Source: an unicellular cyanobacterium SU3
GTDB lineage: Bacteria; Cyanobacteriota; Cyanobacteriia; Cyanobacteriales; Microcystaceae
Assembly: GCA_002172675.1 (NCBI GenBank)
Contig: NETF01000165.1
Coordinates: 1-64,000, forward strand
DNA length: 64,000 nucleotides
Direction of reading: 5' to 3'
Of this stretch, positions 1 through 64,000 are shown one piece after another. Made by a program: the position numbers and the translations under genes. Under the pieces are notes generated by a model that saw only the letters and a list, made by a program, of their open reading frames with translations, was not told the origin of the DNA and did not search any database. Numbering within the stretch: position 1 is the first letter of the stretch; each line of letters starts with the position of its first letter.

Positions 1-126
1 TTAAGTCCAATCTTCTATTATATAAAACAAACTTATGTTTAAGGAGGTTTTTTGGGCTGTTTCAACGTAAATTGGCGATCGCAGATTAACGTTTCGCCTC
101 TCTGAAACTGAGTTTGTGATCTACTG
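1..126 (-). mobile_element. End of an insertion sequence, continuing off the left edge
   Basis: These 126 bases are, as far as I can read by eye, an exact reverse complement of 15162-15287, which is the left end of the insertion sequence inside the GIY-YIG gene. The terminal inverted repeat ends at 126 (CAGTAGATCACAAACTCAG read on the minus strand). The transposase would start near position 10 on the minus strand with TTG and run out of the window, so this copy could be full length. Its target duplication cannot be checked because the other end is outside. Confidence 0.8.
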
Positions 127-416
127 AAGCTATCTGCTGGTTCTATATACTTCGGGACGGAACAACAGTTTAAAAATGCGTTTTTCTTTCATATTGACAA
201 TTGTAAACTGTAGCAGATAAGCATTCTATAAAATTGAGAATATTTTTATGTTTTGTAGGGGCATAATAATATTATGCCCATCACTTTATGAATTATCTCT
301 TAGTGGTTAATTATGATTAATATTTACAGGATAATCCTCAATTGCATTTTAAAGATGCAAAAATCTTTAAACAAGCATTAATGAATAGCGTCTAATTTGT
401 TAAAATAATTCAAAGA
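127..416. other. AT-rich gap with one 21-bp perfect palindrome
   Basis: No coding sequence is supported here. A perfect palindrome, GGGCATAAT-AAT-ATTATGCCC, lies at 258-279; it could be a small hairpin or an interspersed repeat. The rest is AT-rich spacer between the insertion sequence end and the 3' end of rnpB. Confidence 0.5.
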
Positions 417-821
417 AAAGAGTTGGACATAAGCCGGATTCTGTTCAATGGAGAGTTATCTATCTAGGATATTTGTTACCAAATATCTCATGCGGTACAC
501 CTAAAACGGGACAGGAAAAAGACCAACCTTTTGCCCCTCCGACCTTGCTCCCGACCGGGGTTTACCGAGCCAGTACCTCACGATACTGCTGGTGCGCTCT
601 TACCGCTAAACCTTTGCACCCTTACCTCTTTCAGCTATCAGTTTTCAGTCGTCAGTAATTAGCTGTTCACTGTTAACTGTCAAAAGGCGGTATTTTTCTG
701 TGGCACTATCCTCACGCTCACGCGCACTGGGAGTTATCCAGCAAGTCTGGTCTTTCAGGAGTCCGGACTTTCCTCGAATGGGTAATCTCTGACCCATCCG
801 CAACTCTCGCGCCAACTCTTT
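417..821 (-). ncRNA. rnpB: RNase P RNA (bacterial class A, cyanobacterial)
   Basis: This is the catalytic RNA of RNase P, which matures tRNA 5' ends. On the minus strand I see the conserved 5' core GAGGAAAGTCCGGACTC (near 775), the block GATAGTGCCACAGAAA (near 700), and the 3' signature ACAGAATCCGGCTTATGTCC (near 425-445) that pairs with the 5' part. The 5' and 3' ends (AAGAGTTGG and CCAACTCTT) are complementary and form P1, which sets the approximate ends. A variable helix near 630-680 contains heptamer-type repeat sequence (TCAGTTTTCAGTCGTCAGT), as often seen in cyanobacterial rnpB. The exact ends could be off by a few bases. Confidence 0.95.
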
Positions 822-833
822 TCTATTTCTATT

Positions 834-2000
834 TTAGTCTTTTTTTGAGAGGGGAATGTTAGGACGGGCAAAAGGTTTAAACCAACCCCTTCGCCAAAAG
901 AAAAAGATTAAACCCCCTGCGATCGCAGCCATCAACCCTAAACAGCCAAAATAACCCCAACGGGTCTTAAGTTCTGGCATATATTCAAAGTTCATCCCAT
1001 AAACACCAGCAATAAAAGTTAAAGGAATAAAAATCGTTGAAACAACGGTCAAAACTTGCATCACCTCATTCATTTTATTACTCATTGAAGATAGATAAGC
1101 ATCCATTAAAGAAGAGGCTAATTCTCGATAAGTTTCCACAATATCTAAAATTTGAATGACGTGATCATAACAGTCTCGAAAATAAATTTGTGCTTCAGAA
1201 CTAATGAGAGAACTTTCCCCTCTAACTAACATATTAGTGACATTTCTTAAGGGCCAAATAGCGCGACGTAGGGCTAATAATTCTCGTCTAATGACATAAA
1301 TTTCTTTTAATTGATTGGTATTTGGAGACATGGCTAATTCATCTTCTATATCTTCGATGCGATCGCCATAGTCTTCTAAAACGGGAAAATAACCATCAAT
1401 AATGGAGTCTAACAATAAATACATTAAATAGTCAGCCTCTTGTTGTCTGACTTTCCCTTGATTTGCTCTAATTCTTTCTCTAACAATATCAAAACAATCT
1501 TCGATTTCTTCTTCTTGAAAAGTTAATAAATATTTATTGCCTAAAACAAAACTCACCTGTTCGCTTTCAAAGCCTACTTCATTTGCATTAGGACGAACCA
1601 TCTGAACAATTAAGACTAACTGTTCATTATAGTCTTCAAGTTTAGGTCGTTGAGGCACATTCACCACGTCTTCTAATAATAAGGGATGGAGTTTAAAAAT
1701 ATCCCCAATTTGTTTAAGAACTCTCTCACTTCCTAACCCTTGAACGTCCATCCAAGAAATAGTATTTGTTCCTAAATAAGGGGTTAAAGCTTTGGGGGTA
1801 ACATCTACTTTCCGAATGGCATGAGACCCATCATAATCGATTAAAACGATACGAGAAGGTTTAGCATCTGGTTCTATATTTAACTTTCCCGGTTCGCTAC
1901 CGGGTTCATCAAAAAAGTAATCAAAATAATCAGATTCTTCTTCTTTTTGTAGTTCTTCTGGGTTTAATATTTGAGGGTCTGTAATCGGTGATTGAGTCAT
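834..2000 (-). CDS. corA: CorA family magnesium/cobalt transporter
   Basis: This 388-residue protein is an inner-membrane divalent cation channel of the CorA family, which takes up Mg2+ (and can carry Co2+ or Ni2+) as a pentamer. The N-terminal two thirds is a soluble, acidic and helical domain. The family signature GMN is at residues 335-337, after the first transmembrane helix (LTVVSTIFIPLTFIAGV). A second helix (CLGLMAAIAGGLIFFFW) follows, then a basic tail. The length is slightly above the usual 320-370. It stands alone, 20 bases downstream of an acetyltransferase gene on the same strand, and may be co-transcribed with it. Confidence 0.93.
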   Translation of the reverse strand: MTQSPITDPQILNPEELQKEEESDYFDYFFDEPGSEPGKLNIEPDAKPSRIVLIDYDGSHAIRKVDVTPKALTPYLGTNTISWMDVQGLGSERVLKQIGDIFKLHPLLLEDVVNVPQRPKLEDYNEQLVLIVQMVRPNANEVGFESEQVSFVLGNKYLLTFQEEEIEDCFDIVRERIRANQGKVRQQEADYLMYLLLDSIIDGYFPVLEDYGDRIEDIEDELAMSPNTNQLKEIYVIRRELLALRRAIWPLRNVTNMLVRGESSLISSEAQIYFRDCYDHVIQILDIVETYRELASSLMDAYLSSMSNKMNEVMQVLTVVSTIFIPLTFIAGVYGMNFEYMPELKTRWGYFGCLGLMAAIAGGLIFFFWRRGWFKPFARPNIPLSKKD

Positions 2001-2020
2001 AATTTCTTTTTAATTATCTA

Positions 2021-2524
2021 TTATATTTTTGAATCTAAATGCAGTCCCATAATAATCAAATCTCTTTCGATATTATCCAATTTAGCTACTTTTGGCAAGT
2101 ATCCCCATTTTTGAAAGTTATATTTTTTGAATAAATTTAAACTGGGTTGATTATGAGCAAAAATAAATCCGAGTAAATTAGTTAATCCTAATTTTGGACT
2201 TTCTTCTATTACATATCCTAACAGTTTTTTACCGATTCCTTGACCTCGACAACTTTCGGCGATATATAAACTGATTTCTGCTGTATTTTTATAAGCTGGA
2301 CGACCATAAAAATGTTGTAAACTAATCCAACCTACTACTTTATTATTATCTTCTATAACCCAAACTGGATAATGTTTATGATCTCTTTCTTGAAACCACT
2401 TTAACCGACTTTCTACTGTTATTTTTTGTAAATCTCCTGTGGCAATACGACTGGGAATACTACCATTATAAATTTCAACAATCTCTTCTAAATCTTCTAA
2501 TTTTGCTAGTCTTATTTTCTCCAT
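2021..2524 (-). CDS. GNAT family N-acetyltransferase (phosphinothricin acetyltransferase-like)
   Basis: This 167-residue enzyme would transfer an acetyl group from acetyl-CoA to a small amine or protein amine. The GNAT core is visible: N-terminal IRLAKLEDLEEIVEIYN, a central strand with AEISLYIAESCRG, and the acetyl-CoA loop RGQGIGKKLL (Q/RxxGxG/A, near residues 93-101), followed by AHNQPSLNLFKKYNFQKWG. The overall pattern resembles phosphinothricin/methionine sulfoximine acetyltransferases (PAT), but the substrate cannot be told from sequence. It lies just upstream of corA on the same strand. Confidence 0.85.
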   Translation of the reverse strand: MEKIRLAKLEDLEEIVEIYNGSIPSRIATGDLQKITVESRLKWFQERDHKHYPVWVIEDNNKVVGWISLQHFYGRPAYKNTAEISLYIAESCRGQGIGKKLLGYVIEESPKLGLTNLLGFIFAHNQPSLNLFKKYNFQKWGYLPKVAKLDNIERDLIIMGLHLDSKI

Positions 2525-2779
2525 ATTCTCGTTCCTAGCGTTAATCCTCTAACAATATTAAAAATTAATTTTTTTGAGTTATCTTTTTTATTTTAAACAA
2601 TTTTTTTGGTTAACTTCTTGATCAATCATAAACGATTGACAACCTCTTTAATCCATTTTTACACTACAATTTTTAGTCAACATAAACCCATTTTCATCTT
2701 GGCTTTTTATAAATACATAGTTGTCAATTCTAAAAATCTAAAAGGCTAATTAGATATTTTTGTTGTCAGTAAATAGATT

Positions 2780-3205
2780 CTATTGCAACTTTTGAGTAAT
2801 TGCTTTTTTGTAAACTTTTTGAATCGCTTTAAGAATTTTATCAAAAGCTGATTTAGGAGATTCTTGATCGGGATCAAGTAATTGTAATTTAGTTAACAGT
2901 TGGGCTTCTTGCATTTGAACATCCCCGTCACTATAAATTAAAGCACTCAAGGTTTCTAATAATTCTTGATAGTCTTGGCGAGTGGGATTATCTCCTAAAT
3001 AGTCTTCTAACCACTGATAACATTGAGTGGGCTGGACTGGTTTTAATTCTGATAAAAGGGACTTTAGATCCACATCTTCGGATAACCCATGAGTCTGGGC
3101 CATTCGTTTTAAATAATCTCTTTCTTCTACTTGAATGATGCCATCAATCCAAGCTGCACCAATGAGAATTTTTAGCAGTTGTTTCTTTTGAGTTTGAGTA
3201 TCCAT
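2780..3205 (-). CDS. TerB-like domain protein
   Basis: This is a 141-residue, probably cytoplasmic, all-helical protein. The pattern LLKILIGAAWIDGIIQVEE followed later by LSALIYSDGDVQMQEAQLL is typical of TerB/DjlA-type acidic helical domains, with two DG-containing turns that may bind metal. The biochemical role is unknown; in cyanobacteria such proteins occur as stand-alone genes. It lies 68 bases upstream of rsmB's 3' end on the same strand and is separated from the acetyltransferase by a 255-base AT-rich gap in which I see nothing. Assignment is by fold pattern only. Confidence 0.7.
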   Translation of the reverse strand: MDTQTQKKQLLKILIGAAWIDGIIQVEERDYLKRMAQTHGLSEDVDLKSLLSELKPVQPTQCYQWLEDYLGDNPTRQDYQELLETLSALIYSDGDVQMQEAQLLTKLQLLDPDQESPKSAFDKILKAIQKVYKKAITQKLQ

Positions 3206-3273
3206 TATTAGTCACTCTTGTATTTTTTCTCTATCTTTATGATGAAATATTTTTAAGGTAAATAGAGGTTCTC

Positions 3274-4632
3274 TCAACCTTTCTTTAACTTCACCATAAA
3301 AAAACCGTCGGTATGATGTTCGTGGGGTAAGATTTCTATCCACTTTGATGATGTCACAAAGGGGGAAAAAAGCCAATCAGCCGAAGGGGGTTCTATATTC
3401 CACTGAGAATGATGGGTTAAAAAGTTTTCTATGATGTGTTGATTTTCTGTTGGGTTGAGGGTACAAGTGGCATAAACCAGAGTTCCTTGCGGTTTGACCC
3501 ATTGGGCTGCTTGGATTAATATCTCTTGTTGTAAATGGGATAATTCTTGGATTTTTTCAGGAGTCTGTCGCCAGCGAATATCTGGGTGTCGGTGAAGGGT
3601 TCCCAACCCAGAACAAGGAACATCCACTAAAACCCGATCGCCTTTGTTGATAAATTGCGTTAAATGACGACTATCTCCTAAAATAGTTTGAATTGAGTTT
3701 AATTGTAATCGTTGGGCGTTTTGTTGCACTTTTTTGAGACGGGAAGGGGTGCGATCGCAAGCAATAATAGTACCTTGATCCCCCATTAACTCAGCAATAT
3801 GGGTGGTTTTGCCCCCTGGAGCTGCACAAGCGTCGATAATGGTTTCTCCGGGTTGGGGATCTAGTAAATAACTCACCAGTTGTGCGCTACTATCTTGTAT
3901 GGTCCAGTGGCCTTGTTCAAACCCTGGTAAGGTTTGTATGCTTCCTATTTTTCCCTGTAGTCTTAAGGTACAAGGAAAAGGAGTCAATGGGGTGGCGTTA
4001 ACTCCTGCTTCGATAAGTTGGGTTTGTAGGGTTTTTATGGTGGTTTTTAAAGGGTTAATACGAATGTCAATGGTGGGGGTTTGATTAAACCAATCACATA
4101 ATTTTTCGGTGGTTTCTTCTCCCCATTGTTTGACCCATGTTTCGCTCATCCAGTCGGGAAAGCTATATTTAATGGCAATTTTTTCAATGGGGTTAGGGGG
4201 TAATATTAAAGGATCTTGACTCTCGTCACGTCTACGAATATATTGCCGTAAAATGCCATTAACTACCCCTGAAAGCTGATTGAGTTTATAGTCTTTGGCT
4301 AGGTTAACACTGGTATTAACCGCAGCAGAAGGGGGAATATTATTGAGATATCTTAATTGATAAAGTCCAATATGAAGAATACGTCGTAAGTCTGGGGGTT
4401 GTTGTTGTGCCGTTTTTTTTCCCAGTTGATCAATTAAGGTGTCTAAAGTTCGTTGATGACGAACAATACCATAAACCAGTTCTGTGCATAAACTGCGATC
4501 GCTAGGATTAAGATTAGTTTGATTTAATGCTCGATCTAAGGCAATATCGGTGTAAGTATGGTTTCGATCAATCTGTCGTAAAATATCTAAGGTTAGTTGA
4601 CGGGCGTTCGTATTTTTCTGAGTAGGAGACAT
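3274..4632 (-). CDS. rsmB: 16S rRNA (cytosine(967)-C(5))-methyltransferase
   Basis: This enzyme methylates C967 of 16S rRNA using S-adenosylmethionine. The 452 residues comprise a NusB-like N-terminal RNA-binding domain (about 1-140, with ARQLTLDILRQID and ELVYGIVRHQRTLD) and a Rossmann methyltransferase domain. SAM-binding motif DACAAPGGKTTHIAEL lies near 267. The catalytic cysteine motifs are VDVPCSGLGTL (PCSG) and YATCTLNPTEN (TCT), with DIRW between them. Length is normal for the family (about 430-450). The gene is intact and begins ATG at 4632, 80 bases downstream of the PAS/GGDEF/EAL gene on the same strand. Confidence 0.95.
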   Translation of the reverse strand: MSPTQKNTNARQLTLDILRQIDRNHTYTDIALDRALNQTNLNPSDRSLCTELVYGIVRHQRTLDTLIDQLGKKTAQQQPPDLRRILHIGLYQLRYLNNIPPSAAVNTSVNLAKDYKLNQLSGVVNGILRQYIRRRDESQDPLILPPNPIEKIAIKYSFPDWMSETWVKQWGEETTEKLCDWFNQTPTIDIRINPLKTTIKTLQTQLIEAGVNATPLTPFPCTLRLQGKIGSIQTLPGFEQGHWTIQDSSAQLVSYLLDPQPGETIIDACAAPGGKTTHIAELMGDQGTIIACDRTPSRLKKVQQNAQRLQLNSIQTILGDSRHLTQFINKGDRVLVDVPCSGLGTLHRHPDIRWRQTPEKIQELSHLQQEILIQAAQWVKPQGTLVYATCTLNPTENQHIIENFLTHHSQWNIEPPSADWLFSPFVTSSKWIEILPHEHHTDGFFMVKLKKG

Positions 4633-4712
4633 TTATACAATAGGGTTTAATATAGTTTCCTGAATTGTGACCAGAAAATCAAGGGTTTTAAGACCCATTG
4701 TTTTAGTAAGTA

Positions 4713-7220
4713 TTAACTCTTAATTCCGAACTCGTGACGACTTCTAATGTCTTGCATGACCCAACGAGTTGCTTCTTCGCTGGTCATGGGTTTAGCAAAG
4801 AAAAAGCCTTGTCCTAATTCACAGTTTAAACCTTGTAATTGATTAAATTGTTCACGGGTTTCGATCCCTTCTGCGACTACATTCATACCTAAAGTATGGG
4901 CTAAGTTAATAATCATCGGCACAATAGCTTTATCAGAAACTCCTAATTTACTAATAAAAGAATGGTCTATTTTTAAAGTATCAATGGGAAATTCATATAA
5001 CCGACTTAAGGAAGAATAACCAGTTCCAAAGTCGTCAATACATAATCCTAATCCTAAGTTTTTTAACTGTTCAACTCTTTGAGTGTGATGTTGTACCGTT
5101 TCTAATAAGCAGCTTTCAGTAATTTCTAGTTTTAACTGCTTTCCTTCAATTGCAGTGGTTTTTAATAAGTCATTTAATTTTTCATTCCACTTTTCTTCTT
5201 TTAATTGTTCCGCTGATACATTAACATTAATCACTAATTGTCCTGCTTTTGTGTTTAAATTTTGCCATGTTTGTAGTTGATAGCAAGCTTCTTCTAATAC
5301 CCACCATCCCAGAGAATTAATTAGACCACTTTCTTCAGCAATGGGAATAAACTCAGCAGGAGAAATATTACCTTTTAGGGGATGTTGCCATCTGACTAAA
5401 GCTTCAAAACCACTTAAATGACCGCTATTTAATTCTACAATAGGTTGATAATATAAGGAAAGTTTTTTATTTTTAATCGCTTGTCTTAGATCAGTTTCTA
5501 GTTGAATACGGATTAAGGCATCTGCTTTTATTTTAGGATTGAATATAGCATAATGTTCTTTTTTTTCTGCTTGTGCTTGATACATGGCTAATTGGGCATC
5601 TTTAACCATACTTTCAGCTTTTCTATAGTTAATATTATTAACATTAATGCCCATATTAATGTTAATAAATACTTTATTTTTTTTGATATCAAAAGGATAA
5701 TTAATAATATTTAAAATTCGTTTAGCAATTAAAATGATTTCTCGTGTTGATTGATTTCTCACTAAGAGAATAAATTCGTCTTCTCCTAGTCTTGCTAAAA
5801 TATCTTCTGTTTTTAGTTTACTTTGTAATCGTCTTATTATTTGAGTAATTAGGTTATTATCTTGGGTAATATTTAAACTCTCGTGTAATAGTTGAAGTCT
5901 ATCTATATGAATGAGAATAATTCCTAATGAATTATCAGGAAAGTTGAGAGAATCTGATAAAATGCTTTGTAAATGTCCATAAAACCATTGACGATTAGGT
6001 AAGTTAGTGACAGAATCTCTTAAATTAATTTCGGCTAATTCTTCTTTTTGATAAATATTATTGTCAATTTTTTTAACATTTCCTTGATAATAAAGCACTT
6101 GTCCGTACTGATCATAAATTCCCCAAATTGTTTCTTCAATATTAATAATTTCTCCAGTTTTACAATAGATTTGGGATTGAAAGTTTATAATTTCTCCGTC
6201 GGTTTTTAAACCGTTTAAAATATGTTCATAGTTTTTGACTTCAACATACAATTGATTGCCCTGATCATTAATCGTATTTAATAAATCATGAGGACTATCA
6301 TAACCGTATAGTTGTGCTAAAGCAGGATTAACATCTAAAAAATAACCGGCAGGACTCAGTTGAAAAATTCCTTGATTACTCTTTTCAAAAATCTTATAAT
6401 ATTGTCGTTCTGCTTGAATTAAAGCTTCTTCTATTTGCTTTCTTTTGCTAATATCCCGAGAGACACATAATATTTCTTTAATCTCTCCTGTTTGTTCATG
6501 AACGATCGCTTTTCCAATAGTTTCTATCCATAGGTAATGGCCTTCTTTATGAACCATACGATAAGTTACTGAGGCTAAAGATTTTTTTTGTTGTAATTCT
6601 TGATAAAATTGTTTAATTAAATCGCAATCTTGAGGATGACTAAATGATGCAATAGATCGATCAATTAAATTGCTTGGAAAATAGCCAAGTAATTGATAAG
6701 AAACTTGAGAAATGTATTGGTAAATTCCCTCTGGTGTATGGGTTGTGATTAAATCCGATAAGTTATCTAAAATGAAAGTATAAGGTGGTTTATAGCTTTT
6801 GAAATAGTCTTGATTTTGTTGTCTTTTGGTAACTTCACGGGAAGTACAAAAAATTTCTTCAATCTCCCCTGTCTCGTGATCAGGAATAACTTTTGCTGAG
6901 GTTTCTAACCAAATATAATGTCCTAATTTATGACGAATACGATAAGTAATCGGATCAATATTCCATTGTTGTTTTAATTGTTCGTAAAATTGTTTAATAA
7001 GATCACAATCTTCAGGATGACATAATGTTTCTGCTGATTGTCCAATAAAAACTAGCTCATTATATCCTAACAATGACTGGCAGGAAGGAGATATATATAA
7101 ATAGATACCTTCTACGGTGTGAAAACTGCTTAAATCAGTCAAACATTCTAAACTTAACTGATAGTATTTATCTACAGTTTCAGATATCTCTTCCCTTGTA
7201 TTTTCTTGGCTATAATTCAT
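4713..7220 (-). CDS. PAS-PAS-PAS-GGDEF-EAL signalling protein, probably a c-di-GMP phosphodiesterase
   Basis: This 835-residue cytoplasmic protein senses a signal and acts on cyclic di-GMP. Three PAS domains (about 20-140, 150-265, 275-395) share the pattern YISPSCQSLLGYN...HPEDCDLIKQFYE and are followed by PAC segments. A GGDEF domain (about 400-560) follows, in which the signature reads GEDEF (RLGEDEFILLV), so cyclase activity may be lost. The C-terminal EAL domain (about 575-820) keeps EALVRW, the Mg-binding segment IDDFGTGYSSLSRL, and KIDHSFI, so phosphodiesterase activity is likely. The first two PAS domains are very similar to each other, suggesting internal duplication. No transmembrane segment is seen. 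Its target pathway is unknown. Confidence 0.9.
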   Translation of the reverse strand: MNYSQENTREEISETVDKYYQLSLECLTDLSSFHTVEGIYLYISPSCQSLLGYNELVFIGQSAETLCHPEDCDLIKQFYEQLKQQWNIDPITYRIRHKLGHYIWLETSAKVIPDHETGEIEEIFCTSREVTKRQQNQDYFKSYKPPYTFILDNLSDLITTHTPEGIYQYISQVSYQLLGYFPSNLIDRSIASFSHPQDCDLIKQFYQELQQKKSLASVTYRMVHKEGHYLWIETIGKAIVHEQTGEIKEILCVSRDISKRKQIEEALIQAERQYYKIFEKSNQGIFQLSPAGYFLDVNPALAQLYGYDSPHDLLNTINDQGNQLYVEVKNYEHILNGLKTDGEIINFQSQIYCKTGEIINIEETIWGIYDQYGQVLYYQGNVKKIDNNIYQKEELAEINLRDSVTNLPNRQWFYGHLQSILSDSLNFPDNSLGIILIHIDRLQLLHESLNITQDNNLITQIIRRLQSKLKTEDILARLGEDEFILLVRNQSTREIILIAKRILNIINYPFDIKKNKVFININMGINVNNINYRKAESMVKDAQLAMYQAQAEKKEHYAIFNPKIKADALIRIQLETDLRQAIKNKKLSLYYQPIVELNSGHLSGFEALVRWQHPLKGNISPAEFIPIAEESGLINSLGWWVLEEACYQLQTWQNLNTKAGQLVINVNVSAEQLKEEKWNEKLNDLLKTTAIEGKQLKLEITESCLLETVQHHTQRVEQLKNLGLGLCIDDFGTGYSSLSRLYEFPIDTLKIDHSFISKLGVSDKAIVPMIINLAHTLGMNVVAEGIETREQFNQLQGLNCELGQGFFFAKPMTSEEATRWVMQDIRSRHEFGIKS

Positions 7221-7513
7221 AAATTTTCTCTCGTACTACATTGAATACAATCGATAGTGAAGACAGAAACTATTGAAAGAGGGAATAAACTCTAAATCTA
7301 AATTATTTTTATCTGCAAAATCTAACTCTAGGCTAACATAACTCAACTATTTTCTGTCGTTAGTAATATTACTCTTTATGTAAAGATTTTGTTGATTTTA
7401 TATAAATTTCGTAATCATATATTTATGAATCTTAATATTTTTTTCAGAAAAAAGTCATTAAAAATGAGCAAGGATAAAACATAATTGATGTTCAATGAGG
7501 AGTTAACTAAATT
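7221..7513. other. AT-rich divergent intergenic region
   Basis: This gap lies between the divergent PAS/GGDEF/EAL and cobI genes. It is strongly AT-rich and holds the promoters of both, but no convincing promoter box or repeat can be singled out. An AGGAG ribosome-binding site for cobI begins at about 7498. Confidence 0.4.
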
Positions 7514-8236
7514 TTGATAAAAAAAGGGTTGGGAACGTTGTACGGCGTGAGTGTGGGAACGGGTGATCCAGAATTAATCACGGTTAAAGGACAACGGATA
7601 TTGCAAGAAACCTCTGTGATTGCTTTTCCCATGGGAGTTAAGAATAAACAAGGTTTAGCTGAAAAAATTATTGACCCTTGGATCACTCCACAGCAAAAAA
7701 AACTACCCCTTCATTTTCCCTATCTTCAAGATGAACAGCAGTTAAAACAAGCGTGGAAAGAAGCAGCAGAAACTGTATGGCAGTCTCTTAATCAAGGAAT
7801 TAATGTGGCTTTTGCTTGTGAAGGAGATGTCAGTCTTTATAGTACCTTTAGTTATCTTGCCCAAACCCTTAAAGAAGATTATCCCCAAGTGATCATACAA
7901 ACTATTCCGGGGGTTTCTTCTCCTATGGCCACTGCATCGGTGTTAGGCATCCCTTTAACCCTTGGTTCGCAAACTTTGGCCATTATCCCTGCTTTGTACA
8001 ATATAGCTGAGTTAGATCAAGTTTTAAGTTGGGCTGAGGTCATTGTTTTATTAAAAGTCAGTTCAGTCTATCCTCAAGTGTGGAAGAAGCTAGAAAAGTT
8101 AAACTTGTTAGATCATGCCTTCATTGTAGAACGGGCAACCCAACCCTCTGAAAAAATCTATCGAAACCTAACTCATTACCCCAATCTTAACCTTTCCTAT
8201 TTTTCCTTGATGATTATCTATACAAAGACAGGGTAA
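7514..8236 (+). CDS. cobI: Precorrin-2 C(20)-methyltransferase
   Basis: This 240-residue enzyme adds a methyl group at C-20 of precorrin-2 (or cobalt-factor II) in corrin ring synthesis for vitamin B12. The tetrapyrrole methylase fold shows as GTLYGVSVGTGDPELITVKG (residues 7-26, with GxGxGDPxLxT), ACEGDVSLYSTFSYL, and TIPGVSSPMATASVLGIPL. The start is TTG at 7514: GAGGAG sits about 11 bases upstream and the methylase signature begins only a few residues in, so no later start fits. It appears monocistronic; a heptamer repeat array follows its stop. Confidence 0.93.
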   Translation: MIKKGLGTLYGVSVGTGDPELITVKGQRILQETSVIAFPMGVKNKQGLAEKIIDPWITPQQKKLPLHFPYLQDEQQLKQAWKEAAETVWQSLNQGINVAFACEGDVSLYSTFSYLAQTLKEDYPQVIIQTIPGVSSPMATASVLGIPLTLGSQTLAIIPALYNIAELDQVLSWAEVIVLLKVSSVYPQVWKKLEKLNLLDHAFIVERATQPSEKIYRNLTHYPNLNLSYFSLMIIYTKTG

Positions 8237-8247
8237 CAACAAAATCA

Positions 8248-8297
8248 CTGACAACTGACAACTGACAACTGATAACTGATAATTGATAACTGATCAC
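8248..8297. repeat. Heptamer tandem repeat (TGACAAC/TGATAAC)
   Basis: About seven 7-base units read TGACAAC three times, then TGATAAC, TGATAAT, TGATAAC and TGATCAC. This is the short tandemly repeated repetitive (STRR) type known from cyanobacterial genomes. It sits directly after cobI and codes for nothing. Confidence 0.85.
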
Positions 8298-8457
8298 CTT
8301 CTTAAAATTTTTTAACATCCTGTAAAGCCTGATACAACGGGGCTTCAGAATAAAAAGACTAGAATGTATTCTTTGTTACAGCAGAAAATGACTTTATTAT
8401 TAGTGAAAATTAGATTATAGTAAACAGTAAGCCTTCCTAGTCACTTGGTAAATTCCT

Positions 8458-8718
8458 ATGAGTCCTATTACTCTAACTTCTCCTTCTCCTTCACCTTCAG
8501 CCCCTTCTACAACCTACACCATTAGCATGATTAAGGATGAAGTCCGTCATCTAGTAGAGACTGGTGTTGTCAGTCGTCAGCAACCTCTTTATGTCCTCTG
8601 TGAGTTTATTCCTCCCCGCGAGTGGGTGTGTGTTGAAACTGAATTAGAAAGATGTGAATACTTATTAAGGGATCAAATTGGAGACTTGATGGCTTGCGAA
8701 AGTTGGGAGAATGATTAA
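8458..8718 (+). CDS. DUF4327 family protein
   Basis: This 86-residue protein of unknown function belongs to a family found in cyanobacteria. The conserved core runs from TISMIKDEVRHLVETGVVSR through the block IPPREWVCVETELERCEYLL to GDLMACESWEND. The first 20 residues are Ser/Pro/Thr-rich and probably disordered. It is a paralogue of the next gene (9065-9307): the C-terminal 60 residues align end to end with SRQQP, IPPREW, EYLLRD and SWxND preserved. The pair most likely arose by duplication. The alanine/serine-rich leader is not a signal peptide. Confidence 0.8.
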   Translation: MSPITLTSPSPSPSAPSTTYTISMIKDEVRHLVETGVVSRQQPLYVLCEFIPPREWVCVETELERCEYLLRDQIGDLMACESWEND

Positions 8719-8820
8719 CTCCTTATTATAAAACTATTCTTATCGTCTTAGCAAGTCTGATTGTTCTATCAACAACCAAACTATATCTTGTTACTCATCA
8801 AACTTTTTGAATATCTCTAT

Positions 8821-8849
8821 TAAGTCCTAGTCCCTTTGATTAGGACTTA
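8821..8849 (+). terminator. Hairpin after the first DUF4327 gene
   Basis: TAAGTCCTA and TAGGACTTA form a perfect 9-bp stem around an 11-base loop. The trailing sequence AAATTATG is only weakly T-rich, so it may be an RNA-stabilising hairpin or weak terminator. It sits about 100 bases after the stop at 8718, in the 346-base gap between the two DUF4327 genes, where nothing else is seen. Confidence 0.5.
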
Positions 8850-9064
8850 AATTATGTCTAACTCATATCTTATACTTTCGATGCCATTTTCTAGTGGTCA
8901 GTCTCAAGAAATAATCCTAAAGGAAAATGGAATTTTTAGCACTTACTGACATAATTAGGGAGAAAATGTCATTAAGAATACAAAAAGACTTTGCAGCTTT
9001 CGTCTGTAAGTTCGATCATTTTAAGGGTCAGGGCCTTGATTTTTACTGGTTTGGTGTTCTACTT

Positions 9065-9307
9065 ATGAATCTTTCCACACAATTTCCTGTTAGTTTTTCC
9101 CGTTATTCTATCGATTTTATACAACAAGAAGCGCGTCATTTAGTTGATCGCGGTTTAATTAGCCGTCAACAACCGATTTCTAGTTTATGTGACTATATTC
9201 CCCCTAGGGAATGGATATGGGTTGAACACGAACTAGAAAAATTTGAGTATTTATTACGCGATCGCATCAGTGATCTCATTAGTTCAGAAACTTGGTCTAA
9301 TGACTAA
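9065..9307 (+). CDS. DUF4327 family protein (second copy)
   Basis: This 80-residue paralogue of the gene at 8458 has unknown function. I place the start at ATG 9065 (MNLSTQFPVSF) because the family homology begins just after it. The frame is open upstream to 8927, but those 46 extra residues have no counterpart in the paralogue. The conserved blocks are HLVDRGLISRQQPI, YIPPREWIWVEHELEKFEYL and SETWSND. The small size, charge and helix content suggest a soluble protein. It is convergent with the phasin-like gene, from which a palindromic repeat separates it. Confidence 0.75.
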   Translation: MNLSTQFPVSFSRYSIDFIQQEARHLVDRGLISRQQPISSLCDYIPPREWIWVEHELEKFEYLLRDRISDLISSETWSND

Positions 9308-9318
9308 ATCATAAACGT

Positions 9319-9385
9319 CGTCATTGCGAGGGGAATTTTCAACATTAACCTTTAATTCTCACTGAAAATTCCCCGAAGCAATCTT
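9319..9385. repeat. Palindromic MITE-like element (CGTCATTGCGAGG...GAAGCAATCT)
   Basis: The ends GTCATTGCGAGG and GAAGCAATCT match a widespread bacterial intergenic repeat motif. Inside, GGGGAATTTTCA (9330-9341) and TGAAAATTCCCC (9363-9374) form a 12-bp perfect stem. It lies between the convergent ends of the second DUF4327 gene and the phasin-like gene and could act as a bidirectional terminator. Confidence 0.6.
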
Positions 9386-9455
9386 CAAAGAACGTTGTAA
9401 TTGTTAATTGTTCTTTTACTGCTAAGCAATCTGAGTTTTTTCTAGACGATAAAAG

Positions 9456-9818
9456 TTATGACTTTTTTTTCTCTCTTAGGTATTCAAGTTCTTGTCTGAG
9501 GGTGATAATTTTTTCGGTTAGTTGTTGAATTTCTTGGTCAACATTAGCTTTAGTATGGGTTGAAGAAGGAGATCCTGGGGGAGTTTTGGAGGATGATTGT
9601 TCCTTTAACCATTGATCAAGGAATTCGCGGGCTTCTTGTTCGGTTATTTCCCCTTTTCTTGCCCATTCTTCGGTTTTTTGGGTGATCTCTTGTTGCAATT
9701 CCCATAGGGTTTGATTGCGTTTTGCTGGATCTTGAAGAGTTTCTAAAACAGAGGCAGTTAAACCGACTCCAACTCGAAAAGATTGTTGTATAAGTTGAAA
9801 GATCGTATCAGTATTCAT
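9456..9818 (-). CDS. Phasin-like coiled-coil protein
   Basis: This 120-residue helical protein resembles phasin/polyhydroxyalkanoate granule-associated proteins of cyanobacteria. The N-terminal half (TIFQLIQQSFRVGVGLTASV) is amphipathic, with QEITQKTEEWARKGE following. A Ser/Pro-rich linker (SSSKTPPGSPSST) leads to a C-terminal coiled coil (EIQQLTEKIITLRQELEYLREKKK). Such proteins often coat storage granules, but no PHA synthase lies in this window, so the role is open. It is 53 bases downstream of the DGQHR-539 gene and may share its transcript. Confidence 0.6.
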   Translation of the reverse strand: MNTDTIFQLIQQSFRVGVGLTASVLETLQDPAKRNQTLWELQQEITQKTEEWARKGEITEQEAREFLDQWLKEQSSSKTPPGSPSSTHTKANVDQEIQQLTEKIITLRQELEYLREKKKS

Positions 9819-9871
9819 ATTAAAGCAAGATTATTATATATTATTTATCAGATATCATGACACAATGACCC

Positions 9872-11491
9872 TTAACTATCAACTAAAATGTTAGGTAGAC
9901 CAACATTTTTCGGGTTGACAAAGTTTCCTTGAAAATCAATCGTTTTCTCCTCATTAGTAGCAGCATCTTTAATGGTTCTCGCTTCAGCTAATGCGCGAGT
10001 GATTTCTGCTTTTTCTAAGTCATCGTTCACCCCACCTAATAAGTAAATTAATAAACGACTGGCTAATTTTTTACCTGATACTTGAATTCGTTTTTTCATG
10101 GGATCATAAAGTATTCCATACCACATAGATTGGGAAGTATCCATGTAACTGAAACCGCCAATTTCATCAAAATAAATGAGTTTATTAATAATAGTTTCTA
10201 AATCAAAATTTTCACTAAATACTAAATATCCTAAGGCTTGTGTTAAAGCAATTTGACCAACTGGACGAAATAAAAAGTTTCCTTCTCCTCCTCCTTTTTC
10301 ATGATTAAATCGTCTTAGTTCGTAGGTTTTAACGCCATGTTCTAATTGTCGATAACTGGGTAAATTAGCTAACCCGTCGAATACTTTAGATAAATAATAT
10401 AACCCTTCTTCTATTTCTTCATCATCAGGACGTAAAGAAATTAGATTCTTTTTATCCTTGCTTTTCCAATGGGGAAATTTATATTCTAAATACCCTTCTG
10501 TCATATCTTGTAATGCTTGTAAAGTAGTTAAAACAGTGGATTTATTAGCAATGGTTGCGCTATCCCAATTTACCCGAGAATTCCAGTCTTTTTCATCTCG
10601 ATCTTTTAGCAGTGGGTGAGTAATAGCAAGTCGTCTAGAAACAATAGCAAACCCATCATCTTCATTTAGTAAAACTAACTGTCCTTTACTCAAAGAAATA
10701 GCCATGCGGTTAACATGAACAAAGACGGATCTTACCCGTCTTCTTGCTTCTTCATAGGTTTCTCCTTTGATGACTGCGGGGATAATTTCAATACCGATCT
10801 TTTCTTTTGCTAAACTTTGTAAAGCAATGGGATCGAGATCATATTCTTCTATTAAATCATCAAGGGTAATAGGATTTCCTGTGGCTTTTTTTACCTTATT
10901 ATAAACCTCTAAGTTTCCTGTTTTTAGTAACTCCATTAACCCTTGTATTCCCATTAATCGATGTTGTCCATCTAGGGCAAAAATTGAATAGTTTTCTCCA
11001 ATATTTAACAAACCGATACTATCATTTTTATCTAAAGGTAGAAACTCATCTACACTTACTTTTGCACGGTTATTTATATCCCACTCTGGTGCATCAGGAT
11101 CATTGACCCAATCTTGACTAATAACGACTAAAATAGGGGGGAATTTATGATTATTTAAAACGGCTAAGTATTGAGCTAAATGTGCTTGTCTTGACCAATC
11201 TAAGGGACGTTGTTGTAATTCTTCTACGGTTTCGGAATCACGGATAATATTATTAGTTTTGGGGTCATATTTACGGCGAAATAATGGTAATTGTAGGGCA
11301 AAATGCACTCGACTAGCTAACCATTCCAGAGTGACTGAACCCAGATAACTCTGAGTATTTCCCATCTGGGTTTTCTGCACAAAAAGTTGATCTTCACGGG
11401 ATAAATACCGTTCTAAAAGTAAAGCAAGTGCCTGTTTTTCTTCACTTTCTTGTTGTAAGAGTTGGTTCGTGATGTCTTGATCCATATTCAT
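9872..11491 (-). CDS. DGQHR-motif protein, DndB-like (539 aa)
   Basis: The 539 residues contain the motif ALDGQHRL near residue 174, which defines the DGQHR/DndB-like family. These share the ParB/DUF262-like fold found in DNA-modification-linked regulators and NTPases. Other visible blocks are PLFRRKYDPKTNNI, FPPILVVISQDWV, and RRVRSVFVHVNRMAISLSKGQ (Asn/Arg-rich, probably part of the active site). It differs in length from classical DndB (about 360 aa) and from the second DGQHR protein here (658 aa), though the motif position is nearly identical in both. Its location near dndCDE suggests a role with phosphorothioate DNA, but that is inference. Confidence 0.75.
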   Translation of the reverse strand: MNMDQDITNQLLQQESEEKQALALLLERYLSREDQLFVQKTQMGNTQSYLGSVTLEWLASRVHFALQLPLFRRKYDPKTNNIIRDSETVEELQQRPLDWSRQAHLAQYLAVLNNHKFPPILVVISQDWVNDPDAPEWDINNRAKVSVDEFLPLDKNDSIGLLNIGENYSIFALDGQHRLMGIQGLMELLKTGNLEVYNKVKKATGNPITLDDLIEEYDLDPIALQSLAKEKIGIEIIPAVIKGETYEEARRRVRSVFVHVNRMAISLSKGQLVLLNEDDGFAIVSRRLAITHPLLKDRDEKDWNSRVNWDSATIANKSTVLTTLQALQDMTEGYLEYKFPHWKSKDKKNLISLRPDDEEIEEGLYYLSKVFDGLANLPSYRQLEHGVKTYELRRFNHEKGGGEGNFLFRPVGQIALTQALGYLVFSENFDLETIINKLIYFDEIGGFSYMDTSQSMWYGILYDPMKKRIQVSGKKLASRLLIYLLGGVNDDLEKAEITRALAEARTIKDAATNEEKTIDFQGNFVNPKNVGLPNILVDS

Positions 11492-11509
11492 TATTTTACT
11501 ATATTACTT

Positions 11510-11536
11510 GCGTAAGGTGGGCAATGCCCACCCTAC
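11510..11536. repeat. Short palindromic repeat (GTAAGGTGGGCAATGCCCACCCTACG)
   Basis: GTAAGGTGGGC and GCCCACCCTAC flank AAT as a near-perfect inverted repeat in the 56-base gap between the DGQHR-539 gene and the Rpn-like fragment. This is a common small interspersed palindrome in cyanobacteria. It could also terminate transcription from the Rpn remnant. Confidence 0.6.
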
Positions 11537-11547
11537 GGAGTTTTTGC

Positions 11548-12036
11548 TTAATTTTCAAACCAATTAATTAAGTCTTGTTCCGATTGAAAATCCAGTAATG
11601 CTTCTCCTAAATCTTCTATTTTTTCAATAGATAACTTATTAATTTTGTCCTCTATTTCAGCAGGAATTGTGCTAAAACGACGCTTGAGTTGGCGAAGTAT
11701 TAAGGAAACACCTTCTTCTTGTTTTCCTTCGGCTTTTCCTTTACGAATTCCCTCAGATTCAATGCGTTGATAAATGACAGATTCTCTCATGATTTCTGAC
11801 CTCAAAATGGTTTGAATAACCTCTTCTTCTAATAATAAACCAGCAAGAATGGCCGTTGATGCTGCAATATTACTCTGTTGCCTGGGGTTATCTAGGTTGT
11901 CGATTTTTTGCCCAATTTCCTCTAAAATGCTAACAGGATCGTCAGTTTGACTTAACACCGCTAACGGCCATAACCCTGACGATTGTAAAAGTTGTTCGGT
12001 GGGTATTTCCCAGAGACGAATAACCTCAAATTGATG
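11548..12036 (-). pseudogene. 5'-truncated Rpn-family nuclease/transposase-like protein with DUF4351 tail
   Basis: The frame is open from 12036, although the first ATG is at 11958. Translated from 12036 it begins HQFEVIRLWEIPTEQLLQ, which is the middle of Rpn-family (PD-(D/E)XK) proteins, and continues through VIYQRIESEGIRKGKAEGK to a DUF4351 tail (VSLILRQLKRRF...INKLSIEKIEDLGEALL). The N-terminal catalytic part, about 120 residues, is missing. The break at 12036/12037 abuts the dndB remnant on the other strand, so one rearrangement probably damaged both. A shortened protein from 11958 (136 aa) is possible but would lack the nuclease centre. Confidence 0.75.
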
Positions 12037-12097
12037 TCAGGTGTTAGGGATAGCAAAAGTGTTTTGTTGTACTAACTCGGAGGTACTGGGTTTTAGG

Positions 12098-12691
12098 ATG
12101 ATGGAGTTTGAGTATATATTACCGGTGATTCGGGGAATACAAGGAGAACGGGAGTATTATGTTTCCATGTGTCCGTTGGGGATATTGCCGAAGTTGTTTC
12201 CGTTACCGAATGAGAAGTTAACACCGTTTCAACGGAGTCAGCGGCGGTTAAATAAAGGTAGATTGAGGAAAATTTGTCAATCTATTTTAGAAAATCGTTA
12301 CAATAGAGATGCGATCGCTTTGATAGTTAAAAGGGTAGTTAAAGAGGTCAGTTTTTTTAATAATTATACGTATTTAGAAGGGGATAGAATACCGAAGACA
12401 TCAGATAAGTTATTAACATTTTATCAATTGTATCAAGCAACAATTGAGTTATTACGGGATGTTTCTCTAGAAGATGATACAGAAATGTTTGAGTTTGTTT
12501 TGTCTTATTGGCAAGCTGTTAGTTATGATTTAGAAGCGAATAAGGATAATGAAAAGTTAAGTCAGTTATTGTTACATTTAGGGACGTTTGGGAGATTATT
12601 ATTAACTAATTATCCTAATGATTGGAAAAAGGAGTTATAAGGTTTGGATGTTTCTGAGATGATCAAAGAATGATTAGAGGAATTATTAACA
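12098..12691 (+). pseudogene. dndB: dndB remnant with internal deletion and 3' nonsense codons
   Basis: DndB is the DGQHR-type regulator normally encoded next to dndCDE. Here the N-terminus (EYILPVIRGIQGEREYYVSM, then CPLGILPKLFPL and QRRLNKGRLRKICQSILENR) matches DndB, then reading jumps to a DndB-like C-terminal part (DKLLTFYQLYQATIELL and later LLHLGTFGRLLLTNYPNDW). The central region with the DGQHR motif is absent, about 150 residues. A TAA at 12638-12640 ends the frame inside the family, and the same frame continues GLDVSEMIKE, stop, LEELL. The start is ATG 12098 or 12101. It is on the same strand as dndCDE but is separated from them by about 3.4 kb of opposing genes. Confidence 0.7.
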
Positions 12692-12709
12692 CAATAACAA
12701 AACTCTTAT

Positions 12710-14686
12710 TTAACTTTTACTATCTTCTGATGATTTATCATCGGTTCTTAGATTAGGAATTCCATAAGCAAGAACAGCAGAGAATCTCTCACGAACCATA
12801 TCCTTCTTTTTCTCGTCGCTAAGTTGATCATGATCAGCACCATAAAAAGCATTGGTGTCAAAACCTTTATAAATAGCTTGGTAATGGTTATTGCAATTTG
12901 GCCATTGTACTTTGTTACTTTCGGCTGAAAAAAAGTTGAGAAGCTTTCGTGGTGTCAAAATTTTATTATTCTCTGTTCTATCCATTTGTGTTTTACATTC
13001 TCCAAAATACCATAAACACAAAATAGAGAAAATTCTATCTTCAACGGTTTTAGCTACTTTTATCTTATTGTTACCAGGATTTACAGCTATGAAAGTCCAT
13101 AAAGAGAAAGGATGTTCAGGTAAAGGAGCATAAACTTTAAGAACCCCTTTATAGTAAAGGTTATTTAAAAATTCTAAAACGTTATCTATTGTTCCCAAGT
13201 TTTTATCTCGTCCTTTATATTCAAATTCTACTATTTTTCCTAATCGAATCATTGCTTTTTGAAAAATTGCCTTAAAAGCCCATTGATCTTCTTTCATTTT
13301 AGCAATAGCAGTTTGCGGAGCTAGAATTTCTCTCTGATGCCAATCACTATCTTTATTAGTTTCTTCTTCTTTAATTGTTGCTCTATGTTTACTGGTTTGT
13401 GCATGAAATTTGCCAAAAGTACCTTCAATCAAATTATGAGTGCGAGCATAATCAAGTAAATTCTGATAAGGTTTAAACTCCAGTAACAATCTTAGCATCC
13501 AAGGGCGAAAATTATTTTTAAATCCATCTAAGGCTGAAGTTAAATAATGTTCTGGTAAACGAGCAAAAGGAACGAATGGTTCTTCTTCATCATCACAGCA
13601 ATCTTCTTCATAATATTGTGATAATGTACGTCCCTCATATTGAACTTCTTGTCCATTTATACCCAAAGAGTTATTAATAGCTTTAATAAAACTTAGAACT
13701 TGTTTTTTATCCATTGGATCGGATGGTTCTTTGAAGTCTAATAGAGCTTTTACTAATAAATCAAGATGAACCAATGAATTTAGATAATATGAGGTGTCAA
13801 ATCGATTAGAATCATCTTGCCAACGAACTAAAGATAAAGGTAATAATTCACGAGAATCTTTCGCTGTACTATCTGTTAATAATGTTCTTACACATCTTGC
13901 ATTAATACTTCTGTCATCTAATATTAATTCTCTAGCTCTATCAACAGTTTTAGCATTCTTATTTAAGTCAGTAAATAGTTCACGGGAAATACTACGAATT
14001 GAATGATCAATTTGATCTTGTTGATTTTCAAAACCAGCTTCTTCATGAAGTAAAACAAAGATAATGGGAATTCTTGTTTTTTGTTCAGTAGAACGTAAAT
14101 TTCCATTACGAAACTTTTCATCTTCTCGAAAAGTACGAAGTGCTAATAAACGATGTTGTCCATCTACTGCAACAGCAAGCACTTGATTTTCATTCCAGCG
14201 TAATCGAGCCTGCTGGCCTATCTTAACAAATTGAACTCCCCCAAAGTTAGCAATTTTTGCTTCTGGATGTTCCCATTGTGCATCTTCTTGATCCGTTGCA
14301 TCCCAAGGAATAGGTGGTGTTGATGTCTCGTTTAATTCTTGAAAACTATCTTTTATTTTTTCATCTTTTCCCTTTGGCATCAATACAATTGTAATTGCAT
14401 TAAAAAACTTCAATTTTTTTGTATCTAAAAGATATCCTTTGATAATATCTTGACGAACTCTATCCTCATCTATTTCTCTTTGAAAGAGCTCTTTTAATGA
14501 CCATTGTGCTTCAAGAGAAGCTGGAACTTGTTCAGCAACTCTTAATTCGTCAATTGCTCTATTAATAGGCATTAACGTAATAAAATAGGGTAGTGATACA
14601 CCATCAGCTAATGTATATTGACCAGTTAAACCGTATAAAGGTTTATTAAAATTAGAAGGGTTTTCACCTGTAGAAAATATAACCAT
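12710..14686 (-). CDS. DGQHR-motif protein (658 aa), partner of the GIY-YIG gene
   Basis: The 658 residues carry AVDGQHRLLALRTF near residue 174, the DGQHR signature of DndB-like proteins. Nearby are PIIFVLLHEEAGF and SISRELFTDLNKNAKTVDRARELILDD, which parallel the FVHVNR region of the other DGQHR protein. The C-terminal 400 residues are unlike classical DndB; they are charged and helical, with no recognised domain. It starts 7 bases after the stop of the GIY-YIG gene on the same strand, so the two were one operon before the insertion sequence split the upstream gene. I infer a role in sensing or protecting phosphorothioate DNA; no enzymatic motif beyond DGQHR is seen. Confidence 0.75.
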   Translation of the reverse strand: MVIFSTGENPSNFNKPLYGLTGQYTLADGVSLPYFITLMPINRAIDELRVAEQVPASLEAQWSLKELFQREIDEDRVRQDIIKGYLLDTKKLKFFNAITIVLMPKGKDEKIKDSFQELNETSTPPIPWDATDQEDAQWEHPEAKIANFGGVQFVKIGQQARLRWNENQVLAVAVDGQHRLLALRTFREDEKFRNGNLRSTEQKTRIPIIFVLLHEEAGFENQQDQIDHSIRSISRELFTDLNKNAKTVDRARELILDDRSINARCVRTLLTDSTAKDSRELLPLSLVRWQDDSNRFDTSYYLNSLVHLDLLVKALLDFKEPSDPMDKKQVLSFIKAINNSLGINGQEVQYEGRTLSQYYEEDCCDDEEEPFVPFARLPEHYLTSALDGFKNNFRPWMLRLLLEFKPYQNLLDYARTHNLIEGTFGKFHAQTSKHRATIKEEETNKDSDWHQREILAPQTAIAKMKEDQWAFKAIFQKAMIRLGKIVEFEYKGRDKNLGTIDNVLEFLNNLYYKGVLKVYAPLPEHPFSLWTFIAVNPGNNKIKVAKTVEDRIFSILCLWYFGECKTQMDRTENNKILTPRKLLNFFSAESNKVQWPNCNNHYQAIYKGFDTNAFYGADHDQLSDEKKKDMVRERFSAVLAYGIPNLRTDDKSSEDSKS

Positions 14687-15161
14687 AATTTAGTTATCCA
14701 TAATTAATAGAAAATGATGGTAAAAATAGACGAGAAAGTATATCTTCCGTTAAGCGTTCTGAGTCTGTATTGGAAACTTCATCTTCATAATCATCATTTT
14801 CTAATTCATCATCTCTATATTCTAAGTTTTTGATACTATTAATGCCAATAATTAATAATTTACATTTCTCAATATTATAGTTTGCTGACATTAATCTTGT
14901 GCGAAGTACACTACTTGGAGAAAGATGAGTATATATACGCTTTTTTAAATTTTCAGCTTTACCAATGTATAATGGTTGTTGCAATAACAAAGAATTTTCC
15001 AAAAGCATATATATTAATTCACGAAAAGATGAATCTTGAGCATATTGTTCTAGTTTTTGCTGTTTGGAGAATTTTGTTTCAGCTTGTAATGTTAACTTAG
15101 TACATGGAGGTATATGAGTTTCCCTTGTTGCAAAAAGTGGCTTATATAATTCTCTAAGAAT

Positions 15162-15805
15162 CAGTAGATCACAAACTCAGTTTCAGAGAGGCGAAACGTT
15201 AATCTGCGATCGCCAATTTACGTTGAAACAGCCCAAAAAACCTCCTTAAACATAAGTTTGTTTTATATAATAGAAGATTGGACTTAAAAACAAAATCTAA
15301 GACAAAATTGACAGACTTATTCACCAAATTAGCCTTAACATCTAAAGAAACTTTAGAAAACACCATTAACTGTTTATCGACTCATATTTCTCTGGAGACA
15401 AGAGGGGGCAATAATATTGAGTCACTATTCCAAATTTTAGTAAGAGCAGCCAGTTGTGAATCTACTATTGAACAAACAGCTAAAGAATTAAAGGACGACT
15501 AAAAACCCTATTATCAGGCTTCTCTTTGTTGGTATTTCTTTTCTTCTTGTCAATATTTGGGTTAACTTTCTTTGGCGAAAAATTAGTCAACCTAGACGTG
15601 GAGGACGGTTAATTTACCGTGATAAGCTTCCTTTAAAACAGATGCTCTCTTTTTTACGCCAAGCCGTTGACCAAATTTTTGGCACAGTAAAAGATGTTTA
15701 TATTCCCATCAATGATATTTTACCTCTCCCTTCTCCTGCTACATAATTTAAACTTATGAATTTTGGTGGCGATCGCTTGTCTCAAGCTGACTTTGTGATC
15801 TACTG
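15162..15805 (+). mobile_element. Defective 644-bp insertion sequence with 5-bp target duplication
   Basis: The ends are imperfect inverted repeats of about 25 bases: CAGTAGATCACAAACTCAG at 15162 and the complement of CTGACTTTGTGATCTACTG ending at 15805. AGAAT is duplicated at 15157-15161 and 15806-15810. Its left 126 bases match the insertion sequence end at 1-126. It holds only a broken transposase, so it is an internally deleted derivative and needs another copy to move. The family is not assigned. Confidence 0.85.
15278..15746 (+). pseudogene. Transposase remnant with internal deletion and frameshift
   Basis: The first part starts with TTG at 15278 and reads 74 residues (TKSKTKLTDLFTKLALTSKE) to a stop at 15502. 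A second frame, open from about 15501, reads LLFVGISFLLVNIWVNFFWR and then LIYRDKLPLKQMLSFLRQ, ending in VDQIFGTVKDVYIPI at 15746. The two parts look like the N- and C-terminal ends of one cyanobacterial transposase whose catalytic centre is deleted. I cannot name its family from what remains. Confidence 0.65.
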
Positions 15806-16108
15806 AGAATCGAAGATAAAAAAACTTCTGGATCATTTCGCGCTTCAGCATTGAGCGTAAAACAACGATACCAAGCATAAACTCCACTTAAATGATCAGG
15901 AATACGATTTAAGAGTGCTTTTGTCCCACGAATACGATCCAAGTCGTATAATATGACCTTGTCACTTAATTGTTGCACTGCATTATTTTCATGTAACCAT
16001 GCCACAAAATTAACTCCTGTATTACTTTAATTTAAGATCGTGATAAACCTATTATGCCCTGCCAATCGATCATAATTAACAAGCACCCGTATTTGAGTAA
16101 AACTTAGG

Positions 16109-17791
16109 ATGACAACTGCTAACAAAATCAATCATACAGATACAACCTCAACTATAGTAGAAGCGTTGATAGACAGTATTGATATTATCACTGCTGAAAT
16201 TCAAGAATTGTATTGTTTAGATTCAATTCCTTGGATTGTTGGTTACAGTGGTGGCAAAGATAGTACAACTGTGTTGCAGCTAGTTTGGATGGCCTTAGCT
16301 AATTTATCTCAAGAGAAACGTCATAAAACAATTCATGTGATTTCGACAGACACACAAGTTGAGAATCCAGTGGTTTCAGCTTGGGTTAAAACTTCTTTAG
16401 CAAAAATGAAAACTGCTGCTAAGGAACAAGATATTCCGATAGAACCTCATTTGCTTCGCCCTTCCTTACAAGAAACCTTCTGGGTATGTTTAATGGGAAA
16501 AGGATATCCAGCCCCTAGAAATCAATTTCGTTGGTGTACAGAGCGTTTAAAAATTCATCCTTCAAATTATTTTATAAGGGATGTTGTCAGACAAAGTGGT
16601 GAAACTATTTTAGTGCTTGGCATACGAAAAGCTGAAAGTGCCAAACGTGCTTCAACAATGGAAAAGCATAATCTTAAAAGAGTACGTGATCGTTTAAGTC
16701 CAAATGGAAGCTTACCTAATTCTTTGATTTACACCCCTATTGAAGATTGGAGTAATAGTGATGTCTGGATTTATCTAAATCAATATCAAAATCCTTGGGG
16801 AAATAGTAATAAGGATTTATTTACTATGTACCGAGGAGCAACTGCTGACAATGAGTGTCCTTTAGTAGTAGATACTTCTACCCCTAGTTGTGGTGACTCT
16901 CGCTTTGGTTGTTGGGTATGTACAATGGTTAGTAAAGATAAGTCAATGGAGGCAATGATCCAAAATGATGAGGAAAAAGAATGGTTACAACCATTATTAG
17001 ATATTCGTAATGAATTAGATATTAAAGATGATCGAAAAAGAAGAGACTTTAGACGAATTTATGGAAAAGTTGAATTATTTGGAAAAATTAAAGTTGAACC
17101 TATCCCTGGTCCGTATACAAAATATTGGCGAGAACATTGGTTAAGACGGGTATTAGAAGCGCAAGTTAAAGTAAGAAAAAATGCACCAGAAGATATGAAA
17201 GATATTACTTTAATTACACAAGAAGAACTCAGCGAAATTAGACGTATCTGGTTAGAAGAAAAACACGAATTTGATGATAGTTTACCCCGCATTTATGAAG
17301 AAGTGACAGGGGAACCCTTTAAAGATAGTCGTCCAGGAGTCGGTCATAGTTTACTGGGTAGCGATGAATGGGATATTTTATCAGAGGTGTGTGGTGATGA
17401 TGCAATGCACTTAGAATTGATGGCTAGACTATTAGATACAGAAAGACAATTTTATACAAAATCTCGTCGTGTGGGTATCTATGGTGACTTAGAAAAATGC
17501 TTTGAAACCAGTTCCCGTTCCCAAAAAGATGCTATCAAAAATGCACACCAAAAACGCAATTTAAAAAATGCCATTACCAAAGATGATGTTGATATCTACC
17601 AAGTCAAAACAGAACTCAATAAAGTTTTAGATTCTCAAAAAGCATCGAAAAATAAAAAGACTGTTCCTGAGGGAGATGTTACCCAAGTTAAAGAAGAACT
17701 GAAAAAGAGCTTAAACCCTGAAGAAAAACAACCTCAAAAGCAACTCTCTTGGGGAACTATTAAATTTGGTCAACCCATTGATAACCCATAA
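16109..17791 (+). CDS. dndC: DNA phosphorothioation sulfurtransferase DndC
   Basis: DndC is an ATP-pyrophosphatase of the PAPS reductase family that, with an iron-sulfur cluster, activates DNA and passes sulfur into the backbone within the DndCDE complex. The PP-loop SGGKDST is at residues 47-53. Cysteines for the cluster appear at FRWCTERLK and in the block NECPLVV...SCGDSRFGCWVC (about 249-271). The C-terminal about 100 residues are charged and variable, ending LSWGTIKFGQPI. At 560 residues it is within the family range (about 500-560). It begins 103 bases upstream-divergent from the GIY-YIG gene and is followed by mazEF then dndD. Confidence 0.93.
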   Translation: MTTANKINHTDTTSTIVEALIDSIDIITAEIQELYCLDSIPWIVGYSGGKDSTTVLQLVWMALANLSQEKRHKTIHVISTDTQVENPVVSAWVKTSLAKMKTAAKEQDIPIEPHLLRPSLQETFWVCLMGKGYPAPRNQFRWCTERLKIHPSNYFIRDVVRQSGETILVLGIRKAESAKRASTMEKHNLKRVRDRLSPNGSLPNSLIYTPIEDWSNSDVWIYLNQYQNPWGNSNKDLFTMYRGATADNECPLVVDTSTPSCGDSRFGCWVCTMVSKDKSMEAMIQNDEEKEWLQPLLDIRNELDIKDDRKRRDFRRIYGKVELFGKIKVEPIPGPYTKYWREHWLRRVLEAQVKVRKNAPEDMKDITLITQEELSEIRRIWLEEKHEFDDSLPRIYEEVTGEPFKDSRPGVGHSLLGSDEWDILSEVCGDDAMHLELMARLLDTERQFYTKSRRVGIYGDLEKCFETSSRSQKDAIKNAHQKRNLKNAITKDDVDIYQVKTELNKVLDSQKASKNKKTVPEGDVTQVKEELKKSLNPEEKQPQKQLSWGTIKFGQPIDNP

Positions 17792-17850
17792 AATGAGAAA
17801 AATCTATGATTAATTATGCCATAATACTAAAAAATGAAAGGAGTTAAACA

Positions 17851-18102
17851 ATGGAAATAGAACTAAAAAAATGGGGAAATAGTCTAGGTTTAAGAATTCC
17901 CTATAAAGTTGCTGAAAGTTTTGGTATTGAAGAAAACTCAATCATTGAGTTAACAGAATCAGAAAACGCACTCATTATTACAAAAAAAAGAAAAGTGAGT
18001 AATCTTGATGAATTATTGGCCAGTATTCCCCAAGATTTTGAATATCCTGATGACATTATTGATTTTGTAGAAAGTGAATCAACTGGACGCGAATTGATTT
18101 AA
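17851..18102 (+). CDS. mazE: MazE-type antitoxin (AbrB/SpoVT fold)
   Basis: This 83-residue protein would bind its own promoter and neutralise the downstream toxin. The N-terminal swapped-hairpin DNA-binding motif is clear: MEIELKKWGNSLGLRIPYKV, with the NSLGLRIP core. The acidic C-terminus (about 50-83, IPQDFEYPDDIIDFV) is the usual toxin-binding tail. A good AGGAG ribosome-binding site is at 17840. The stop is 5 bases before the toxin start, so the pair is translationally linked. It sits between dndC and dndD on the same strand. Confidence 0.9.
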   Translation: MEIELKKWGNSLGLRIPYKVAESFGIEENSIIELTESENALIITKKRKVSNLDELLASIPQDFEYPDDIIDFVESESTGRELI

Positions 18103-18107
18103 AAACC

Positions 18108-18449
18108 ATGCTTAACATTTCCAGAGGAGAAATAATTAAAATTAATCTAAACCCAACTCAAGGAAGAGAACAATCAGGAAATGCACGACCTTGTTTAGTT
18201 CTCAGTCATACTAAATATAATTTAGCACGTCAAGAAATAGTTATAGTAACTCCTATTACAAGTACCATTAAACCAAAAGTTAAAATGATGATTAAGATTC
18301 CTGATGAATTCAAGATAAAAGGTTCAGTGATTGCCGAACAAATTAGAACAGTTGATTTGAATAGTCGTTGGTGGAAAACTACAGGAGAAATTCTCCCCAA
18401 AGACTTTGTTGATTATGTTACAGAAACTTTTTTAGTTATTATTAACTAA
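18108..18449 (+). CDS. mazF: MazF/PemK-type mRNA interferase toxin
   Basis: This 113-residue protein would cleave mRNA at short sequences when not bound by antitoxin. It shows the CcdB/PemK barrel pattern: RGEIIKINLNPTQGREQSG (residues 5-23, with the conserved Gly-Arg-Glu-Gln loop), NARPCLVLSH, VIVTPITS, and GSVIAEQIRTVDLNSRW with the Glu-Gln-Arg catalytic region. The length is normal. It forms a module with mazE inside the dnd cluster, which may stabilise the island. Cleavage sequence cannot be read from the protein. Confidence 0.92.
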   Translation: MLNISRGEIIKINLNPTQGREQSGNARPCLVLSHTKYNLARQEIVIVTPITSTIKPKVKMMIKIPDEFKIKGSVIAEQIRTVDLNSRWWKTTGEILPKDFVDYVTETFLVIIN

Positions 18450-18520
18450 TATTTTTCTTTTGAAACTGTGCTATATTTGATAATATCATAAAAATAATAA
18501 ATACTTTTATTGGTTAATTT

Positions 18521-20524
18521 ATGTTATTTACTGAGTTAGTATTACAGAATTTTGGTCCTTATGCTGGTAAAAATATTATTAATTTGCGTACTGAGAAAGA
18601 TAAAGAAACTCGTCCTATTATCCTCATTGGGGGAATGAATGGAGGGGGAAAAACGACCCTGATGGATGCTATTCGTCTCGCATTATATGGACAACGCGCT
18701 CAATGTTCAACCCGTAATAATCTCAGTTATAGTGACTTTTTGATTCAAGCAATCAATAACCAAACTCCATTAGGAGAAGACACTAGAATAGAATTAGTGT
18801 TTGAACATTTTATTGATGACCAATGGAAAGAAATACGTATCGTTAGACGCTGGAATAAACAACTAAAAGATGGCAAAGATAGTTTAGGTATTTTAGAAAC
18901 AGGTGGTCCCGATAACTATGATTGGCCGAATAAAGCATTAGCTGATACTTGGGATGAATTTATCGAAACTGTATTACCTTTGGGTATTTCTAATCTATTT
19001 TTATTCGATGGAGAACAGGTTAAAGAATTAGCCGAACAAGAAACCCCACCAACCAGCGTTATCGAGGCTATTCAGTCTTTACTAGGATTAGAATTGATAG
19101 AAAGATTAGCAGTAGATTTGAATATTTTGGTTAACCGTAAACAGAAAAAACTAGCCACTCAATCACAACTGAAAACCATAGAAGAAATTGAAGATAAGTT
19201 AAACTATTATAAGCAAGAGGAAGCAGATGCTAAACAAGAACAAGCATCTATACAAACTAAATTAGATCGCGCTCATGATAAAATAAAAGAAGCCTCAGAA
19301 CGGTTTAGAATAGAAGGGGGGAAAATCGCCTCCGAAAGTAGCATTTTAAAACAAAATATTAATCAGTTAAAAGAGAAATTACAACAGCAACGTAACGAAA
19401 TGGTAAACTTCGCAGCAACCAGTTTACCTTTAGCTTTAATTACTCCGTTGTTAACCGCAGCAAAAGAACAAGGTGAAATTGAAATTAAACAACAACAAGC
19501 CATCTTAGCTAAAACTGTTTTACAACAACGAGATCAAAAGTTACTTAACTATTTAGAAACACTGCAACTGACTGAAGAAAAATTGCGGAAAATAGAAACA
19601 TTTTTACAACAAGAATATGAAACTATCAACCAAGATGCTACAACTAATCTTGAATATACTTTCGGAATAACTGAAGAAGAATTAAATCAACTTAATACGT
19701 TATTAGATTATAAACTACCTTCACAACTGGATACCGTTAAAAAATATATAAATATCCTACAAACGTTAGAATTTGATTTAGATAATACCGAAAGAAAATT
19801 ACAGGTTTCTGCTTCCCCAGAAGACTATCAAAAACTCAGTGATGCACTCACTAACGCACAAAAAGAAGCTGCGAAGTATCAAACCGAATATAACCAAGCA
19901 GAGAAACGTATTAGAGAAGCAAATAAAGCAGTACAAATGACTATTAAAGACTTGAGAAGTTACACTGATGAAGTATTAGAAAAACAAAATAATGAACATA
20001 TTATGAAATCGGCGGCTAAAGTTCAAACTACGCTACAATTATTTAAAGAACGATTAACCCTTAAAAAACTCAATAAACTAGAAGGGGAAGTAACCGAATG
20101 TTTCCGTTATTTACTCCATAAATCTGATCTCGTTCATCGAGTCGCTATTGATACCCATAACTTTAGTTTATCTCTTTATGATCCTCAAGGGGAAACAGTT
20201 CCTAAACATCGTTTATCCGCAGGGGAAAAGCAACTGTTATCTATCGCATTTTTGTGGGGGTTAGCGAGAGTTTCCGGACGCAACTTACCTATCGCTATTG
20301 ATACCCCTCTAGGTAGACTTGATTCTTCTCATCGTAATAATTTAGTTGAACGTTATTTTCCTACTGCTTCCCATCAAGTTATCTTACTGTCTACGGATAC
20401 AGAAATACGACAAGAGGAGTTACAACAACTCACCGAACAAGATGCGATCGCTCATACTTATCTGCTAGAATATAACCCCGATGACCGTCAAACTACTGTC
20501 AATAGCGATCGCTATTTTTGGTAA
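18521..20524 (+). CDS. dndD: DNA phosphorothioation ATPase DndD
   Basis: DndD is an SMC/Rad50-like ATPase that is thought to supply or couple energy for sulfur insertion with DndC and DndE. Walker A reads GGMNGGGKTTLMD (about 36-48). A long central coiled coil occupies about 190-540 (KQEEADAKQEQASIQTKLDR), with the ABC signature LSAGEKQLLS near 565 and the Walker B region LPIAIDTPLGRLDSSH near 590. The 667-residue length is typical. The start ATG at 18521 places LVLQNFGPYAGKN at the N-terminus as in the family. The gene follows mazF by 71 bases. Confidence 0.95.
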   Translation: MLFTELVLQNFGPYAGKNIINLRTEKDKETRPIILIGGMNGGGKTTLMDAIRLALYGQRAQCSTRNNLSYSDFLIQAINNQTPLGEDTRIELVFEHFIDDQWKEIRIVRRWNKQLKDGKDSLGILETGGPDNYDWPNKALADTWDEFIETVLPLGISNLFLFDGEQVKELAEQETPPTSVIEAIQSLLGLELIERLAVDLNILVNRKQKKLATQSQLKTIEEIEDKLNYYKQEEADAKQEQASIQTKLDRAHDKIKEASERFRIEGGKIASESSILKQNINQLKEKLQQQRNEMVNFAATSLPLALITPLLTAAKEQGEIEIKQQQAILAKTVLQQRDQKLLNYLETLQLTEEKLRKIETFLQQEYETINQDATTNLEYTFGITEEELNQLNTLLDYKLPSQLDTVKKYINILQTLEFDLDNTERKLQVSASPEDYQKLSDALTNAQKEAAKYQTEYNQAEKRIREANKAVQMTIKDLRSYTDEVLEKQNNEHIMKSAAKVQTTLQLFKERLTLKKLNKLEGEVTECFRYLLHKSDLVHRVAIDTHNFSLSLYDPQGETVPKHRLSAGEKQLLSIAFLWGLARVSGRNLPIAIDTPLGRLDSSHRNNLVERYFPTASHQVILLSTDTEIRQEELQQLTEQDAIAHTYLLEYNPDDRQTTVNSDRYFW

Positions 20525-20922
20525 CTTTTTTATCATTAAATCTTGAAAAAAATTGAAAATTCTTGTTTCAAAGCTTGCCAAGGCTTTCAGTTTATGATAA
20601 TATGTATCATAATAAAAAATATTGTCAATTTTATAGTTTTTATTTACATTTCCATTATGAAGCTTACATCTTCAATTTTTACATAAATTTCGCCCAAAAG
20701 CAACCCTCTTTTTTCCAACCTTCCTCAACGTCTCAAATTAAATATAAAATACAAAAGATTGTAGTCAAGGTTCAGCCTTGATAATAACTAGATTTATGGT
20801 CTCTTAGAACTTACTACAAACTAAGATTTATGTTTACTATATTCAGATCATCTTGAGTGTTTCAGGCTAAAGCCTTCACTACGAACTTGAGATATTATAC
20901 TGTTTATTAATTATGAATTATC
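20525..20922. other. Gap between dndD and dndE with degenerate interspersed repeats
   Basis: There is no convincing gene in these 398 bases. I see a short hairpin (TCAAGG-TTCAG-CCTTGA near 20767) and, at about 20861-20885, a segment reading TTCAGGCTAAAGCCTTCACTACGAAC. This is a recurring cyanobacterial intergenic motif. The gap separates dndE from dndCD more than usual for this operon. Confidence 0.5.
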
Positions 20923-21306
20923 ATGGAATCACCCATTAAACAAATACGCTTATCACAAACAGCAAAAGACCAGCTAATTAAACTGAAAAGATATACCAAA
21001 ATAGAACAGTGGAATATCTTATGTCGATGGGGGTTTTGTCGTTCGCTAGCAGAACCGAGTATTCCCTCACCTGTCCCCATTATCCTCGATAGTAATGTAG
21101 AAATGACCTGGAGAGTGTTCGGAGGAGAGATGACAGATATATTATTAATTGCCTTGAAACAACGCTGTTACAAAGATGGTTTAGGAACCGATAAAGAGAC
21201 ATTAATCACTCAATTTAGACTACACTTACATCGAGGAATTGGTTATTTAGCAGGAGATATGAATATTAAAAAGATTGAAAACTTAATCGAGTTAACAGTT
21301 AAGTAA
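20923..21306 (+). CDS. dndE: DNA phosphorothioation protein DndE
   Basis: DndE is a small ribbon-helix-helix-like protein that binds nicked DNA and completes the DndCDE modification complex. The 127 residues begin IKQIRLSQTAKDQLIKLKRY and continue NILCRWGFCRSLAEPSIPSP, both characteristic, followed by EMTWRVFGGEMTDILLIALK. The length fits the family (about 110-130). It lies 398 bases after dndD and 100 bases before rpsD on the same strand, so it marks the right border of the island. Confidence 0.93.
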   Translation: MESPIKQIRLSQTAKDQLIKLKRYTKIEQWNILCRWGFCRSLAEPSIPSPVPIILDSNVEMTWRVFGGEMTDILLIALKQRCYKDGLGTDKETLITQFRLHLHRGIGYLAGDMNIKKIENLIELTVK

Positions 21307-21333
21307 AAGTAAAAAATAATAAAAACTATTTAG

Positions 21334-21363
21334 TTAACTCATTTCCCTAAAATCTGCTATAAT
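21334..21363 (+). promoter_or_regulatory. Probable housekeeping promoter of rpsD
   Basis: A consensus -10 box TATAAT lies at 21358-21363, with TTAACT at 21334-21339 as a moderate -35 box and an 18-base spacer. It lies 44 bases before the rpsD start, in the gap after dndE. It was judged by eye only. Confidence 0.5.
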
Positions 21364-21406
21364 GGCCATTTTGGAGTATATTGTGTTTTAGGAGAAAATT
21401 GCTTAT

Positions 21407-22015
21407 ATGTCTCGTTATAGAGGACCTCGTCTGAGAGTCGTAAGAAGACTAGGAGAACTACCAGGGTTAAGTAGAAAAACCCCTCGTCGGGCTTATCCCC
21501 CTGGTCAACATGGTCAAGGCCGCCGTAAACGGTCAGAATACGCCATCCGACTCGAAGAAAAGCAAAAGTTATTGTATAACTACGGTGTAACCGAGAAGCA
21601 GTTAGTGGGTTACATGAAAAAAGCCCGTCGGTCTAGCGATTCTACGGGACAGAAATTATTAGAACTGCTAGAAATGCGCTTAGATAACACTGTATTCCGT
21701 TTAGGGATGGCAGGAACCATTCCAGGAGCCCGTCAACTCGTTAATCATGGTCATGTCATGGTTAATGGTCGTGTGGTTAATATTGCCAGTTATCAGTGTC
21801 GTCCTGGGGATGTCATTTCTGTGAGAAATAAGGACAACTCTCGTCGCATGGTAGAAACTAATATGCAGTATCCAGGGTTAGCTAACCTTCCTGAGCATTT
21901 AGAATTTGATAAAAATACCTTAACCGGTAAAGTCAATGATGTTATTAAACGGGAATGGGTAGCATTACAAATTAATGAACTACTGGTGGTTGAGTATTAT
22001 TCTCGGAAAGTCTAA
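21407..22015 (+). CDS. rpsD: 30S ribosomal protein S4
   Basis: S4 is a primary 16S rRNA-binding protein that nucleates assembly of the small ribosomal subunit. The 202 residues start [20 protein letters not shown] and contain [13 protein letters not shown]. The S4 RNA-binding domain is at about 90-150 ([20 protein letters not shown], then [11 protein letters not shown]). It lacks the N-terminal zinc cysteines, as in other cyanobacteria. As usual in cyanobacteria, rpsD is outside the main ribosomal operons. An AGGAG-type site lies ahead of ATG 21407 (TTAGGAGAAAATTGC), and a strong terminator follows. Confidence 0.98.
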
Positions 22016-22023
22016 TGGACATG

Positions 22024-22053
22024 GGACAACTATCACAGTTGTCCTCTTTTTTT
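22024..22053 (+). terminator. Rho-independent terminator of rpsD
   Basis: GGACAACT (22024-22031) and AGTTGTCC (22037-22044) form an 8-bp perfect stem with a 5-base loop, followed by TCTTTTTTT. This is a canonical intrinsic terminator 9 bases after the rpsD stop. Confidence 0.9.
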
Positions 22054-22083
22054 ATCAGTAAGAAATACTGAAAAACATGAATA

Positions 22084-22497
22084 TTAATCATCTTCTTGAT
22101 TTAAAGTTTCTTGAGATAACTTTTCATCTTGGTAAGCTTTGATTTTTTCATATAAGCTATCAACTGTTTCCCCTTCAAATAATTTATCTTTTAATTCTAA
22201 ATAATTACCATTTAATTCTAATTGATTTGCTCTCTTTTTAATCAACTCATTAACTCTCTGTTTAAAAATCGACTTTTTTAGATATTCATTAATCGCATTT
22301 TGTTGTTCTGGAATGGGATGTTTTTGATTTTCATATTCTAGAACAAATGAGTCAATAGCTTCTATTTTTTGAGTTTCAATTAGATTTAAAATACTAATGG
22401 TTGCTTGCATTTCTAAAAAAATGCTTAGCTGACTCCTATCGTCATATAAACGATTATATACACTGGTATCTAAATAAACCCTAATCACATTATACAA
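22084..22497 (-). CDS. PIN-like domain protein, C-terminal part not family-like
   Basis: The 137 residues begin RVYLDTSVYNRLYDDRSQ, the first strand and catalytic Asp of PIN-domain ribonucleases, and continue LEMQATISILNLIETQKIEA and DSFVLEYENQKHP. In PIN relatives a second acidic cluster (usually in an LDALHLA segment) should follow near residue 95-105. Here the tail (LKDKLFEGETVDSLYEKIKA) looks different and contains no such segment. It may be a decayed toxin or a fusion with part of a neighbouring antitoxin. No antitoxin gene is visible next to it. Convergent with rpsD. Confidence 0.5.
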   Translation of the reverse strand: MYNVIRVYLDTSVYNRLYDDRSQLSIFLEMQATISILNLIETQKIEAIDSFVLEYENQKHPIPEQQNAINEYLKKSIFKQRVNELIKKRANQLELNGNYLELKDKLFEGETVDSLYEKIKAYQDEKLSQETLNQEDD

Positions 22498-22597
22498 CCT
22501 TGATCTAACTTATGATTAAACGATCAGGTGAGCAAAGTATCTAATAATTCCTAAATCCTTAAGAATTAATCTTAGTTTTGCCCACCCTATTCATTAT

Positions 22598-23026
22598 TTA
22601 TTGAACCGTTGCACAAGGTTTTGTCTGATGACTACGGGGACAAGTTTCTAAGTCCTCTGTAACAGTATTTGCTGGGTTTAAACCGATCCAAGCATCAATG
22701 GTTTCAGGATCAAACCCTACCCGATAAACCGCTTCAACTTCAATTAAAGGACGACGAATTAACAGAGGATCAGCAATCATTAATTCTAAGGCTTTTTCCT
22801 CACTTAAACCATCAGGAATAACCTCAGCCGATTTAATTCTCGGTGCGCTTTTATTGAACCATAAACTAACAGGTAAGTCCCCAAAAAACGGGCGTAATTT
22901 TTCGGCTGTCCAAGGTTCAGTTAAGAGACTTTTTGCCTCTAAGTTATGACCTGCTGCTAATAGCAAGTTTTTCTGTTTGGTGTTATTTTTACACCCTGGT
23001 TTCTCGTAAAAAGTAACGTTAGCCAT
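22598..23026 (-). CDS. ArsC/Spx-like nitrogenase-associated protein
   Basis: This 142-residue protein has a thioredoxin-like ArsC fold: VTFYEKPGCKNNTKQKNLL puts a single cysteine in the first loop (near residue 12). RPFFGDLPVSLWFNKSAPRI and DPLLIRRPLIEVE (with RRP, as in ArsC) follow. Proteins of this type are annotated as nitrogenase-associated (sometimes NifO-like) because they cluster with nif genes; the reaction is unknown. Its start overlaps the stop of the 2Fe-2S gene (23026), so the two are translationally coupled. The tail contains two cysteines (CPRSHQTKPC). Confidence 0.8.
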   Translation of the reverse strand: MANVTFYEKPGCKNNTKQKNLLLAAGHNLEAKSLLTEPWTAEKLRPFFGDLPVSLWFNKSAPRIKSAEVIPDGLSEEKALELMIADPLLIRRPLIEVEAVYRVGFDPETIDAWIGLNPANTVTEDLETCPRSHQTKPCATVQ

Positions 23027-23622
23027 TATTTATTCAAGGAAGTAAGATAATGTTCTTCGAGTAGTTCTGAAATGTTTTTAGGATTCGCTTTACTGTGTTT
23101 AGCCTTTCCAGGCATTAAAATTAAATTAGGAGCTTTTCCACAGCGTTTTTGGCAACTGGTTTTCTCAATAGTGACATGATCTTGAAGCCCTAAATTACAT
23201 AAGGTTTGTTCAAGAAGCTGATGTAATTTTTTGCCTCCTCTTTTGGCACAATCAGATTTACCACAGAGTAAAATTTTACCCTTTTTAGGACAAGTTTTTC
23301 CTTGTGGGTTTACTGTTGCATTATTAGCTTTTTCATCATCACATTTCACATTACAAGTGAGGCGAGTAATTTCATAAGCTTTGAGTTTTAACTTAGTAAA
23401 ATTACCCTTAAATTCCTGTTCTCCTGAGATAGAAATCCAGTCTTCAGGTAATATATTCAAAGCTTGGGTATCTCGCAAACTTTTATCAATTTTAATCTTT
23501 AATTGTCGTTCTCCAACTGCTAGAATCAAAGCTTTTGATTGACCATTAGATTTATAAACAAAGCCGACAAATTTACCTTGTAATTGAAAGGGAATGGTTT
23601 GACTAGAATTAATTGAACTCAT
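23026..23622 (-). CDS. Thioredoxin-like 2Fe-2S ferredoxin domain protein
   Basis: This 198-residue protein probably transfers electrons in nitrogen fixation metabolism. The C-terminal half carries the four-cysteine pattern of the thioredoxin-like (2Fe-2S) ferredoxins: KILLCGKSDCAKRGGKKL, and SCQKRCGKAPNLILMPG. The N-terminal half (about 1-85) is a separate beta-rich domain with no recognised name (FQLQGKFVGFVYKS). An intervening Cys-rich bit (LTCNVKCDD) may matter. It overlaps the next gene by one base and stands at the edge of the nif cluster. Confidence 0.8.
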   Translation of the reverse strand: MSSINSSQTIPFQLQGKFVGFVYKSNGQSKALILAVGERQLKIKIDKSLRDTQALNILPEDWISISGEQEFKGNFTKLKLKAYEITRLTCNVKCDDEKANNATVNPQGKTCPKKGKILLCGKSDCAKRGGKKLHQLLEQTLCNLGLQDHVTIEKTSCQKRCGKAPNLILMPGKAKHSKANPKNISELLEEHYLTSLNK

Positions 23623-23991
23623 GACAACTTTCCTGAAATGATAGGGGAATTATCAGTTATTGTAAATTTAGAATTTAGAATGCACGAATTTAGAACTAAT
23701 TAAACATTCTACATTCTTCATTCTGTTACACTGTTCACTGACACAAATACCATTTTTTTTAATTGATGAGATGTTTTGTCAATTAAAATGACAATAAAGT
23801 TTCTGTCAGGTTTAGCAAGATGACTTAACCTGTACTCAAACTATAAACTTTCTCAATAAATAAGAAAAAGGGTAGAAAAAACTTAAAGAAAGGGGCTTAA
23901 AAATTTAGAATTGAGAATTGAGAATTTAGAATTAACTAAACTGTCTTAATTCTGTTTACTATTTAATTAAGCCCGAAAAACTGGAGGAAGA
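23623..23991. other. Gap upstream of the 2Fe-2S gene with heptamer-like repeats
   Basis: No gene is seen in these 369 bases. Two blocks of repeats based on GAATTTAGAAT/GAATTGAGAAT lie near 23660-23690 and 23900-23935. The region probably holds the promoter of the minus-strand pair and the end of the nifTZV transcript. Confidence 0.5.
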
Positions 23992-24192
23992 TTAGAGACG
24001 TTTTGCGTCCAAGGTTTGAGGTAACTTGGTATCATCATTAAGGTTAGGAAATTTTAATTCCCAACCATTAGCTAAGGTTAAAATTTTGCCATCACCTTCA
24101 ATGGTTTCATTGACCACTGCTTCTTCTAAATCTTTCTTAGGAACGTAAACAGATAAATTTCCTGCATCTTCTCTGCTTAAGATTACTTTCAT
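23992..24192 (-). CDS. nifT: NifT/FixT protein
   Basis: NifT is a small protein of unclear role, found in most nif clusters. The 66 residues (MKVILSREDAGNLSVYVPKK, then EGDGKILTLANGWELKFP) match the NifT/FixU family in length and order; GDGKILTLANGW is the most conserved stretch. It lies 77 bases after nifZ on the same strand and is likely the last gene of the nifP-side transcript containing nifV and nifZ. Confidence 0.93.
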   Translation of the reverse strand: MKVILSREDAGNLSVYVPKKDLEEAVVNETIEGDGKILTLANGWELKFPNLNDDTKLPQTLDAKRL

Positions 24193-24269
24193 AGCATAAC
24201 TCCTGAAATTAGTTGATAGTTGATAGGGAATAGTTGATAGTTTTTACCATTCCTATTGCCTGTTGCCTT

Positions 24270-24614
24270 CTAAACCTGAGACTCTTGTAGAGAAGGTTCT
24301 TCGGCCAATTCTTCAATGTCCTCATCATCGGTATCATCGATAAATGTCTCATCTGCTGGAATTAATTCCTTGCGACGACAACCGACAACGTAACCCTTTT
24401 CAAGAAAATGAACCGCGTAGATGTAATAACTTTGCAGATAGGTTCCAATGCCGACAACATAGCCCACATCGCCTTTTTTCGCTAAAGTTTCGCCAACTTC
24501 TTTACCAGGAAACGTCCCATCATTGCGAATCATTCTCCGAAGACGAACCTTTGCCTCCATTTCAAAAGCTGGGGGATCATTAAGTTCAATTTCACCTGGA
24601 TTATACAATCCCAT
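24270..24614 (-). CDS. nifZ: Nitrogen fixation protein NifZ
   Basis: NifZ helps mature the P-cluster of the MoFe protein. The 114 residues contain the conserved block GDVGYVVGIGTYLQSYYIYA followed by VHFLEKGYVVGCRRKEL, typical of the NifZ domain (about 40-95). The C-terminus is very acidic (DETFIDDTDDEDIEELAEE) and longer than in proteobacterial NifZ. Its start (24614) overlaps the end of nifV (24601) by 14 bases, so they are co-translated. Confidence 0.95.
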   Translation of the reverse strand: MGLYNPGEIELNDPPAFEMEAKVRLRRMIRNDGTFPGKEVGETLAKKGDVGYVVGIGTYLQSYYIYAVHFLEKGYVVGCRRKELIPADETFIDDTDDEDIEELAEEPSLQESQV

Positions 24615-25734
24615 GAGACATACTCCTGTTAGTTACAACATCAATTAACTCCTCAACCGTTAGACTACGTTTCATCTGTACTGATAAATGACGCACCGAG
24701 TCTAACACCACTTGGGACTCTTCATGGTTTAAGCTGATACCATGTTGACTCAATAAATTGGTCAATAAATGTCGTCCCGAATGTTTACCCACCACTAAAC
24801 GGCGTTTCCAACCCACCTCATCTGGGGAAAAGGGTTCGTAGGTTTGGGGGTTTTGTAAGACACCGTGGGCGTGAATACCCGACTCGTGAGCAAACACATT
24901 GTCCCCGACGATCGCTTTCCAAGGGGGAAGGGGGATACCGGAAGCCTTAACCACCAGTTGAGATAATTCTCGTAAACGAGAGGTTTGTACCCCTAAATCA
25001 ACCTGATAGAGTTGTTTGAGAGCCATGATCATCTCTTCTAAGGCTGCATTACCTGCCCTTTCTCCCAACCCGTTAACGGTGGTATTCACCGAAATCGCAC
25101 CGGCTTGTAACCCGGCCAAAGCGTTGGCTGTGGCTAAGCCAAAATCATTATGGGTGTGCATTTCGATGGGCATCTTGATGGACTTCACCAATTTTCCCAC
25201 CTTTTGAGCCGTGGTTAAAGGGTTAAGTATGCCGACGGTATCGCAGAAACGGAACCGAGAAGCCCCTAAACTTTCGGCAAACTGAGCCACTTCGACTAAA
25301 AAGGACTCATCAGCCCGTGAAGCATCTTCAGCCCCCACAGAAACAAATAAATCGTTATCTAGGGCAAAATTAATACTATCTCGTAATCGATCCCAAACAA
25401 GATTAGTTTTTCCTTTAAATTTTGCTTTAATTTGTATCTCTGATACAGGCACTGAAACGTGAACCCTGGTTAAGCCACAAGCGATAGAAGCTTCAATATC
25501 AGAACGTACCGCACGGTTCCAACCGAGAAGGGCTGTTTTTAATCCTTTTTGAACAATAGCAGTGATAGCTTCTGCTTCTGAACCTCCCATCGCAGGGATA
25601 CCGACTTCCAACTCAGGAATACCGATGGCATCCATTAACACTGCGATCGCTATTTTTTCGACAGCACTAAAGACAATGCCGGCTGCTTGTTCCCCATCTC
25701 GTAGGGTTGTATCATTAATATGGACATGATTCAT
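24601..25734 (-). CDS. nifV: Homocitrate synthase
   Basis: NifV condenses acetyl-CoA and 2-oxoglutarate to homocitrate, the organic ligand of the FeMo cofactor. The 377 residues begin with the alpha-isopropylmalate/homocitrate synthase signature INDTTLRDGEQAAGIVF. MHTHNDFGLATANALAG holds the metal-binding HxH, and NVFAHESGIHAHGVL is the second signature. The lack of the long regulatory C-terminal domain of LeuA fits NifV. It overlaps nifZ and follows the DUF2949 gene after a palindromic repeat. Confidence 0.96.
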   Translation of the reverse strand: MNHVHINDTTLRDGEQAAGIVFSAVEKIAIAVLMDAIGIPELEVGIPAMGGSEAEAITAIVQKGLKTALLGWNRAVRSDIEASIACGLTRVHVSVPVSEIQIKAKFKGKTNLVWDRLRDSINFALDNDLFVSVGAEDASRADESFLVEVAQFAESLGASRFRFCDTVGILNPLTTAQKVGKLVKSIKMPIEMHTHNDFGLATANALAGLQAGAISVNTTVNGLGERAGNAALEEMIMALKQLYQVDLGVQTSRLRELSQLVVKASGIPLPPWKAIVGDNVFAHESGIHAHGVLQNPQTYEPFSPDEVGWKRRLVVGKHSGRHLLTNLLSQHGISLNHEESQVVLDSVRHLSVQMKRSLTVEELIDVVTNRSMSHGIV

Positions 25735-25747
25735 GGCTGAAACTCCT

Positions 25748-25866
25748 CAGATTGACCAACGGTCAGAGCAGGCTCCGTCGTCGTACGGTGAGTCCAGTGC
25801 GGTCTTGGGGTCTCCCCAAGTGGAGCAACTGGCGAACCCGAAGGGCGGAGTAATCTCTGACCAATA
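25748..25866. repeat. GC-rich palindromic element between DUF2949 gene and nifV
   Basis: The ends TTGACCAACGGTCAGAG and CTCTGACCAAT are inverted. Inside are GGGGTCTCCCC and GAACCCGAAGGGCG, unlike the AT-rich surroundings. This belongs to the same general class of composite palindromic repeats seen at 30.5, 37.5 and 55.9 kb. It separates two genes that are otherwise on one strand. Confidence 0.6.
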
Positions 25867-25867
25867 A

Positions 25868-26080
25868 TTAGGGAAACTGGAAATAAACTTGAGCATCTAA
25901 CCAATCCCAAATTCTTTGTAATTGGGTCACTGAGATTAAGCCATATTGCCATAAGAGCATGGGAATAGGATCGCCAGGTTGTCTTTGGTTGTTGATGACA
26001 ACCGCGAGATCGTCCCGTGATAAGGCCATTTCTTGTTGTAAAAATTGACTGAATTCTGTAGAAATTGAATTGTTTTCCAT
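25868..26080 (-). CDS. DUF2949 family protein
   Basis: This 70-residue protein belongs to a small cyanobacterial family of unknown function. I place the start at ATG 26080 (MENNSISTEFSQFLQQEMAL). The frame extends upstream to 26128, but those 16 residues are outside the family. The conserved core is LSRDDLAVVINNQRQPGDPI then PMLLWQYGLISVTQLQRIWDWL. It looks soluble and helical. It sits between nifP and nifV in the same direction, so it is probably co-expressed with nitrogen fixation genes. Confidence 0.75.
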   Translation of the reverse strand: MENNSISTEFSQFLQQEMALSRDDLAVVINNQRQPGDPIPMLLWQYGLISVTQLQRIWDWLDAQVYFQFP

Positions 26081-26427
26081 GACAGCACTGACAAGTTTAA
26101 TTATCAACAGTGTTTCGTGCGATGGCACTAAAGAGAATTTTTCACTGAGAAAACCATAAAGAGGCTTAAGAGGAATAAGGAAGCAAACTTTACAATAATC
26201 ATTAACCTTAATTGAGGGCTAAACCCCAGATAAGGGTAATGGATTACTCAGTTTTCCCAGTCGGGTACAAGTCGTCTAGACTAAGAAATTAAGCATTCAG
26301 TGTTCAGCATTCAGTAGTTAGGGTTATAAAAAGATAGCTGATAGCTGATGACTAATAATAGCTGATAACTGAGTGCTCACTTTCCTAGCTAATGTTATTT
26401 GAAGGTAAAAGATATCAGCTTTACCTA
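26081..26427. other. Gap with heptamer (STRR-type) repeats
   Basis: The 347 bases hold no gene. From about 26286 to 26375 there are heptamer-type repeats (CATTCAGTGTTCAGCATTCAG, then ATAGCTGATAGCTGATGAC). They divide the nifP-side genes into two blocks. The promoter of the DUF2949-nifVZT unit may lie near 26130-26280 but I cannot pick a box. Confidence 0.5.
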
Positions 26428-26709
26428 TTACCTATTTTGGTAAGATTTAATAGACTCAGAATCAACAGTATCCCAACATCGCTCTAGCCAGTCTACCAAC
26501 TCTTGACGAGGAGCGATCGCCCCATAGATAGCACTACGCAGTAAAATAGCATGAAGACCATGTTCTATTTCTACCCATAATGAGCCATCTTCAGGACACC
26601 AGCAGGGGATGGTTAATTCTTGGAGACGTTGGTAAACAGTCCAACGATCGCAACGAGAAACTTTCTCAACTTGACTGATTAGAGCATCAGAATTGTAAGG
26701 TTGCATCAT
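26428..26709 (-). CDS. Small conserved protein downstream of nifP
   Basis: This 93-residue protein is of unknown function. I choose ATG 26709 (MMQPYNSDALISQVEKVSRC), because an upstream start at 26763 would overlap the end of nifP. It contains DRWTVYQRLQELTIPCWCPE and LWVEIEHGLHAILLRSAIYG. The first part looks like a helix-turn-helix, so DNA binding is possible. Asp- and Arg-rich; two close cysteines (PCWC). It is 16 bases after nifP on the same strand and is therefore probably in its operon. Confidence 0.65.
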   Translation of the reverse strand: MMQPYNSDALISQVEKVSRCDRWTVYQRLQELTIPCWCPEDGSLWVEIEHGLHAILLRSAIYGAIAPRQELVDWLERCWDTVDSESIKSYQNR

Positions 26710-26725
26710 AATTGTAAGGTATAGG

Positions 26726-27436
26726 TCAAGGTAGTTTTTGTATCTTTTGTTCCAATTCTTCAATTCGGTCTAATAAAGTCCGAATGACTTGGCCCTCAAC
26801 ATCGGGTAATTTGCCATGTTCTAAAGGGCAACCCCGACCACTACGGGAGATAACACGACCAGGAACGCCGACTACCGTGCAATCATGGGGAACATCGCTC
26901 AAAACGATTGATCCAGCTCCAATACGGACATGATTGCCAATTTCGATGTTGCCTAATACTTTTGCCCCGGCTCCCACAATGACCGAATCACCAACGGTGG
27001 GATGGCGTTTACCACTTTCTTTACCGGTCCCCCCAAGGGTGACATTTTGGTAAATCAGGCAATAATCACCAATAATCGCCGTTTCCCCAATTACCACCCC
27101 CATACCATGATCGATAAACACCCCTTGACCAATAGTGGCTCCTGGATGAATTTCGATTCCCGTGAGGAAACGGGCGAGATGGGAGAGAAAACGGGGAAAA
27201 AAGGGCAAATTGCGATGCCATAATTCGTGGGAAAGACGATGGATCGCCAAAGCGTGTAAACCTGGATAGCAACACACCACTTCTAACCAATTACGGGCTG
27301 CGGGATCTCTATCAAAAATGATTTGAAAATCTGTCCGCAAAAAGTTTAATAGGTTAGGTCGAGAAGTGCGCGGTTCAGAAATAGAGCTTTCTGACGGACT
27401 TCCACGACGCTCTCTGACAGGGAGTGATCCAAACAT
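26726..27436 (-). CDS. nifP: Serine O-acetyltransferase of the nif cluster
   Basis: This enzyme makes O-acetylserine for cysteine synthesis, meeting the extra cysteine demand of nitrogenase cluster assembly. The 236 residues hold the SAT N-terminal part (DPAARNWLEVVCCYPGLHAL) and the left-handed beta-helix with hexapeptide repeats (about 110-200: IEIHPGATIGQGVFIDHGMG and VVIGETAIIGDYCLIYQNVT). The His-Gly-Met motif and GGTGKESGKRHP are active-site features. It is divergent from nifB across a 983-bp region, the arrangement called nifP in cyanobacteria. Confidence 0.93.
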   Translation of the reverse strand: MFGSLPVRERRGSPSESSISEPRTSRPNLLNFLRTDFQIIFDRDPAARNWLEVVCCYPGLHALAIHRLSHELWHRNLPFFPRFLSHLARFLTGIEIHPGATIGQGVFIDHGMGVVIGETAIIGDYCLIYQNVTLGGTGKESGKRHPTVGDSVIVGAGAKVLGNIEIGNHVRIGAGSIVLSDVPHDCTVVGVPGRVISRSGRGCPLEHGKLPDVEGQVIRTLLDRIEELEQKIQKLP

Positions 27437-28419
27437 TAAATTCCGTGCTTGCGCATAGACTTAGTTGTTATGCTTATACCAAGTCCCCTATCTTACCCAG
27501 GTCCAAAGATGGTGAGTCAAATTGATCTAGTTTATTAATGGTTCAAGCGGATTAATCAAAGTTAGATATATTGAGCCTTTCAGGGTGTTGACAATTTTTT
27601 TTTGGGTCAGGGGGCAAGTATTTTGTGATGGGGGATAGGGTATTTTTCGGGTGAGGGTTTTGTATTTATGTACTCAGTCGTAATTACCATTCTGCAAGAC
27701 TTTGAACCATTTTTTTACCCCATCATAGCGTAGAGGACTGGCCACTCAAAATTAAAAAACTATAAAAGGGCTACAAGCCCCATTGACTCTACAATTGAGC
27801 TATGTTAAACCTAAACAACTCGAACAAAACAGTTCATAGCAAACCTATCAACTAGAAAATGTTACATTGGATACAGAATTGAATTCCGTGACAGCACTGA
27901 GAAGGCTAGAGGAAGCTAACTCGGTGTTTCTTTTGAAGGCAGAAGGCAGAAGGCAGGAGGCAGAAGGTAGAAGGTAGAAGGTAGAATTTAATATATCTTC
28001 CCCACTTTCTCCCTCTTCCCTACGCCTATCCTGAGTGTAAAATTAGAGGAGGAAAAACCCAGCAAGAACACAGCCAAAGCCTTACGTAATAAGACTTAGA
28101 CCCTGAGTACAAAAAAGCCAGAGTCCCCCCGTAAAAATACAGAAGCCTCCCCTAATAAATACCCGTACCCAGTACCCCTAAAAAAAACTAATTAGGCTCA
28201 AACCCTCGCAGCAGAAAGGTTTTGAGTCTATGAGTACAGCTTAAGTAATCCAATGAATCCCAACCTACTCACCCTAAGCCGACCCAAAATGAGGGGGGTG
28301 GTATAAATGACATAACGCCGAAGACATACAGTTCATTGTTTTACCCTTTGCTCTTACTAAGCCTCTGACAATTCCTCTTTTAGTCAGGCTTTAGCTCACC
28401 CTCTAACTTACGGAATTCA
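27437..28419. promoter_or_regulatory. 983-bp divergent control region between nifP and nifB
   Basis: No gene is seen. The region should carry promoters for nifP (minus) and nifB (plus). Visible elements are a GA-rich heptamer array (GAAGGCA units, 27935-27986), then a CT-rich stretch (27995-28025). GAGTAC recurs at about 28096 and 28229, and its complement GTACTC lies near 27669. TATAAATGAC near 28303 could be a -10 box. I found no GTA-N8-TAC NtcA site by eye. In other non-heterocystous cyanobacteria this divergent region is where the activator CnfR acts, so it is the best candidate for nif control. Confidence 0.6.
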
Positions 28420-29895
28420 ATGTTACAATCTACTGGTCTCATTAATACTGACGCATCTACGGCTAATCCGACAACCGCTCCGGGAAACTCATTTATTCCC
28501 AAAGCAAAAGGAGATTGTGCTTGTCCCTCAAGTGGGGATAGTACACAAACCATAGATGCAAAGATTCAAGAAAGAATTGCCAAACACCCTTGTTACAGTG
28601 AAGATGCCCATCATCACTATGCACGGATGCACGTCGCTGTTGCCCCTGCTTGTAACATTCAATGCAACTATTGTAACCGCAAATATGACTGTGCTAACGA
28701 AAGTCGGCCAGGAGTGGTTAGTGAAGTTTTAACCCCAGAAGAAGCGGCACATAAAGCCTTAGTCATTGGTGGAAAAATTCCCCAAATGACGGTATTAGGT
28801 ATTGCCGGTCCTGGTGATCCCTTAGCGAACCCCAAGCAAACCTTTCGCACCTTTGAATTAGTAGCAGATAAAGCCCCTGATATTAAACTCTGCTTATCTA
28901 GTAACGGATTGATGTTACCCGAATACGTTGATCGCATTAAAGAACTTAATATTGATCACGTTACTTTAACCATTAATATGATCGACCCCGAAATTGGGGA
29001 AAAAATCTATCCTTGGGTACGGTACAACCGTAAACGCTACAAAGGCGTAGAAGGGGTTAAAATCCTCCATGAAAAACAAATGGAATCCCTTGATGCCCTA
29101 AAAGAAGCGGATATTCTCTGCAAAGTGAACTCCGTAATGATTCCAGGGGTGAATGACCACCATTTACCAGAAGTTAACGAAGTCATTCGGTCTAAAGGTG
29201 CATTCCTCCACAATATTATGCCCTTGATCTCTGCTCCTGAACACGGGACTCACTTCGGACTAACTGGACAAAGAGGACCCACACCTAAAGAGCTAAAAGC
29301 TTTACAGGATAAGTGTTCTGGCAACATGAAAATGATGCGTCACTGTCGTCAATGTCGTGCTGATGCGGTTGGGTTATTAGGAGAAGATCGCTCTCAAGAG
29401 TTTACCAAAGATAAAATCTTAGAAATGGCTCCTGAGTACGATGTAGCCCAACGCCAAGAAGTTCACGCCAACATCGAAAAATTTAACGCTGAAGTAAAAG
29501 CAGCCAAAGTGCAGCAAAAAGCACAAAACAAGAAAGCCAATGCACCTAAGATACTAGTAGCAGTGGCAACCAAAGGAAATCGCTTAGTTAACCAACACTT
29601 CGGCCACGCTAAAGAATTTCAAATCTTTGAAGTGGACGGCACTGACGTTACCTTTGTAGCACACCGTAAAGTTGATCACTACTGTCAAAGTGGTTACGGC
29701 GAAGAAGCAACCCTCGACAACATTATTAAATCGATCTCTGATTGTAAAGGGGTACTCGCTTCTAAGATTGGCCATTGTCCCCAAGAGGAACTACGCAAAG
29801 CTGGTTTAGAGCCTTACGAAGCTTACGATGTCATCGATAACGTTGCCATCAACTTCTACAAAGATTATATGCAAAAAGAAGCATTAGGAGCTTAA
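28420..29895 (+). CDS. nifB: Nitrogenase cofactor biosynthesis radical SAM protein NifB
   Basis: NifB fuses iron-sulfur clusters and inserts carbide to form NifB-co, the precursor of the FeMo cofactor. The 491 residues hold the radical SAM motif CNIQCNYC (about 78-85, CxxxCxxC) and the SAM-binding region [30 protein letters not shown] carries extra cluster cysteines, and a C-terminal NifX-like domain (about 380-480: [20 protein letters not shown]) is present. The N-terminus has a Ser/Thr-rich stretch and CACPSSGDS. It opens the plus-strand nif genes; the next ORF starts 3 bases after its stop. Confidence 0.97.
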
Positions 29896-29898
29896 TGA

Positions 29899-30099
29899 AT
29901 GATTGATACCCTTAGCTATCGGACTCAATCTTCTTCAGTTTCCTCAAAAGGAAGTTCTCAAACTGCCGTCATCAACCCCACGGGTTCAAATGGAACTCAA
30001 ACGGAAAATAACTGTAATACCTGCGTTGATGACTATTCTATTCCTCCCTGTACCGGGTTTTCCAAAGACTACAGTTGTTTTCCTAACCTAAACAATTAG
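29899..30099 (+). CDS. Small cysteine-containing protein between nifB and fdxN
   Basis: This 66-residue protein is not recognised. ATG 29899 follows the nifB stop by 3 bases and has a well-spaced AGGAG (29886-29890) inside the end of nifB, which supports translation. The first 40 residues are Ser/Thr/Asn-rich and low in complexity. The end carries four cysteines (NCNTCVDDYSIPPCTGFSKD then YSCFPN). Eighteen bases separate it from fdxN. It could bind a metal or cluster or simply couple nifB and fdxN translation. An overlapping frame at 29903-30091 lacks such support. Confidence 0.6.
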   Translation: MIDTLSYRTQSSSVSSKGSSQTAVINPTGSNGTQTENNCNTCVDDYSIPPCTGFSKDYSCFPNLNN

Positions 30100-30117
30100 A
30101 CAAGGAGCGATCGCATC

Positions 30118-30480
30118 ATGAGTTACACTATCACCAATGAATGTATTAACTGTTCTCGTTGTCGGAGTGCTTGTCCGACGGGGGCTATTACCATACAGGA
30201 TAATGTATTTCTGATCGATGCGACGCTATGTAATGATTGTCAAGGTTATTATGGAACCCCCCAGTGTGCTTCGGTATGTCCTACCAACTCTGCTTGTTTA
30301 CCATCTTATCAAGTCACTGGGGGCAGTGAAAATCAAATGGCTGACTATTGGGATATTTGGTTTAACCGTTATCACAAGTTAGTCGGCAAACTCAAAGGAC
30401 AACAAACAAGTCCTTACTGGGAACAATGGTTTGATGCTTATTCCCAAGAAATTTCCACCTTAATGACAGTAAATAGCTAG
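30118..30480 (+). CDS. fdxN: 2[4Fe-4S] ferredoxin FdxN
   Basis: FdxN is a bacterial-type ferredoxin that donates electrons to NifB during cofactor assembly. The 120 residues carry two cluster motifs: CINCSRCRSACPTGA (residues 10-24, CxxCxxCxxxCP) and CNDCQGYYGTPQCASVCPTN, the latter with the insertion typical of this type. The C-terminal about 55 residues (YWDIWFNRYHKLVGKLKGQQ) are an extension beyond the ferredoxin fold. It follows the small ORF by 18 bases with AAGGAGCG ahead of ATG 30118. No fdxN excision element is present. Confidence 0.95.
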   Translation: MSYTITNECINCSRCRSACPTGAITIQDNVFLIDATLCNDCQGYYGTPQCASVCPTNSACLPSYQVTGGSENQMADYWDIWFNRYHKLVGKLKGQQTSPYWEQWFDAYSQEISTLMTVNS

Positions 30481-30492
30481 CCGCGAAGCGGA

Positions 30493-30563
30493 AGGCAAAA
30501 GCGGTGAGACCCCGCGTCTTCGTAAGACGCACTGGGTAGCTTACCAAGACAGGCAAAAGGCAA
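30493..30563. repeat. GC-rich palindromic element, copy A
   Basis: GCAAAAGCGGTGAGACCCCG is followed by GTCTTCGTAAGAC as an inner hairpin and closes with GCTTACCAAGACAGGCAAAAG. Outer arms (GCGGTGAG and an imperfect complement) pair. It shares GCGGTGAGACCCCGCG and AAGACAGGCAAAAG with copy C (37537-37606). Confidence 0.75.
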
Positions 30564-30593
30564 TAGGGAACGCGGAACAGTATTACACTTCTA

Positions 30594-30635
30594 CCGACTC
30601 CCGACTCCCAACTCCCGACTCCCGACTCCTGACTT
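30594..30635. repeat. Pyrimidine-rich heptamer array between fdxN and nifS
   Basis: Units of CGACTCC repeat about six times (one reads CAACTCC, the last TGACTTC). It lies just upstream of nifS and resembles the arrays in the other nif gaps. Confidence 0.85.
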
Positions 30636-30656
30636 CAAGACTTCTGGTATAAACTG

Positions 30657-31859
30657 ATGAGAGACTGTATATATTTAGACAATAATGCAACCACCCAAAT
30701 AGATGAGGAAGTCTTAGGCACAATGATGCCCTATCTTACCCTCTATTATGGCAACCCCTCCAGTATGCACACCTTCGGTGGACAAGTAGGGAAAGCCGTC
30801 AAAACCGCTAGAGAACAAGTAGCATCCTTACTCGGTGCCGAACCTTCAGAAATTATTTTTACCAGTTGCGGAACCGAAGGGGACAATGCAGCTATCCGCG
30901 CAGCCCTTACCGCTCAACCTAATAAACGCCATATTATTACCACAGAAGTCGAACATCCTGCCGTTTTAAACCTTTGCAGACATTTAGAAAAACAAGGATA
31001 TACCGTCACTTATTTAGGGGTAGATAGTCAGGGAAGACTCGATCTCGATGAAGTGCAAGCTTCTATCACCGGTGGCACTGCTCTTGTTACCATCATGTAT
31101 GCTAACAATGAAACAGGTGTCGTCTTCCCCATCGAAGAAGTGGGAGCTTTGGCTAAAGAATACGGAGCTTTATTCCATGTCGATGCAGTGCAAGCTGTCG
31201 GTAAAATTCCCCTAGACATGAGCAGTAGCACCATCGATATGCTCACCCTTTCTGGTCATAAACTTCATGCTCCTAAAGGCATCGGTGCGCTATATGTGCG
31301 TAAAGGAACCCGTTTCCGTCCCTTTATGGTTGGGGGACATCAAGAAAGGGGCCGCCGTGGAGGAACGGAGAATGTACCTGGTATCGTTGCGTTAGGGAAA
31401 GCCTGTGAATTAGCAGAATATCACCTAGCTAATATTTCCCACGAAAGACAATTAAGAGATTATTTAGAAACCAGCATTCTCACCCTGATTCCTGATACAG
31501 TGGTAAATGGAAGCACAAAAGAAAGATTACCTAATACGACTAATATTGGTTTTAAATACATCGAAGGAGAAGCGATCCTACTCTCCATGAATCAGTACGG
31601 GATCTGTGCCTCTTCTGGTTCAGCTTGTACCTCTGGTTCTCTAGAACCCTCTCATGTGTTGAGAGCGATGGGGTTGCCCTATAGTGTGTTGCACGGTTCC
31701 ATTCGCTTTAGTCTCTCTCGTTATACCACCCAGGAAGAGATCGACCGTGTGATTGAAGTTTTACCTGATACCATTGCACGTTTACGAGCCATGTCTCCCT
31801 TTAGTAGCGATGATGCAACCTGGTTACAAGAACAAGAACAAGCAACTTTAGCTAAATAG
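30657..31859 (+). CDS. nifS: Cysteine desulfurase NifS
   Basis: NifS is a PLP enzyme that releases sulfur from cysteine and hands it to NifU for cluster assembly. The 400 residues begin MRDCIYLDNNATTQIDEEVL. HVDAVQAVGKIPLDM and the PLP lysine segment TLSGHKLHAPKGIGALYV (Lys near 201) are present. The catalytic cysteine lies in the loop GICASSGSACTSGSLEPSHV (near 328). The length and motif set are those of group I desulfurases. It could also be the sulfur donor for DndC, since no dndA is seen here. Flanked by palindromic elements A and B. Confidence 0.97.
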   Translation: MRDCIYLDNNATTQIDEEVLGTMMPYLTLYYGNPSSMHTFGGQVGKAVKTAREQVASLLGAEPSEIIFTSCGTEGDNAAIRAALTAQPNKRHIITTEVEHPAVLNLCRHLEKQGYTVTYLGVDSQGRLDLDEVQASITGGTALVTIMYANNETGVVFPIEEVGALAKEYGALFHVDAVQAVGKIPLDMSSSTIDMLTLSGHKLHAPKGIGALYVRKGTRFRPFMVGGHQERGRRGGTENVPGIVALGKACELAEYHLANISHERQLRDYLETSILTLIPDTVVNGSTKERLPNTTNIGFKYIEGEAILLSMNQYGICASSGSACTSGSLEPSHVLRAMGLPYSVLHGSIRFSLSRYTTQEEIDRVIEVLPDTIARLRAMSPFSSDDATWLQEQEQATLAK

Positions 31860-31860
31860 G

Positions 31861-31925
31861 AGTCAGGAGCGGTCAGACCCCGCGCCGCCGAAGGGCGCAA
31901 GGGAATGCTGACCAAGAGAGTCAGG
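31861..31925. repeat. GC-rich palindromic element, copy B, within a heptamer array
   Basis: GCGGTCAGACCCCGCGCCGC, then CGAAGGGCGCAAGGG and GCTGACCAAGAG. The element sits inside a run of AGTCAGG heptamers: the same AGTCAGGAG flanks it on both sides. This suggests insertion into the array. It lies directly after the nifS stop, before nifU. Confidence 0.75.
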
Positions 31926-32020
31926 AGTCAGGAGTCAGAATAATTATCTCCCCACACTCCTCAGTCCTCCCATACTCCCCACCCTTAATTCAACTATTAA
32001 CTAATATCTGGTAACTGATC

Positions 32021-32902
32021 ATGTGGGAATATACAGACAAAGTAATGGATCTCTTCTATAACCCTCGTAATCAAGGAACGATTACGGAGAAAGGAGAAGG
32101 ACAAGCAATAACAACTGGAGAAGTCGGTAGTATTGCTTGTGGTGATGCTCTCAGATTACATCTCAAAGTAGACGAAAAAACAGAGATTATTTTAGCTGCA
32201 CGGTTTCAAACCTTTGGGTGTGCTTCTGCGATCGCTTCTTCTTCTGCTTTAACTGAGTTACTGGTTGGCAAAACCTTAGATGAAGCTCTCAGTCTCACCA
32301 ATAAAGAGATTGCCGACTTTTTAGGGGGTTTACCTGAAGAAAAAATGCACTGTTCTGTTATGGGACAAGAAGCCTTAGAAGCTGCTATCTTTAACTACAG
32401 AGGCATTCCCCTCGATAATCATGAAGATGATGAAGGTGCATTAATTTGCCGTTGCTTTGGGGTAACAGATAGTCGTATTCGTCGCATTGTTCTCGAAAAT
32501 AACCTCACCACAGCAGAACAAGTTACTAACTATGTTAAAGCAGGGGGTGGATGTGGTTCCTGTTTAGCAGATATCGATGATCTCATTGCAGAAATAGTAC
32601 AAGAGAAAACCACTGCCGTTGCCGTTGCCACAGAAGTGGTTAAGGCAAAATCAGAAACTAAGCCTTTAACCAACTTACAAAAAATTACCCTCATTCAACA
32701 AGTTCTAGAAGAAGAAATCAGACCCTTCTTAGCGAAAGATGGGGGAGACTTAGAATTAATCGATATTGAAGGAGACTTAGTGAAAGTCACCCTACAAGGA
32801 GCTTGTGGTTCCTGTGCCAGTAGTACCGCTACCCTTAAAGGCGGTATTGAAGCCAGACTTAAAGAGCGAGTTTCCCCAGATTTAACTGTGATTGCCGTGT
32901 AA
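32021..32902 (+). CDS. nifU: Iron-sulfur scaffold protein NifU
   Basis: NifU builds [4Fe-4S] clusters from NifS sulfur for NifH and NifB. The 293 residues have three domains: an IscU-like N-domain (about 1-130, with GSIACGDALRLHLKVD and FGCASAIASSSALTE), a central bfd-like 2Fe-2S domain (ICRCFGVTDSRIRRIV and GGGCGSCLADIDDLI), and a C-terminal Nfu domain (DGGDLELIDIEGDLV with GACGSCASS). All cluster cysteines are visible. The start is ATG 32021. It is 161 bases after nifS. Confidence 0.97.
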   Translation: MWEYTDKVMDLFYNPRNQGTITEKGEGQAITTGEVGSIACGDALRLHLKVDEKTEIILAARFQTFGCASAIASSSALTELLVGKTLDEALSLTNKEIADFLGGLPEEKMHCSVMGQEALEAAIFNYRGIPLDNHEDDEGALICRCFGVTDSRIRRIVLENNLTTAEQVTNYVKAGGGCGSCLADIDDLIAEIVQEKTTAVAVATEVVKAKSETKPLTNLQKITLIQQVLEEEIRPFLAKDGGDLELIDIEGDLVKVTLQGACGSCASSTATLKGGIEARLKERVSPDLTVIAV

Positions 32903-34123
<1,221 letters not shown>

Positions 34124-34192
34124 ACTGAATCTCGCTTAGTAGGATAGAGGATCATTCTAAGGCAAAAGTGAATAGAAAATAGTAAATAGTGA

Positions 34193-34218
34193 AACACTAT
34201 CAACTATCAACTATCAAC
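34193..34218. repeat. Heptamer array (ACTATCA) between nifH and nifD
   Basis: ACTATCA repeats about three to four times in the nifH-nifD gap. It is short and followed by a pyrimidine-rich stretch. No gene lies in this 169-base gap. Confidence 0.75.
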
Positions 34219-34292
34219 TTTAAACTCCTTTTGCCTTCCCCTCTTTCCCTTTTCGATAATTTTTCTTCTACACCAACTTTGAGAGGAACACC

Positions 34293-35735
34293 ATGGCAAC
34301 AGTTGAAGACAATAAGAAGCTCATTGCCGACGTTCTGTCGACTTATCCCGAAAAAGCTGCTAAAAAACGCGCAAAACACTTAGGTGTTTACGAAGAAGGC
34401 GAAGCTGATTGTGGCGTAAAATCCAATAAACAATCCTTACCTGGGGTTATGACCGCTCGTGGTTGTGCTTATGCAGGATCAAAAGGGGTTGTTTGGGGTC
34501 CGATTAAGGATATGGTTCACATCTCCCACGGTCCTGTGGGTTGTGGTTACTATTCCTGGTCTGGTCGTCGTAACTACTACATCGGAACCACAGGGGTTGA
34601 CTCCTTCGGTACCATGCAGTTTACCTCCGATTTCCAAGAACGTGACATCGTTTTTGGTGGAGACAAAAAACTCGCTAAAATCATTGATGAAATCGAAGAA
34701 TTATTCCCCTTAAACGGTGGTGTTTCTGTTCAGTCAGAATGTCCCGTTGGTTTAATTGGAGATGACATCGAATCCGTTGCTCGTACCAAGAGCAAAGAAA
34801 CCGGTAAATCCGTTGTTCCTGTTCGTTGTGAAGGGTTCCGTGGGGTTTCTCAGTCCTTAGGACACCACATTGCTAACGACATGATTCGTGACTGGGTTTT
34901 CCCCACTGCGGATAAAGAAAACGAAGCAAAAGGATTTGAAGGCACTCCTTATGACGTAGCCATCATTGGTGACTACAACATCGGTGGAGATGCTTGGTCT
35001 AGCCGTATTCTTCTTGAAGAAATCGGTCTTCGTGTGGTAGCACAATGGTCTGGTGATGGTACCTTAACCGAGATGAAGGCTACACCTAACGTTAAGTTGA
35101 ACCTCATCCACTGTTATCGTTCCATGAACTATATCAGTCGTCACATGGAAGAAAAATATGGTATTCCCTGGTTAGAATACAACTTCTTTGGTCCTACCAA
35201 GATTGCTGCTTCTTTAAGAGAAATCGCTTCACGCTTTGATGAGAAAATTCAAGCGAAAGCTGAAGAAGTCATCGAAAAATACAGAAAGCAATCTGAAGAA
35301 GTCATTGCTAAGTACCGTCCTCGTTTAGAAGGCAAGTCCGTAATGATGATGGTGGGTGGTTTACGTCCCCGTCACGTTGTTCCTGCTTTCAAAGACTTAG
35401 GCATGGAAATCGTTGGTACTGGATATGAATTCGCCCACGGTGATGACTACAAACGTACCACTAACTACGTTGAAGATGCTACCCTCATCTATGATGACGT
35501 AACTGGTTATGAGTTTGAAGAGTTCGTTAAAGAACTTAAGCCTGACTTAGTGGCTGCTGGTATTAAAGAGAAGTATGTCTTCCAAAAGATGGCGCTTCCC
35601 TTCCGTCAAATGCACTCTTGGGATTACTCCGGACCTTACCACGGTTATGATGGCTTCGCTATCTTCGCCCGTGACATGGACTTAGCCCTCAATAGTCCCA
35701 CCTGGGGATTAATTGGCACCCCTTGGAATAAATAA
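34293..35735 (+). CDS. nifD: Nitrogenase molybdenum-iron protein alpha chain
   Basis: NifD binds the FeMo cofactor where N2 is reduced. The 480 residues contain P-cluster cysteines in [16 protein letters not shown] (near 62) and [16 protein letters not shown] (near 88), and [13 protein letters not shown] (near 153). The cofactor ligand Cys lies in the segment [11 protein letters not shown] (near 274), and the cofactor His near 440 ([17 protein letters not shown]). The gene is continuous with no xisA-type excision element, as in unicellular diazotrophs. AGAGGAACACC precedes ATG 34293. Confidence 0.99.
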
Positions 35736-35868
35736 GAGGGAGGATGATCATGGGGGACAAATTGGACAAGGAGACAGGGAGACAAGGAAGACACGGGAGA
35801 TCATTTTAACTCCCCACCCTTCCCACACTCCCCCCTCTCCCCACACCCCCCTCTCTCTCTCTTCCAAG
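35735..35868. repeat. Purine-then-pyrimidine arrays between nifD and nifK
   Basis: A purine-rich run (AGACAGGGAGACAAGGAAGAC, near 35770-35793) is followed by a short AT-rich spacer and a pyrimidine run (CTCCCCACCCTTCCCACACTC near 35811, then C/T-only to 35868). The two arms are roughly complementary and could form a long imperfect RNA hairpin between two stoichiometric subunits. Confidence 0.8.
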
Positions 35869-35911
35869 TTTGTTTGTCTGAGATATCCATCCTATACTGG
35901 AGTTACCACCA

Positions 35912-37447
35912 ATGGCTCAAAACGTAAACAATATTAAGGATCACGTTGATCTATTCCATCAGCCTGAATACCAAGAACTGTTCGAGAACAAGAAACAGTT
36001 TGAAGGGATGCCCACTGCTGATAAAGTTCAAGAAGTCGCTGAATGGACTAAATCTTGGGAATATCGGGAAAAGAACTTCGCTCGTGAAGCTTTAACCGTT
36101 AACCCTGCTAAAGCTTGTCAACCTTTAGGTGCGCTACTAGCTGCTATTGGGTTTGAAGGAACCTTACCCTTCGTACATGGTTCTCAAGGATGTGTGGCTT
36201 ACTTCCGTACCCACTTAACCCGTCACTTCAAAGAGCCTGTTAGTGCTGTTTCTTCTTCCATGACTGAAAACGCTGCGGTTTTCGGTGGATTAAAGAACAT
36301 GGTTGATGGACTTCAAAACTCCTACGCCCTTTACAAACCCAAAATGATCGCTGTCTGTACAACTTGTATGGCTGAGGTTATTGGGGATGACTTAGGTGCG
36401 TTCATCGGAAATGCTCGTCAAGACGAGGTTATTCCTGAAGATTTACCTGTTGCTTTCGCTCATACACCTAGTTTTGTGGGTTCTCACATCACTGGTTATG
36501 ACAGCATGATGAAATCTATTCTTTCTACCTTAACTGAAGGTAAGAAGAAAGAAACCACCAACGGTAAAATCAACTTCATCGCTGGATTTGAAACCTACAT
36601 CGGTAACGTTCGTGCGTTGAAAAACATCATCTCTGCGTTTGACTTAGATGCTACCCTTTTAAGCGATACCGAAATGTACTTAGATTCTCCCAACTTAGGG
36701 GAATTCAAAATGTACCATGAAGGAACTTCCTTAGAAGATGCTGCTGATTCTATCAACGCTGAAGCTACCGTTACCCTTCAAACCTACACCACTCCTAAAA
36801 CTCGTGAATACATCGAGAAGAAGTGGGAACAAAAGACCTTCACCTATCGCCCTTGGGGTGTTAAAGGAACTGATGAGTTCTTAATGGGCTTATCTGAGTT
36901 AACTGGTAAACCTATTCCTAAAGAGTTTGAAATCGCTCGTGGACGCGCTGTTGATGCAATGACTGATACTCAAGCTTGGGTACATGGTAAGCGTGCTGCA
37001 GTTTACGGTGATCCCGATCTCGTAATGGGCTTATTACAGTTCATGTTAGAAATGGGTATCGAGCCTGTTCACGTCTTGGTTAACAACAGCACCAAGGAAT
37101 TTGAAGCTGAAGCTAAAGCTTTATTAGAAGCTAGTCCCTACGGACAACAAGCTACCGTTTGGGGTGGTAAAGACTTATGGCATATGCGTTCTTTACTCTT
37201 CACAGAGCCTGTTGACTTCTTAGTTGGTAATTCCTACGCTAAGTATTTACAGCGTGATACCAAGACTCCTTTAATCCGTATTGGTTATCCTATCTTTGAT
37301 CGTCACCACTTACACCGCTACTCCACCATCGGTTATGAAGGGGCTATCAACCTACTCAACTGGATCGCCAATGGACTAATGGATGAATTAGATCGCAAGA
37401 CAGATACTCCTTCTGTAACGGATATTTCTTTCGACTTAGTTCGTTAA
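35912..37447 (+). CDS. nifK: Nitrogenase molybdenum-iron protein beta chain
   Basis: NifK is the beta subunit, sharing the P-cluster with NifD. The 511 residues contain the P-cluster cysteines in NPAKACQPLGALLAAIGFEG (near 70), HGSQGCVAYFRTHLTRHF (near 95) and CTTCMAEVIGDDLGAF (near 153). The segment SYAKYLQRDTKTPLIRIGYP and FDRHHLHRYSTIGYEGA mark the C-terminal domain. Length fits the usual about 510-520. Its start ATG 35912 follows a GGAGTTACCACC leader. It is followed by palindromic element C. Confidence 0.99.
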   Translation: MAQNVNNIKDHVDLFHQPEYQELFENKKQFEGMPTADKVQEVAEWTKSWEYREKNFAREALTVNPAKACQPLGALLAAIGFEGTLPFVHGSQGCVAYFRTHLTRHFKEPVSAVSSSMTENAAVFGGLKNMVDGLQNSYALYKPKMIAVCTTCMAEVIGDDLGAFIGNARQDEVIPEDLPVAFAHTPSFVGSHITGYDSMMKSILSTLTEGKKKETTNGKINFIAGFETYIGNVRALKNIISAFDLDATLLSDTEMYLDSPNLGEFKMYHEGTSLEDAADSINAEATVTLQTYTTPKTREYIEKKWEQKTFTYRPWGVKGTDEFLMGLSELTGKPIPKEFEIARGRAVDAMTDTQAWVHGKRAAVYGDPDLVMGLLQFMLEMGIEPVHVLVNNSTKEFEAEAKALLEASPYGQQATVWGGKDLWHMRSLLFTEPVDFLVGNSYAKYLQRDTKTPLIRIGYPIFDRHHLHRYSTIGYEGAINLLNWIANGLMDELDRKTDTPSVTDISFDLVR

Positions 37448-37606
37448 TCCAAGGAAATCTGAATACGAGGGAGACTAGGATGATTCAGGGAGTACCTTAC
37501 TCCCCCCCTCTCCTCTTCTCTCCCCTCTCTTAGAGAAGGCAAAAGCGGTGAGACCCCGCGCCGTCGCACGGCGCAAGGGAACGCTCACTAAGACAGGCAA
37601 AAGGCA
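37448..37606. repeat. Array region and GC-rich palindromic element, copy C, after nifK
   Basis: A short purine-rich stretch (37466-37492) and a CT-only stretch (37499-37530) are followed by copy C (37537-37606): GCAAAAGCGGTGAGACCCCG, an inner hairpin GCCGTCGCACGGC, then GCAAGGGAACGCTCACTAAG. GGTGAG and CTCAC pair as outer arms. The sequence is closely similar to copy A. Confidence 0.8.
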
Positions 37607-37716
37607 AAAGTTTGGAATTTATATTTTCTTCCTCTGCTTCCCCTGCACCCTCTGCTTCCTATGCTCTGAAAAAAACTCTCTGCCACTATATTTTAATCAA
37701 AGATGAGGATATGGTT

Positions 37717-38019
37717 ATGACGAGTCCTACTCCTTATTCTACGGGCAAAAAATTTCAACTCGACCCCCTTTTTCCCCTCAAACGCTGGCTTAATAATCGA
37801 GAGATCACTGATCCCTCGATCGCTCATTTAATTTGTCGAGTCATTCCTTGTTCTTGCCCTTTTGAAAGACAGATAACGGTGTTAGGACACACCATCTTCC
37901 GTATTCCTCCTCTATGTAAATTAAATCCTTTTTATCACGAATTTGTGGCTTTACGATTGAAAGCATTAAGTTATCTGGCTGATGTTTGTGGTGAAAATGT
38001 TGATCATTATATTTGTTAA
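37717..38019 (+). CDS. Mo-dependent nitrogenase C-terminal family protein
   Basis: This 100-residue protein belongs to the small cyanobacterial family named for Mo-dependent nitrogenase; its role is unknown. The conserved core is FPLKRWLNNREITDPSIAHL, with ICRVIPCSCPFERQITVLG (close cysteines) and FRIPPLCKLNPFYHEFVALR. I place the start at ATG 37717 because GAGG at 37705-37708 fits it with an 8-base gap; the frame is open upstream to 37612. It lies between nifK and nifE on the same strand. Confidence 0.8.
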   Translation: MTSPTPYSTGKKFQLDPLFPLKRWLNNREITDPSIAHLICRVIPCSCPFERQITVLGHTIFRIPPLCKLNPFYHEFVALRLKALSYLADVCGENVDHYIC

Positions 38020-38080
38020 ATAATTAATAACTCATCATTATTAATTATTCGGTCACTGGTAATTATTAGGGAATTCAGTC

Positions 38081-39499
38081 ATGAAACTCACGAAGAGCAA
38101 AATCAACGATTTGCTGACACAACCAGGTTGCGAACATAATCATAATAAGGAAGGTCAAGGTAAAAACAAGTCTTGTACTCAAACAGCTAACCCAGGCTCT
38201 GCTCAAGGAGGTTGTGCGTTTGATGGGGCTTCTATTGCTTTAGTTCCTATCACTGATGCTGCTCATTTAGTTCATGGTCCGATTGGCTGTTCTGGTAATA
38301 GTTGGAATAGTCGCGGTAGTCTTTCTAGTGGTCCGATGACTTATAAGATGGGTTTCACGACCGATCTATCAGAAAATGATATTATTTTTGGTGGAGAAAA
38401 AAAGCTTTATAAGGCGATCGCTCAATTAATAAAAAAGTATCATCCGGCTGCAGTTTTTGTTTATTCAACCTGTGTTACTGCTCTCATTGGTGACGATTTA
38501 GATGCCGTTTGTAAGGCAGCAACTGATAAATATAAAACCCCGATTATCCCTGTTCATTCTCCTGGTTTTGTGGGCAGTAAAAACTTAGGAAACCGTCTCG
38601 GTGGCGAAGCGTTACTCGATCACGTGGTCGGTACACAAGAACCTGAATATACCACTGCTTATGATATTAATTTAATCGGTGAATATAATGTTGCCGGTGA
38701 AATGTGGGGGGTTCTTCCTCTGTTTAAAAAAGCGGGAATCCGTGTTTTAGCAAAGATTACAGGGGATGCTCGTTATGATGAAGTTTGTCATGCTCATCGG
38801 GCAAAACTAAATGTAATGATCTGTTCAAAAGCCTTAATTAATATGGCTTCTGCTATGAAGGAACGTTACAATATTCCTTACATTGAAGAGTCTTTTTATG
38901 GCATTGCAGACATGAACCGTTGTTTACGGAATATTGCTCAATTTTTTGGCGATCAAGTATTAATAGAAAGAGTTGAAGAAATAATCGCAGCAGAAACCAC
39001 CCAGTTAGACATCGCTTTGGCCCCTTATCGGGAACGTCTGAAAGGTAAGCGCATGGTCCTCTACACTGGTGGGGTGAAAAGTTGGTCTATCGTTTCAGCC
39101 GCCCAAGACTTAGGGATGGAAGTGGTAGCTACTAGCACTAAAAAAAGTACAGAAGAGGACAAGGGACGTATTAAGAAACTTTTGGGCAAAGATGGTATTA
39201 TGCTCGAAAAAGGCAGCCCAGAGGAGCTTTTGAGGGTCATTCAGAAGACAAATGCTGACCTCTTGGTGGCAGGAGGACGGAACCAATATACGGCACTCAA
39301 AGCGAAAATACCGTTCTTAGATATTAACCAAGAACGTCACCATCCTTACGCCGGTTACATAGGGTTAGTAGAAATGGCCAGGGAGTTAAGCGAAGCGGTT
39401 TATAGTCCCATTTGGACCCAGGTTCGTAAACCCTCTCCTTGGGAAATATGGCAACAGGAACACGAAAGTTTATTGAACTTAGAAGCAGAAGGCGAGTAA
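38081..39499 (+). CDS. nifE: Nitrogenase cofactor scaffold protein NifE
   Basis: NifE, with NifN, forms the NifEN scaffold on which the FeMo cofactor is matured. The 472 residues are related to NifD: SAQGGCAFDGASIALVPITD, HGPIGCSGNSWNSRGSLSSG, and STCVTALIGDDLDAVCKAAT hold the cluster cysteines. The Cys-rich N-terminus (PGCEHNHNKEGQGKNKSC) is typical. The cofactor-ligand His/Cys positions of NifD are changed, as expected for a scaffold. The start ATG 38081 lies 61 bases after the Mo_nitro_C gene. Confidence 0.98.
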   Translation: MKLTKSKINDLLTQPGCEHNHNKEGQGKNKSCTQTANPGSAQGGCAFDGASIALVPITDAAHLVHGPIGCSGNSWNSRGSLSSGPMTYKMGFTTDLSENDIIFGGEKKLYKAIAQLIKKYHPAAVFVYSTCVTALIGDDLDAVCKAATDKYKTPIIPVHSPGFVGSKNLGNRLGGEALLDHVVGTQEPEYTTAYDINLIGEYNVAGEMWGVLPLFKKAGIRVLAKITGDARYDEVCHAHRAKLNVMICSKALINMASAMKERYNIPYIEESFYGIADMNRCLRNIAQFFGDQVLIERVEEIIAAETTQLDIALAPYRERLKGKRMVLYTGGVKSWSIVSAAQDLGMEVVATSTKKSTEEDKGRIKKLLGKDGIMLEKGSPEELLRVIQKTNADLLVAGGRNQYTALKAKIPFLDINQERHHPYAGYIGLVEMARELSEAVYSPIWTQVRKPSPWEIWQQEHESLLNLEAEGE

Positions 39500-39588
39500 G
39501 AGAGCAGGGGGAGCAGAGGGAGCAGGGAGAAAAACATTACACCCTACACCCTACACCCTACACCCCACACCCCACACCCCACACCCCA
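39500..39588. repeat. Purine array and telomere-like heptamers between nifE and nifN
   Basis: A purine-rich run of GGGAGCAG-type units (39500-39530) is followed by ACATTACACC and then seven heptamers, ACACCCT repeated and changing to ACACCCC (39537-39588). It fills the whole gap to the nifN start. It resembles telomere-type repeats by chance of composition. Confidence 0.9.
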
Positions 39589-39596
39589 ACAAAGCA

Positions 39597-40979
39597 ATGA
39601 CAACCATACTAAATCCCAATAAGTCCCTATCTGTCAACCCGTTAAAAATGAGTCAACCCCTAGGCGCAGCGTTAGCGTTTCTGGGGTTGCGGAAAATGAT
39701 GCCTCTGTTTCATGGGTCCCAAGGATGTACAGCCTTTGCTAAAGTTGTCCTGGTACGTCATTTTCGTGAGTCTATTCCCCTGTCTACTACTGCCATGACG
39801 GAAGTTAGCACTATTTTAGGGGGAGAAGATAATGTAGAACAGGCGATCTTAACAATCTTAGAAAAATATAATCCTCAAATTATTGGTCTGTTAACCACTG
39901 GGTTAACGGAGACGAGAGGGGATGATATGAAGCGCATTCTCAAGACGTTTCGGGAGAAACACCCAGAACTAGATAGTTTTCCTGTTGTTTCTGTTTCTAC
40001 TCCTGATTATAAGGGATCGTTGCAAGATGGTTATACCGCAGCCGTAGAAAGTATCGTCGCTGCTGACTATGGCAATGTGGCCGATGATGAACCCCCAACA
40101 GTGGGAATGAAACCCCAAGTCACGGTATTGTGTGCCTCCCATTTGTCTCCTGGGGACGTAGAAGAACTAAAAACCGTCATTGAAGGGTTTGGTATCTCCC
40201 CTATTATGGTTCCTGACTTATCTCGTTCTTTGGATGGTCATTTAGAAGATGATTATCACACAGTAACAACGGGAGGCACTAGCTTAACTCAATTAAAACA
40301 GTTAAACCGTTCTTGTTTAACGTTAGCTATTGGGGAAAGTATGCGTAAAGCTGCGACAATTTTGCAAGAACGTTTCGGCACAAAATATAAAGTATTTCCC
40401 CGTTTAGCTGGTTTAGATGCAGTTGATTCGTTTTTATGGGAATTGTCCCAAATTTTAACGTCTCGTTGCGATCATCATTTCCCCATTGTGCCAAATGTTC
40501 CGGCTCATTTACAACGACAACGTCGTCAGTTACAAGATGTTATTCTTGACACTCACTTCTATTTTGGTGGGAAAAAAGTTTCTTTAGCGTTAGAACCTGA
40601 TTTGCTTTACCAAACCGCTTGGTTATTAACAGAAATGGGAGCTAATATTCAAGCTGCTGTCACTACTACTAAGTCCCCACTTTTAGAAGATTTACCCATC
40701 GATACTGTCACCATTGGTGACTTAGAAGACTTAGAAGAATTAGCTGTTGGTTCCGATTTAATTATTACTAATTCTCACGGTACATCCTTAGCTAAACGTC
40801 TCAAAGCCCCATTATATAGAATGGGTTATCCTATCTTTGATCAACTCGGTTTAGGCCAACGTTGTTTAGTGGGATATCGTGGCACCATGAAATTTTTATT
40901 TGATGTTGGCAATATTCTCATGAAAGAAGAAGCCAAACACAGTCCCGTTGCGCTACAAGAACACGGGTTAACTGTTTAA
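39597..40979 (+). CDS. nifN: Nitrogenase cofactor scaffold protein NifN
   Basis: NifN is the NifK-like partner of NifE in the FeMo-cofactor scaffold. The 460 residues contain LKMSQPLGAALAFLGLRKMM and HGSQGCTAFAKVVLVRHFRE, and the segment GLLTTGLTETRGDDMKRI in the place where NifK has cysteine, consistent with NifN having fewer cluster ligands. MGYPIFDQLGLGQRCLVGYR marks the C-terminal part. It starts just after the heptamer array and runs 36 bases short of nifX. Confidence 0.98.
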   Translation: MTTILNPNKSLSVNPLKMSQPLGAALAFLGLRKMMPLFHGSQGCTAFAKVVLVRHFRESIPLSTTAMTEVSTILGGEDNVEQAILTILEKYNPQIIGLLTTGLTETRGDDMKRILKTFREKHPELDSFPVVSVSTPDYKGSLQDGYTAAVESIVAADYGNVADDEPPTVGMKPQVTVLCASHLSPGDVEELKTVIEGFGISPIMVPDLSRSLDGHLEDDYHTVTTGGTSLTQLKQLNRSCLTLAIGESMRKAATILQERFGTKYKVFPRLAGLDAVDSFLWELSQILTSRCDHHFPIVPNVPAHLQRQRRQLQDVILDTHFYFGGKKVSLALEPDLLYQTAWLLTEMGANIQAAVTTTKSPLLEDLPIDTVTIGDLEDLEELAVGSDLIITNSHGTSLAKRLKAPLYRMGYPIFDQLGLGQRCLVGYRGTMKFLFDVGNILMKEEAKHSPVALQEHGLTV

Positions 40980-41015
40980 ACTTTTCCCCCATTTCATTCA
41001 TCTGAGAGGAAAAAC

Positions 41016-41432
41016 ATGAAAGTTGCATTTACTACTAGCGATAACGTCCATGTCAACGCTCACTTTGGTTGGGCGAAGAACATCGACTTATATGATGTGT
41101 CTCCCGATGGCTTCAATTATGTCAATACCCTAGAGTTTGGTGGCGACTTAAAAGAAGACGGAAACGAAGACAAGTTAGTGCCTAAATTAGAGGCATTAGA
41201 TGGCTGTACTTTACTCTATGTTTCTGCTATTGGTGGCAGTGCAGCAGCCCGTTTAATTCGTCAAAATGTTACCCCCATTAAAGCTAGAACTGACCAAGAT
41301 AAAATTGATGAAATTCTCGGCGAATTAGTCAAAACTTTAAAAGGTAATCCTCCTCCTTGGTTAAGAAAAGTTCTGCAAAAAGAAGCTGGACTTGAGCCAA
41401 CTCCTAACTTTTTATCTGAAGAAGATGAATAA
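41016..41432 (+). CDS. nifX: Nitrogenase cofactor carrier NifX
   Basis: NifX binds and carries NifB-co and other cofactor precursors between NifB and NifEN. The 138 residues match the NifX/NafY fold: MKVAFTTSDNVHVNAHFGWA, with His in the loop, then IDLYDVSPDGFNYVNTLEFG and YVSAIGGSAAARLIRQNVTP. The C-terminal tail (PPWLRKVLQKEAGLEPT) is characteristic of the cyanobacterial form. AGAGGAAAAAC precedes ATG 41016. The downstream DUF269 gene is in the same direction after 186 bases. Confidence 0.97.
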   Translation: MKVAFTTSDNVHVNAHFGWAKNIDLYDVSPDGFNYVNTLEFGGDLKEDGNEDKLVPKLEALDGCTLLYVSAIGGSAAARLIRQNVTPIKARTDQDKIDEILGELVKTLKGNPPPWLRKVLQKEAGLEPTPNFLSEEDE

Positions 41433-41618
41433 GGGGTAATTAGCGAACAGCGAACATTAAATTATCGTTGTTAACTGATTGCTAATAACTGTTTTAAAAG
41501 AGATAAGTTACCCTATTATTCTCTTTTTAATTATCTAAAAAAATCTATGAACAATTAACAACAAAATAGTGTAAAATTGTTCATAGATAACGGAAATGAT
41601 CTCATTGTAATTGTTATT

Positions 41619-42092
41619 ATGACAACAACAACAAATTCGGAAACCAATACTCTCTTAGTTGAAAAAAGTCCTTTTCTACAATCATTAGTTCAACAAATTC
41701 GGGCTTACGATCACTACGGAGTGTATCGTACTTGGACAGATGAACTTGTTATTGCACCTTATGTTATTCCTAAGAAGAAAAGACGGGAAATTTCTCTAGA
41801 AGGAGACATTGATCCGACGACAAAATTAAGAATACTCTGTTATTTTCGGGCGATCGCCGCTTTAATAGAAAAAGAAACAGGGTTATTATGTCAAGTTGTT
41901 GTTGACCTTAACCATGAAGGCTTTGGCTGGGCTTTAGTTTGGGGCGGAAAATTAATGGTAGTTTCTCGTAGTTTACGGGATGCTCATCGCTTCGGTTTTG
42001 ACACCTTAGAAAAGTTAAACGATCAAGGAACAAAATTAGCCAACTCTGGCATTGAATTAGCTAAGAAGTTTCCTGAAGTTTCGAGACTTTAA
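41619..42092 (+). CDS. NifX-associated protein, DUF269 family
   Basis: This 157-residue protein belongs to the DUF269 family, found almost only in nif clusters beside nifX, with unknown biochemical role. I place the start at ATG 41619 (MTTTTNSETNTLLVEKSPFL); the frame is open upstream to 41577. The conserved core is FLQSLVQQIRAYDHYGVYRT, IAPYVIPKKKRREISLEGDI, and GFGWALVWGGKLMVVSRSLR. It precedes the CCE_0567-type gene by 69 bases. Confidence 0.92.
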   Translation: MTTTTNSETNTLLVEKSPFLQSLVQQIRAYDHYGVYRTWTDELVIAPYVIPKKKRREISLEGDIDPTTKLRILCYFRAIAALIEKETGLLCQVVVDLNHEGFGWALVWGGKLMVVSRSLRDAHRFGFDTLEKLNDQGTKLANSGIELAKKFPEVSRL

Positions 42093-42161
42093 GTTAACGG
42101 AATAGGTAACAGTTAGTTCTGAGTTATCCCTAATAGTAAACAAGAAAACCGAGGTAAAAAG

Positions 42162-42398
42162 ATGACAGTCGCTACCGACAATAATCCCACTCCAGAAGCA
42201 GTTGCTGATCTCAAAAAGAAGGTTCGTAAACTCAATTCTAAAGCCGGTCAAATGAAGATGGACTTACATGATTTGGCCGAAGGATTACCTACCGACTACG
42301 AAAAATTAGTCGAAGAAGCACAAAAAACTTACGAAATATTTCGTGAGTTAGATCAACTAAAGAAAAAACTTAACATCTGGGAGGAAACCCTAAAATGA
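42162..42398 (+). CDS. CCE_0567-type metalloprotein (DUF683 family)
   Basis: This 78-residue helical hairpin protein is of the DUF683/CCE_0567 family, encoded in nif clusters and reported as a small metal-binding coiled coil. Residues PEAVADLKKKVRKLNSKAGQ and MKMDLHDLAEGLPTDYEKLV are the conserved parts, followed by ELDQLKKKLNIWEE. Its TGA overlaps the ATG of nifW (ATGA, 42395-42398), so the two are translationally coupled. Confidence 0.92.
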   Translation: MTVATDNNPTPEAVADLKKKVRKLNSKAGQMKMDLHDLAEGLPTDYEKLVEEAQKTYEIFRELDQLKKKLNIWEETLK

Positions 42399-42745
42399 CT
42401 ATTACTGCTGATACCCCAAGAACCCTGTCTGAGTTCACCAATCTCATCGATACAGAAGACTATTTAACCTTCTTTGGTATTAGTTATGACCCTACTTTTG
42501 TTAACGTTAACCGTCTCCATATTCTTAAGCAGTTCTCTTTACTTATCGCGCAAGTCGACCAAGCCTTCCCCGATCTCAGTGAAAGTGAAAAATTAGAAAA
42601 ATACAAATTAGCTTTGTCAGAAGCGTACGAAGTCTTTAAAACCTCTAGTCCTTTAGAAACCAAACTCTTCAAAGTCTTCAAAGATGTTCCGAGTAATGTG
42701 GTTTTATTGGATGATTTAACCAAAGAAGCTGGCGTTATTCAATAG
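42395..42745 (+). CDS. nifW: Nitrogenase stabilising protein NifW
   Basis: NifW protects or helps mature the MoFe protein, especially under oxygen. The 116 residues match the family: FTNLIDTEDYLTFFGISYDP, VNVNRLHILKQFSLLIAQVD, then LFKVFKDVPSNVVLLDDLTK. Length is normal. The start overlaps the previous stop by four bases. It is followed by an array gap before hesA. Confidence 0.95.
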   Translation: MTITADTPRTLSEFTNLIDTEDYLTFFGISYDPTFVNVNRLHILKQFSLLIAQVDQAFPDLSESEKLEKYKLALSEAYEVFKTSSPLETKLFKVFKDVPSNVVLLDDLTKEAGVIQ

Positions 42746-42868
42746 AAGAAGCAGGGAGAAGGGAGCAAAGGGAGCAAAGGGAGCAGGGAGAACTGTATAA
42801 GTACAATTTTCCCACACTCCCCACCCTTCCCACGCTCCCCACCCTTCCCACACTCCCCACCTCACCCC
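42745..42868. repeat. Purine array, spacer, 18-base pyrimidine repeats between nifW and hesA
   Basis: Purine units GGGAGCAAA (42745-42791) are followed by the spacer ACTGTATAAGTACAATTT and then by 18-base units CACACTCCCCACCCTTCC repeated twice and a part (42811-42868). The arms are roughly complementary, giving a potential long hairpin. It ends 9 bases before hesA. Confidence 0.85.
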
Positions 42869-42877
42869 AAAACGGTC

Positions 42878-43690
42878 ATGAACTTCACCCCGACTGAACT
42901 AGAACGTTATTCAAGACAAATACAACTCCCTGGTTTTGGCGAAGAAGGACAAAAACGCCTCAAGGACTCCACTGCTGTTGTCACAGGAGTCGGGGGCCTT
43001 GGTGGGACGGTTGCCCTATACTTAGCCGTTGCTGGTGTCGGTAAAATTATTCTCGTTCGGGGGGGTGAACTCCGCCTAGATGATCTCAACCGTCAAATAT
43101 TGATGACTAATAGTTGGGTGGGTCAACCGAGGGTTTATAAAGCCAGAGAAACCCTGCTCAACATTAACCCTGACATCGAAATAGAAGCGGTCAATGAGTT
43201 CGTCACAGCCGAGAATATTGATGCTTTAGTACAACAGGCCGATATTACCTTTGACTGCGCCTTTGACTTCAAAGAACGGAGCTTGTTAAACAAAGCTTGT
43301 GTCCGTTGGGGTGTTCCCATGGTAGAGGCAGCCATGAGTGGCATGGATGCGTACTTAACCACTATTATTCCTGGGGAAACCCCTTGCCTATCCTGCATTT
43401 TCCCAGAAACCCCTGAATGGGATCGTTGGGGGTTTGGGGTATTAGGGGCAGTTTCTGGCAGTTTAGCCTGTTTAGCCGCCTTAGAAGGCATCAAACTCTT
43501 AACAGGACTCGGAGAACCCCTAACTGGTCAACTGTTGACTATGGAGTTAGGGACTGCCACTTTTGCCAAACGTCGTCCCTACCACGATCCTAACTGTCCC
43601 GTGTGCGGTAACTTGACCAAGCAACGGTTAAGCAGTTATATCAGGGAACAGGGAATAGGGAACAGGGAACAGGCAAACGTCCTAAGTTGA
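42878..43690 (+). CDS. hesA: HesA, ThiF/MoeB-like protein
   Basis: HesA is a ThiF/MoeB/E1-like adenylyltransferase found in cyanobacterial nif clusters and thought to act in sulfur or molybdenum handling. The 270 residues show the nucleotide-binding motif VVTGVGGLGGTVALYLAVAG (near 34) and the conserved LDDLNRQILM. Zinc cysteines lie in the pairs GETPCLSCIFPE and DPNCPVCGNL. The last 15 residues (REQGIGNREQANVLS) are encoded by a GGAACAG-type repeat array and are not part of the family. Confidence 0.93.
   Translation: MNFTPTELERYSRQIQLPGFGEEGQKRLKDSTAVVTGVGGLGGTVALYLAVAGVGKIILVRGGELRLDDLNRQILMTNSWVGQPRVYKARETLLNINPDIEIEAVNEFVTAENIDALVQQADITFDCAFDFKERSLLNKACVRWGVPMVEAAMSGMDAYLTTIIPGETPCLSCIFPETPEWDRWGFGVLGAVSGSLACLAALEGIKLLTGLGEPLTGQLLTMELGTATFAKRRPYHDPNCPVCGNLTKQRLSSYIREQGIGNREQANVLS
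43643..43679. repeat. Heptamer array inside the 3' end of hesA
   Basis: Units of GGGAACA/GGGAATA repeat about five times at the end of hesA and code for REQGIGNREQ. The repeat is the same kind as the purine arrays in neighbouring gaps, here overlapping a gene end. Confidence 0.8.
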
Positions 43691-43697
43691 TATATTT

Positions 43698-43760
43698 TCC
43701 TACACTCCCCACCCTTCCCATACTTCCCATACTTCCCACACTCCCCTCACTCCCCTCACT
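43698..43760. repeat. Pyrimidine-rich array between hesA and hesB
   Basis: CACTCCCCACCCTTCCCATAC and related units alternate C and T almost without purines. It fills most of the hesA-hesB gap, 9 bases before the hesB start. Confidence 0.85.
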
Positions 43761-43768
43761 TTAAAAAA

Positions 43769-44128
43769 ATGACTGTCACTCTTACTGAAAAAGCTGCATT
43801 GAAACTCCGTACCGTCTTATACGGGAACTCAACGAATATTACTGGTATTCGTGTTGGTGTTAAAGATGGTGGCTGTAATGGCTACGAATACGCCTTAAAT
43901 TTAGTCAAAGAAGCCAACAGCGAAGATGTCCGCTTTGAACAAGATAATGTTCCTATCTATGTTGACCCTACCAGTGTGTCTTTATTAGATGGGGTGGTCA
44001 TCGATTTTGTGGATAGTTTAACCCAAAGCGGTTTCACTTTTACTAACCCTAATGCAACCGATACTTGTGGCTGCGGTAAGTCTTTCTCTACAGCAAACTG
44101 CGGTGGTCAAGCTACACCTTGTAGCTAA
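43769..44128 (+). CDS. hesB: HesB/IscA family iron-sulfur carrier
   Basis: This is an A-type carrier that inserts Fe-S clusters into nitrogenase-linked proteins. The 119 residues have the HesB/IscA fold: VTLTEKAALKLRTVLYGN, and VGVKDGGCNGYEYALNLVKE with the first cysteine. The C-terminal CxC motif reads ATDTCGCGKSF. The extra C-terminal cysteines (ANCGGQATPCS) are typical of the nif-associated form. It lies between hesA and fdxH. Confidence 0.95.
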   Translation: MTVTLTEKAALKLRTVLYGNSTNITGIRVGVKDGGCNGYEYALNLVKEANSEDVRFEQDNVPIYVDPTSVSLLDGVVIDFVDSLTQSGFTFTNPNATDTCGCGKSFSTANCGGQATPCS

Positions 44129-44227
44129 ATAAAGTTTTGATTTTTAATGGTTATTTCTTTTGTTTAAAGAAGGAATAAATTGTTAAAAATCAATGGTAAA
44201 CGTTCCTATATTTTAAGGAGAACACTC

Positions 44228-44569
44228 ATGACTGCAACTTATCAAGTTCGTCTGATGAAAACTTACAAGAAAAAGAATAAAGAGACGGGCAAAAAAGAAG
44301 AATTCGCCGAAGTGGATGTTACCCTAGAAGTCCCTGAAGACGAATATATCTTCGATATTGCTGAAGAAGAAGGCCTTGAACTTCCCTCTTCCTGTCGTTC
44401 TGGAGCCTGTTCTAGTTGTGTTGGACGCATCGTTGAAGGAGAAGTTGATCAAGAAGATCAAAGCTTTCTCGATGATGAACAAGTGGAAAAAGGATGGGTA
44501 TTACTCTGTGTTGCTTATCCTCGTTCTAACTGCACTATTAAAACCCACCAAGAAGCTTATTTGGCATAG
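44228..44569 (+). CDS. fdxH: 2Fe-2S ferredoxin FdxH
   Basis: FdxH is a plant-type ferredoxin that donates electrons to nitrogenase reductase. I place the start at ATG 44228 ([20 protein letters not shown]) because AAGGAG at 44215-44220 precedes it; the frame opens at 44180. The cluster motif is [20 protein letters not shown] (CxxxxCxxC, near residues 51-59) with the fourth Cys in [14 protein letters not shown]. The lysine-rich N-terminal insert is typical of nif-associated forms. It is 113 residues long. Confidence 0.96.
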
Positions 44570-44602
44570 ATTCTTGATCCATTTTCCTCATCCAACTGCT
44601 GG

Positions 44603-44630
44603 GGAAGTCGTGGCCGATGCTACGACTTCC
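44603..44630 (+). terminator. Hairpin after fdxH
   Basis: GGAAGTCGT (44603-44611) and ACGACTTCC (44622-44630) form a 9-bp perfect stem. No strong T-run follows, so it may stabilise the upstream mRNA rather than terminate. It separates the fdxH end from two unknown genes. Confidence 0.55.
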
Positions 44631-44665
44631 TATCCCTAATGTAAGCTTTTTATGGGAAACATTTT

Positions 44666-45094
44666 ATGGATAATATTAACCAACAAAATGACGTGCTTTC
44701 TCTGAGGTTCTCGATGAATTTAAAGTGGAAAACATTTGTATATAAAACAGCATTTTGGATGACAGGAGAAATTTTGCTCAATATCCTGGGTCTCGATAAT
44801 GTTGCTGATTATAGTGAGTTTCTTTTTGGTCATGAACTAGAATTGTCTAAAAAGAATAATCGCACCGTAAAACTCTCTTGTTTAAAGCCAAAGTTTTGCG
44901 ACAAAATTAATGAAAATTGTCCAGTGGATGAAGTGGCTTTACAATTTTCAGATTCTCCTCTGGAAAATTGTATTACTAATCATGGAATCTTTTTCAAGAA
45001 ATGCACTAAAATTAAGCATTATTGTATTAAAGCCTCTCTATTCTCTGATTTATCTTACAATTTGAAATTGGAGGACTATCACCGTGATTCGTGA
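44666..45094 (+). CDS. Unknown cysteine-rich protein in the nif cluster (142 aa)
   Basis: I do not recognise this protein. It has 142 residues with no signal peptide and one mildly hydrophobic segment (AFWMTGEILLNILGLDNVAD). The middle and end carry repeated cysteines (LSCLKPKFCDKINENCPVDE, then KKCTKIKHYCIKASLFSD), which could bind a metal or an Fe-S cluster. Its end overlaps the next gene by 11 bases, so the two are co-translated and probably work together. It lies between fdxH and feoB, where iron or cluster handling would fit, but this is inference. Confidence 0.65.
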   Translation: MDNINQQNDVLSLRFSMNLKWKTFVYKTAFWMTGEILLNILGLDNVADYSEFLFGHELELSKKNNRTVKLSCLKPKFCDKINENCPVDEVALQFSDSPLENCITNHGIFFKKCTKIKHYCIKASLFSDLSYNLKLEDYHRDS

Positions 45095-45437
45095 AAAATT
45101 AGTCCATGAATATCGTTATCTGGTTAATGTTTCATATCCTTATATTAACTCTTTATTGAATAATTGTTATATTAACATTATTGATGGGTGTCTGAATCCC
45201 GTTTCTTCTCCTTACTATTATTTGGGAATTTATTATGCAGGAAGAAACGGGAAAGAAGTTACTGTATATAAAAATGAGTTAAGAAAAATTGCTAATAATT
45301 TTGGCATGATTGATGTAGTGTTTATCAATGCTAAAAGAATTATTCGTGATCCTGCATCAACTTTAAAAAAAGAAAATCCTCGTCTTTGGTTAGAACTTTA
45401 TTGGATTTCTAGTAAAGTAACAATGAATCTGGATTAA
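45084..45437 (+). CDS. Unknown protein coupled to the Cys-rich gene (117 aa)
   Basis: I do not recognise this protein. It starts with GTG at 45084, inside the previous gene's end, with GGAGG just upstream (about 45070). The 117 residues are Tyr/Asn-rich (VHEYRYLVNVSYPYINSLLN, YYYLGIYYAGRNGKEVTVYK) and look like a soluble mixed alpha/beta domain with no catalytic motif. It ends before a 355-base gap that precedes feoB. Confidence 0.6.
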   Translation: MIREKLVHEYRYLVNVSYPYINSLLNNCYINIIDGCLNPVSSPYYYLGIYYAGRNGKEVTVYKNELRKIANNFGMIDVVFINAKRIIRDPASTLKKENPRLWLELYWISSKVTMNLD

Positions 45438-45792
45438 TGAATAATAAATAATTATTCATTAAATAATTTAGGTTTACAGCTTCCCCACGCACATCTCATG
45501 GTGGAGGACAAGACTGCTCCGTGCAAGGGAGCACCTTGATTGTCCGTGGCGAATTCGATTCGTAACCCTTGTCCTCCTTTTAAGGGAAAAATAAAGAAGA
45601 ATTATAACAATTAATTCTTAAACAATTGGACTAGCCCAATTGAATGATGACAAAAGAAAATAGTTGTGATAAGAAAACATTTTAAATACAAAAAATTAGA
45701 CGTAAATTAATATTTTTTAGTGTTATGTATCTCTAGTTACTGTTTAAAATTAGGTAAAAAATTAAACTGGTAACAAGGTACAAAAAAGACAG
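45438..45792. other. Gap before feoB with a GC-rich palindrome
   Basis: The 355 bases hold no gene. At about 45481-45590 a GC-rich block (GGAGGACAAGACTGCTCCGT, then GTGCAAGGGAGCAC, and later CCCTTGTCCTCC) has outer arms AGGACAAG and CTTGTCCT and an inner stem GCTCC/GGAGC. It belongs to the palindromic-element class of this region. The rest is AT-rich and should carry the feoB promoter. Confidence 0.55.
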
Positions 45793-47848
45793 ATGAAGTG
45801 TAATCAATGTCCTGATAGTTGTCAAAAAAATCCTCAAGCTTCTAACAGATTTTTGCAAAGTTTCTTACCCAAACGCTTTCAAGGTAAATCCCCACCAGTT
45901 GTTTCTCAAGGAACTATTGCCTTAGTCGGTTCTCCTAATGTTGGTAAAAGCCTTTTATTCAATGTTTTAACTGGTGCCTATACCACCGTTTCTAACTATC
46001 CCGGAACCACTGTAGAAGCCTCTCGTAACTATATCACCATTGCGGGAAAAACTATCACCCTTATTGATACACCGGGGATGTATTCTCTAATTCCCATGAC
46101 AGAAGAAGAACGCTTTTCTAGGGAGTTATTATTTACAGAATCCTTAGATTTAGCTATTCATGTCATTGATGCCAAAAACCTCAGTCGAATGTTAAATTTA
46201 ACCTTTCAACTGATGGAAACTCAAGTCCCTATTATCCTTGCGGTCAATATGATTGACGAAGCTGAAAAATTGGGAATTTGGGTTAATGAAAAGCAATTAG
46301 AAGCATCTCTGGGTATCCCTGTTATCACCTTATCTGCTGCTCAACAAAGAGGCATCAAAAGTTTAACTGCTAAGATGGCTAATTATGTCCACATTCCTAC
46401 GCTATCCTACAGCTATTGAAGAAGGAATTACTAAAATCGAGTGCCTTCTCACCAGCGACAATAATGTTGTCAAAGCGGCCATTGAACCATTAGTTTCTCG
46501 ACGTTCTTTAGCTCTTTTATTACTACAAAAAGATCCCTTATTATGGGAAAAAGTTCGTCACAAAGAACCTAAGTTTGAAGCCATTGAAAGGGTAATAGAA
46601 TCGGTTCAATCTCAATTTAGTGATCCTTTGGTGTTAGTGATAGCAAAAACCCGACATCAAGCAGCTAAAAAAATTGAAGAATCGGCTATTATAAATATCA
46701 AGAAGAAAGCAACAGAAAGCGAAGAATTTTTTCATCGTTTAACCGTTAATCCTATCACGGGATTTCCCTTACTCTTTTTGATTGCTTATATCGGAATTTA
46801 TCAATTTGTGGGTGGCTTTGGTTCAGGGGTATTAGTGCATAACTTTGAAGCCATTTTTATTCAACAAATTAATCCCCTAATTAATGCGATCGCACATTTG
46901 TTATTACCTTGGACGATTCTTCAAGATTTAGTAGCCAATGAACAGGGTATTTTGACCCTAGGAATGCGTTACGTTATTGCTATTATCTTACCCATTACGA
47001 CCACCTTCTTTTTAGTTTTTTCTATTCTTGAAGATAGTGGCTACTTGCCGAGAATTTCTCTCTTAGTTGATCATTTATTTAAAATGATTGGATTATCCGG
47101 TCGTTCGATTATTCCCTTAATTTTAGGCTTAAGTTGTGGCAGCATGGGGTCATTAGTTACTCGGACTATTGAAAGTAAACGAGAACGTTTTATTGTCTCT
47201 TTACTCTTAGCTTTGGTGATTCCCTGTTCAGCACAATTGGGAATTTTTATCGGACTACTTTCTCAAAATTTTACGGCCTTAGTTATCTGGGTAATTTGTA
47301 TTACTTTTATCTTCGCTATTATCGGTGCATTAACCACTAAAGCATTACCAGGAAGTTTATCCTATTTTTATATGGAAATTCCTCCCCTGCGCTTACCAAA
47401 TGTTCGTTCTATTCTAACAAAAACCTATAGTCGGGTTCGCTGGTATTTAAGCGAAATTATCCCTTGGTTTATTTTAGCATCGGTTCTCATTTGGTTAGGA
47501 AAATTAACAGGATTATTACCTTTGTTAGCCAAAGGAATAGAACCAATAATGTTAAAGTTAGAACTCCCCCCAGAAGCTTCAATGATATTTATTTACGGCT
47601 TTTTTCGACGGGACTATGGGGCAGCAGGAATGTTTGATTTACATCATTCTGGGGTATTAATGGGAAGACAATTAGTGGTTTCTGCTGTCACCTTAACTTT
47701 ATTTATTCCTTGTTTGTCTCAATTTTTATTTATGGTGAGGGAGCGAGGGCTAAAAACAACCATTGCTTTAAGTAGTTTAGTGATTGTTTTTGCTTTTTCT
47801 ATGGGCTATTGTTTGAACAAACTATTAATGATTCTGGAGATAATCTAA
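45793..47848 (+). pseudogene. feoB: Ferrous iron transporter FeoB, broken by a frameshift
   Basis: FeoB imports Fe2+, using an N-terminal GTPase and a membrane domain. The first frame (45793-46419, 208 residues) carries GSPNVGKSLLFNVLTGAYTT (P-loop near 47), NYPGTTVEASR, DTPGMYSLIPM and NMIDEAEK. It then ends in SYSY, stop. The second frame (46385-47848) continues YPTAIEEGITKIECLL and holds about eight membrane helices and GFFRRDYGAAG. A single extra base near 46395-46405 would explain the break (a 5-base loss also fits). Whether two pieces still work as a split transporter is unknown; a sequence error is possible. Confidence 0.85.
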
Positions 47849-48102
47849 TGATGTTTACTCGAACCTTTACCATTGAATCCTCAGCCTTAAACCTGATGAA
47901 AGAAAAAGAACAAGGCATTATTACACAGTTTAGAAAAAGTGATGAAACCTTACTAAGAAAACTCATTGCTATTGGAATTATGCCAGGACTTTCGATTACT
48001 TTAGAACAAAAAACTCCCTCTTATGTGGTGAAAGTTGAAGGAACCAGAATAGCATTAGATCGTTCTATTGCTAAGGCTATTTATGTTAGAAGAACAAAGT
48101 AA
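47848..48102 (+). CDS. feoA: Ferrous iron transport accessory protein FeoA
   Basis: FeoA is a small SH3-like protein that regulates FeoB. I place the start at ATG 47848 (MMFTRTFTIESSALNLMKEK), overlapping the feoB stop (TAATG), with GGAG at 47836-47839. The frame also opens at 47809. The conserved pattern GIITQFRKSDETLLRKLIAI, then GIMPGLSITLEQKTPS and VEGTRIALDRSIAKAIYV, fits. The order feoB-feoA is unusual but occurs in cyanobacteria. It likely shares feoB's transcript. Confidence 0.88.
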   Translation: MMFTRTFTIESSALNLMKEKEQGIITQFRKSDETLLRKLIAIGIMPGLSITLEQKTPSYVVKVEGTRIALDRSIAKAIYVRRTK

Positions 48103-48148
48103 GCTTTTGCCGAAATAATTAGTTTTTTAACGATTCCTTGCAATAAAA

Positions 48149-48961
48149 ATGAAGTTAGCCACCAAACAAACTCACTCACAATTTGCCTTTATTGTTTCTA
48201 TTCCCATCGCTATTTTAGGCGGTTTAATGGGATTAGGTGGGGCTGAATTTCGTCTACCTATTTTAGCTGGACCTCTAGGATATTCTGCCCGGCAAGTGGT
48301 TCCTCTCAACTTAGCCATTAGTTTAATTACTATACTAATTTCATTATTAGTTAGGGGAAAAATCTTATCTTTGTCGACGGTTATGCCTTACAGTCAAGTG
48401 ATTATTTTCCTCATTATTGGGGCAATGATTATGGCTTTTATTGGGGCAAGTTGGGCTAAACACTTATCCAATGAAAAACTAGAAAAAATTATCTTAGTCT
48501 TTTTAATTATCATTGGTTGTGCCTTAATTATTGAAGGATTATTACCCGAAAGTTTACCGGCTTTAGTACCTCCTATTCCTGGGTTACAAATTATTGTCGC
48601 GTTAAGTTGTGGCTTAATCATTGGTTTAGTCAGTAGTGTGTTAGGGGTTGCCGGCGGAGAATTAATTATTCCTACCTTAATTTTTGCCTTTGGAGTGGAC
48701 ATCAAAATTGCAGGAACCGGCAGTTTACTCATTAGTTTACCTACAGTAATCGTCGGGTTACTCAGATATCATCATCAAGGATCTTTTGTTAATAAAGAAC
48801 CCCTCAAAGAAACAGTTTTACCCATGGGTTTAGGCTCGTTTATTGGTGCCATTATTGGTGGCTTATTAGTGGGGATTATTCCCTCCAACCTGCTAAAAAT
48901 TGTCCTCGGTATTATCTTAAATATTGCAGCCCTAAAAGTGTTTCTGCACAGCAAAGCCTAA
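48149..48961 (+). CDS. TauE/SafE family membrane permease
   Basis: This 270-residue protein has about eight hydrophobic helices (FAFIVSIPIAILGGLMGLGG, VVPLNLAISLITILISLLVR) and the TauE/SafE glycine motifs (LMGLGGAEFRLPIL and SSVLGVAGGELIIPTL). The family exports sulfite or organosulfonates or moves sulfur compounds. Its position between feoA and modBC in the nif cluster hints at a role in sulfur or oxyanion transport during diazotrophy. The substrate cannot be read from sequence. Confidence 0.85.
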   Translation: MKLATKQTHSQFAFIVSIPIAILGGLMGLGGAEFRLPILAGPLGYSARQVVPLNLAISLITILISLLVRGKILSLSTVMPYSQVIIFLIIGAMIMAFIGASWAKHLSNEKLEKIILVFLIIIGCALIIEGLLPESLPALVPPIPGLQIIVALSCGLIIGLVSSVLGVAGGELIIPTLIFAFGVDIKIAGTGSLLISLPTVIVGLLRYHHQGSFVNKEPLKETVLPMGLGSFIGAIIGGLLVGIIPSNLLKIVLGIILNIAALKVFLHSKA

Positions 48962-48990
48962 TTATTTATTTATTCATGTAAGGAAGTATC

Positions 48991-50946
48991 ATGACCTTAG
49001 ATTTTTCTCCCGTTTGGATATCACTAAAAACTGCTGCTTTAGCAACCCTGATCGCCTTTTTCTTAGGTGCGATCGCCGCGAAGAGTATGTTCAAATATCG
49101 GGGAAAAGCAAAAGGTTTGATTGATGGTATTTTTACCGCCCCTCTGGTACTTCCTCCCACCGTTGTCGGCTTTTTTCTATTATTATTGTTAGGAAAATAT
49201 GGCCCTATTGGTCGACTTTTAAGACTATTTGATGTTACTATAATTTTCACATGGTACGCTGCGGTAATTGCAGCCACTGTTGTAGCCTTTCCCTTGATGT
49301 ATAAGACAGCTTTGGGAGCCTTTCAACAGATCGATACCACCCTTTTGTCCTCTGCAAGAACATTAGGAGCAACAGAATTACAGGTATTCTGGAAAGTCCT
49401 CTTACCCCTCGCTAGACCGGGATTAATCGCCGGGGTATTACTGGCCTTTGCCCGTGCTTTAGGAGAGTTTGGGGCAACTCTGATGTTAGCTGGCAGTATT
49501 CCCGGTAGAACCCAAACCATCCCCATCGCCATCTTCTTTGCAGCCGAAAGTGGGGATATGACAGAAGCTATGCTTTGGGTGAGTGTCATGTTAGGGTTAT
49601 CCCTCTCCATTGTAGTCGCAGTCAACTACTGGAGCGATCGCCGTCCCGAAAAACGCATCAGAAAACGGGCTAAAGAAAGCCATCTCAGCTTAGTTGACGA
49701 AAACTTACTCCCTTGGGATCATCCCGTTACCCCTTTAACCTGGGAACACGCCAGTACCAATGTTTTACCCAGTCCCATCGAGTTAATTGTCGATATTCAA
49801 AAACAATTACCCGGTATCAAAATTAATGTTTCCTTTTCCACCAACCAACTGCCCTTAGGACTCTTAGGGGGGTCAGGTGCCGGCAAAAGCTTCATTTTAC
49901 GCTGTATTGCTGGTTTAGAAACCCCTGACCAGGGTTGTATTATCCTTAACGGAAGGGTGTTATTCGACTCTCGGAGAGGCATTAATGTACCCATCCGCGA
50001 TCGCAGAGTTGGCTTTTTATTCCAAAACTATGCCCTCTTTCCCCACCTTACCGTAGCTCAAAATATCGCCTTTGGACTCCCGAAAGGGTTATCTAAGGTT
50101 GCCATTCGTCAACGGGTAGAAAAACAACTCATTGCGATACAATTACAGGGATTAGGCGATCGCTATCCACAAGAACTATCGGGAGGACAACAGCAAAGAG
50201 TGGCTTTAGCTAGAGCTTTAGCCAGTGAACCCGACATCTTACTCCTAGATGAGCCATTTTCCGCCCTCGACACCTATTTACGGGATCAACTCGAAAAACT
50301 CCTCAGACTCAGTTTAACCCATTTTCCAGGGGCCACCCTTTTCGTCTCTCATAACCTAGAAGAAGCCTATCGTATTTGTCCTAACCTCTTAATCTTAGAC
50401 GAAGGTCAAATTATTGCCCAAGGGCCAAAACAAGAAATTTTCGACTATCCCCACGACTTCCGAGTAGCGCAACTAACCGGATGTAAGAACTTTTCCCGTA
50501 CCCTAGTTACCTCGGAACATGAAATTACCGCCCTTGACTGGGGATGTACCCTAACAATTTATGAACCCATTCCCCCCAAATTAGCCCATCTCGGTATTCG
50601 CGCCCATCAATTGACCTTTCCAGATATTGATGGCATTAAAGACGACTACAGCGACAATATTTTCACCTGTTGGCTTACCAGTCAAAGTGAAACCCAACAC
50701 CGAACAACGTTATACCTGAAGTTAAAATCTGCCCCCACCAGTCCCTTCGACTATCACCTACAAGTTGAAGTATTCAAAGACAAGTGGAACGAGTTGAGAG
50801 AACTTCCTCAACCCTGGCGGATACAACTTCATCCCCTGCGTCTCATGTTACTACAGAATTCAAGCGGTTCCGTATCTCTTGAATATCAACCTAGCCACTC
50901 CCCAAGAATGACTAGGGATGATCGATCTAACCAACAACCATCCTAA
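48991..50946 (+). CDS. modBC: Molybdate ABC transporter, fused permease and ATPase (ModBC)
   Basis: This 651-residue protein combines the molybdate permease and ATPase, so one gene imports Mo for the FeMo cofactor. Residues 1-225 are ModB, with about five helices and the EAA loop [20 protein letters not shown]. Residues about 260-600 are ModC: Walker [12 protein letters not shown] (near 292), signature [16 protein letters not shown] (near 396), and [13 protein letters not shown]-terminal part ([16 protein letters not shown]) resembles a molybdate-binding regulatory domain. No modA is visible nearby. The fusion is typical in cyanobacteria. Confidence 0.95.
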
Positions 50947-50965
50947 TACAAGGAGGACACTTATT

Positions 50966-51262
50966 ATGGCAAGTTTAACTGGCCTTACCTTTGGTAAACT
51001 TGATTGGATTCCTAAATTTGTTGACGCTATCAACAAAGATACTTGTCTTGGTTGCGGACGTTGTTTCAAAGTCTGTGGTCAAAACGTTTTAACCTTAATG
51101 GGTGTTAACGAAGAGGGCGAGTTTGTAGACGAAGACGAAGATGATGACGATATCGAGCGTCAAGTCATGACCATTGCTAACAAAGCAAACTGTATCGGTT
51201 GTGAAGCTTGCGCCCGCATTTGTCCCAAAAATTGCTACACTCACGCCGCTTTACCTGCGTAA
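50966..51262 (+). CDS. fdxB: Nif-specific ferredoxin III FdxB
   Basis: FdxB is a 2[4Fe-4S] ferredoxin of nif clusters. I place the start at ATG 50966 ([20 protein letters not shown]), with AGGAGG at 50951-50956; the frame is open upstream to 50918. Cluster motifs are [20 protein letters not shown] and [21 protein letters not shown] highly acidic linker ([17 protein letters not shown]) separates them. It is 98 residues long and follows modBC by 19 bases, closing the main nif run. Confidence 0.95.
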
Positions 51263-51274
51263 GTTCTTTAGGTT

Positions 51275-51345
51275 AAGTTGGGTTGCGCTTCGGCGCACCC
51301 TCTTACCCTTCGGGAAGTCAAAAGGCAAAAGGCAAAAATATTAAG
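51275..51345. repeat. Small GC-rich palindromes after fdxB
   Basis: GTTGCGCTTCGGCGCACCC holds a TGCGC-TTCG-GCGCA hairpin (51285-51297). CCCTTCGGGAAG forms a second. Then AAAAGGCAAAAGGCAAAA heptamers follow. These may terminate the nif transcript. Confidence 0.5.
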
Positions 51346-51383
51346 ATGTAGATATAATTGTTTGAAATAAAACTATTTTTCTG

Positions 51384-51743
51384 ATGGCTTCTAAATCAAC
51401 AGTCAGTGAATCTGATCTTAAAGAGTTAAAAGATATTATTAATAGTCGTTTTGATGAAGTTGATAAACGATTAACAAGTATTGAAAAAGAACAAATTGAG
51501 ATTAAGAGTGAAATTAAAGGTCAATTAGGAATTATTGATGCAAGACTGAAACAGCTAGAAAGTTCATCTCAGAAAATTCCTGATTTAGCTGAGAAAGTTG
51601 AGGAGCGAACCCGCGCCATCTTACGGCGCAAGGGAACGCGCTCCTACAGAGAACTGAAAAACTGGCGACAAATTGGTTTAGCTTTATTTGGGGTTTTAAT
51701 TGGAGGAATCATAACTTATTTAATTAAAAATCCTAATCCTTAA
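51384..51743 (+). CDS. Coiled-coil protein with C-terminal membrane anchor, carrying an in-frame palindromic element
   Basis: This 119-residue protein is of unknown function. Residues 10-75 are a coiled coil (SDLKELKDIINSRFDEVDKR, EKEQIEIKSEIKGQLGIIDA) and residues about 98-113 are a membrane helix (IGLALFGVLIGGIITYLI). Between them the codons at about 51600-51649 (EERTRAILRRKGTRSYR) come from a GC-rich palindromic repeat and have unlike composition. Without it the protein would read AEKV...ELKNWRQIGL. Its neighbour fdxB is upstream; the PIN cassette is downstream. Confidence 0.7.
   Translation: MASKSTVSESDLKELKDIINSRFDEVDKRLTSIEKEQIEIKSEIKGQLGIIDARLKQLESSSQKIPDLAEKVEERTRAILRRKGTRSYRELKNWRQIGLALFGVLIGGIITYLIKNPNP
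51600..51649. repeat. GC-rich palindromic element read in frame, copy D
   Basis: GAGGAGCG and CGCTCCTA are the outer arms; the inner part reads GAACCCGCGCCATCTTACGG and GCGCAAGGGAAC. It shares CCCGCGCC and GGCGCAAGGGAACGC with copies B and C. It is about 50 bases long and keeps the reading frame of the host gene open. Confidence 0.8.
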
Positions 51744-51825
51744 TTTTCGTTATGGAGCGATCAATATAATCACTTCTTATAAGTTTGAACTTGATAATGT
51801 TCCTGATTAATATTAACCCAATATG

Positions 51826-51983
51826 TTTATTCTAAATAAATTGCTGTTTCTGTTGCGTTATGCTCTGAATTGATTGACTCAATTTAATTAGAAGATGTAG
51901 TTTGTAGGGTAGGTTAGATAGTCATATTTTATGAGACAAGTTAATTAATTAATTAATTAATTATCCACCATAACCCACCATTT
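51826..51983. repeat. MITE-like repeat, left copy flanking the PIN cassette
   Basis: The block runs from TTTATTCTAAATAAATTG to TATCCACCATAACCCACCATT and is about 70-75% similar to 52831-52988. It contains GTAGGGTAGGTTAGATAG and a TTAA run (ATTAATTAATTAATTAATTA near 51940). Its ends are partly inverted (GGTAGGTTA and TAACCCACC). Confidence 0.7.
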
Positions 51984-52026
51984 TTATTTTAAGAAACAAT
52001 CTCATCACATTTTTTTCATAAACTTT

Positions 52027-52431
52027 CTAAGTTAAAATAAGTTGAGATGGGGTTAATATTTGTGGATAAGATACGGGAAAATCTTGGGGGTTACGGGTAA
52101 CAATAACATCAAGATTATTAATGACAGCAACACTATATTGTATTGCGTCTTCAAAGTCCCTAAAGTTACTATTTAAAGCCATTTCTATCACAGCAGTATT
52201 AACGGTGGCAACCTGACAAAAACTATATAATCTATTTAAAAAAGTTAATGTCCAATCTTTACCCCTAGTTTTGTTAATAATGTAGTAAATATCGCTAAAA
52301 GTTGCAGCAGAAACATATCCTTCTAGTTGCTTTTCTTCAACTTGAATTAAAACAGCTTCACTGTTTAATAAAAAAGGTTCACGTTGAAGAGCAACATCAA
52401 TAATAATATTGGTATCAATTAGTATTTTCAT
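52027..52431 (-). CDS. PIN-domain ribonuclease toxin (VapC-like)
   Basis: This 134-residue PIN protein would cleave RNA and be held in check by the upstream antitoxin. Conserved acids are seen at MKILIDTNIIIDVALQREPF (first Asp), SAATFSDIYYIINKTRGKDW, and in NSNFRDFEDAIQYSVAVINN (FEDAIQ with Glu/Asp), with VTRNPQDFP near the end. Its start overlaps the antitoxin stop by four bases. The module is flanked by repeats. The target RNA is unknown. Confidence 0.88.
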   Translation of the reverse strand: MKILIDTNIIIDVALQREPFLLNSEAVLIQVEEKQLEGYVSAATFSDIYYIINKTRGKDWTLTFLNRLYSFCQVATVNTAVIEMALNSNFRDFEDAIQYSVAVINNLDVIVTRNPQDFPVSYPQILTPSQLILT

Positions 52432-52748
52432 AGGTTATGTTTTTCTTTTAATGCTTCCCATTTGGCTTTATCTTCATCAAAATCAGGGGGTGCAGGTTGA
52501 CTGTTATCAAATAGTCCTTGAAACGCTTTAACTTTTGAGGGAAAATATTTAGATTTTTTAGTTTCTTCTCTTTGTTTATCTGGAGAAGTTTTAGATTGAT
52601 TTGAGATAGTTTTAGTTTGTAAGATAATAACTTCAACTTCTCCTGGTTCTAAATTCAAGTTATCATTAATAATTAGTTTACCAGACTGATCAATTATTCC
52701 TTTAATTTTCTTAGCTTCTAAGGTTTGAATATTGGTTTTAGGTTGCAT
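52428..52748 (-). CDS. Antitoxin of the PIN module
   Basis: This 106-residue protein precedes the PIN toxin and overlaps it by 4 bases, as in type II modules. The N-terminal part (IKGIIDQSGKLIINDNLNLE and PGEVEVIILQ) has an AbrB/Phd-like beta look, and the charged, disordered C-terminus (PSKVKAFQGLFDNSQPAPPD) would bind the toxin. The family is not certain. Promoter is probably within the repeat-rich sequence beyond 52749. Confidence 0.75.
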   Translation of the reverse strand: MQPKTNIQTLEAKKIKGIIDQSGKLIINDNLNLEPGEVEVIILQTKTISNQSKTSPDKQREETKKSKYFPSKVKAFQGLFDNSQPAPPDFDEDKAKWEALKEKHNL

Positions 52749-52830
52749 GGTTTTACCTATTGTACATTATCCTTAAATTATAGCTTAACTAATGATTAGT
52801 CGATTTTATTTGTTTTTCATTGTCTTGATG

Positions 52831-52988
52831 TTTGTTCTAAATAAATTGATGTTTTGGGTACATTGTTATCTGTATTTATTGGCTAAATTTGATTAGAAGT
52901 TACTGCAATGATAGTCTGTAGGGTGGGTTAGGTGGCCATATTCTTTGAGACAAGTTAACTTATTAACTATCCACCGTAACCCACCATT
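52831..52988. repeat. MITE-like repeat, right copy flanking the PIN cassette
   Basis: This direct repeat of 51826-51983 reads TTTGTTCTAAATAAATTGAT to TATCCACCGTAACCCACCATT. GGTGGGTTAGGTGG and CCACCGTAACCCACC are clear inverted ends of a palindromic element. Together the two copies bracket the toxin-antitoxin pair. Confidence 0.75.
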
Positions 52989-53004
52989 ATGCTCAAATAT
53001 TGAT

Positions 53005-53127
53005 ATGGAACCAAGAATTGATTTACCCCCTCAAACTAGAGAGGAACTATTCTAAATGTATATGTTAGATACCAACATTTGTATCTATATCATTAAAAAG
53101 CGTCTATCCACAGTTTCGAGAATTTGA
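53005..53127 (+). pseudogene. vapBC-type toxin-antitoxin remnant
   Basis: A short end of an antitoxin (MEPRIDLPPQTREELF, 53005-53055) is followed one base later by ATGTATATGTTAGATACCAA at 53056. This reads MYMLDTNICIYIIKKRLS, the N-terminus of a VapC PIN toxin, then VSRI and stop at 53127. The rest of both genes is missing. It adds a second, dead PIN module beside the intact one. Confidence 0.65.
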
Positions 53128-53254
53128 AAGAATTCCCAATCTCAAAGTAGAGAACTGGGTTTAGTGCGATCTCTAATGCTTTAATTCTCTTTAAAATTTG
53201 AGAGAATTCTCTGATCTTAGAAGATAATATATTTAAACCTTGCAGTTTAATATT

Positions 53255-53731
53255 ATGAATCAACTTTCTTGGTACGATGCCTCAGAAGAGGTAAAAGAGT
53301 TATTAATGTTAGCCACAGATAACTGGGAAAATAGCAGTATATCTGAACAATATATTAATCAAGCGTTAGAGAAAGCAGGTGATAATATTGATGTTTTGGT
53401 GGGTGCTTATCGTTTCTTTTTCTATAAAAATAAGCCAGAACTTGCCTTAAAAATTGCTAAAAAAGTTTTAAATATTATTGAAAAAACTGAAAATCTACCC
53501 CTGGAATGGAAAGAACTACAACCTATCTTATTAAAGCGTCAACAAGAACCAAATATAAGACTTTATCTGAATGCTTATGCGTCTCAAGGTTATATCTTAG
53601 CTAAAATGGGTGAAATTGAAACAGCAAAATTAATTACTGAGCGAGTTCAAGAAATTGATGAACATCGAGAGTCTTGTGCGACAACGGTATTTGAAGTATT
53701 AACAAAAGACTCCGATGAGGATGACGACTAA
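53255..53731 (+). CDS. TPR-like helical protein of unknown function
   Basis: This 158-residue protein is probably a cytoplasmic helical repeat protein. I place the start at ATG 53255 (MNQLSWYDASEEVKELLMLA), giving five residues fewer than the open frame. Helix pairs resemble TPR units: SEQYINQALEKAGDNIDVLV, NKPELALKIAKKVLNIIEKT, and RLYLNAYASQGYILAKMGEI. The end is acidic (DSDEDDD). It lies between the PIN cassette and the next nif-side gene. Co-expression with nif genes is inferred from location only. Confidence 0.7.
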   Translation: MNQLSWYDASEEVKELLMLATDNWENSSISEQYINQALEKAGDNIDVLVGAYRFFFYKNKPELALKIAKKVLNIIEKTENLPLEWKELQPILLKRQQEPNIRLYLNAYASQGYILAKMGEIETAKLITERVQEIDEHRESCATTVFEVLTKDSDEDDD

Positions 53732-53738
53732 ATAGGAT

Positions 53739-53825
53739 GATAAACCAGAACTTGCTCTAAAAAATTGCGAAAAAAAGCTTAAGAATTGTCCGAGAAACCC
53801 AAAACCTACTACTAGAATGAAAGCA
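53739..53825 (+). pseudogene. Decayed partial copy of the TPR-like gene
   Basis: GATAAACCAGAACTTGCTCT and the following bases resemble 53424-53515 of the gene just upstream (AATAAGCCAGAACTTGCCTT), with shifts that destroy the frame. It is about 85 bases and looks like a remnant of a second tandem copy. Confidence 0.6.
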
Positions 53826-53868
53826 GACACGACGCTTAAGGTTTATTACCTATTATTAAGGAGACATT

Positions 53869-54120
53869 ATGACAGTATCTCGTCAAGAACAATATCTTGG
53901 TTTAATCGATCAATTAATGCGTTGTCCTAATGGAGAAGAACCTAACTTATTAACTGCAAATAGTGAATTAGTCGATCAAGGTTTTATTGAATCTTTGGTA
54001 CAAGTTTCTACTATGATGGCTCATGAAAATAACCCCGATGGTGCCAAATTTTTGATTCATGTTGCCCGTGAATTAGCGAAAGAATTAGGGTTATATCCTG
54101 AAGCTCCAGCGAATAGCTAA
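53869..54120 (+). CDS. Small conserved helical protein
   Basis: This 83-residue protein has no known function. The pattern LIDQLMRCPNGEEPNLLTAN, SELVDQGFIESLVQVSTMMA, and PDGAKFLIHVARELAKELG resembles the N-terminal region of cyanobacterial CHAT/TPR proteins, where the same helix set with CPxGEEP occurs. Here it is stand-alone. AAGGAG at 53858-53863 precedes ATG 53869. It is the last gene that could belong to the nif region, judged by strand and spacing. Confidence 0.7.
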   Translation: MTVSRQEQYLGLIDQLMRCPNGEEPNLLTANSELVDQGFIESLVQVSTMMAHENNPDGAKFLIHVARELAKELGLYPEAPANS

Positions 54121-54163
54121 ATTCAGTTATCAGTCATCAGTCATCAGTTATTACTAATGACTG
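54121..54163. repeat. Heptamer array (CAGTCAT/CAGTTAT)
   Basis: TCAGTTA TCAGTCA TCAGTCA TCAGTTA and then TTACTAATGACTG are STRR-type heptamers directly after the small helical protein. Confidence 0.85.
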
Positions 54164-54210
54164 TTTTGGCTGGTGTAATATGAAATCCTGTTGAATACCA
54201 TACGTTATTA

Positions 54211-54870
54211 ATGTTAAAGAATATTCTATCACTTTTCTTACAAGAAAATTGCCCTCTGTGTGAACGGGCAACTTCTCAAGAAATTTGTGATTATTGTCAG
54301 AAACAATTAAAAAGTTATCAATTAAAACAGCCTCATAAATTTTGGTATGGGGACTTACCCCTATTTGTTTGGGGAGAATATGATGGAAAATTAAAACAGG
54401 CGATCGCAGCGTTTAAATACGATAAACGTCCTCCAATTGGTGAGCTTTTGGGGATTTGGTTAGCAGAAACTTGGCAAAACTATTCTTTAATAAATCCTAA
54501 TTTATCCCCTTTAATTATTCCGATTCCCATTCATCAAACTAAAGAAAAAACAAGAGGATTTAATCAATCAGAAATCATAGCGAGAGGATTTTGTCAAGTC
54601 ACAAAATATCCTTTAAAGAAGAGAGGTTTAATAAGAGTTCGTCCAACCAAAGCAATGTTTGGTTTGAACGTTGCAGAAAAAGAAAAAAATATTAAAGGAG
54701 CGTTTAAATTAGGAGAATCATTACAAAATCATTCCTTATCTAAACCCATTTTATTAATTGATGATATTTATACCACAGGAACAACAGTTAAAGAAGCGGT
54801 TAAAATATTAAAACATCAAGGCATAAAAGTATTAGGGATACTTGCCGTCTGCACTCCACGTCGTTTATAA
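54211..54870 (+). CDS. ComF family phosphoribosyltransferase-like protein
   Basis: This 219-residue protein is of the ComF family, related to DNA-uptake protein ComFC. The N-terminal zinc-type cysteines are NCPLCERATSQEICDYCQ (residues 13-31). FKYDKRPPIGELLGIWLAE follows, and the phosphoribosyltransferase-type motif is ILLIDDIYTTGTTVKEAVKI (about 178-197), with TRGFNQSEIIARGF in the middle. Natural transformation is known in some cyanobacteria, so DNA uptake is a fair inference. It stands alone. Confidence 0.88.
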   Translation: MLKNILSLFLQENCPLCERATSQEICDYCQKQLKSYQLKQPHKFWYGDLPLFVWGEYDGKLKQAIAAFKYDKRPPIGELLGIWLAETWQNYSLINPNLSPLIIPIPIHQTKEKTRGFNQSEIIARGFCQVTKYPLKKRGLIRVRPTKAMFGLNVAEKEKNIKGAFKLGESLQNHSLSKPILLIDDIYTTGTTVKEAVKILKHQGIKVLGILAVCTPRRL

Positions 54871-54960
54871 TATAGCCCCAATAGCAAGAGATACGAACTT
54901 TAGTTCGGTTAAAATTCACAAAAAAGAGACAAATTAATTGGTTTAATTAATTTTAAAATT

Positions 54961-55800
54961 ATGATTAAACTCAAAAGAATATATATTATATTACTAATTG
55001 GCAGTATTTTTTCTGTCACTAATACTGCTTTAAATTCTCCAAAAAGTTTAGGTCAAGAAGAAACAGAAACCACGGAAGAAACTGTTTTAGAAGAACCTGA
55101 AGAAACCCCATCATTAACGGCGGTACAATGGTATAACCAAGGAGTTGATGAAATTGATACAGGAAACTATCAAGGAGCCATAGAAGCGTTTACGGAGTCC
55201 ATTAAACTCGATGAAACCGATGCAGATTCTTATTACAACCGAGGCTATTCTTACCTAGTTTTAGAACAATTTGAAGAAGCCATTAACGATTATGATAAAG
55301 CCATTGAGTTAAACGCTGAATTTGCTTATGCTTATGGTAATCGCTGTTATGCTTACTATCAACTGAAAAATCATGAACAGGCCATTGAAGATTGTTCTCA
55401 AGCCATTGAATTAGAAGCCAATTATGCAGATTTTTATATCTATCTCGGTAATGCTAAAGATGATTTACAAATGCACGAAGCAGCCATATTAGCCTACAAT
55501 CAAGCCATTGCTCTCAATGAAAATAATCCTAAAGCTTATTATAATCGTGCCTTAGCTTACAATCGGCTAGGAAAGTCTCTACAAGCGGTTGAAGATTATA
55601 CCAAAGCTATTCAATTCAATCCCAATTTTGCTGATGCCTATCATAATCGAGGTGTGACTCGATTTAAACTAGAAGAAAGAGAAAAAGCGATCGCAGATTT
55701 AGAAAAAGCCGCCGAATTATTTAAGGCACAAGGTAACACAAATAACGCTCAACACGCTCTTAATACGCTAAAAGAATTACAAAAAGAAGAGTCTCTATAG
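54961..55800 (+). CDS. Secreted or membrane-attached TPR protein
   Basis: The 279 residues start with a hydrophobic leader (RIYIILLIGSIFSVTNTALN, about 5-24), a probable signal peptide, then a Glu/Thr-rich linker (EETETTEETVLEEPEETPSL). About six TPR units follow from residue 55: WYNQGVDEIDTGNYQGAIEA, SYYNRGYSYLVLEQFEEAIN, AYGNRCYAYYQLKNHEQAIE and others. It likely scaffolds protein contacts in the periplasm or thylakoid lumen. It has 90 bases between it and comF. Confidence 0.85.
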   Translation: MIKLKRIYIILLIGSIFSVTNTALNSPKSLGQEETETTEETVLEEPEETPSLTAVQWYNQGVDEIDTGNYQGAIEAFTESIKLDETDADSYYNRGYSYLVLEQFEEAINDYDKAIELNAEFAYAYGNRCYAYYQLKNHEQAIEDCSQAIELEANYADFYIYLGNAKDDLQMHEAAILAYNQAIALNENNPKAYYNRALAYNRLGKSLQAVEDYTKAIQFNPNFADAYHNRGVTRFKLEEREKAIADLEKAAELFKAQGNTNNAQHALNTLKELQKEESL

Positions 55801-55844
55801 CAATTCCCATACTGGTGAGGTACAGTATCTTTTAGTCTAAGGCA

Positions 55845-55985
55845 AGAGGCAAAAGCGAGTGTGTAATTCCGAGGTGTCCTCGGAATGTAGCGGTGCGACC
55901 CCGGCGATTCGTACCGTCGAAGACGCGCCGTTAGGCAACCGCCTAGGGAACGCGCACCAAGAGAAGACACACTCAAGACAGGCAA
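55845..55985. repeat. Nested GC-rich palindromic element, copy E
   Basis: Outer arms AGGCAAAAGCGAGTGTGT and ACACACTCAAGACAGGC enclose a small hairpin (ATTCCGAGG-TGT-CCTCGGAAT). They also enclose a second complete element: GCGGTGCGACCCCGGCG, then GAAGACGCGCCGTT, and GGGAACGCGCACCAAG, arms GCGGTGCG/CGCGCACC. It looks like one copy inserted into another. Confidence 0.8.
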
Positions 55986-56053
55986 TAGTAAGAATTAAGA
56001 GTGTACCTCATGAGAGTGAGAAACCCTATATAACTGGTATCCTAGTAACAATT

Positions 56054-56075
56054 AAAGCCTGCTAATGCAGGCTTT
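56054..56075. terminator. Hairpin between the TPR gene and petJ
   Basis: AAAGCCTGC (56054-56062) and GCAGGCTTT (56067-56075) form a perfect 9-bp stem with loop TAAT. A T/A-rich tail is on both sides, so it can serve as a bidirectional terminator for the convergent genes. Confidence 0.75.
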
Positions 56076-56124
56076 ATCAATTAAAATAAACTATCTGGCC
56101 ATAGTCAAAAGCTATGGCTTTTAC

Positions 56125-56460
56125 TTACCACCCAGTTTCTGCTTGACTTAAAACATAAGTCGCCACATCTTCAATTTGTTGAGCGTTTAAACGTCCGTTA
56201 AACCCAGGCATGGCATTTTTACCATTGGTAACTTGATAAACAATTTTTTCTAAGGTATCTACTCCATTTTTCTCTAGAGCATCCTTTGCTAAACCCTTAC
56301 TCGCACCTGCGACTACGTTACCGCCACCCATGTGACAGGAGGCACAGTTAGCAGTAAAAATGCCTTTACCGGCACCAGCATCACCCGCTAAGGCAGGGGA
56401 AACAAAACTGAAATAGAAAAAGGCAAAAAGCAGTAAAATCAGGGACAATAATCTTTTCAT
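56125..56460 (-). CDS. petJ: Cytochrome c6 (cytochrome c553)
   Basis: Cytochrome c6 carries electrons from cytochrome b6f to photosystem I in the thylakoid lumen. The 111 residues begin with a signal peptide ([20 protein letters not shown] to SPALA, cut before GDAGAGKG). The heme motif is [13 protein letters not shown], and the axial Met lies in [19 protein letters not shown]. Mature length about 86 fits. It is divergent from petE across 353 bases, an arrangement that lets copper switch the two carriers. Confidence 0.96.
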
Positions 56461-56813
56461 CGTGTTCTCCTTACAAAGATCAATCCGTTATAGTGCTACG
56501 CACAAGGCAAGAGGACGTTCGGCGATGCTCAGTCGAGTCGCCAAAGGAAGGTGTCACTGAGTGTCAAGTTTGGTTAATGTCAAACACCTTAATGCGTAGT
56601 GCTATATTAATCTTCGATGTAAGTTCTGAGTCTGTCAAAAGACACAACGTCAAACTTCCCAACCTATAATGGTTTAGGGTATTGACTAGCAAAAAAAATC
56701 TTTTTTGTCCAAAGACAGCTTGTAAAAGGTCTCTCTTTTACTTATAATCAAAAACGGAATGAAATACAGACAAAACATCGTTTTGCCGTCAAGAACTCAT
56801 AAGGAATAATATA
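56461..56813. promoter_or_regulatory. Divergent petJ-petE control region with an inserted palindrome
   Basis: The 353 bases carry both promoters. A palindromic element fills 56490-56605: outer arms ATAGTGCTACGCA and TGCGTAGTGCTAT, inner arms AAGGTGT and ACACCTT. Close to petE, ATTGACTAGC at about 56680 may be a -35 type box. No other gene is present. Confidence 0.6.
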
Positions 56814-57173
56814 ATGTCTAAGAAGTTAGGTTTACTCATTGCTACTATTGCTTTCGTTATCTCCAGTTTCTTCGTCGCTGTTAACCCTGCAGCAGCAGAA
56901 ACCGTTGAGGTTAAAATGGGTAGTGACTCTGGTATGTTAAAATTTGAACCCACTGAGGTCGAAATTAGCCCTGGAGATACCGTTAAATGGGTCAACAATA
57001 AGCTTGCTCCTCATAACGTTGTGGTAGAAGGAAGTTCTAAACTTTCCCACAAAGGACTTGTTTTCTCCCCCGGAGAAACTTTTGAAAGCACTTTCAACGA
57101 GCCTGGAGAATATACTTACTATTGTGAACCTCACCGTGGTGCTGGCATGGTTGGTAAAGTAATTGTCAAGTAG
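56814..57173 (+). CDS. petE: Plastocyanin
   Basis: Plastocyanin is the copper alternative to cytochrome c6, shuttling electrons to photosystem I. The 119 residues have a lumenal signal ([20 protein letters not shown], with cleavage after AAA). The copper ligands are His in [11 protein letters not shown] and Cys, His, Met in [25 protein letters not shown] precedes ATG 56814. Copper supply probably decides between this and petJ. A terminator follows. Confidence 0.97.
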
Positions 57174-57204
57174 TTTTTATTATTCTTAACAATTCAAAAG
57201 CTTA

Positions 57205-57237
57205 GCCTACGAGTCTAATATTCGTAGGCATTTTTAT
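57205..57237. terminator. Bidirectional terminator between petE and eda
   Basis: GCCTACGA (57205-57212) and TCGTAGGC (57222-57229) form a perfect 8-bp stem with 9-base loop, followed by ATTTTTATT. A-rich sequence on the other side lets it serve eda on the minus strand. It lies 31 bases after petE and just before the eda stop. Confidence 0.85.
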
Positions 57238-57902
57238 TGTTGAAAGTCCGATAAATGCTCCATCAATAGCTTAGCCTGTTGGGTAATGATACCCCAGTTT
57301 TGATCATCTAGAGCATGACGAGGAAATAATTGACTGGATAAACCAACAGCGATCGCCCCTGCTTCGATAAAATAGGTAGCATTATCTAGAGTAATGCCTC
57401 CTGTGGGAATCAAAGGAATGGAACCCAGTGGACCTTGTAACCCTTTAATATAAGCGATGCCACCAATAGCCTCTACAGGGAAAACTTTAACACAACTGGC
57501 TCCGGCTTGCCAAGCAGTGATAATTTCTGTGGGAGATAACGCCCCTGGAATGATAGGAAGATGATGATCGATGGCTGTTTTGATCAGGGTTTGATTAACA
57601 TGGGGGGTAAAACAAAATTGAATGCCGACTGCGATCGCATTTTCTAATTCCTCTAGGGTTAAAATAGTGCCAGTACCAATGAGACACTCAGGTAACTCTT
57701 GTTTTAAGGATTGAATAATTTGACTCGGTTGGTAACTATTCCAAGTAATTTCAATCAGTTTCATTCCCCCGGCTGCTACTGCTTTAGCCATGTTAATACC
57801 CTGATCTATATTATCAGTGCGAATAACAGCAATGGCACGATTTTGTTGTAATAATTTTCGCCAAGACTGTGAAGGGTTCAACTGATTATCAACTGTCATC
57901 AT
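57234..57902 (-). CDS. eda: 2-keto-3-deoxy-6-phosphogluconate/4-hydroxy-2-oxoglutarate aldolase
   Basis: This enzyme splits KDPG to pyruvate and glyceraldehyde-3-phosphate in the Entner-Doudoroff route and can also act on 4-hydroxy-2-oxoglutarate. The 222 residues show AIAVIRTDNIDQGINMAKAV, IEITWNSYQPSQIIQSL, GTGTILTLEELENAIAVGIQ, and FCFTPHVNQ in the barrel core. The Schiff-base lysine lies in GASCVKVFPVEAIG (near 138). It follows proB by 6 bases, so they form one transcript with glk. Confidence 0.92.
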   Translation of the reverse strand: MMTVDNQLNPSQSWRKLLQQNRAIAVIRTDNIDQGINMAKAVAAGGMKLIEITWNSYQPSQIIQSLKQELPECLIGTGTILTLEELENAIAVGIQFCFTPHVNQTLIKTAIDHHLPIIPGALSPTEIITAWQAGASCVKVFPVEAIGGIAYIKGLQGPLGSIPLIPTGGITLDNATYFIEAGAIAVGLSSQLFPRHALDDQNWGIITQQAKLLMEHLSDFQQ

Positions 57903-57908
57903 CTTACC

Positions 57909-59021
57909 TCAATTCACCACCAAATTATCTCTATGAACGATGGTTTCTACTCCATGATACCCTAATAATTCTGGAATTTTATCCGAATGATAGCCTTTAA
58001 TTTTATCCAGTTCTTCCTGACTATAGTTAACAATTCCTCGTGCAATTTCTTCTCCTTTTTCGTTGCACAATTGAACAGCATCTAAAGAATCAAAATTCCC
58101 CTCAACTTTAATAATTCCTGCTGCTAATAACGACTTTCCTTTTTGAGAAATGGCTTTCACTGCACCCTTATCAAGATATAATTTTCCCCTAGGCAATAAT
58201 CCATAGGCGATCCAACGTTTTCGGGCTTTATCATTCTTTAATTGTGCTTCAAATTTCGTGCCAATTTCTTCACCATTAATAATTTTTAATAGGTTTTTCG
58301 GTTGTTTTCCGTGGGTAATAACCGTGGTAACACCTGCTGATGTTGCCAGTCTTGCTGCTGTTAGTTTAGTTAACATTCCTCCGGTTCCCCATTGCGAGCC
58401 TTTTCCTCCTACATTAACTTGTAATTGATCTAACTCTAAACGACTAACAACTTTGATCGGTTTAGCATCAGGAAATATGCGAGGATCAGCCGAATAAAGT
58501 CGATCAACATCGGTTAAAATAAATAACCAATGGGCATTAATTAAATTAGCCACTAATGCCGAAAGGGTATCATTATCCCCAAACTTTAACTCTTCAATAG
58601 CCACTGTATCGTTTTCATTGACAATAGGAATAACCCCCAATTCAAACAACGCATCAAAGGTATTTTTAGCATTAACATAACAGCTACGTTCCATTAATTC
58701 TCTGCGGGTTAACAAAACCTGAGCAATGGGTTGATTTAAAGCAGTAAAAAGGTCATCATAAACCCGAATTAATCTACCTTGTCCAACTGCTGCAATAGCT
58801 TGTTTTGTGGCGATTTTTTTCGGTCTTTCTGTTAGCTTTAAGCGACTACAACCCACTCCCACTGCACCAGATGAAACCAAGACAACAGAATACCCTAGTT
58901 GTCGTAACTCTGTTAAACTTTCCACCAAAGCAGCAATAGTTGATAAGGCTAATTTTCCTGTATCTGGTTGGGCAAGACTAGAAGTACCAATTTTAACAAC
59001 AATAGTCTGGAAGGGGTTCAT
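57909..59021 (-). CDS. proB: Glutamate 5-kinase
   Basis: ProB phosphorylates glutamate in the first step of proline synthesis. The 370 residues have the amino-acid kinase fold: [35 protein letters not shown], and [20 protein letters not shown], then [18 protein letters not shown] domain ends the protein ([20 protein letters not shown]). Length fits the family with PUA. It is 29 bases after glk and 6 before eda on the minus strand. Confidence 0.96.
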
Positions 59022-59050
59022 AAATGCTCAAAAAAGAAATAAAACAAAGG

Positions 59051-60094
59051 TTATTGTGCAGCCCGCAAAGCAGCCCCAATTAACCCAACTTTAGGATTTA
59101 AAATAACGTGAACAGGCATTTTAGATAAGAGTGAACTCATTCGTCCCTTTGCTTTAAAAGATTCGAGAAATGTGCCTTTTTTTAATAAAGTTAATATTTT
59201 AGCTGCAATTCCGCCTGCTATGTATACTCCCCCGTAAGGTAATACTTTTAAAGCTAAATTTCCAGCTTCTGCACCGTAAGCAGAAATAAACATTTCCATT
59301 GTTTGTTGACACAAAGCATCATTATTTTCCATCGCTGCTTTAGAAACTTCTGCACTTAGATCGACTTTTTTTTCATTTTCCCAAGCTTGATAAATTTCCT
59401 TTAATTGTTCTGATTCTTTTTCGGGATATTTAGACCGTAAAAACTGATAAATAGCCCTAATTCCCATACCCGAAACAATTCTTTCTATTGATACTCTTTG
59501 TAAGTTATATTTATCTTTAATGTAAGTTAATAATTCAAATTCTAGTTGATTTCTTGGCGCAAAATCTCCGTGAGATCCTTCTGAAGAAAATACATGATAA
59601 TGACCACTGCTTAAAGGGGTCAAAAAGCACTCTCCTAACCCCGTTCCGGCACCTAAAACAGCCATCGGTGTATTTAGTTTCGGTTCGGTATCTTGTAGGG
59701 TACATACATCATCTTTTTTTAACCCTAAAATACCGTAACCAATAGCAGCAAAATCATTGATCAGATTGACTCTTTCTAAAGATAACTGTTTTTCTAAGCG
59801 ATCGCTAGTTAATGACCAACTTAAATTAGTTAATTCTGAAGCATTCTCAACTACCGGGCCAGCAATACCAAAACAACCTTTTTCTACGTTAATCTTTTGT
59901 TCTAATTCTTGTTGTGCTTCTTTCAAAAATTCTTTAACAATAGGAACTAAATCATTATATTGTTGACTAGGATAGGATTTTTCATATAATGTGGTTTGTT
60001 GCGGTAAATTTTTGACTTCTTTAGGGGTTTCTGAATTAACTAAACGTAAAATCGTTTTAGTTCCTCCAATATCGCCGGCGAGTAACACAGTCAT
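59051..60094 (-). CDS. glk: Glucokinase
   Basis: Glk phosphorylates glucose with ATP. The 347 residues begin VLLAGDIGGTKTILRLVNSE, the ROK/glucokinase phosphate-1 motif. GCFGIAGPVVENASELTNLS, LINDFAAIGYGILGLKKDD, AVLGAGTGLGECFL and SSEGSHGDFAPRNQLEFELL complete the glucokinase signature. The length matches the cyanobacterial form. AGAGGATAAATTC precedes ATG 60094. It is the first of glk-proB-eda, following the mrr remnant. Confidence 0.96.
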   Translation of the reverse strand: MTVLLAGDIGGTKTILRLVNSETPKEVKNLPQQTTLYEKSYPSQQYNDLVPIVKEFLKEAQQELEQKINVEKGCFGIAGPVVENASELTNLSWSLTSDRLEKQLSLERVNLINDFAAIGYGILGLKKDDVCTLQDTEPKLNTPMAVLGAGTGLGECFLTPLSSGHYHVFSSEGSHGDFAPRNQLEFELLTYIKDKYNLQRVSIERIVSGMGIRAIYQFLRSKYPEKESEQLKEIYQAWENEKKVDLSAEVSKAAMENNDALCQQTMEMFISAYGAEAGNLALKVLPYGGVYIAGGIAAKILTLLKKGTFLESFKAKGRMSSLLSKMPVHVILNPKVGLIGAALRAAQ

Positions 60095-60143
60095 AATGAA
60101 TTTATCCTCTCTTTTCTTCTTTTATTAGTTTAATCAAAAAGGG

Positions 60144-61073
60144 TTATTCTGTAAAATAGTCGTGATCTATTTTCTTGATAGCATAGGATTCAACCATAGA
60201 AACCCCCACGTTATAATCAATTAATAATTCGCTTAGTCTTTGACCATCGATTAAAATAATTTTACTGTCGATGATGGTAGTATATTCTATTGCTTGTTTA
60301 CTAAAGTTAGAAGTAGTAATAAATATGCCCTTTTTTGCTTGTTTTCCTAATAATGCACCAACAAATTTCTGTATTTCTGGTCGACTCACTGTACTATCCC
60401 AACGTTTGGCTTGAATATAAATAACATCTAGCCCTAATCTATCTTCTTTGATAATACCATCAATGCCCCCATCATTCACTTGTCCTACTGCTTCCCCTGC
60501 TTCTTTTCTTGATCCTCCATATCCCATAGAAATCAATAAATCAATGACTAATTTTTCAAAAAAATCAGGAGAATATTGTTTAATGATTTCTAATAGTTTT
60601 TTTTTCAATTCTTCTTTAATTTTGAGATATATTTTTTCTAATTTTTCCTCTGGCGTTTTATTTTCTTCTATTTTTTCTAACTGTTGATCAGACTCAGAAG
60701 ATAATAAATTATTATTTTGCTTTTTTGTATTATTAGTAAAATCAATAAATTCAGAAAACTGCTTCAAAAAATTAGCATCAATTTCTTGAATACTATTATT
60801 TTTTAAGATATCTTTACCTCGTTCTGTTATTTTAAAATAGCCTTGTCTCGTACTAACTATAAGTCCTGCTTTTTTTAAATAAGTTCTCGCTCATCCCATC
60901 CTATTATCAAAAATAGCTTGTTTTCCACTGGGTAATAACTGTTTCCTTTCTTCATGAGTTAGGTTAAAATAACTCGCTAAAGCTTCAATACACTCTCGTA
61001 AAGAATGTTCTTGCTCATCTCCAGAATATTGAAGTAAAGGAAACATGATTGATTGATAATCAGAGATACTCAT
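60144..61073 (-). pseudogene. mrr: Mrr-type restriction endonuclease with one in-frame TGA
   Basis: Mrr cuts modified DNA. The frame runs from ATG 61073 (MSISDYQSIMFPLLQYSGDE) through a winged-helix domain, to a TGA at 60891-60893. It continues in the same frame with ARTYLKKAGLIVSTRQGYFK and the PD-(D/E)XK nuclease: DLLISMGYGGSRKEAGEAV, GGIDGIIKEDRLGLDVIYIQ, AKRWDSTVSRPEIQKFVGA (Q-A-K). Relatives have tryptophan (TGG) where TGA stands (NRMG-stop-ART). Full length is 309 residues. A shorter product from 60767 would keep only the nuclease domain. Confidence 0.85.
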
Positions 61074-61625
61074 TAAATACCATTCTATGACCTCCGATTA
61101 TTATAGGTTATGAGCAAACTTCAAAAAATTTTATATAAAAACAGGTGTACTCAATAATCAAATAAGTACACCTCTTCTAAGAAACCTAATACTCTACACC
61201 TTCGTCTACTATAAAAAAGGTGGGAGGATCAGCTATGTATTCAATTGTCTTAAATATAAAAATGAAAAGCCTTCGGGCGTCTTGCCGTGTTTCGACTCCA
61301 AAGGCGTTTTCATATCACTCTTACTCCTCACACACAAGAATAATATAGCAAGGTAAATACTCAACGCCAATGTAAATTATGACACTTTATGAATTGTCAC
61401 AATTACCTCCCTAATGAAGACCAGTTAAAATCAGCTATAATCTAGATACCGACAGAATTGTAAGATAAAGATGATTAGGAGAATTAGACTCATTAGTCTT
61501 TTTTGCCACGGAAGATTGCTAAGTTAAGCTTTATAATTGGGCATACTATTAAAAGGAATCTCACTAAGCGAGTTGGCAACTAGACAGGAAACAATCAGCA
61601 AAATGTCCTAAAAGGTACTGCTAAA
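61074..61625. other. Divergent gap with a GC-rich hairpin
   Basis: No gene is seen in these 552 bases. At about 61262-61312 GAAAAGCCTTCGGGCGTCTT and GACTCCAAAGGCGTTTTCAT form an imperfect stem-loop. The rest is AT-rich and includes the promoters of mrr and of the hydrolase gene. Confidence 0.5.
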
Positions 61626-63491
61626 GTGAGAAACTCAAAAGTAGTCAATTTTTATTACTTTTTATTATTTGCATCTATGAAATTATTGAAACTGCTTTCA
61701 CCTTTTGTTTTCAACGTCGTTGGGGGATTTTCCCCCATTTTATTATCTTTATTTTTTGGTATATCTCCTAGTTTAGCCGCCGAAAATGTTGTATTAAAAG
61801 CAGGATTACTACAGCATAAAATTCCAGTTGAAGATTTACAAAAATTAGCAGAAACTGAAGAAATCTCTCCTAGTTTAAAACCTTATAATTTTTTACTAAC
61901 CAGTGAAGTCAAACAACTTTTATCTCAAAGTTTTAACATTGATTCTTTAATTGCAGAACAATTTTTAAATGATCTTTTAAAAAGTGACGACGGAAAAAAA
62001 TTATTAAAGGAAATTAGTCAAGCTTTACCAAATAGTAATACTTCAGATTTAAAAGAAGCATTACAATTATTTTTAAAACAAACCAATCACCTCAGTATTA
62101 TTAATTTTCTACGAGTTTATCCCCAAGAAACTGTTACCATCGATGTTTCAAAAATAGCCATTTTAGGACTCAAGATGAATGGTTCTTTTTTGCACAGCCG
62201 ATTGATTAGTTCTCAATTAGATAAAGGTTTTAAAGACTTGTCTGAAACAGAAATTTCACCAAACTTTGATCCCACAGAAGCAGGAGAATATAGAGTATCG
62301 ATAGAAACCAGTGTACTGTATGATCGCAGTCGAGATCGTTATATTTCCCTCGATATTTATACGGCCAGAAAAACCCAGGGGCCTCTTATCATTATGTCTC
62401 ATGGATTTGCTTCAGATCGTCGCTTTTTGCGTTATTTAGCGAAACATTTAGCTTCTCATGGTCTGACAGTGGTTTCTGTCGAACATCCTGGAAGTGATAT
62501 TAATGCCCTAATTAAAACAGCAACAGGGATAAAACTAAGTCAAATTTTACCATCAGCCGAATTCATTGATCGACCTCAAGATATTAGTTTTGTTTTAAAT
62601 CAATTAACCCTTGTCAATAAAAATAATCGATCGTTTAAAGGAAAATTTAATACTAAAAAAGTCAGTATTATTGGTCATTCATTTGGCGGTTATACTGCCT
62701 TAGCTTTGGGGGGTGCATCGTTAGATTTAAAAAGGTTAAGACGTTTTTGTCAAGACAACTCACCTTTAGAGAGAGCGCCGGCAGATTGGTTACAATGTGC
62801 AGCAGGAGAATTACCTTATCCCCAACGAACTTTTAAAGATAATCGTATCAAACAAATCATCGTTTTTAATCCCATTATTGGTGAATTATTTGGGGATAAT
62901 TTATCTCAAATTAAAGTTCCAACCCTAATGTTATCTGCTTCAGATGATGGAATTACTCCTACTATTGCCCATCAATTAAAACCCTTTAAACAACTATCTG
63001 GGGAAAAATATATGATCATGGCTATGGGAGGAACTCACATGAGTATTAGCGATATGAATAGTATGAATAGTGTGATGGGACAGAGTACCCTTGTTAAAGA
63101 AGTGATGGGAATAAATGCAGAACCCGTTCGTCAGGTTGTCAGAGGAGTTAGTTTAGCCTTCATTCAACAGTTGACCCCTAAAAAATCTCAGTATGAAATG
63201 TTTTTAACTCCAACTTATATTGAATCATTATCTCAAGAAAATTTACACTTTCGAATGGGACAAGAATTACCTTCTAGTGTGAAAACCTGGATTAATATTA
63301 CGAATATGGAGAACCCTAAAGTTAGGTTATCATCTATCAAATCAAAACTAGCCCCCTTACATCACATTCAACGTTATTTTATTAATGCAAGGAGACTTTT
63401 CTTGCAACCTCAATATAGCACTGAAAAACTGAATGATTTATTTACAGGATTACTTCACGATCACGATGATAACTTAGACAAATGGAGTTAA
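61626..63491 (+). CDS. Secreted alpha/beta hydrolase with N-terminal DUF1400 domain
   Basis: This 621-residue protein is probably exported, with a signal segment near 30-51 (VVGGFSPILLSLFFGISPSL to AA). It starts with GTG at 61626; ATG 61677 (MKLLKLLSPFVFN) is an alternative that places the signal better. A DUF1400 domain (about 50-180) is followed by the hydrolase: GPLIIMSHGFASDRRFL (oxyanion region), VSIIGHSFGGYTALAL with nucleophile Ser in GHSFGG, and VPTLMLSASDDGITP (Asp), and His in MGGTHMSI. Substrate unknown; lipase- or platelet-activating-factor-hydrolase-like. Confidence 0.85.
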   Translation: MRNSKVVNFYYFLLFASMKLLKLLSPFVFNVVGGFSPILLSLFFGISPSLAAENVVLKAGLLQHKIPVEDLQKLAETEEISPSLKPYNFLLTSEVKQLLSQSFNIDSLIAEQFLNDLLKSDDGKKLLKEISQALPNSNTSDLKEALQLFLKQTNHLSIINFLRVYPQETVTIDVSKIAILGLKMNGSFLHSRLISSQLDKGFKDLSETEISPNFDPTEAGEYRVSIETSVLYDRSRDRYISLDIYTARKTQGPLIIMSHGFASDRRFLRYLAKHLASHGLTVVSVEHPGSDINALIKTATGIKLSQILPSAEFIDRPQDISFVLNQLTLVNKNNRSFKGKFNTKKVSIIGHSFGGYTALALGGASLDLKRLRRFCQDNSPLERAPADWLQCAAGELPYPQRTFKDNRIKQIIVFNPIIGELFGDNLSQIKVPTLMLSASDDGITPTIAHQLKPFKQLSGEKYMIMAMGGTHMSISDMNSMNSVMGQSTLVKEVMGINAEPVRQVVRGVSLAFIQQLTPKKSQYEMFLTPTYIESLSQENLHFRMGQELPSSVKTWINITNMENPKVRLSSIKSKLAPLHHIQRYFINARRLFLQPQYSTEKLNDLFTGLLHDHDDNLDKWS

Positions 63492-63545
63492 GGGAAGAGG
63501 CAAAAGACAAATAAAGAAAAGTTACCAGCAATCACAGATAAGGGG

Positions 63546-63572
63546 TCACTGGTAACTGATAACTGGTAACTA
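63546..63572. repeat. Heptamer array (TCACTGG/TAACTGA)
   Basis: CACTGGTAACTGATAACTGGT is a short STRR-type run after the hydrolase gene, in the 89-base convergent gap. Confidence 0.75.
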
Positions 63573-63580
63573 TTAAGTTA

Positions 63581-64000
63581 TTATTGATTTTCCGTAACGG
63601 TTTCTGCTTCTTCGTTTTCTGTAACGGTTTCTGCTTCTTCGTTTTGTTGCTTTGCAAGTTCTGCTTCAGCTTTAACACATTCTAAAACTCGAACCATAGC
63701 GGCGGCAGTGTAGTCACGGGTTGCTTGTTCATCAGGGGCAAACTCAGTTCCCTGTTCATTGACAGGAGTTGCTACACCACAGTAAGCAGACATTTCCCTA
63801 ATCACTCCATCTGCCCAACTACTAGAAGTATCCGAAAAAACAAGCGGTTCTTGGGTTTGTTGTAATTCTTGGGGTAAGTCTAACTGATTTCTGAGATGAA
63901 GGGCCATACGACGCATGGTATCCATTAACTCAGCGCGAGTAATGGGTTCACTAGGTTGTAAGGTGTTGTTAGGATTACCAAGATTGAGGAACTTCCACTG
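63581..64000 (-). CDS. 3' end of a probable S-layer-homology protein, running off the right edge
   Basis: The frame is open from 64000 to the stop at 63581 (139 residues in the window). It reads FLNLGNPNNTLQPSEPITRA, then AELMDTMRRMALHLRNQ: PITRAE is the hallmark of an SLH domain, which anchors proteins to the cell envelope. A second helical part (WADGVIREMSAYCGVATPVN, then FAPDEQATRDYTAAAMVRVL) follows. The end has a tandem 9-residue repeat (EEAETVTEN twice) from a 27-base DNA duplication. An ATG at 63925 is internal, not the start. Confidence 0.7.
   Translation of the reverse strand, partial: QWKFLNLGNPNNTLQPSEPITRAELMDTMRRMALHLRNQLDLPQELQQTQEPLVFSDTSSSWADGVIREMSAYCGVATPVNEQGTEFAPDEQATRDYTAAAMVRVLECVKAEAELAKQQNEEAETVTENEEAETVTENQ

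Follow-up and report, generated by a model that had tools for sequence, protein, structure and literature searches.

Rickettsia palindromic elements (RPE) are described in PMC2229807 and PMC10969869 as palindromic and mobile sequences that lie both between genes and, in frame, within them, conserved enzymes included, and the former source gives their length as 105-146 bp. RPE-4 and RPE-6, which look shorter, have been equated with the CGTC class of REPs in PMC3733652, where a terminal CGTC is stated for R. conorii RPE sequences. That paper presents the GTAG/CGTC REPs as short palindromes of many bacteria that occur as dimers and clusters and have intragenic, residue-encoding copies; among their hosts are tRNA synthetases, and same-site insertions are reported in recB. 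Bacterial MITEs with ORFs (ERIC, Correia) are non-autonomous elements of about 100-200 bp, some of them fused in frame to genes and most of them causing target duplications (PMC2229807). Rickettsia is the best-known source of in-frame palindromic inserts; for the cyanobacterial case reported here, a close relative has the site cleanly empty. Cyanobacterial hairpins known as small dispersed repeats (SDR), treated by Elhai in 2008, are said to be 21-27 nt long in Nostoc and reportedly exhibit compensatory changes and nesting both in their own copies and in heptamer arrays.

We analysed a window of 64,000 nucleotides from the unicellular cyanobacterium SU3 (contig NETF01000165.1), for which a preliminary description had proposed that a palindromic repeat sits at 51600-51649 in frame inside a protein gene. 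The features of this locus are as follows:

50918..51262, forward strand: upstream ferredoxin-type gene, which provides synteny with the congener G004 (presumably fdxB-like, by inspection)
51384..51743, forward strand: host gene, 119 aa, with a coiled coil, the insert and a C-terminal membrane helix (by inspection)
51600..51648, forward strand: match to the repeat family model, with arms GGAGCG/CGCTCC, CCC/GGG and GCGCC/GGCGC and conserved internal loops
51601..51648, forward strand: in-frame palindromic insertion of 48 nt, net 16 codons, to which a gap of the same length corresponds in the syntenic ortholog L081

The repeat is indeed in frame within a protein gene: the ORF at 51384-51743, which reads ...KIPDLAEKV-EERTRAILRRKGTRSYR-ELKNWRQ..., carries the covariance model match and is interrupted in its ortholog by a gap of exactly 48 nt. 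As to its extent, the insert itself stands and its bounds do not, because the inserted part comprises the 48 nt of 51601-51648, with a possible slide of 1 nt at the edges. The syntenic ortholog in G004, whose protein is 96% identical, is shorter by exactly 48 nt at the insert; its DNA flanks are 95-96% identical to the window, with one C/T base difference adjoining the junction, and outside the insert the two genes exhibit 10 synonymous and 3 non-synonymous codon differences. Since precisely these 48 nt are missing from a syntenic ortholog with such closely matching flanks, the insert is not a chance feature of the window. The covariance model of the repeat, trained on 11 sequences with the window copy among them, scored this copy with E = 7.5e-15, and support independent of the model is provided by BLASTN, in which 61 nt around the window copy detected other copies in the genome with E-values down to 1.7e-10. 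The intergenic copies at 31.9 and 37.5 kb, noted earlier, were located at 31869-31917 and 37545-37593. Folded as single-stranded DNA, the window copy assumes the family hairpin with z = -3.5, and three further copies gave z = -2.5, -3.6 and -1.3. A search of positions 51300-51800 against Rfam 15 yielded 0 matches with E up to 1, and the window protein had no Pfam match at E<=0.001. The gene is probably translated through the element and would then have a 16-residue basic linker that joins the coiled coil to the membrane helix. Nearby, on the reverse strand at 52027-52748, there is an ORF that resembles a PIN-domain toxin and has a small partner upstream; by sequence inspection the two are a likely toxin-antitoxin pair.

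We interpret the stretch as one copy of a mobile, hairpin-forming DNA element of 48-51 nt that spreads in cyanobacteria (probability about 0.88). Precise insertion, presence or absence between close relatives, a covarying hairpin, insertion of copies into one another and in-frame entry into several kinds of proteins are all observed. Further copies are found elsewhere in the window:

30501..30549, forward strand: copy inside a ggcaaaa heptamer array
31869..31917, forward strand: copy inside a gagtcag heptamer array
37545..37593, forward strand: copy inside a ggcaaaa heptamer array
55890..55962, forward strand: 73-nt copy whose inner part is enlarged, within the larger palindrome gcgagtgtgtaattc..gaagacacactcaagac

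This larger palindrome, or parts of it, in the form gcgagtgygtaattc .. gaagacrcactcaagac with one degenerate base (Y or R) in each arm, encloses a copy not only at 55890-55962 but also in L058, L059, L061, L173, L194, L202, L203 and L207. The window's own genome contains 41 model matches at E<=1. Within the GTDB family, 13 of 50 genomes have matches at 1e-4, including 9/9 of the genus, and outside the genus the distribution is patchy among cyanobacteria; in a sample of 195 genomes of the class, nine have matches at 1e-6, the own genome included. An exact pattern found at least 108 stretches over the GTDB species genomes, and the 80 matches listed with titles all come from cyanobacteria, including Okeania, Xenococcus, Baaleninema, Spirulina, Hyella, Lyngbya and Crocosphaera. 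The copies collected for comparison number at least 255, at least 231 of them distinct after near-identical flanks were dropped; the collection is a sample, with most of one set of identical copies in G001 left out. A contig catalogued as viral (L319, IMGVR_UViG_3300045998_000148) carries five copies in two tandem groups. Six contig ends (L008 and L028-L032, on C115, C85, C63, C52, C41 and C8) have at least 127 identical bases in common, including most of a copy, and probably mark where a repeated insertion sequence ends at an assembly break.

The consensus of the element is GCGGTGCGACCC-inner arm-loop-inner arm-(A/T)AGGGAACGCGCACCAAGA(C/G)A. In 137 distinct copies of 49 nt, standard pairs fill 96.2% of the base-pair cells, as compared with 23-52% when the 3' arms are slid; detection of the copies relied on the model or on a pattern with fixed outer arms, which biases this figure towards the structure. 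Both-sided (compensatory) changes occur in 12 of the 14 hairpin pairs. The minor GACG class, in which two outer pairs are broken, counts against our best explanation. The 5' end is GCGG in the main class, and otherwise GAGG or GACG, and among the 147 copies of the GCGG class about 98% are preceded by A or T, lying in A-rich sequence. A unit of 51 nt (17 codons) is usual: a net gain of 51 nt was found in 22 of 37 DNA-level comparisons with copy-free homologs (a set that includes heptamer arrays and tandem copies, where the edges are uncertain) and in 21 of 32 homolog-verified genes. The window copy adds 48 nt instead, which also weighs against our best explanation. Copies have been inserted into other copies at the AA bulge, and heptamer arrays also harbour them. 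The proposal that this repeat family can move is thus borne out by presence and absence between relatives and by precise insertion at element-free sites.

The element inserts mostly just 3' of an A/T-rich stretch, and we infer that it moves as a folded single strand with an enzyme supplied in trans, for which the HuH/Y1 type is the best guess. As a special case, it could be a long REP-like element mobilised in trans by a RAYT or IS200-type Y1 (HuH) transposase, a possibility to which we give somewhat less than even odds. Single-strand transposition would lead one to expect the precise insertion, the imperfect hairpin with conserved internal loops and the lack of target duplication that was observed at element-free sites in the DNA-level homolog comparison; the genome has 9 Y1_Tnp matches, and the 5' GCGG fits the GTAG tag, if only in its degenerate GYRG form (PMC3733652). 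However, neither the pattern nor the model detected a copy at any of the 9 Y1 loci of the own genome (0/9, up to 1.5 kb on each side and less where contig ends shorten the locus), the GTAG tag proper is absent, and the target exhibits an A/T preference with no fixed tetranucleotide. Linkage to a Y1/RAYT transposase was rejected on the same count of loci, and a dedicated neighbouring RAYT is not supported in this genome. It is unlikely that the element spreads via an RNA intermediate or by template switching during replication from a self-priming hairpin: the conserved hairpin structure and the nesting of copies at their own AA bulge would suit such a process, but slippage does not usually produce units of exactly 51 nt whose ends are precise. 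The mobile hairpin element that we favour would be selfish rather than useful to its host.

To judge what happens when it lands in a gene, we considered those copies for which both flanks match one homologous element-free protein, 32 of the 231 distinct ones; element-bearing ORFs had been removed from the homolog set, and of 42 rows, 8 were self-overlaps with a net of 0 and two, L177 and L179, were misplaced alignments with a net of 24, all of which were dropped to leave 32. The remaining 199 copies have no such homolog in the set. In 27 of the 32 the frame is open without a stop, three are shifted (L225, L287 and, on a weak alignment of 27-28% identity, L291), and two are probably shifted (L233 and L316, of the 53-nt type though scored in frame by protein alignment; for L233 the DNA comparison gives net 53). 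Net values for L155 and L178 are 48 from protein and 51 from DNA. In a transposase-like gene the copy L046 brings in an in-frame TAA, as read by eye; this copy and the frame-breaking ones count against our best explanation. In-frame copies exist in number, as the preliminary description had led one to expect, but without a fixed reading phase: they comprise five combinations of orientation and phase, with element-sense phase 2 the commonest and the window copy in phase 0. Each of the six frames is open in 67-88% of 189 copies (mean about 76%), and all six are open in 48 of them. Because the usual unit corresponds to 17 codons, the frame is kept wherever the element lands, and with about three quarters of the frames free of stops most insertions into genes would leave a readable peptide; those that are tolerated would persist. 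For the same reasons (51 nt never shifts the frame and most frames are open) selection deduced from the frame alone was rejected as proof, and being in frame is by itself no evidence of selection or use. The earlier suggestion that the repeat creates protein sequence in cyanobacteria agrees with the 27 open frames, which are predicted to add residues to their proteins.

A very improbable alternative is that the ribosome skips the element or that it is cut out of the mRNA, so that it is never translated, as is the case for mitochondrial byps and for introns. The few frame-breaking 53-nt copies that share a TnpB codon with in-frame 51-nt copies would be at home there, but the open frames of the homolog-verified copies would then be unnecessary, and so would a length divisible by 3 in 61 of 68 coding copies, although the contrast with the other copies (133 of 163) is weak. 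Convergence, in which the residues EERTRAILRRKGTRSYR would be native to the protein family, can be dismissed, as a search for the same gene in relatives, and for relatives that share the residues without the repeat DNA, found that they have neither: the insert is absent from 17/17 other family members with a readable motif DLAEKV..ELK (18 including the window protein; one of the 17 has a stop just past the motif), the ortholog has the exact DNA gap, and BLASTN finds copies of the repeat elsewhere.

The mobile element has entered proteins of several kinds. In the own genome, a gene for an Uma2 protein on contig C43 is the second clear in-frame case (net 48 nt), and relatives contain many others. 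A Pfam run on 30 proteins (28 of 58 host entries, part of the ORF of L254 and the window protein) identified TnpB (PF01385/PF07282) in 11 proteins, DDE transposase domains in 5, RRXRR plus HNH in 3, which we take to be IscB-like, and a polyketide synthase, a GNAT, a DUF3987 and a HEAT protein, one each. For these last four, as for the DDE host L308, the insert is located outside the matched domains, between them or at their edge; L137, L293, L314 and L308 are weaker cases, judged from the Pfam match only, with the insert outside the domain or bordering on it. In the valyl-tRNA synthetase (ValRS) of Lyngbya aestuarii, the only match in that genome at E<=1e-50, an in-frame copy accounts for 17 residues that are absent from the T. 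thermophilus enzyme and from 4/4 cyanobacterial ValRS compared (two from Okeania, one from Hydrocoleum, read as two pieces, and that of the own genome); Baaleninema was set aside, as it offered only a 28%-identical synthetase. In transposase genes of three genomes (L050, L121, L142) the element occupies the same place (..NWCK), and in L050 the gene seems to have lost the part that follows.

Among 34 TnpB hosts, those outside the Pfam run being identified by alignment, copies occupy 19 reference positions, 31 of the 34 in the orientation of the gene. The codon after NMVK (or its equivalent) is common to 8 copies, with a ninth placed by alignment only. On a tree of 26 TnpB proteins, well-supported branches force at least 5 gains or losses at this codon, which means that the site has been hit, or lost, repeatedly; the insert label is still somewhat clustered on the tree (24 of 500 shuffles as low). 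In the eight congeners G001-G008, tnpB loci hold 22 of the 86 distinct copies. About 1.2 would be expected if each of the 455 TNB-domain matches is taken as 1.25 kb, which makes these loci about 1.4% of the DNA; in this comparison the copies are not fully independent and hosts were partly assigned by alignment. A-rich lysine codons and relaxed constraint may explain much of this excess. Of the 31 distinct copies in the own genome, which has 6 TNB matches, none was seen in tnpB. TnpB zinc-ribbon matches number 6 in this genome (G000) and 26-86 in the eight congeners. In Okeania, a 53-nt frame-shifting subfamily (L233, L235, L237, L238, L281, L287, L289) occupies tnpB sites that are also hit by the 51-nt form, and its copies break the frame of these genes. 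That the element homes to genes for RNA-guided nucleases (TnpB, IscB-like) and transposases, one TnpB codon repeatedly, with mobile elements as its vehicles and their proteins rewritten, is doubtful.

In-frame palindromes are already known from other bacteria (PMC3733652); here they are cyanobacterial and over-represented in tnpB genes. The hosts include an essential enzyme, the one valyl-tRNA synthetase matched in the Lyngbya genome, and the TnpB proteins form a natural set in which peptide inserts occur at 19 positions of the alignment. Two questions, how much inserted peptide an enzyme tolerates and by what means elements of about 50 nt are mobile, can thus be addressed outside obligate intracellular bacteria. 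Sequence strings of the element gave no match in a full-text literature search, and a further search, largely of the beginnings of abstracts, found no description of the family, so an earlier one may exist.

How, then, does the element compare with the known systems? The resemblance to Rickettsia palindromic elements proposed at the outset extends to behaviour and not to membership, judged by description: the element is palindromic, mobile and present in both intergenic and in-frame copies (in line with PMC2229807 and PMC10969869), but it measures 48-51 nt as against 105-146 bp (PMC2229807), a length that by itself leaves room for RPE-4/6, and it belongs to another phylum and has tnpB over-represented among its hosts. 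The terminal CGTC is absent from the window copy and the main GCGG class, whose presence is stated for RPE sequences of R. conorii (PMC3733652), and the minor GACG class carries it on the complementary strand. MITEs are likewise non-autonomous and in some cases fused in frame to genes, whereas our element is shorter than their about 100-200 bp and showed no target duplication at element-free sites (PMC2229807 for the MITEs). With REPs, as PMC3733652 presents them, it shares the short palindrome, dimers and clusters, residue-encoding intragenic copies, a tRNA synthetase host and same-site insertions; it differs in length (51 nt versus 20-40 bp), in the main class being without a GTAG or CGTC tag and, from the GTAG class, in having no repeat-flanked RAYT (Y1) gene at 0/9 Y1_Tnp loci of the own genome. 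Compared by description, it may be identical with the cyanobacterial GTAG-15/16 REPs of that paper. The Nostoc SDR are reportedly shorter (21-27 nt against 48-51 nt). Nested copies, a heptamer context and a covarying hairpin are nevertheless features that, by their reported description, the element has in common with them.
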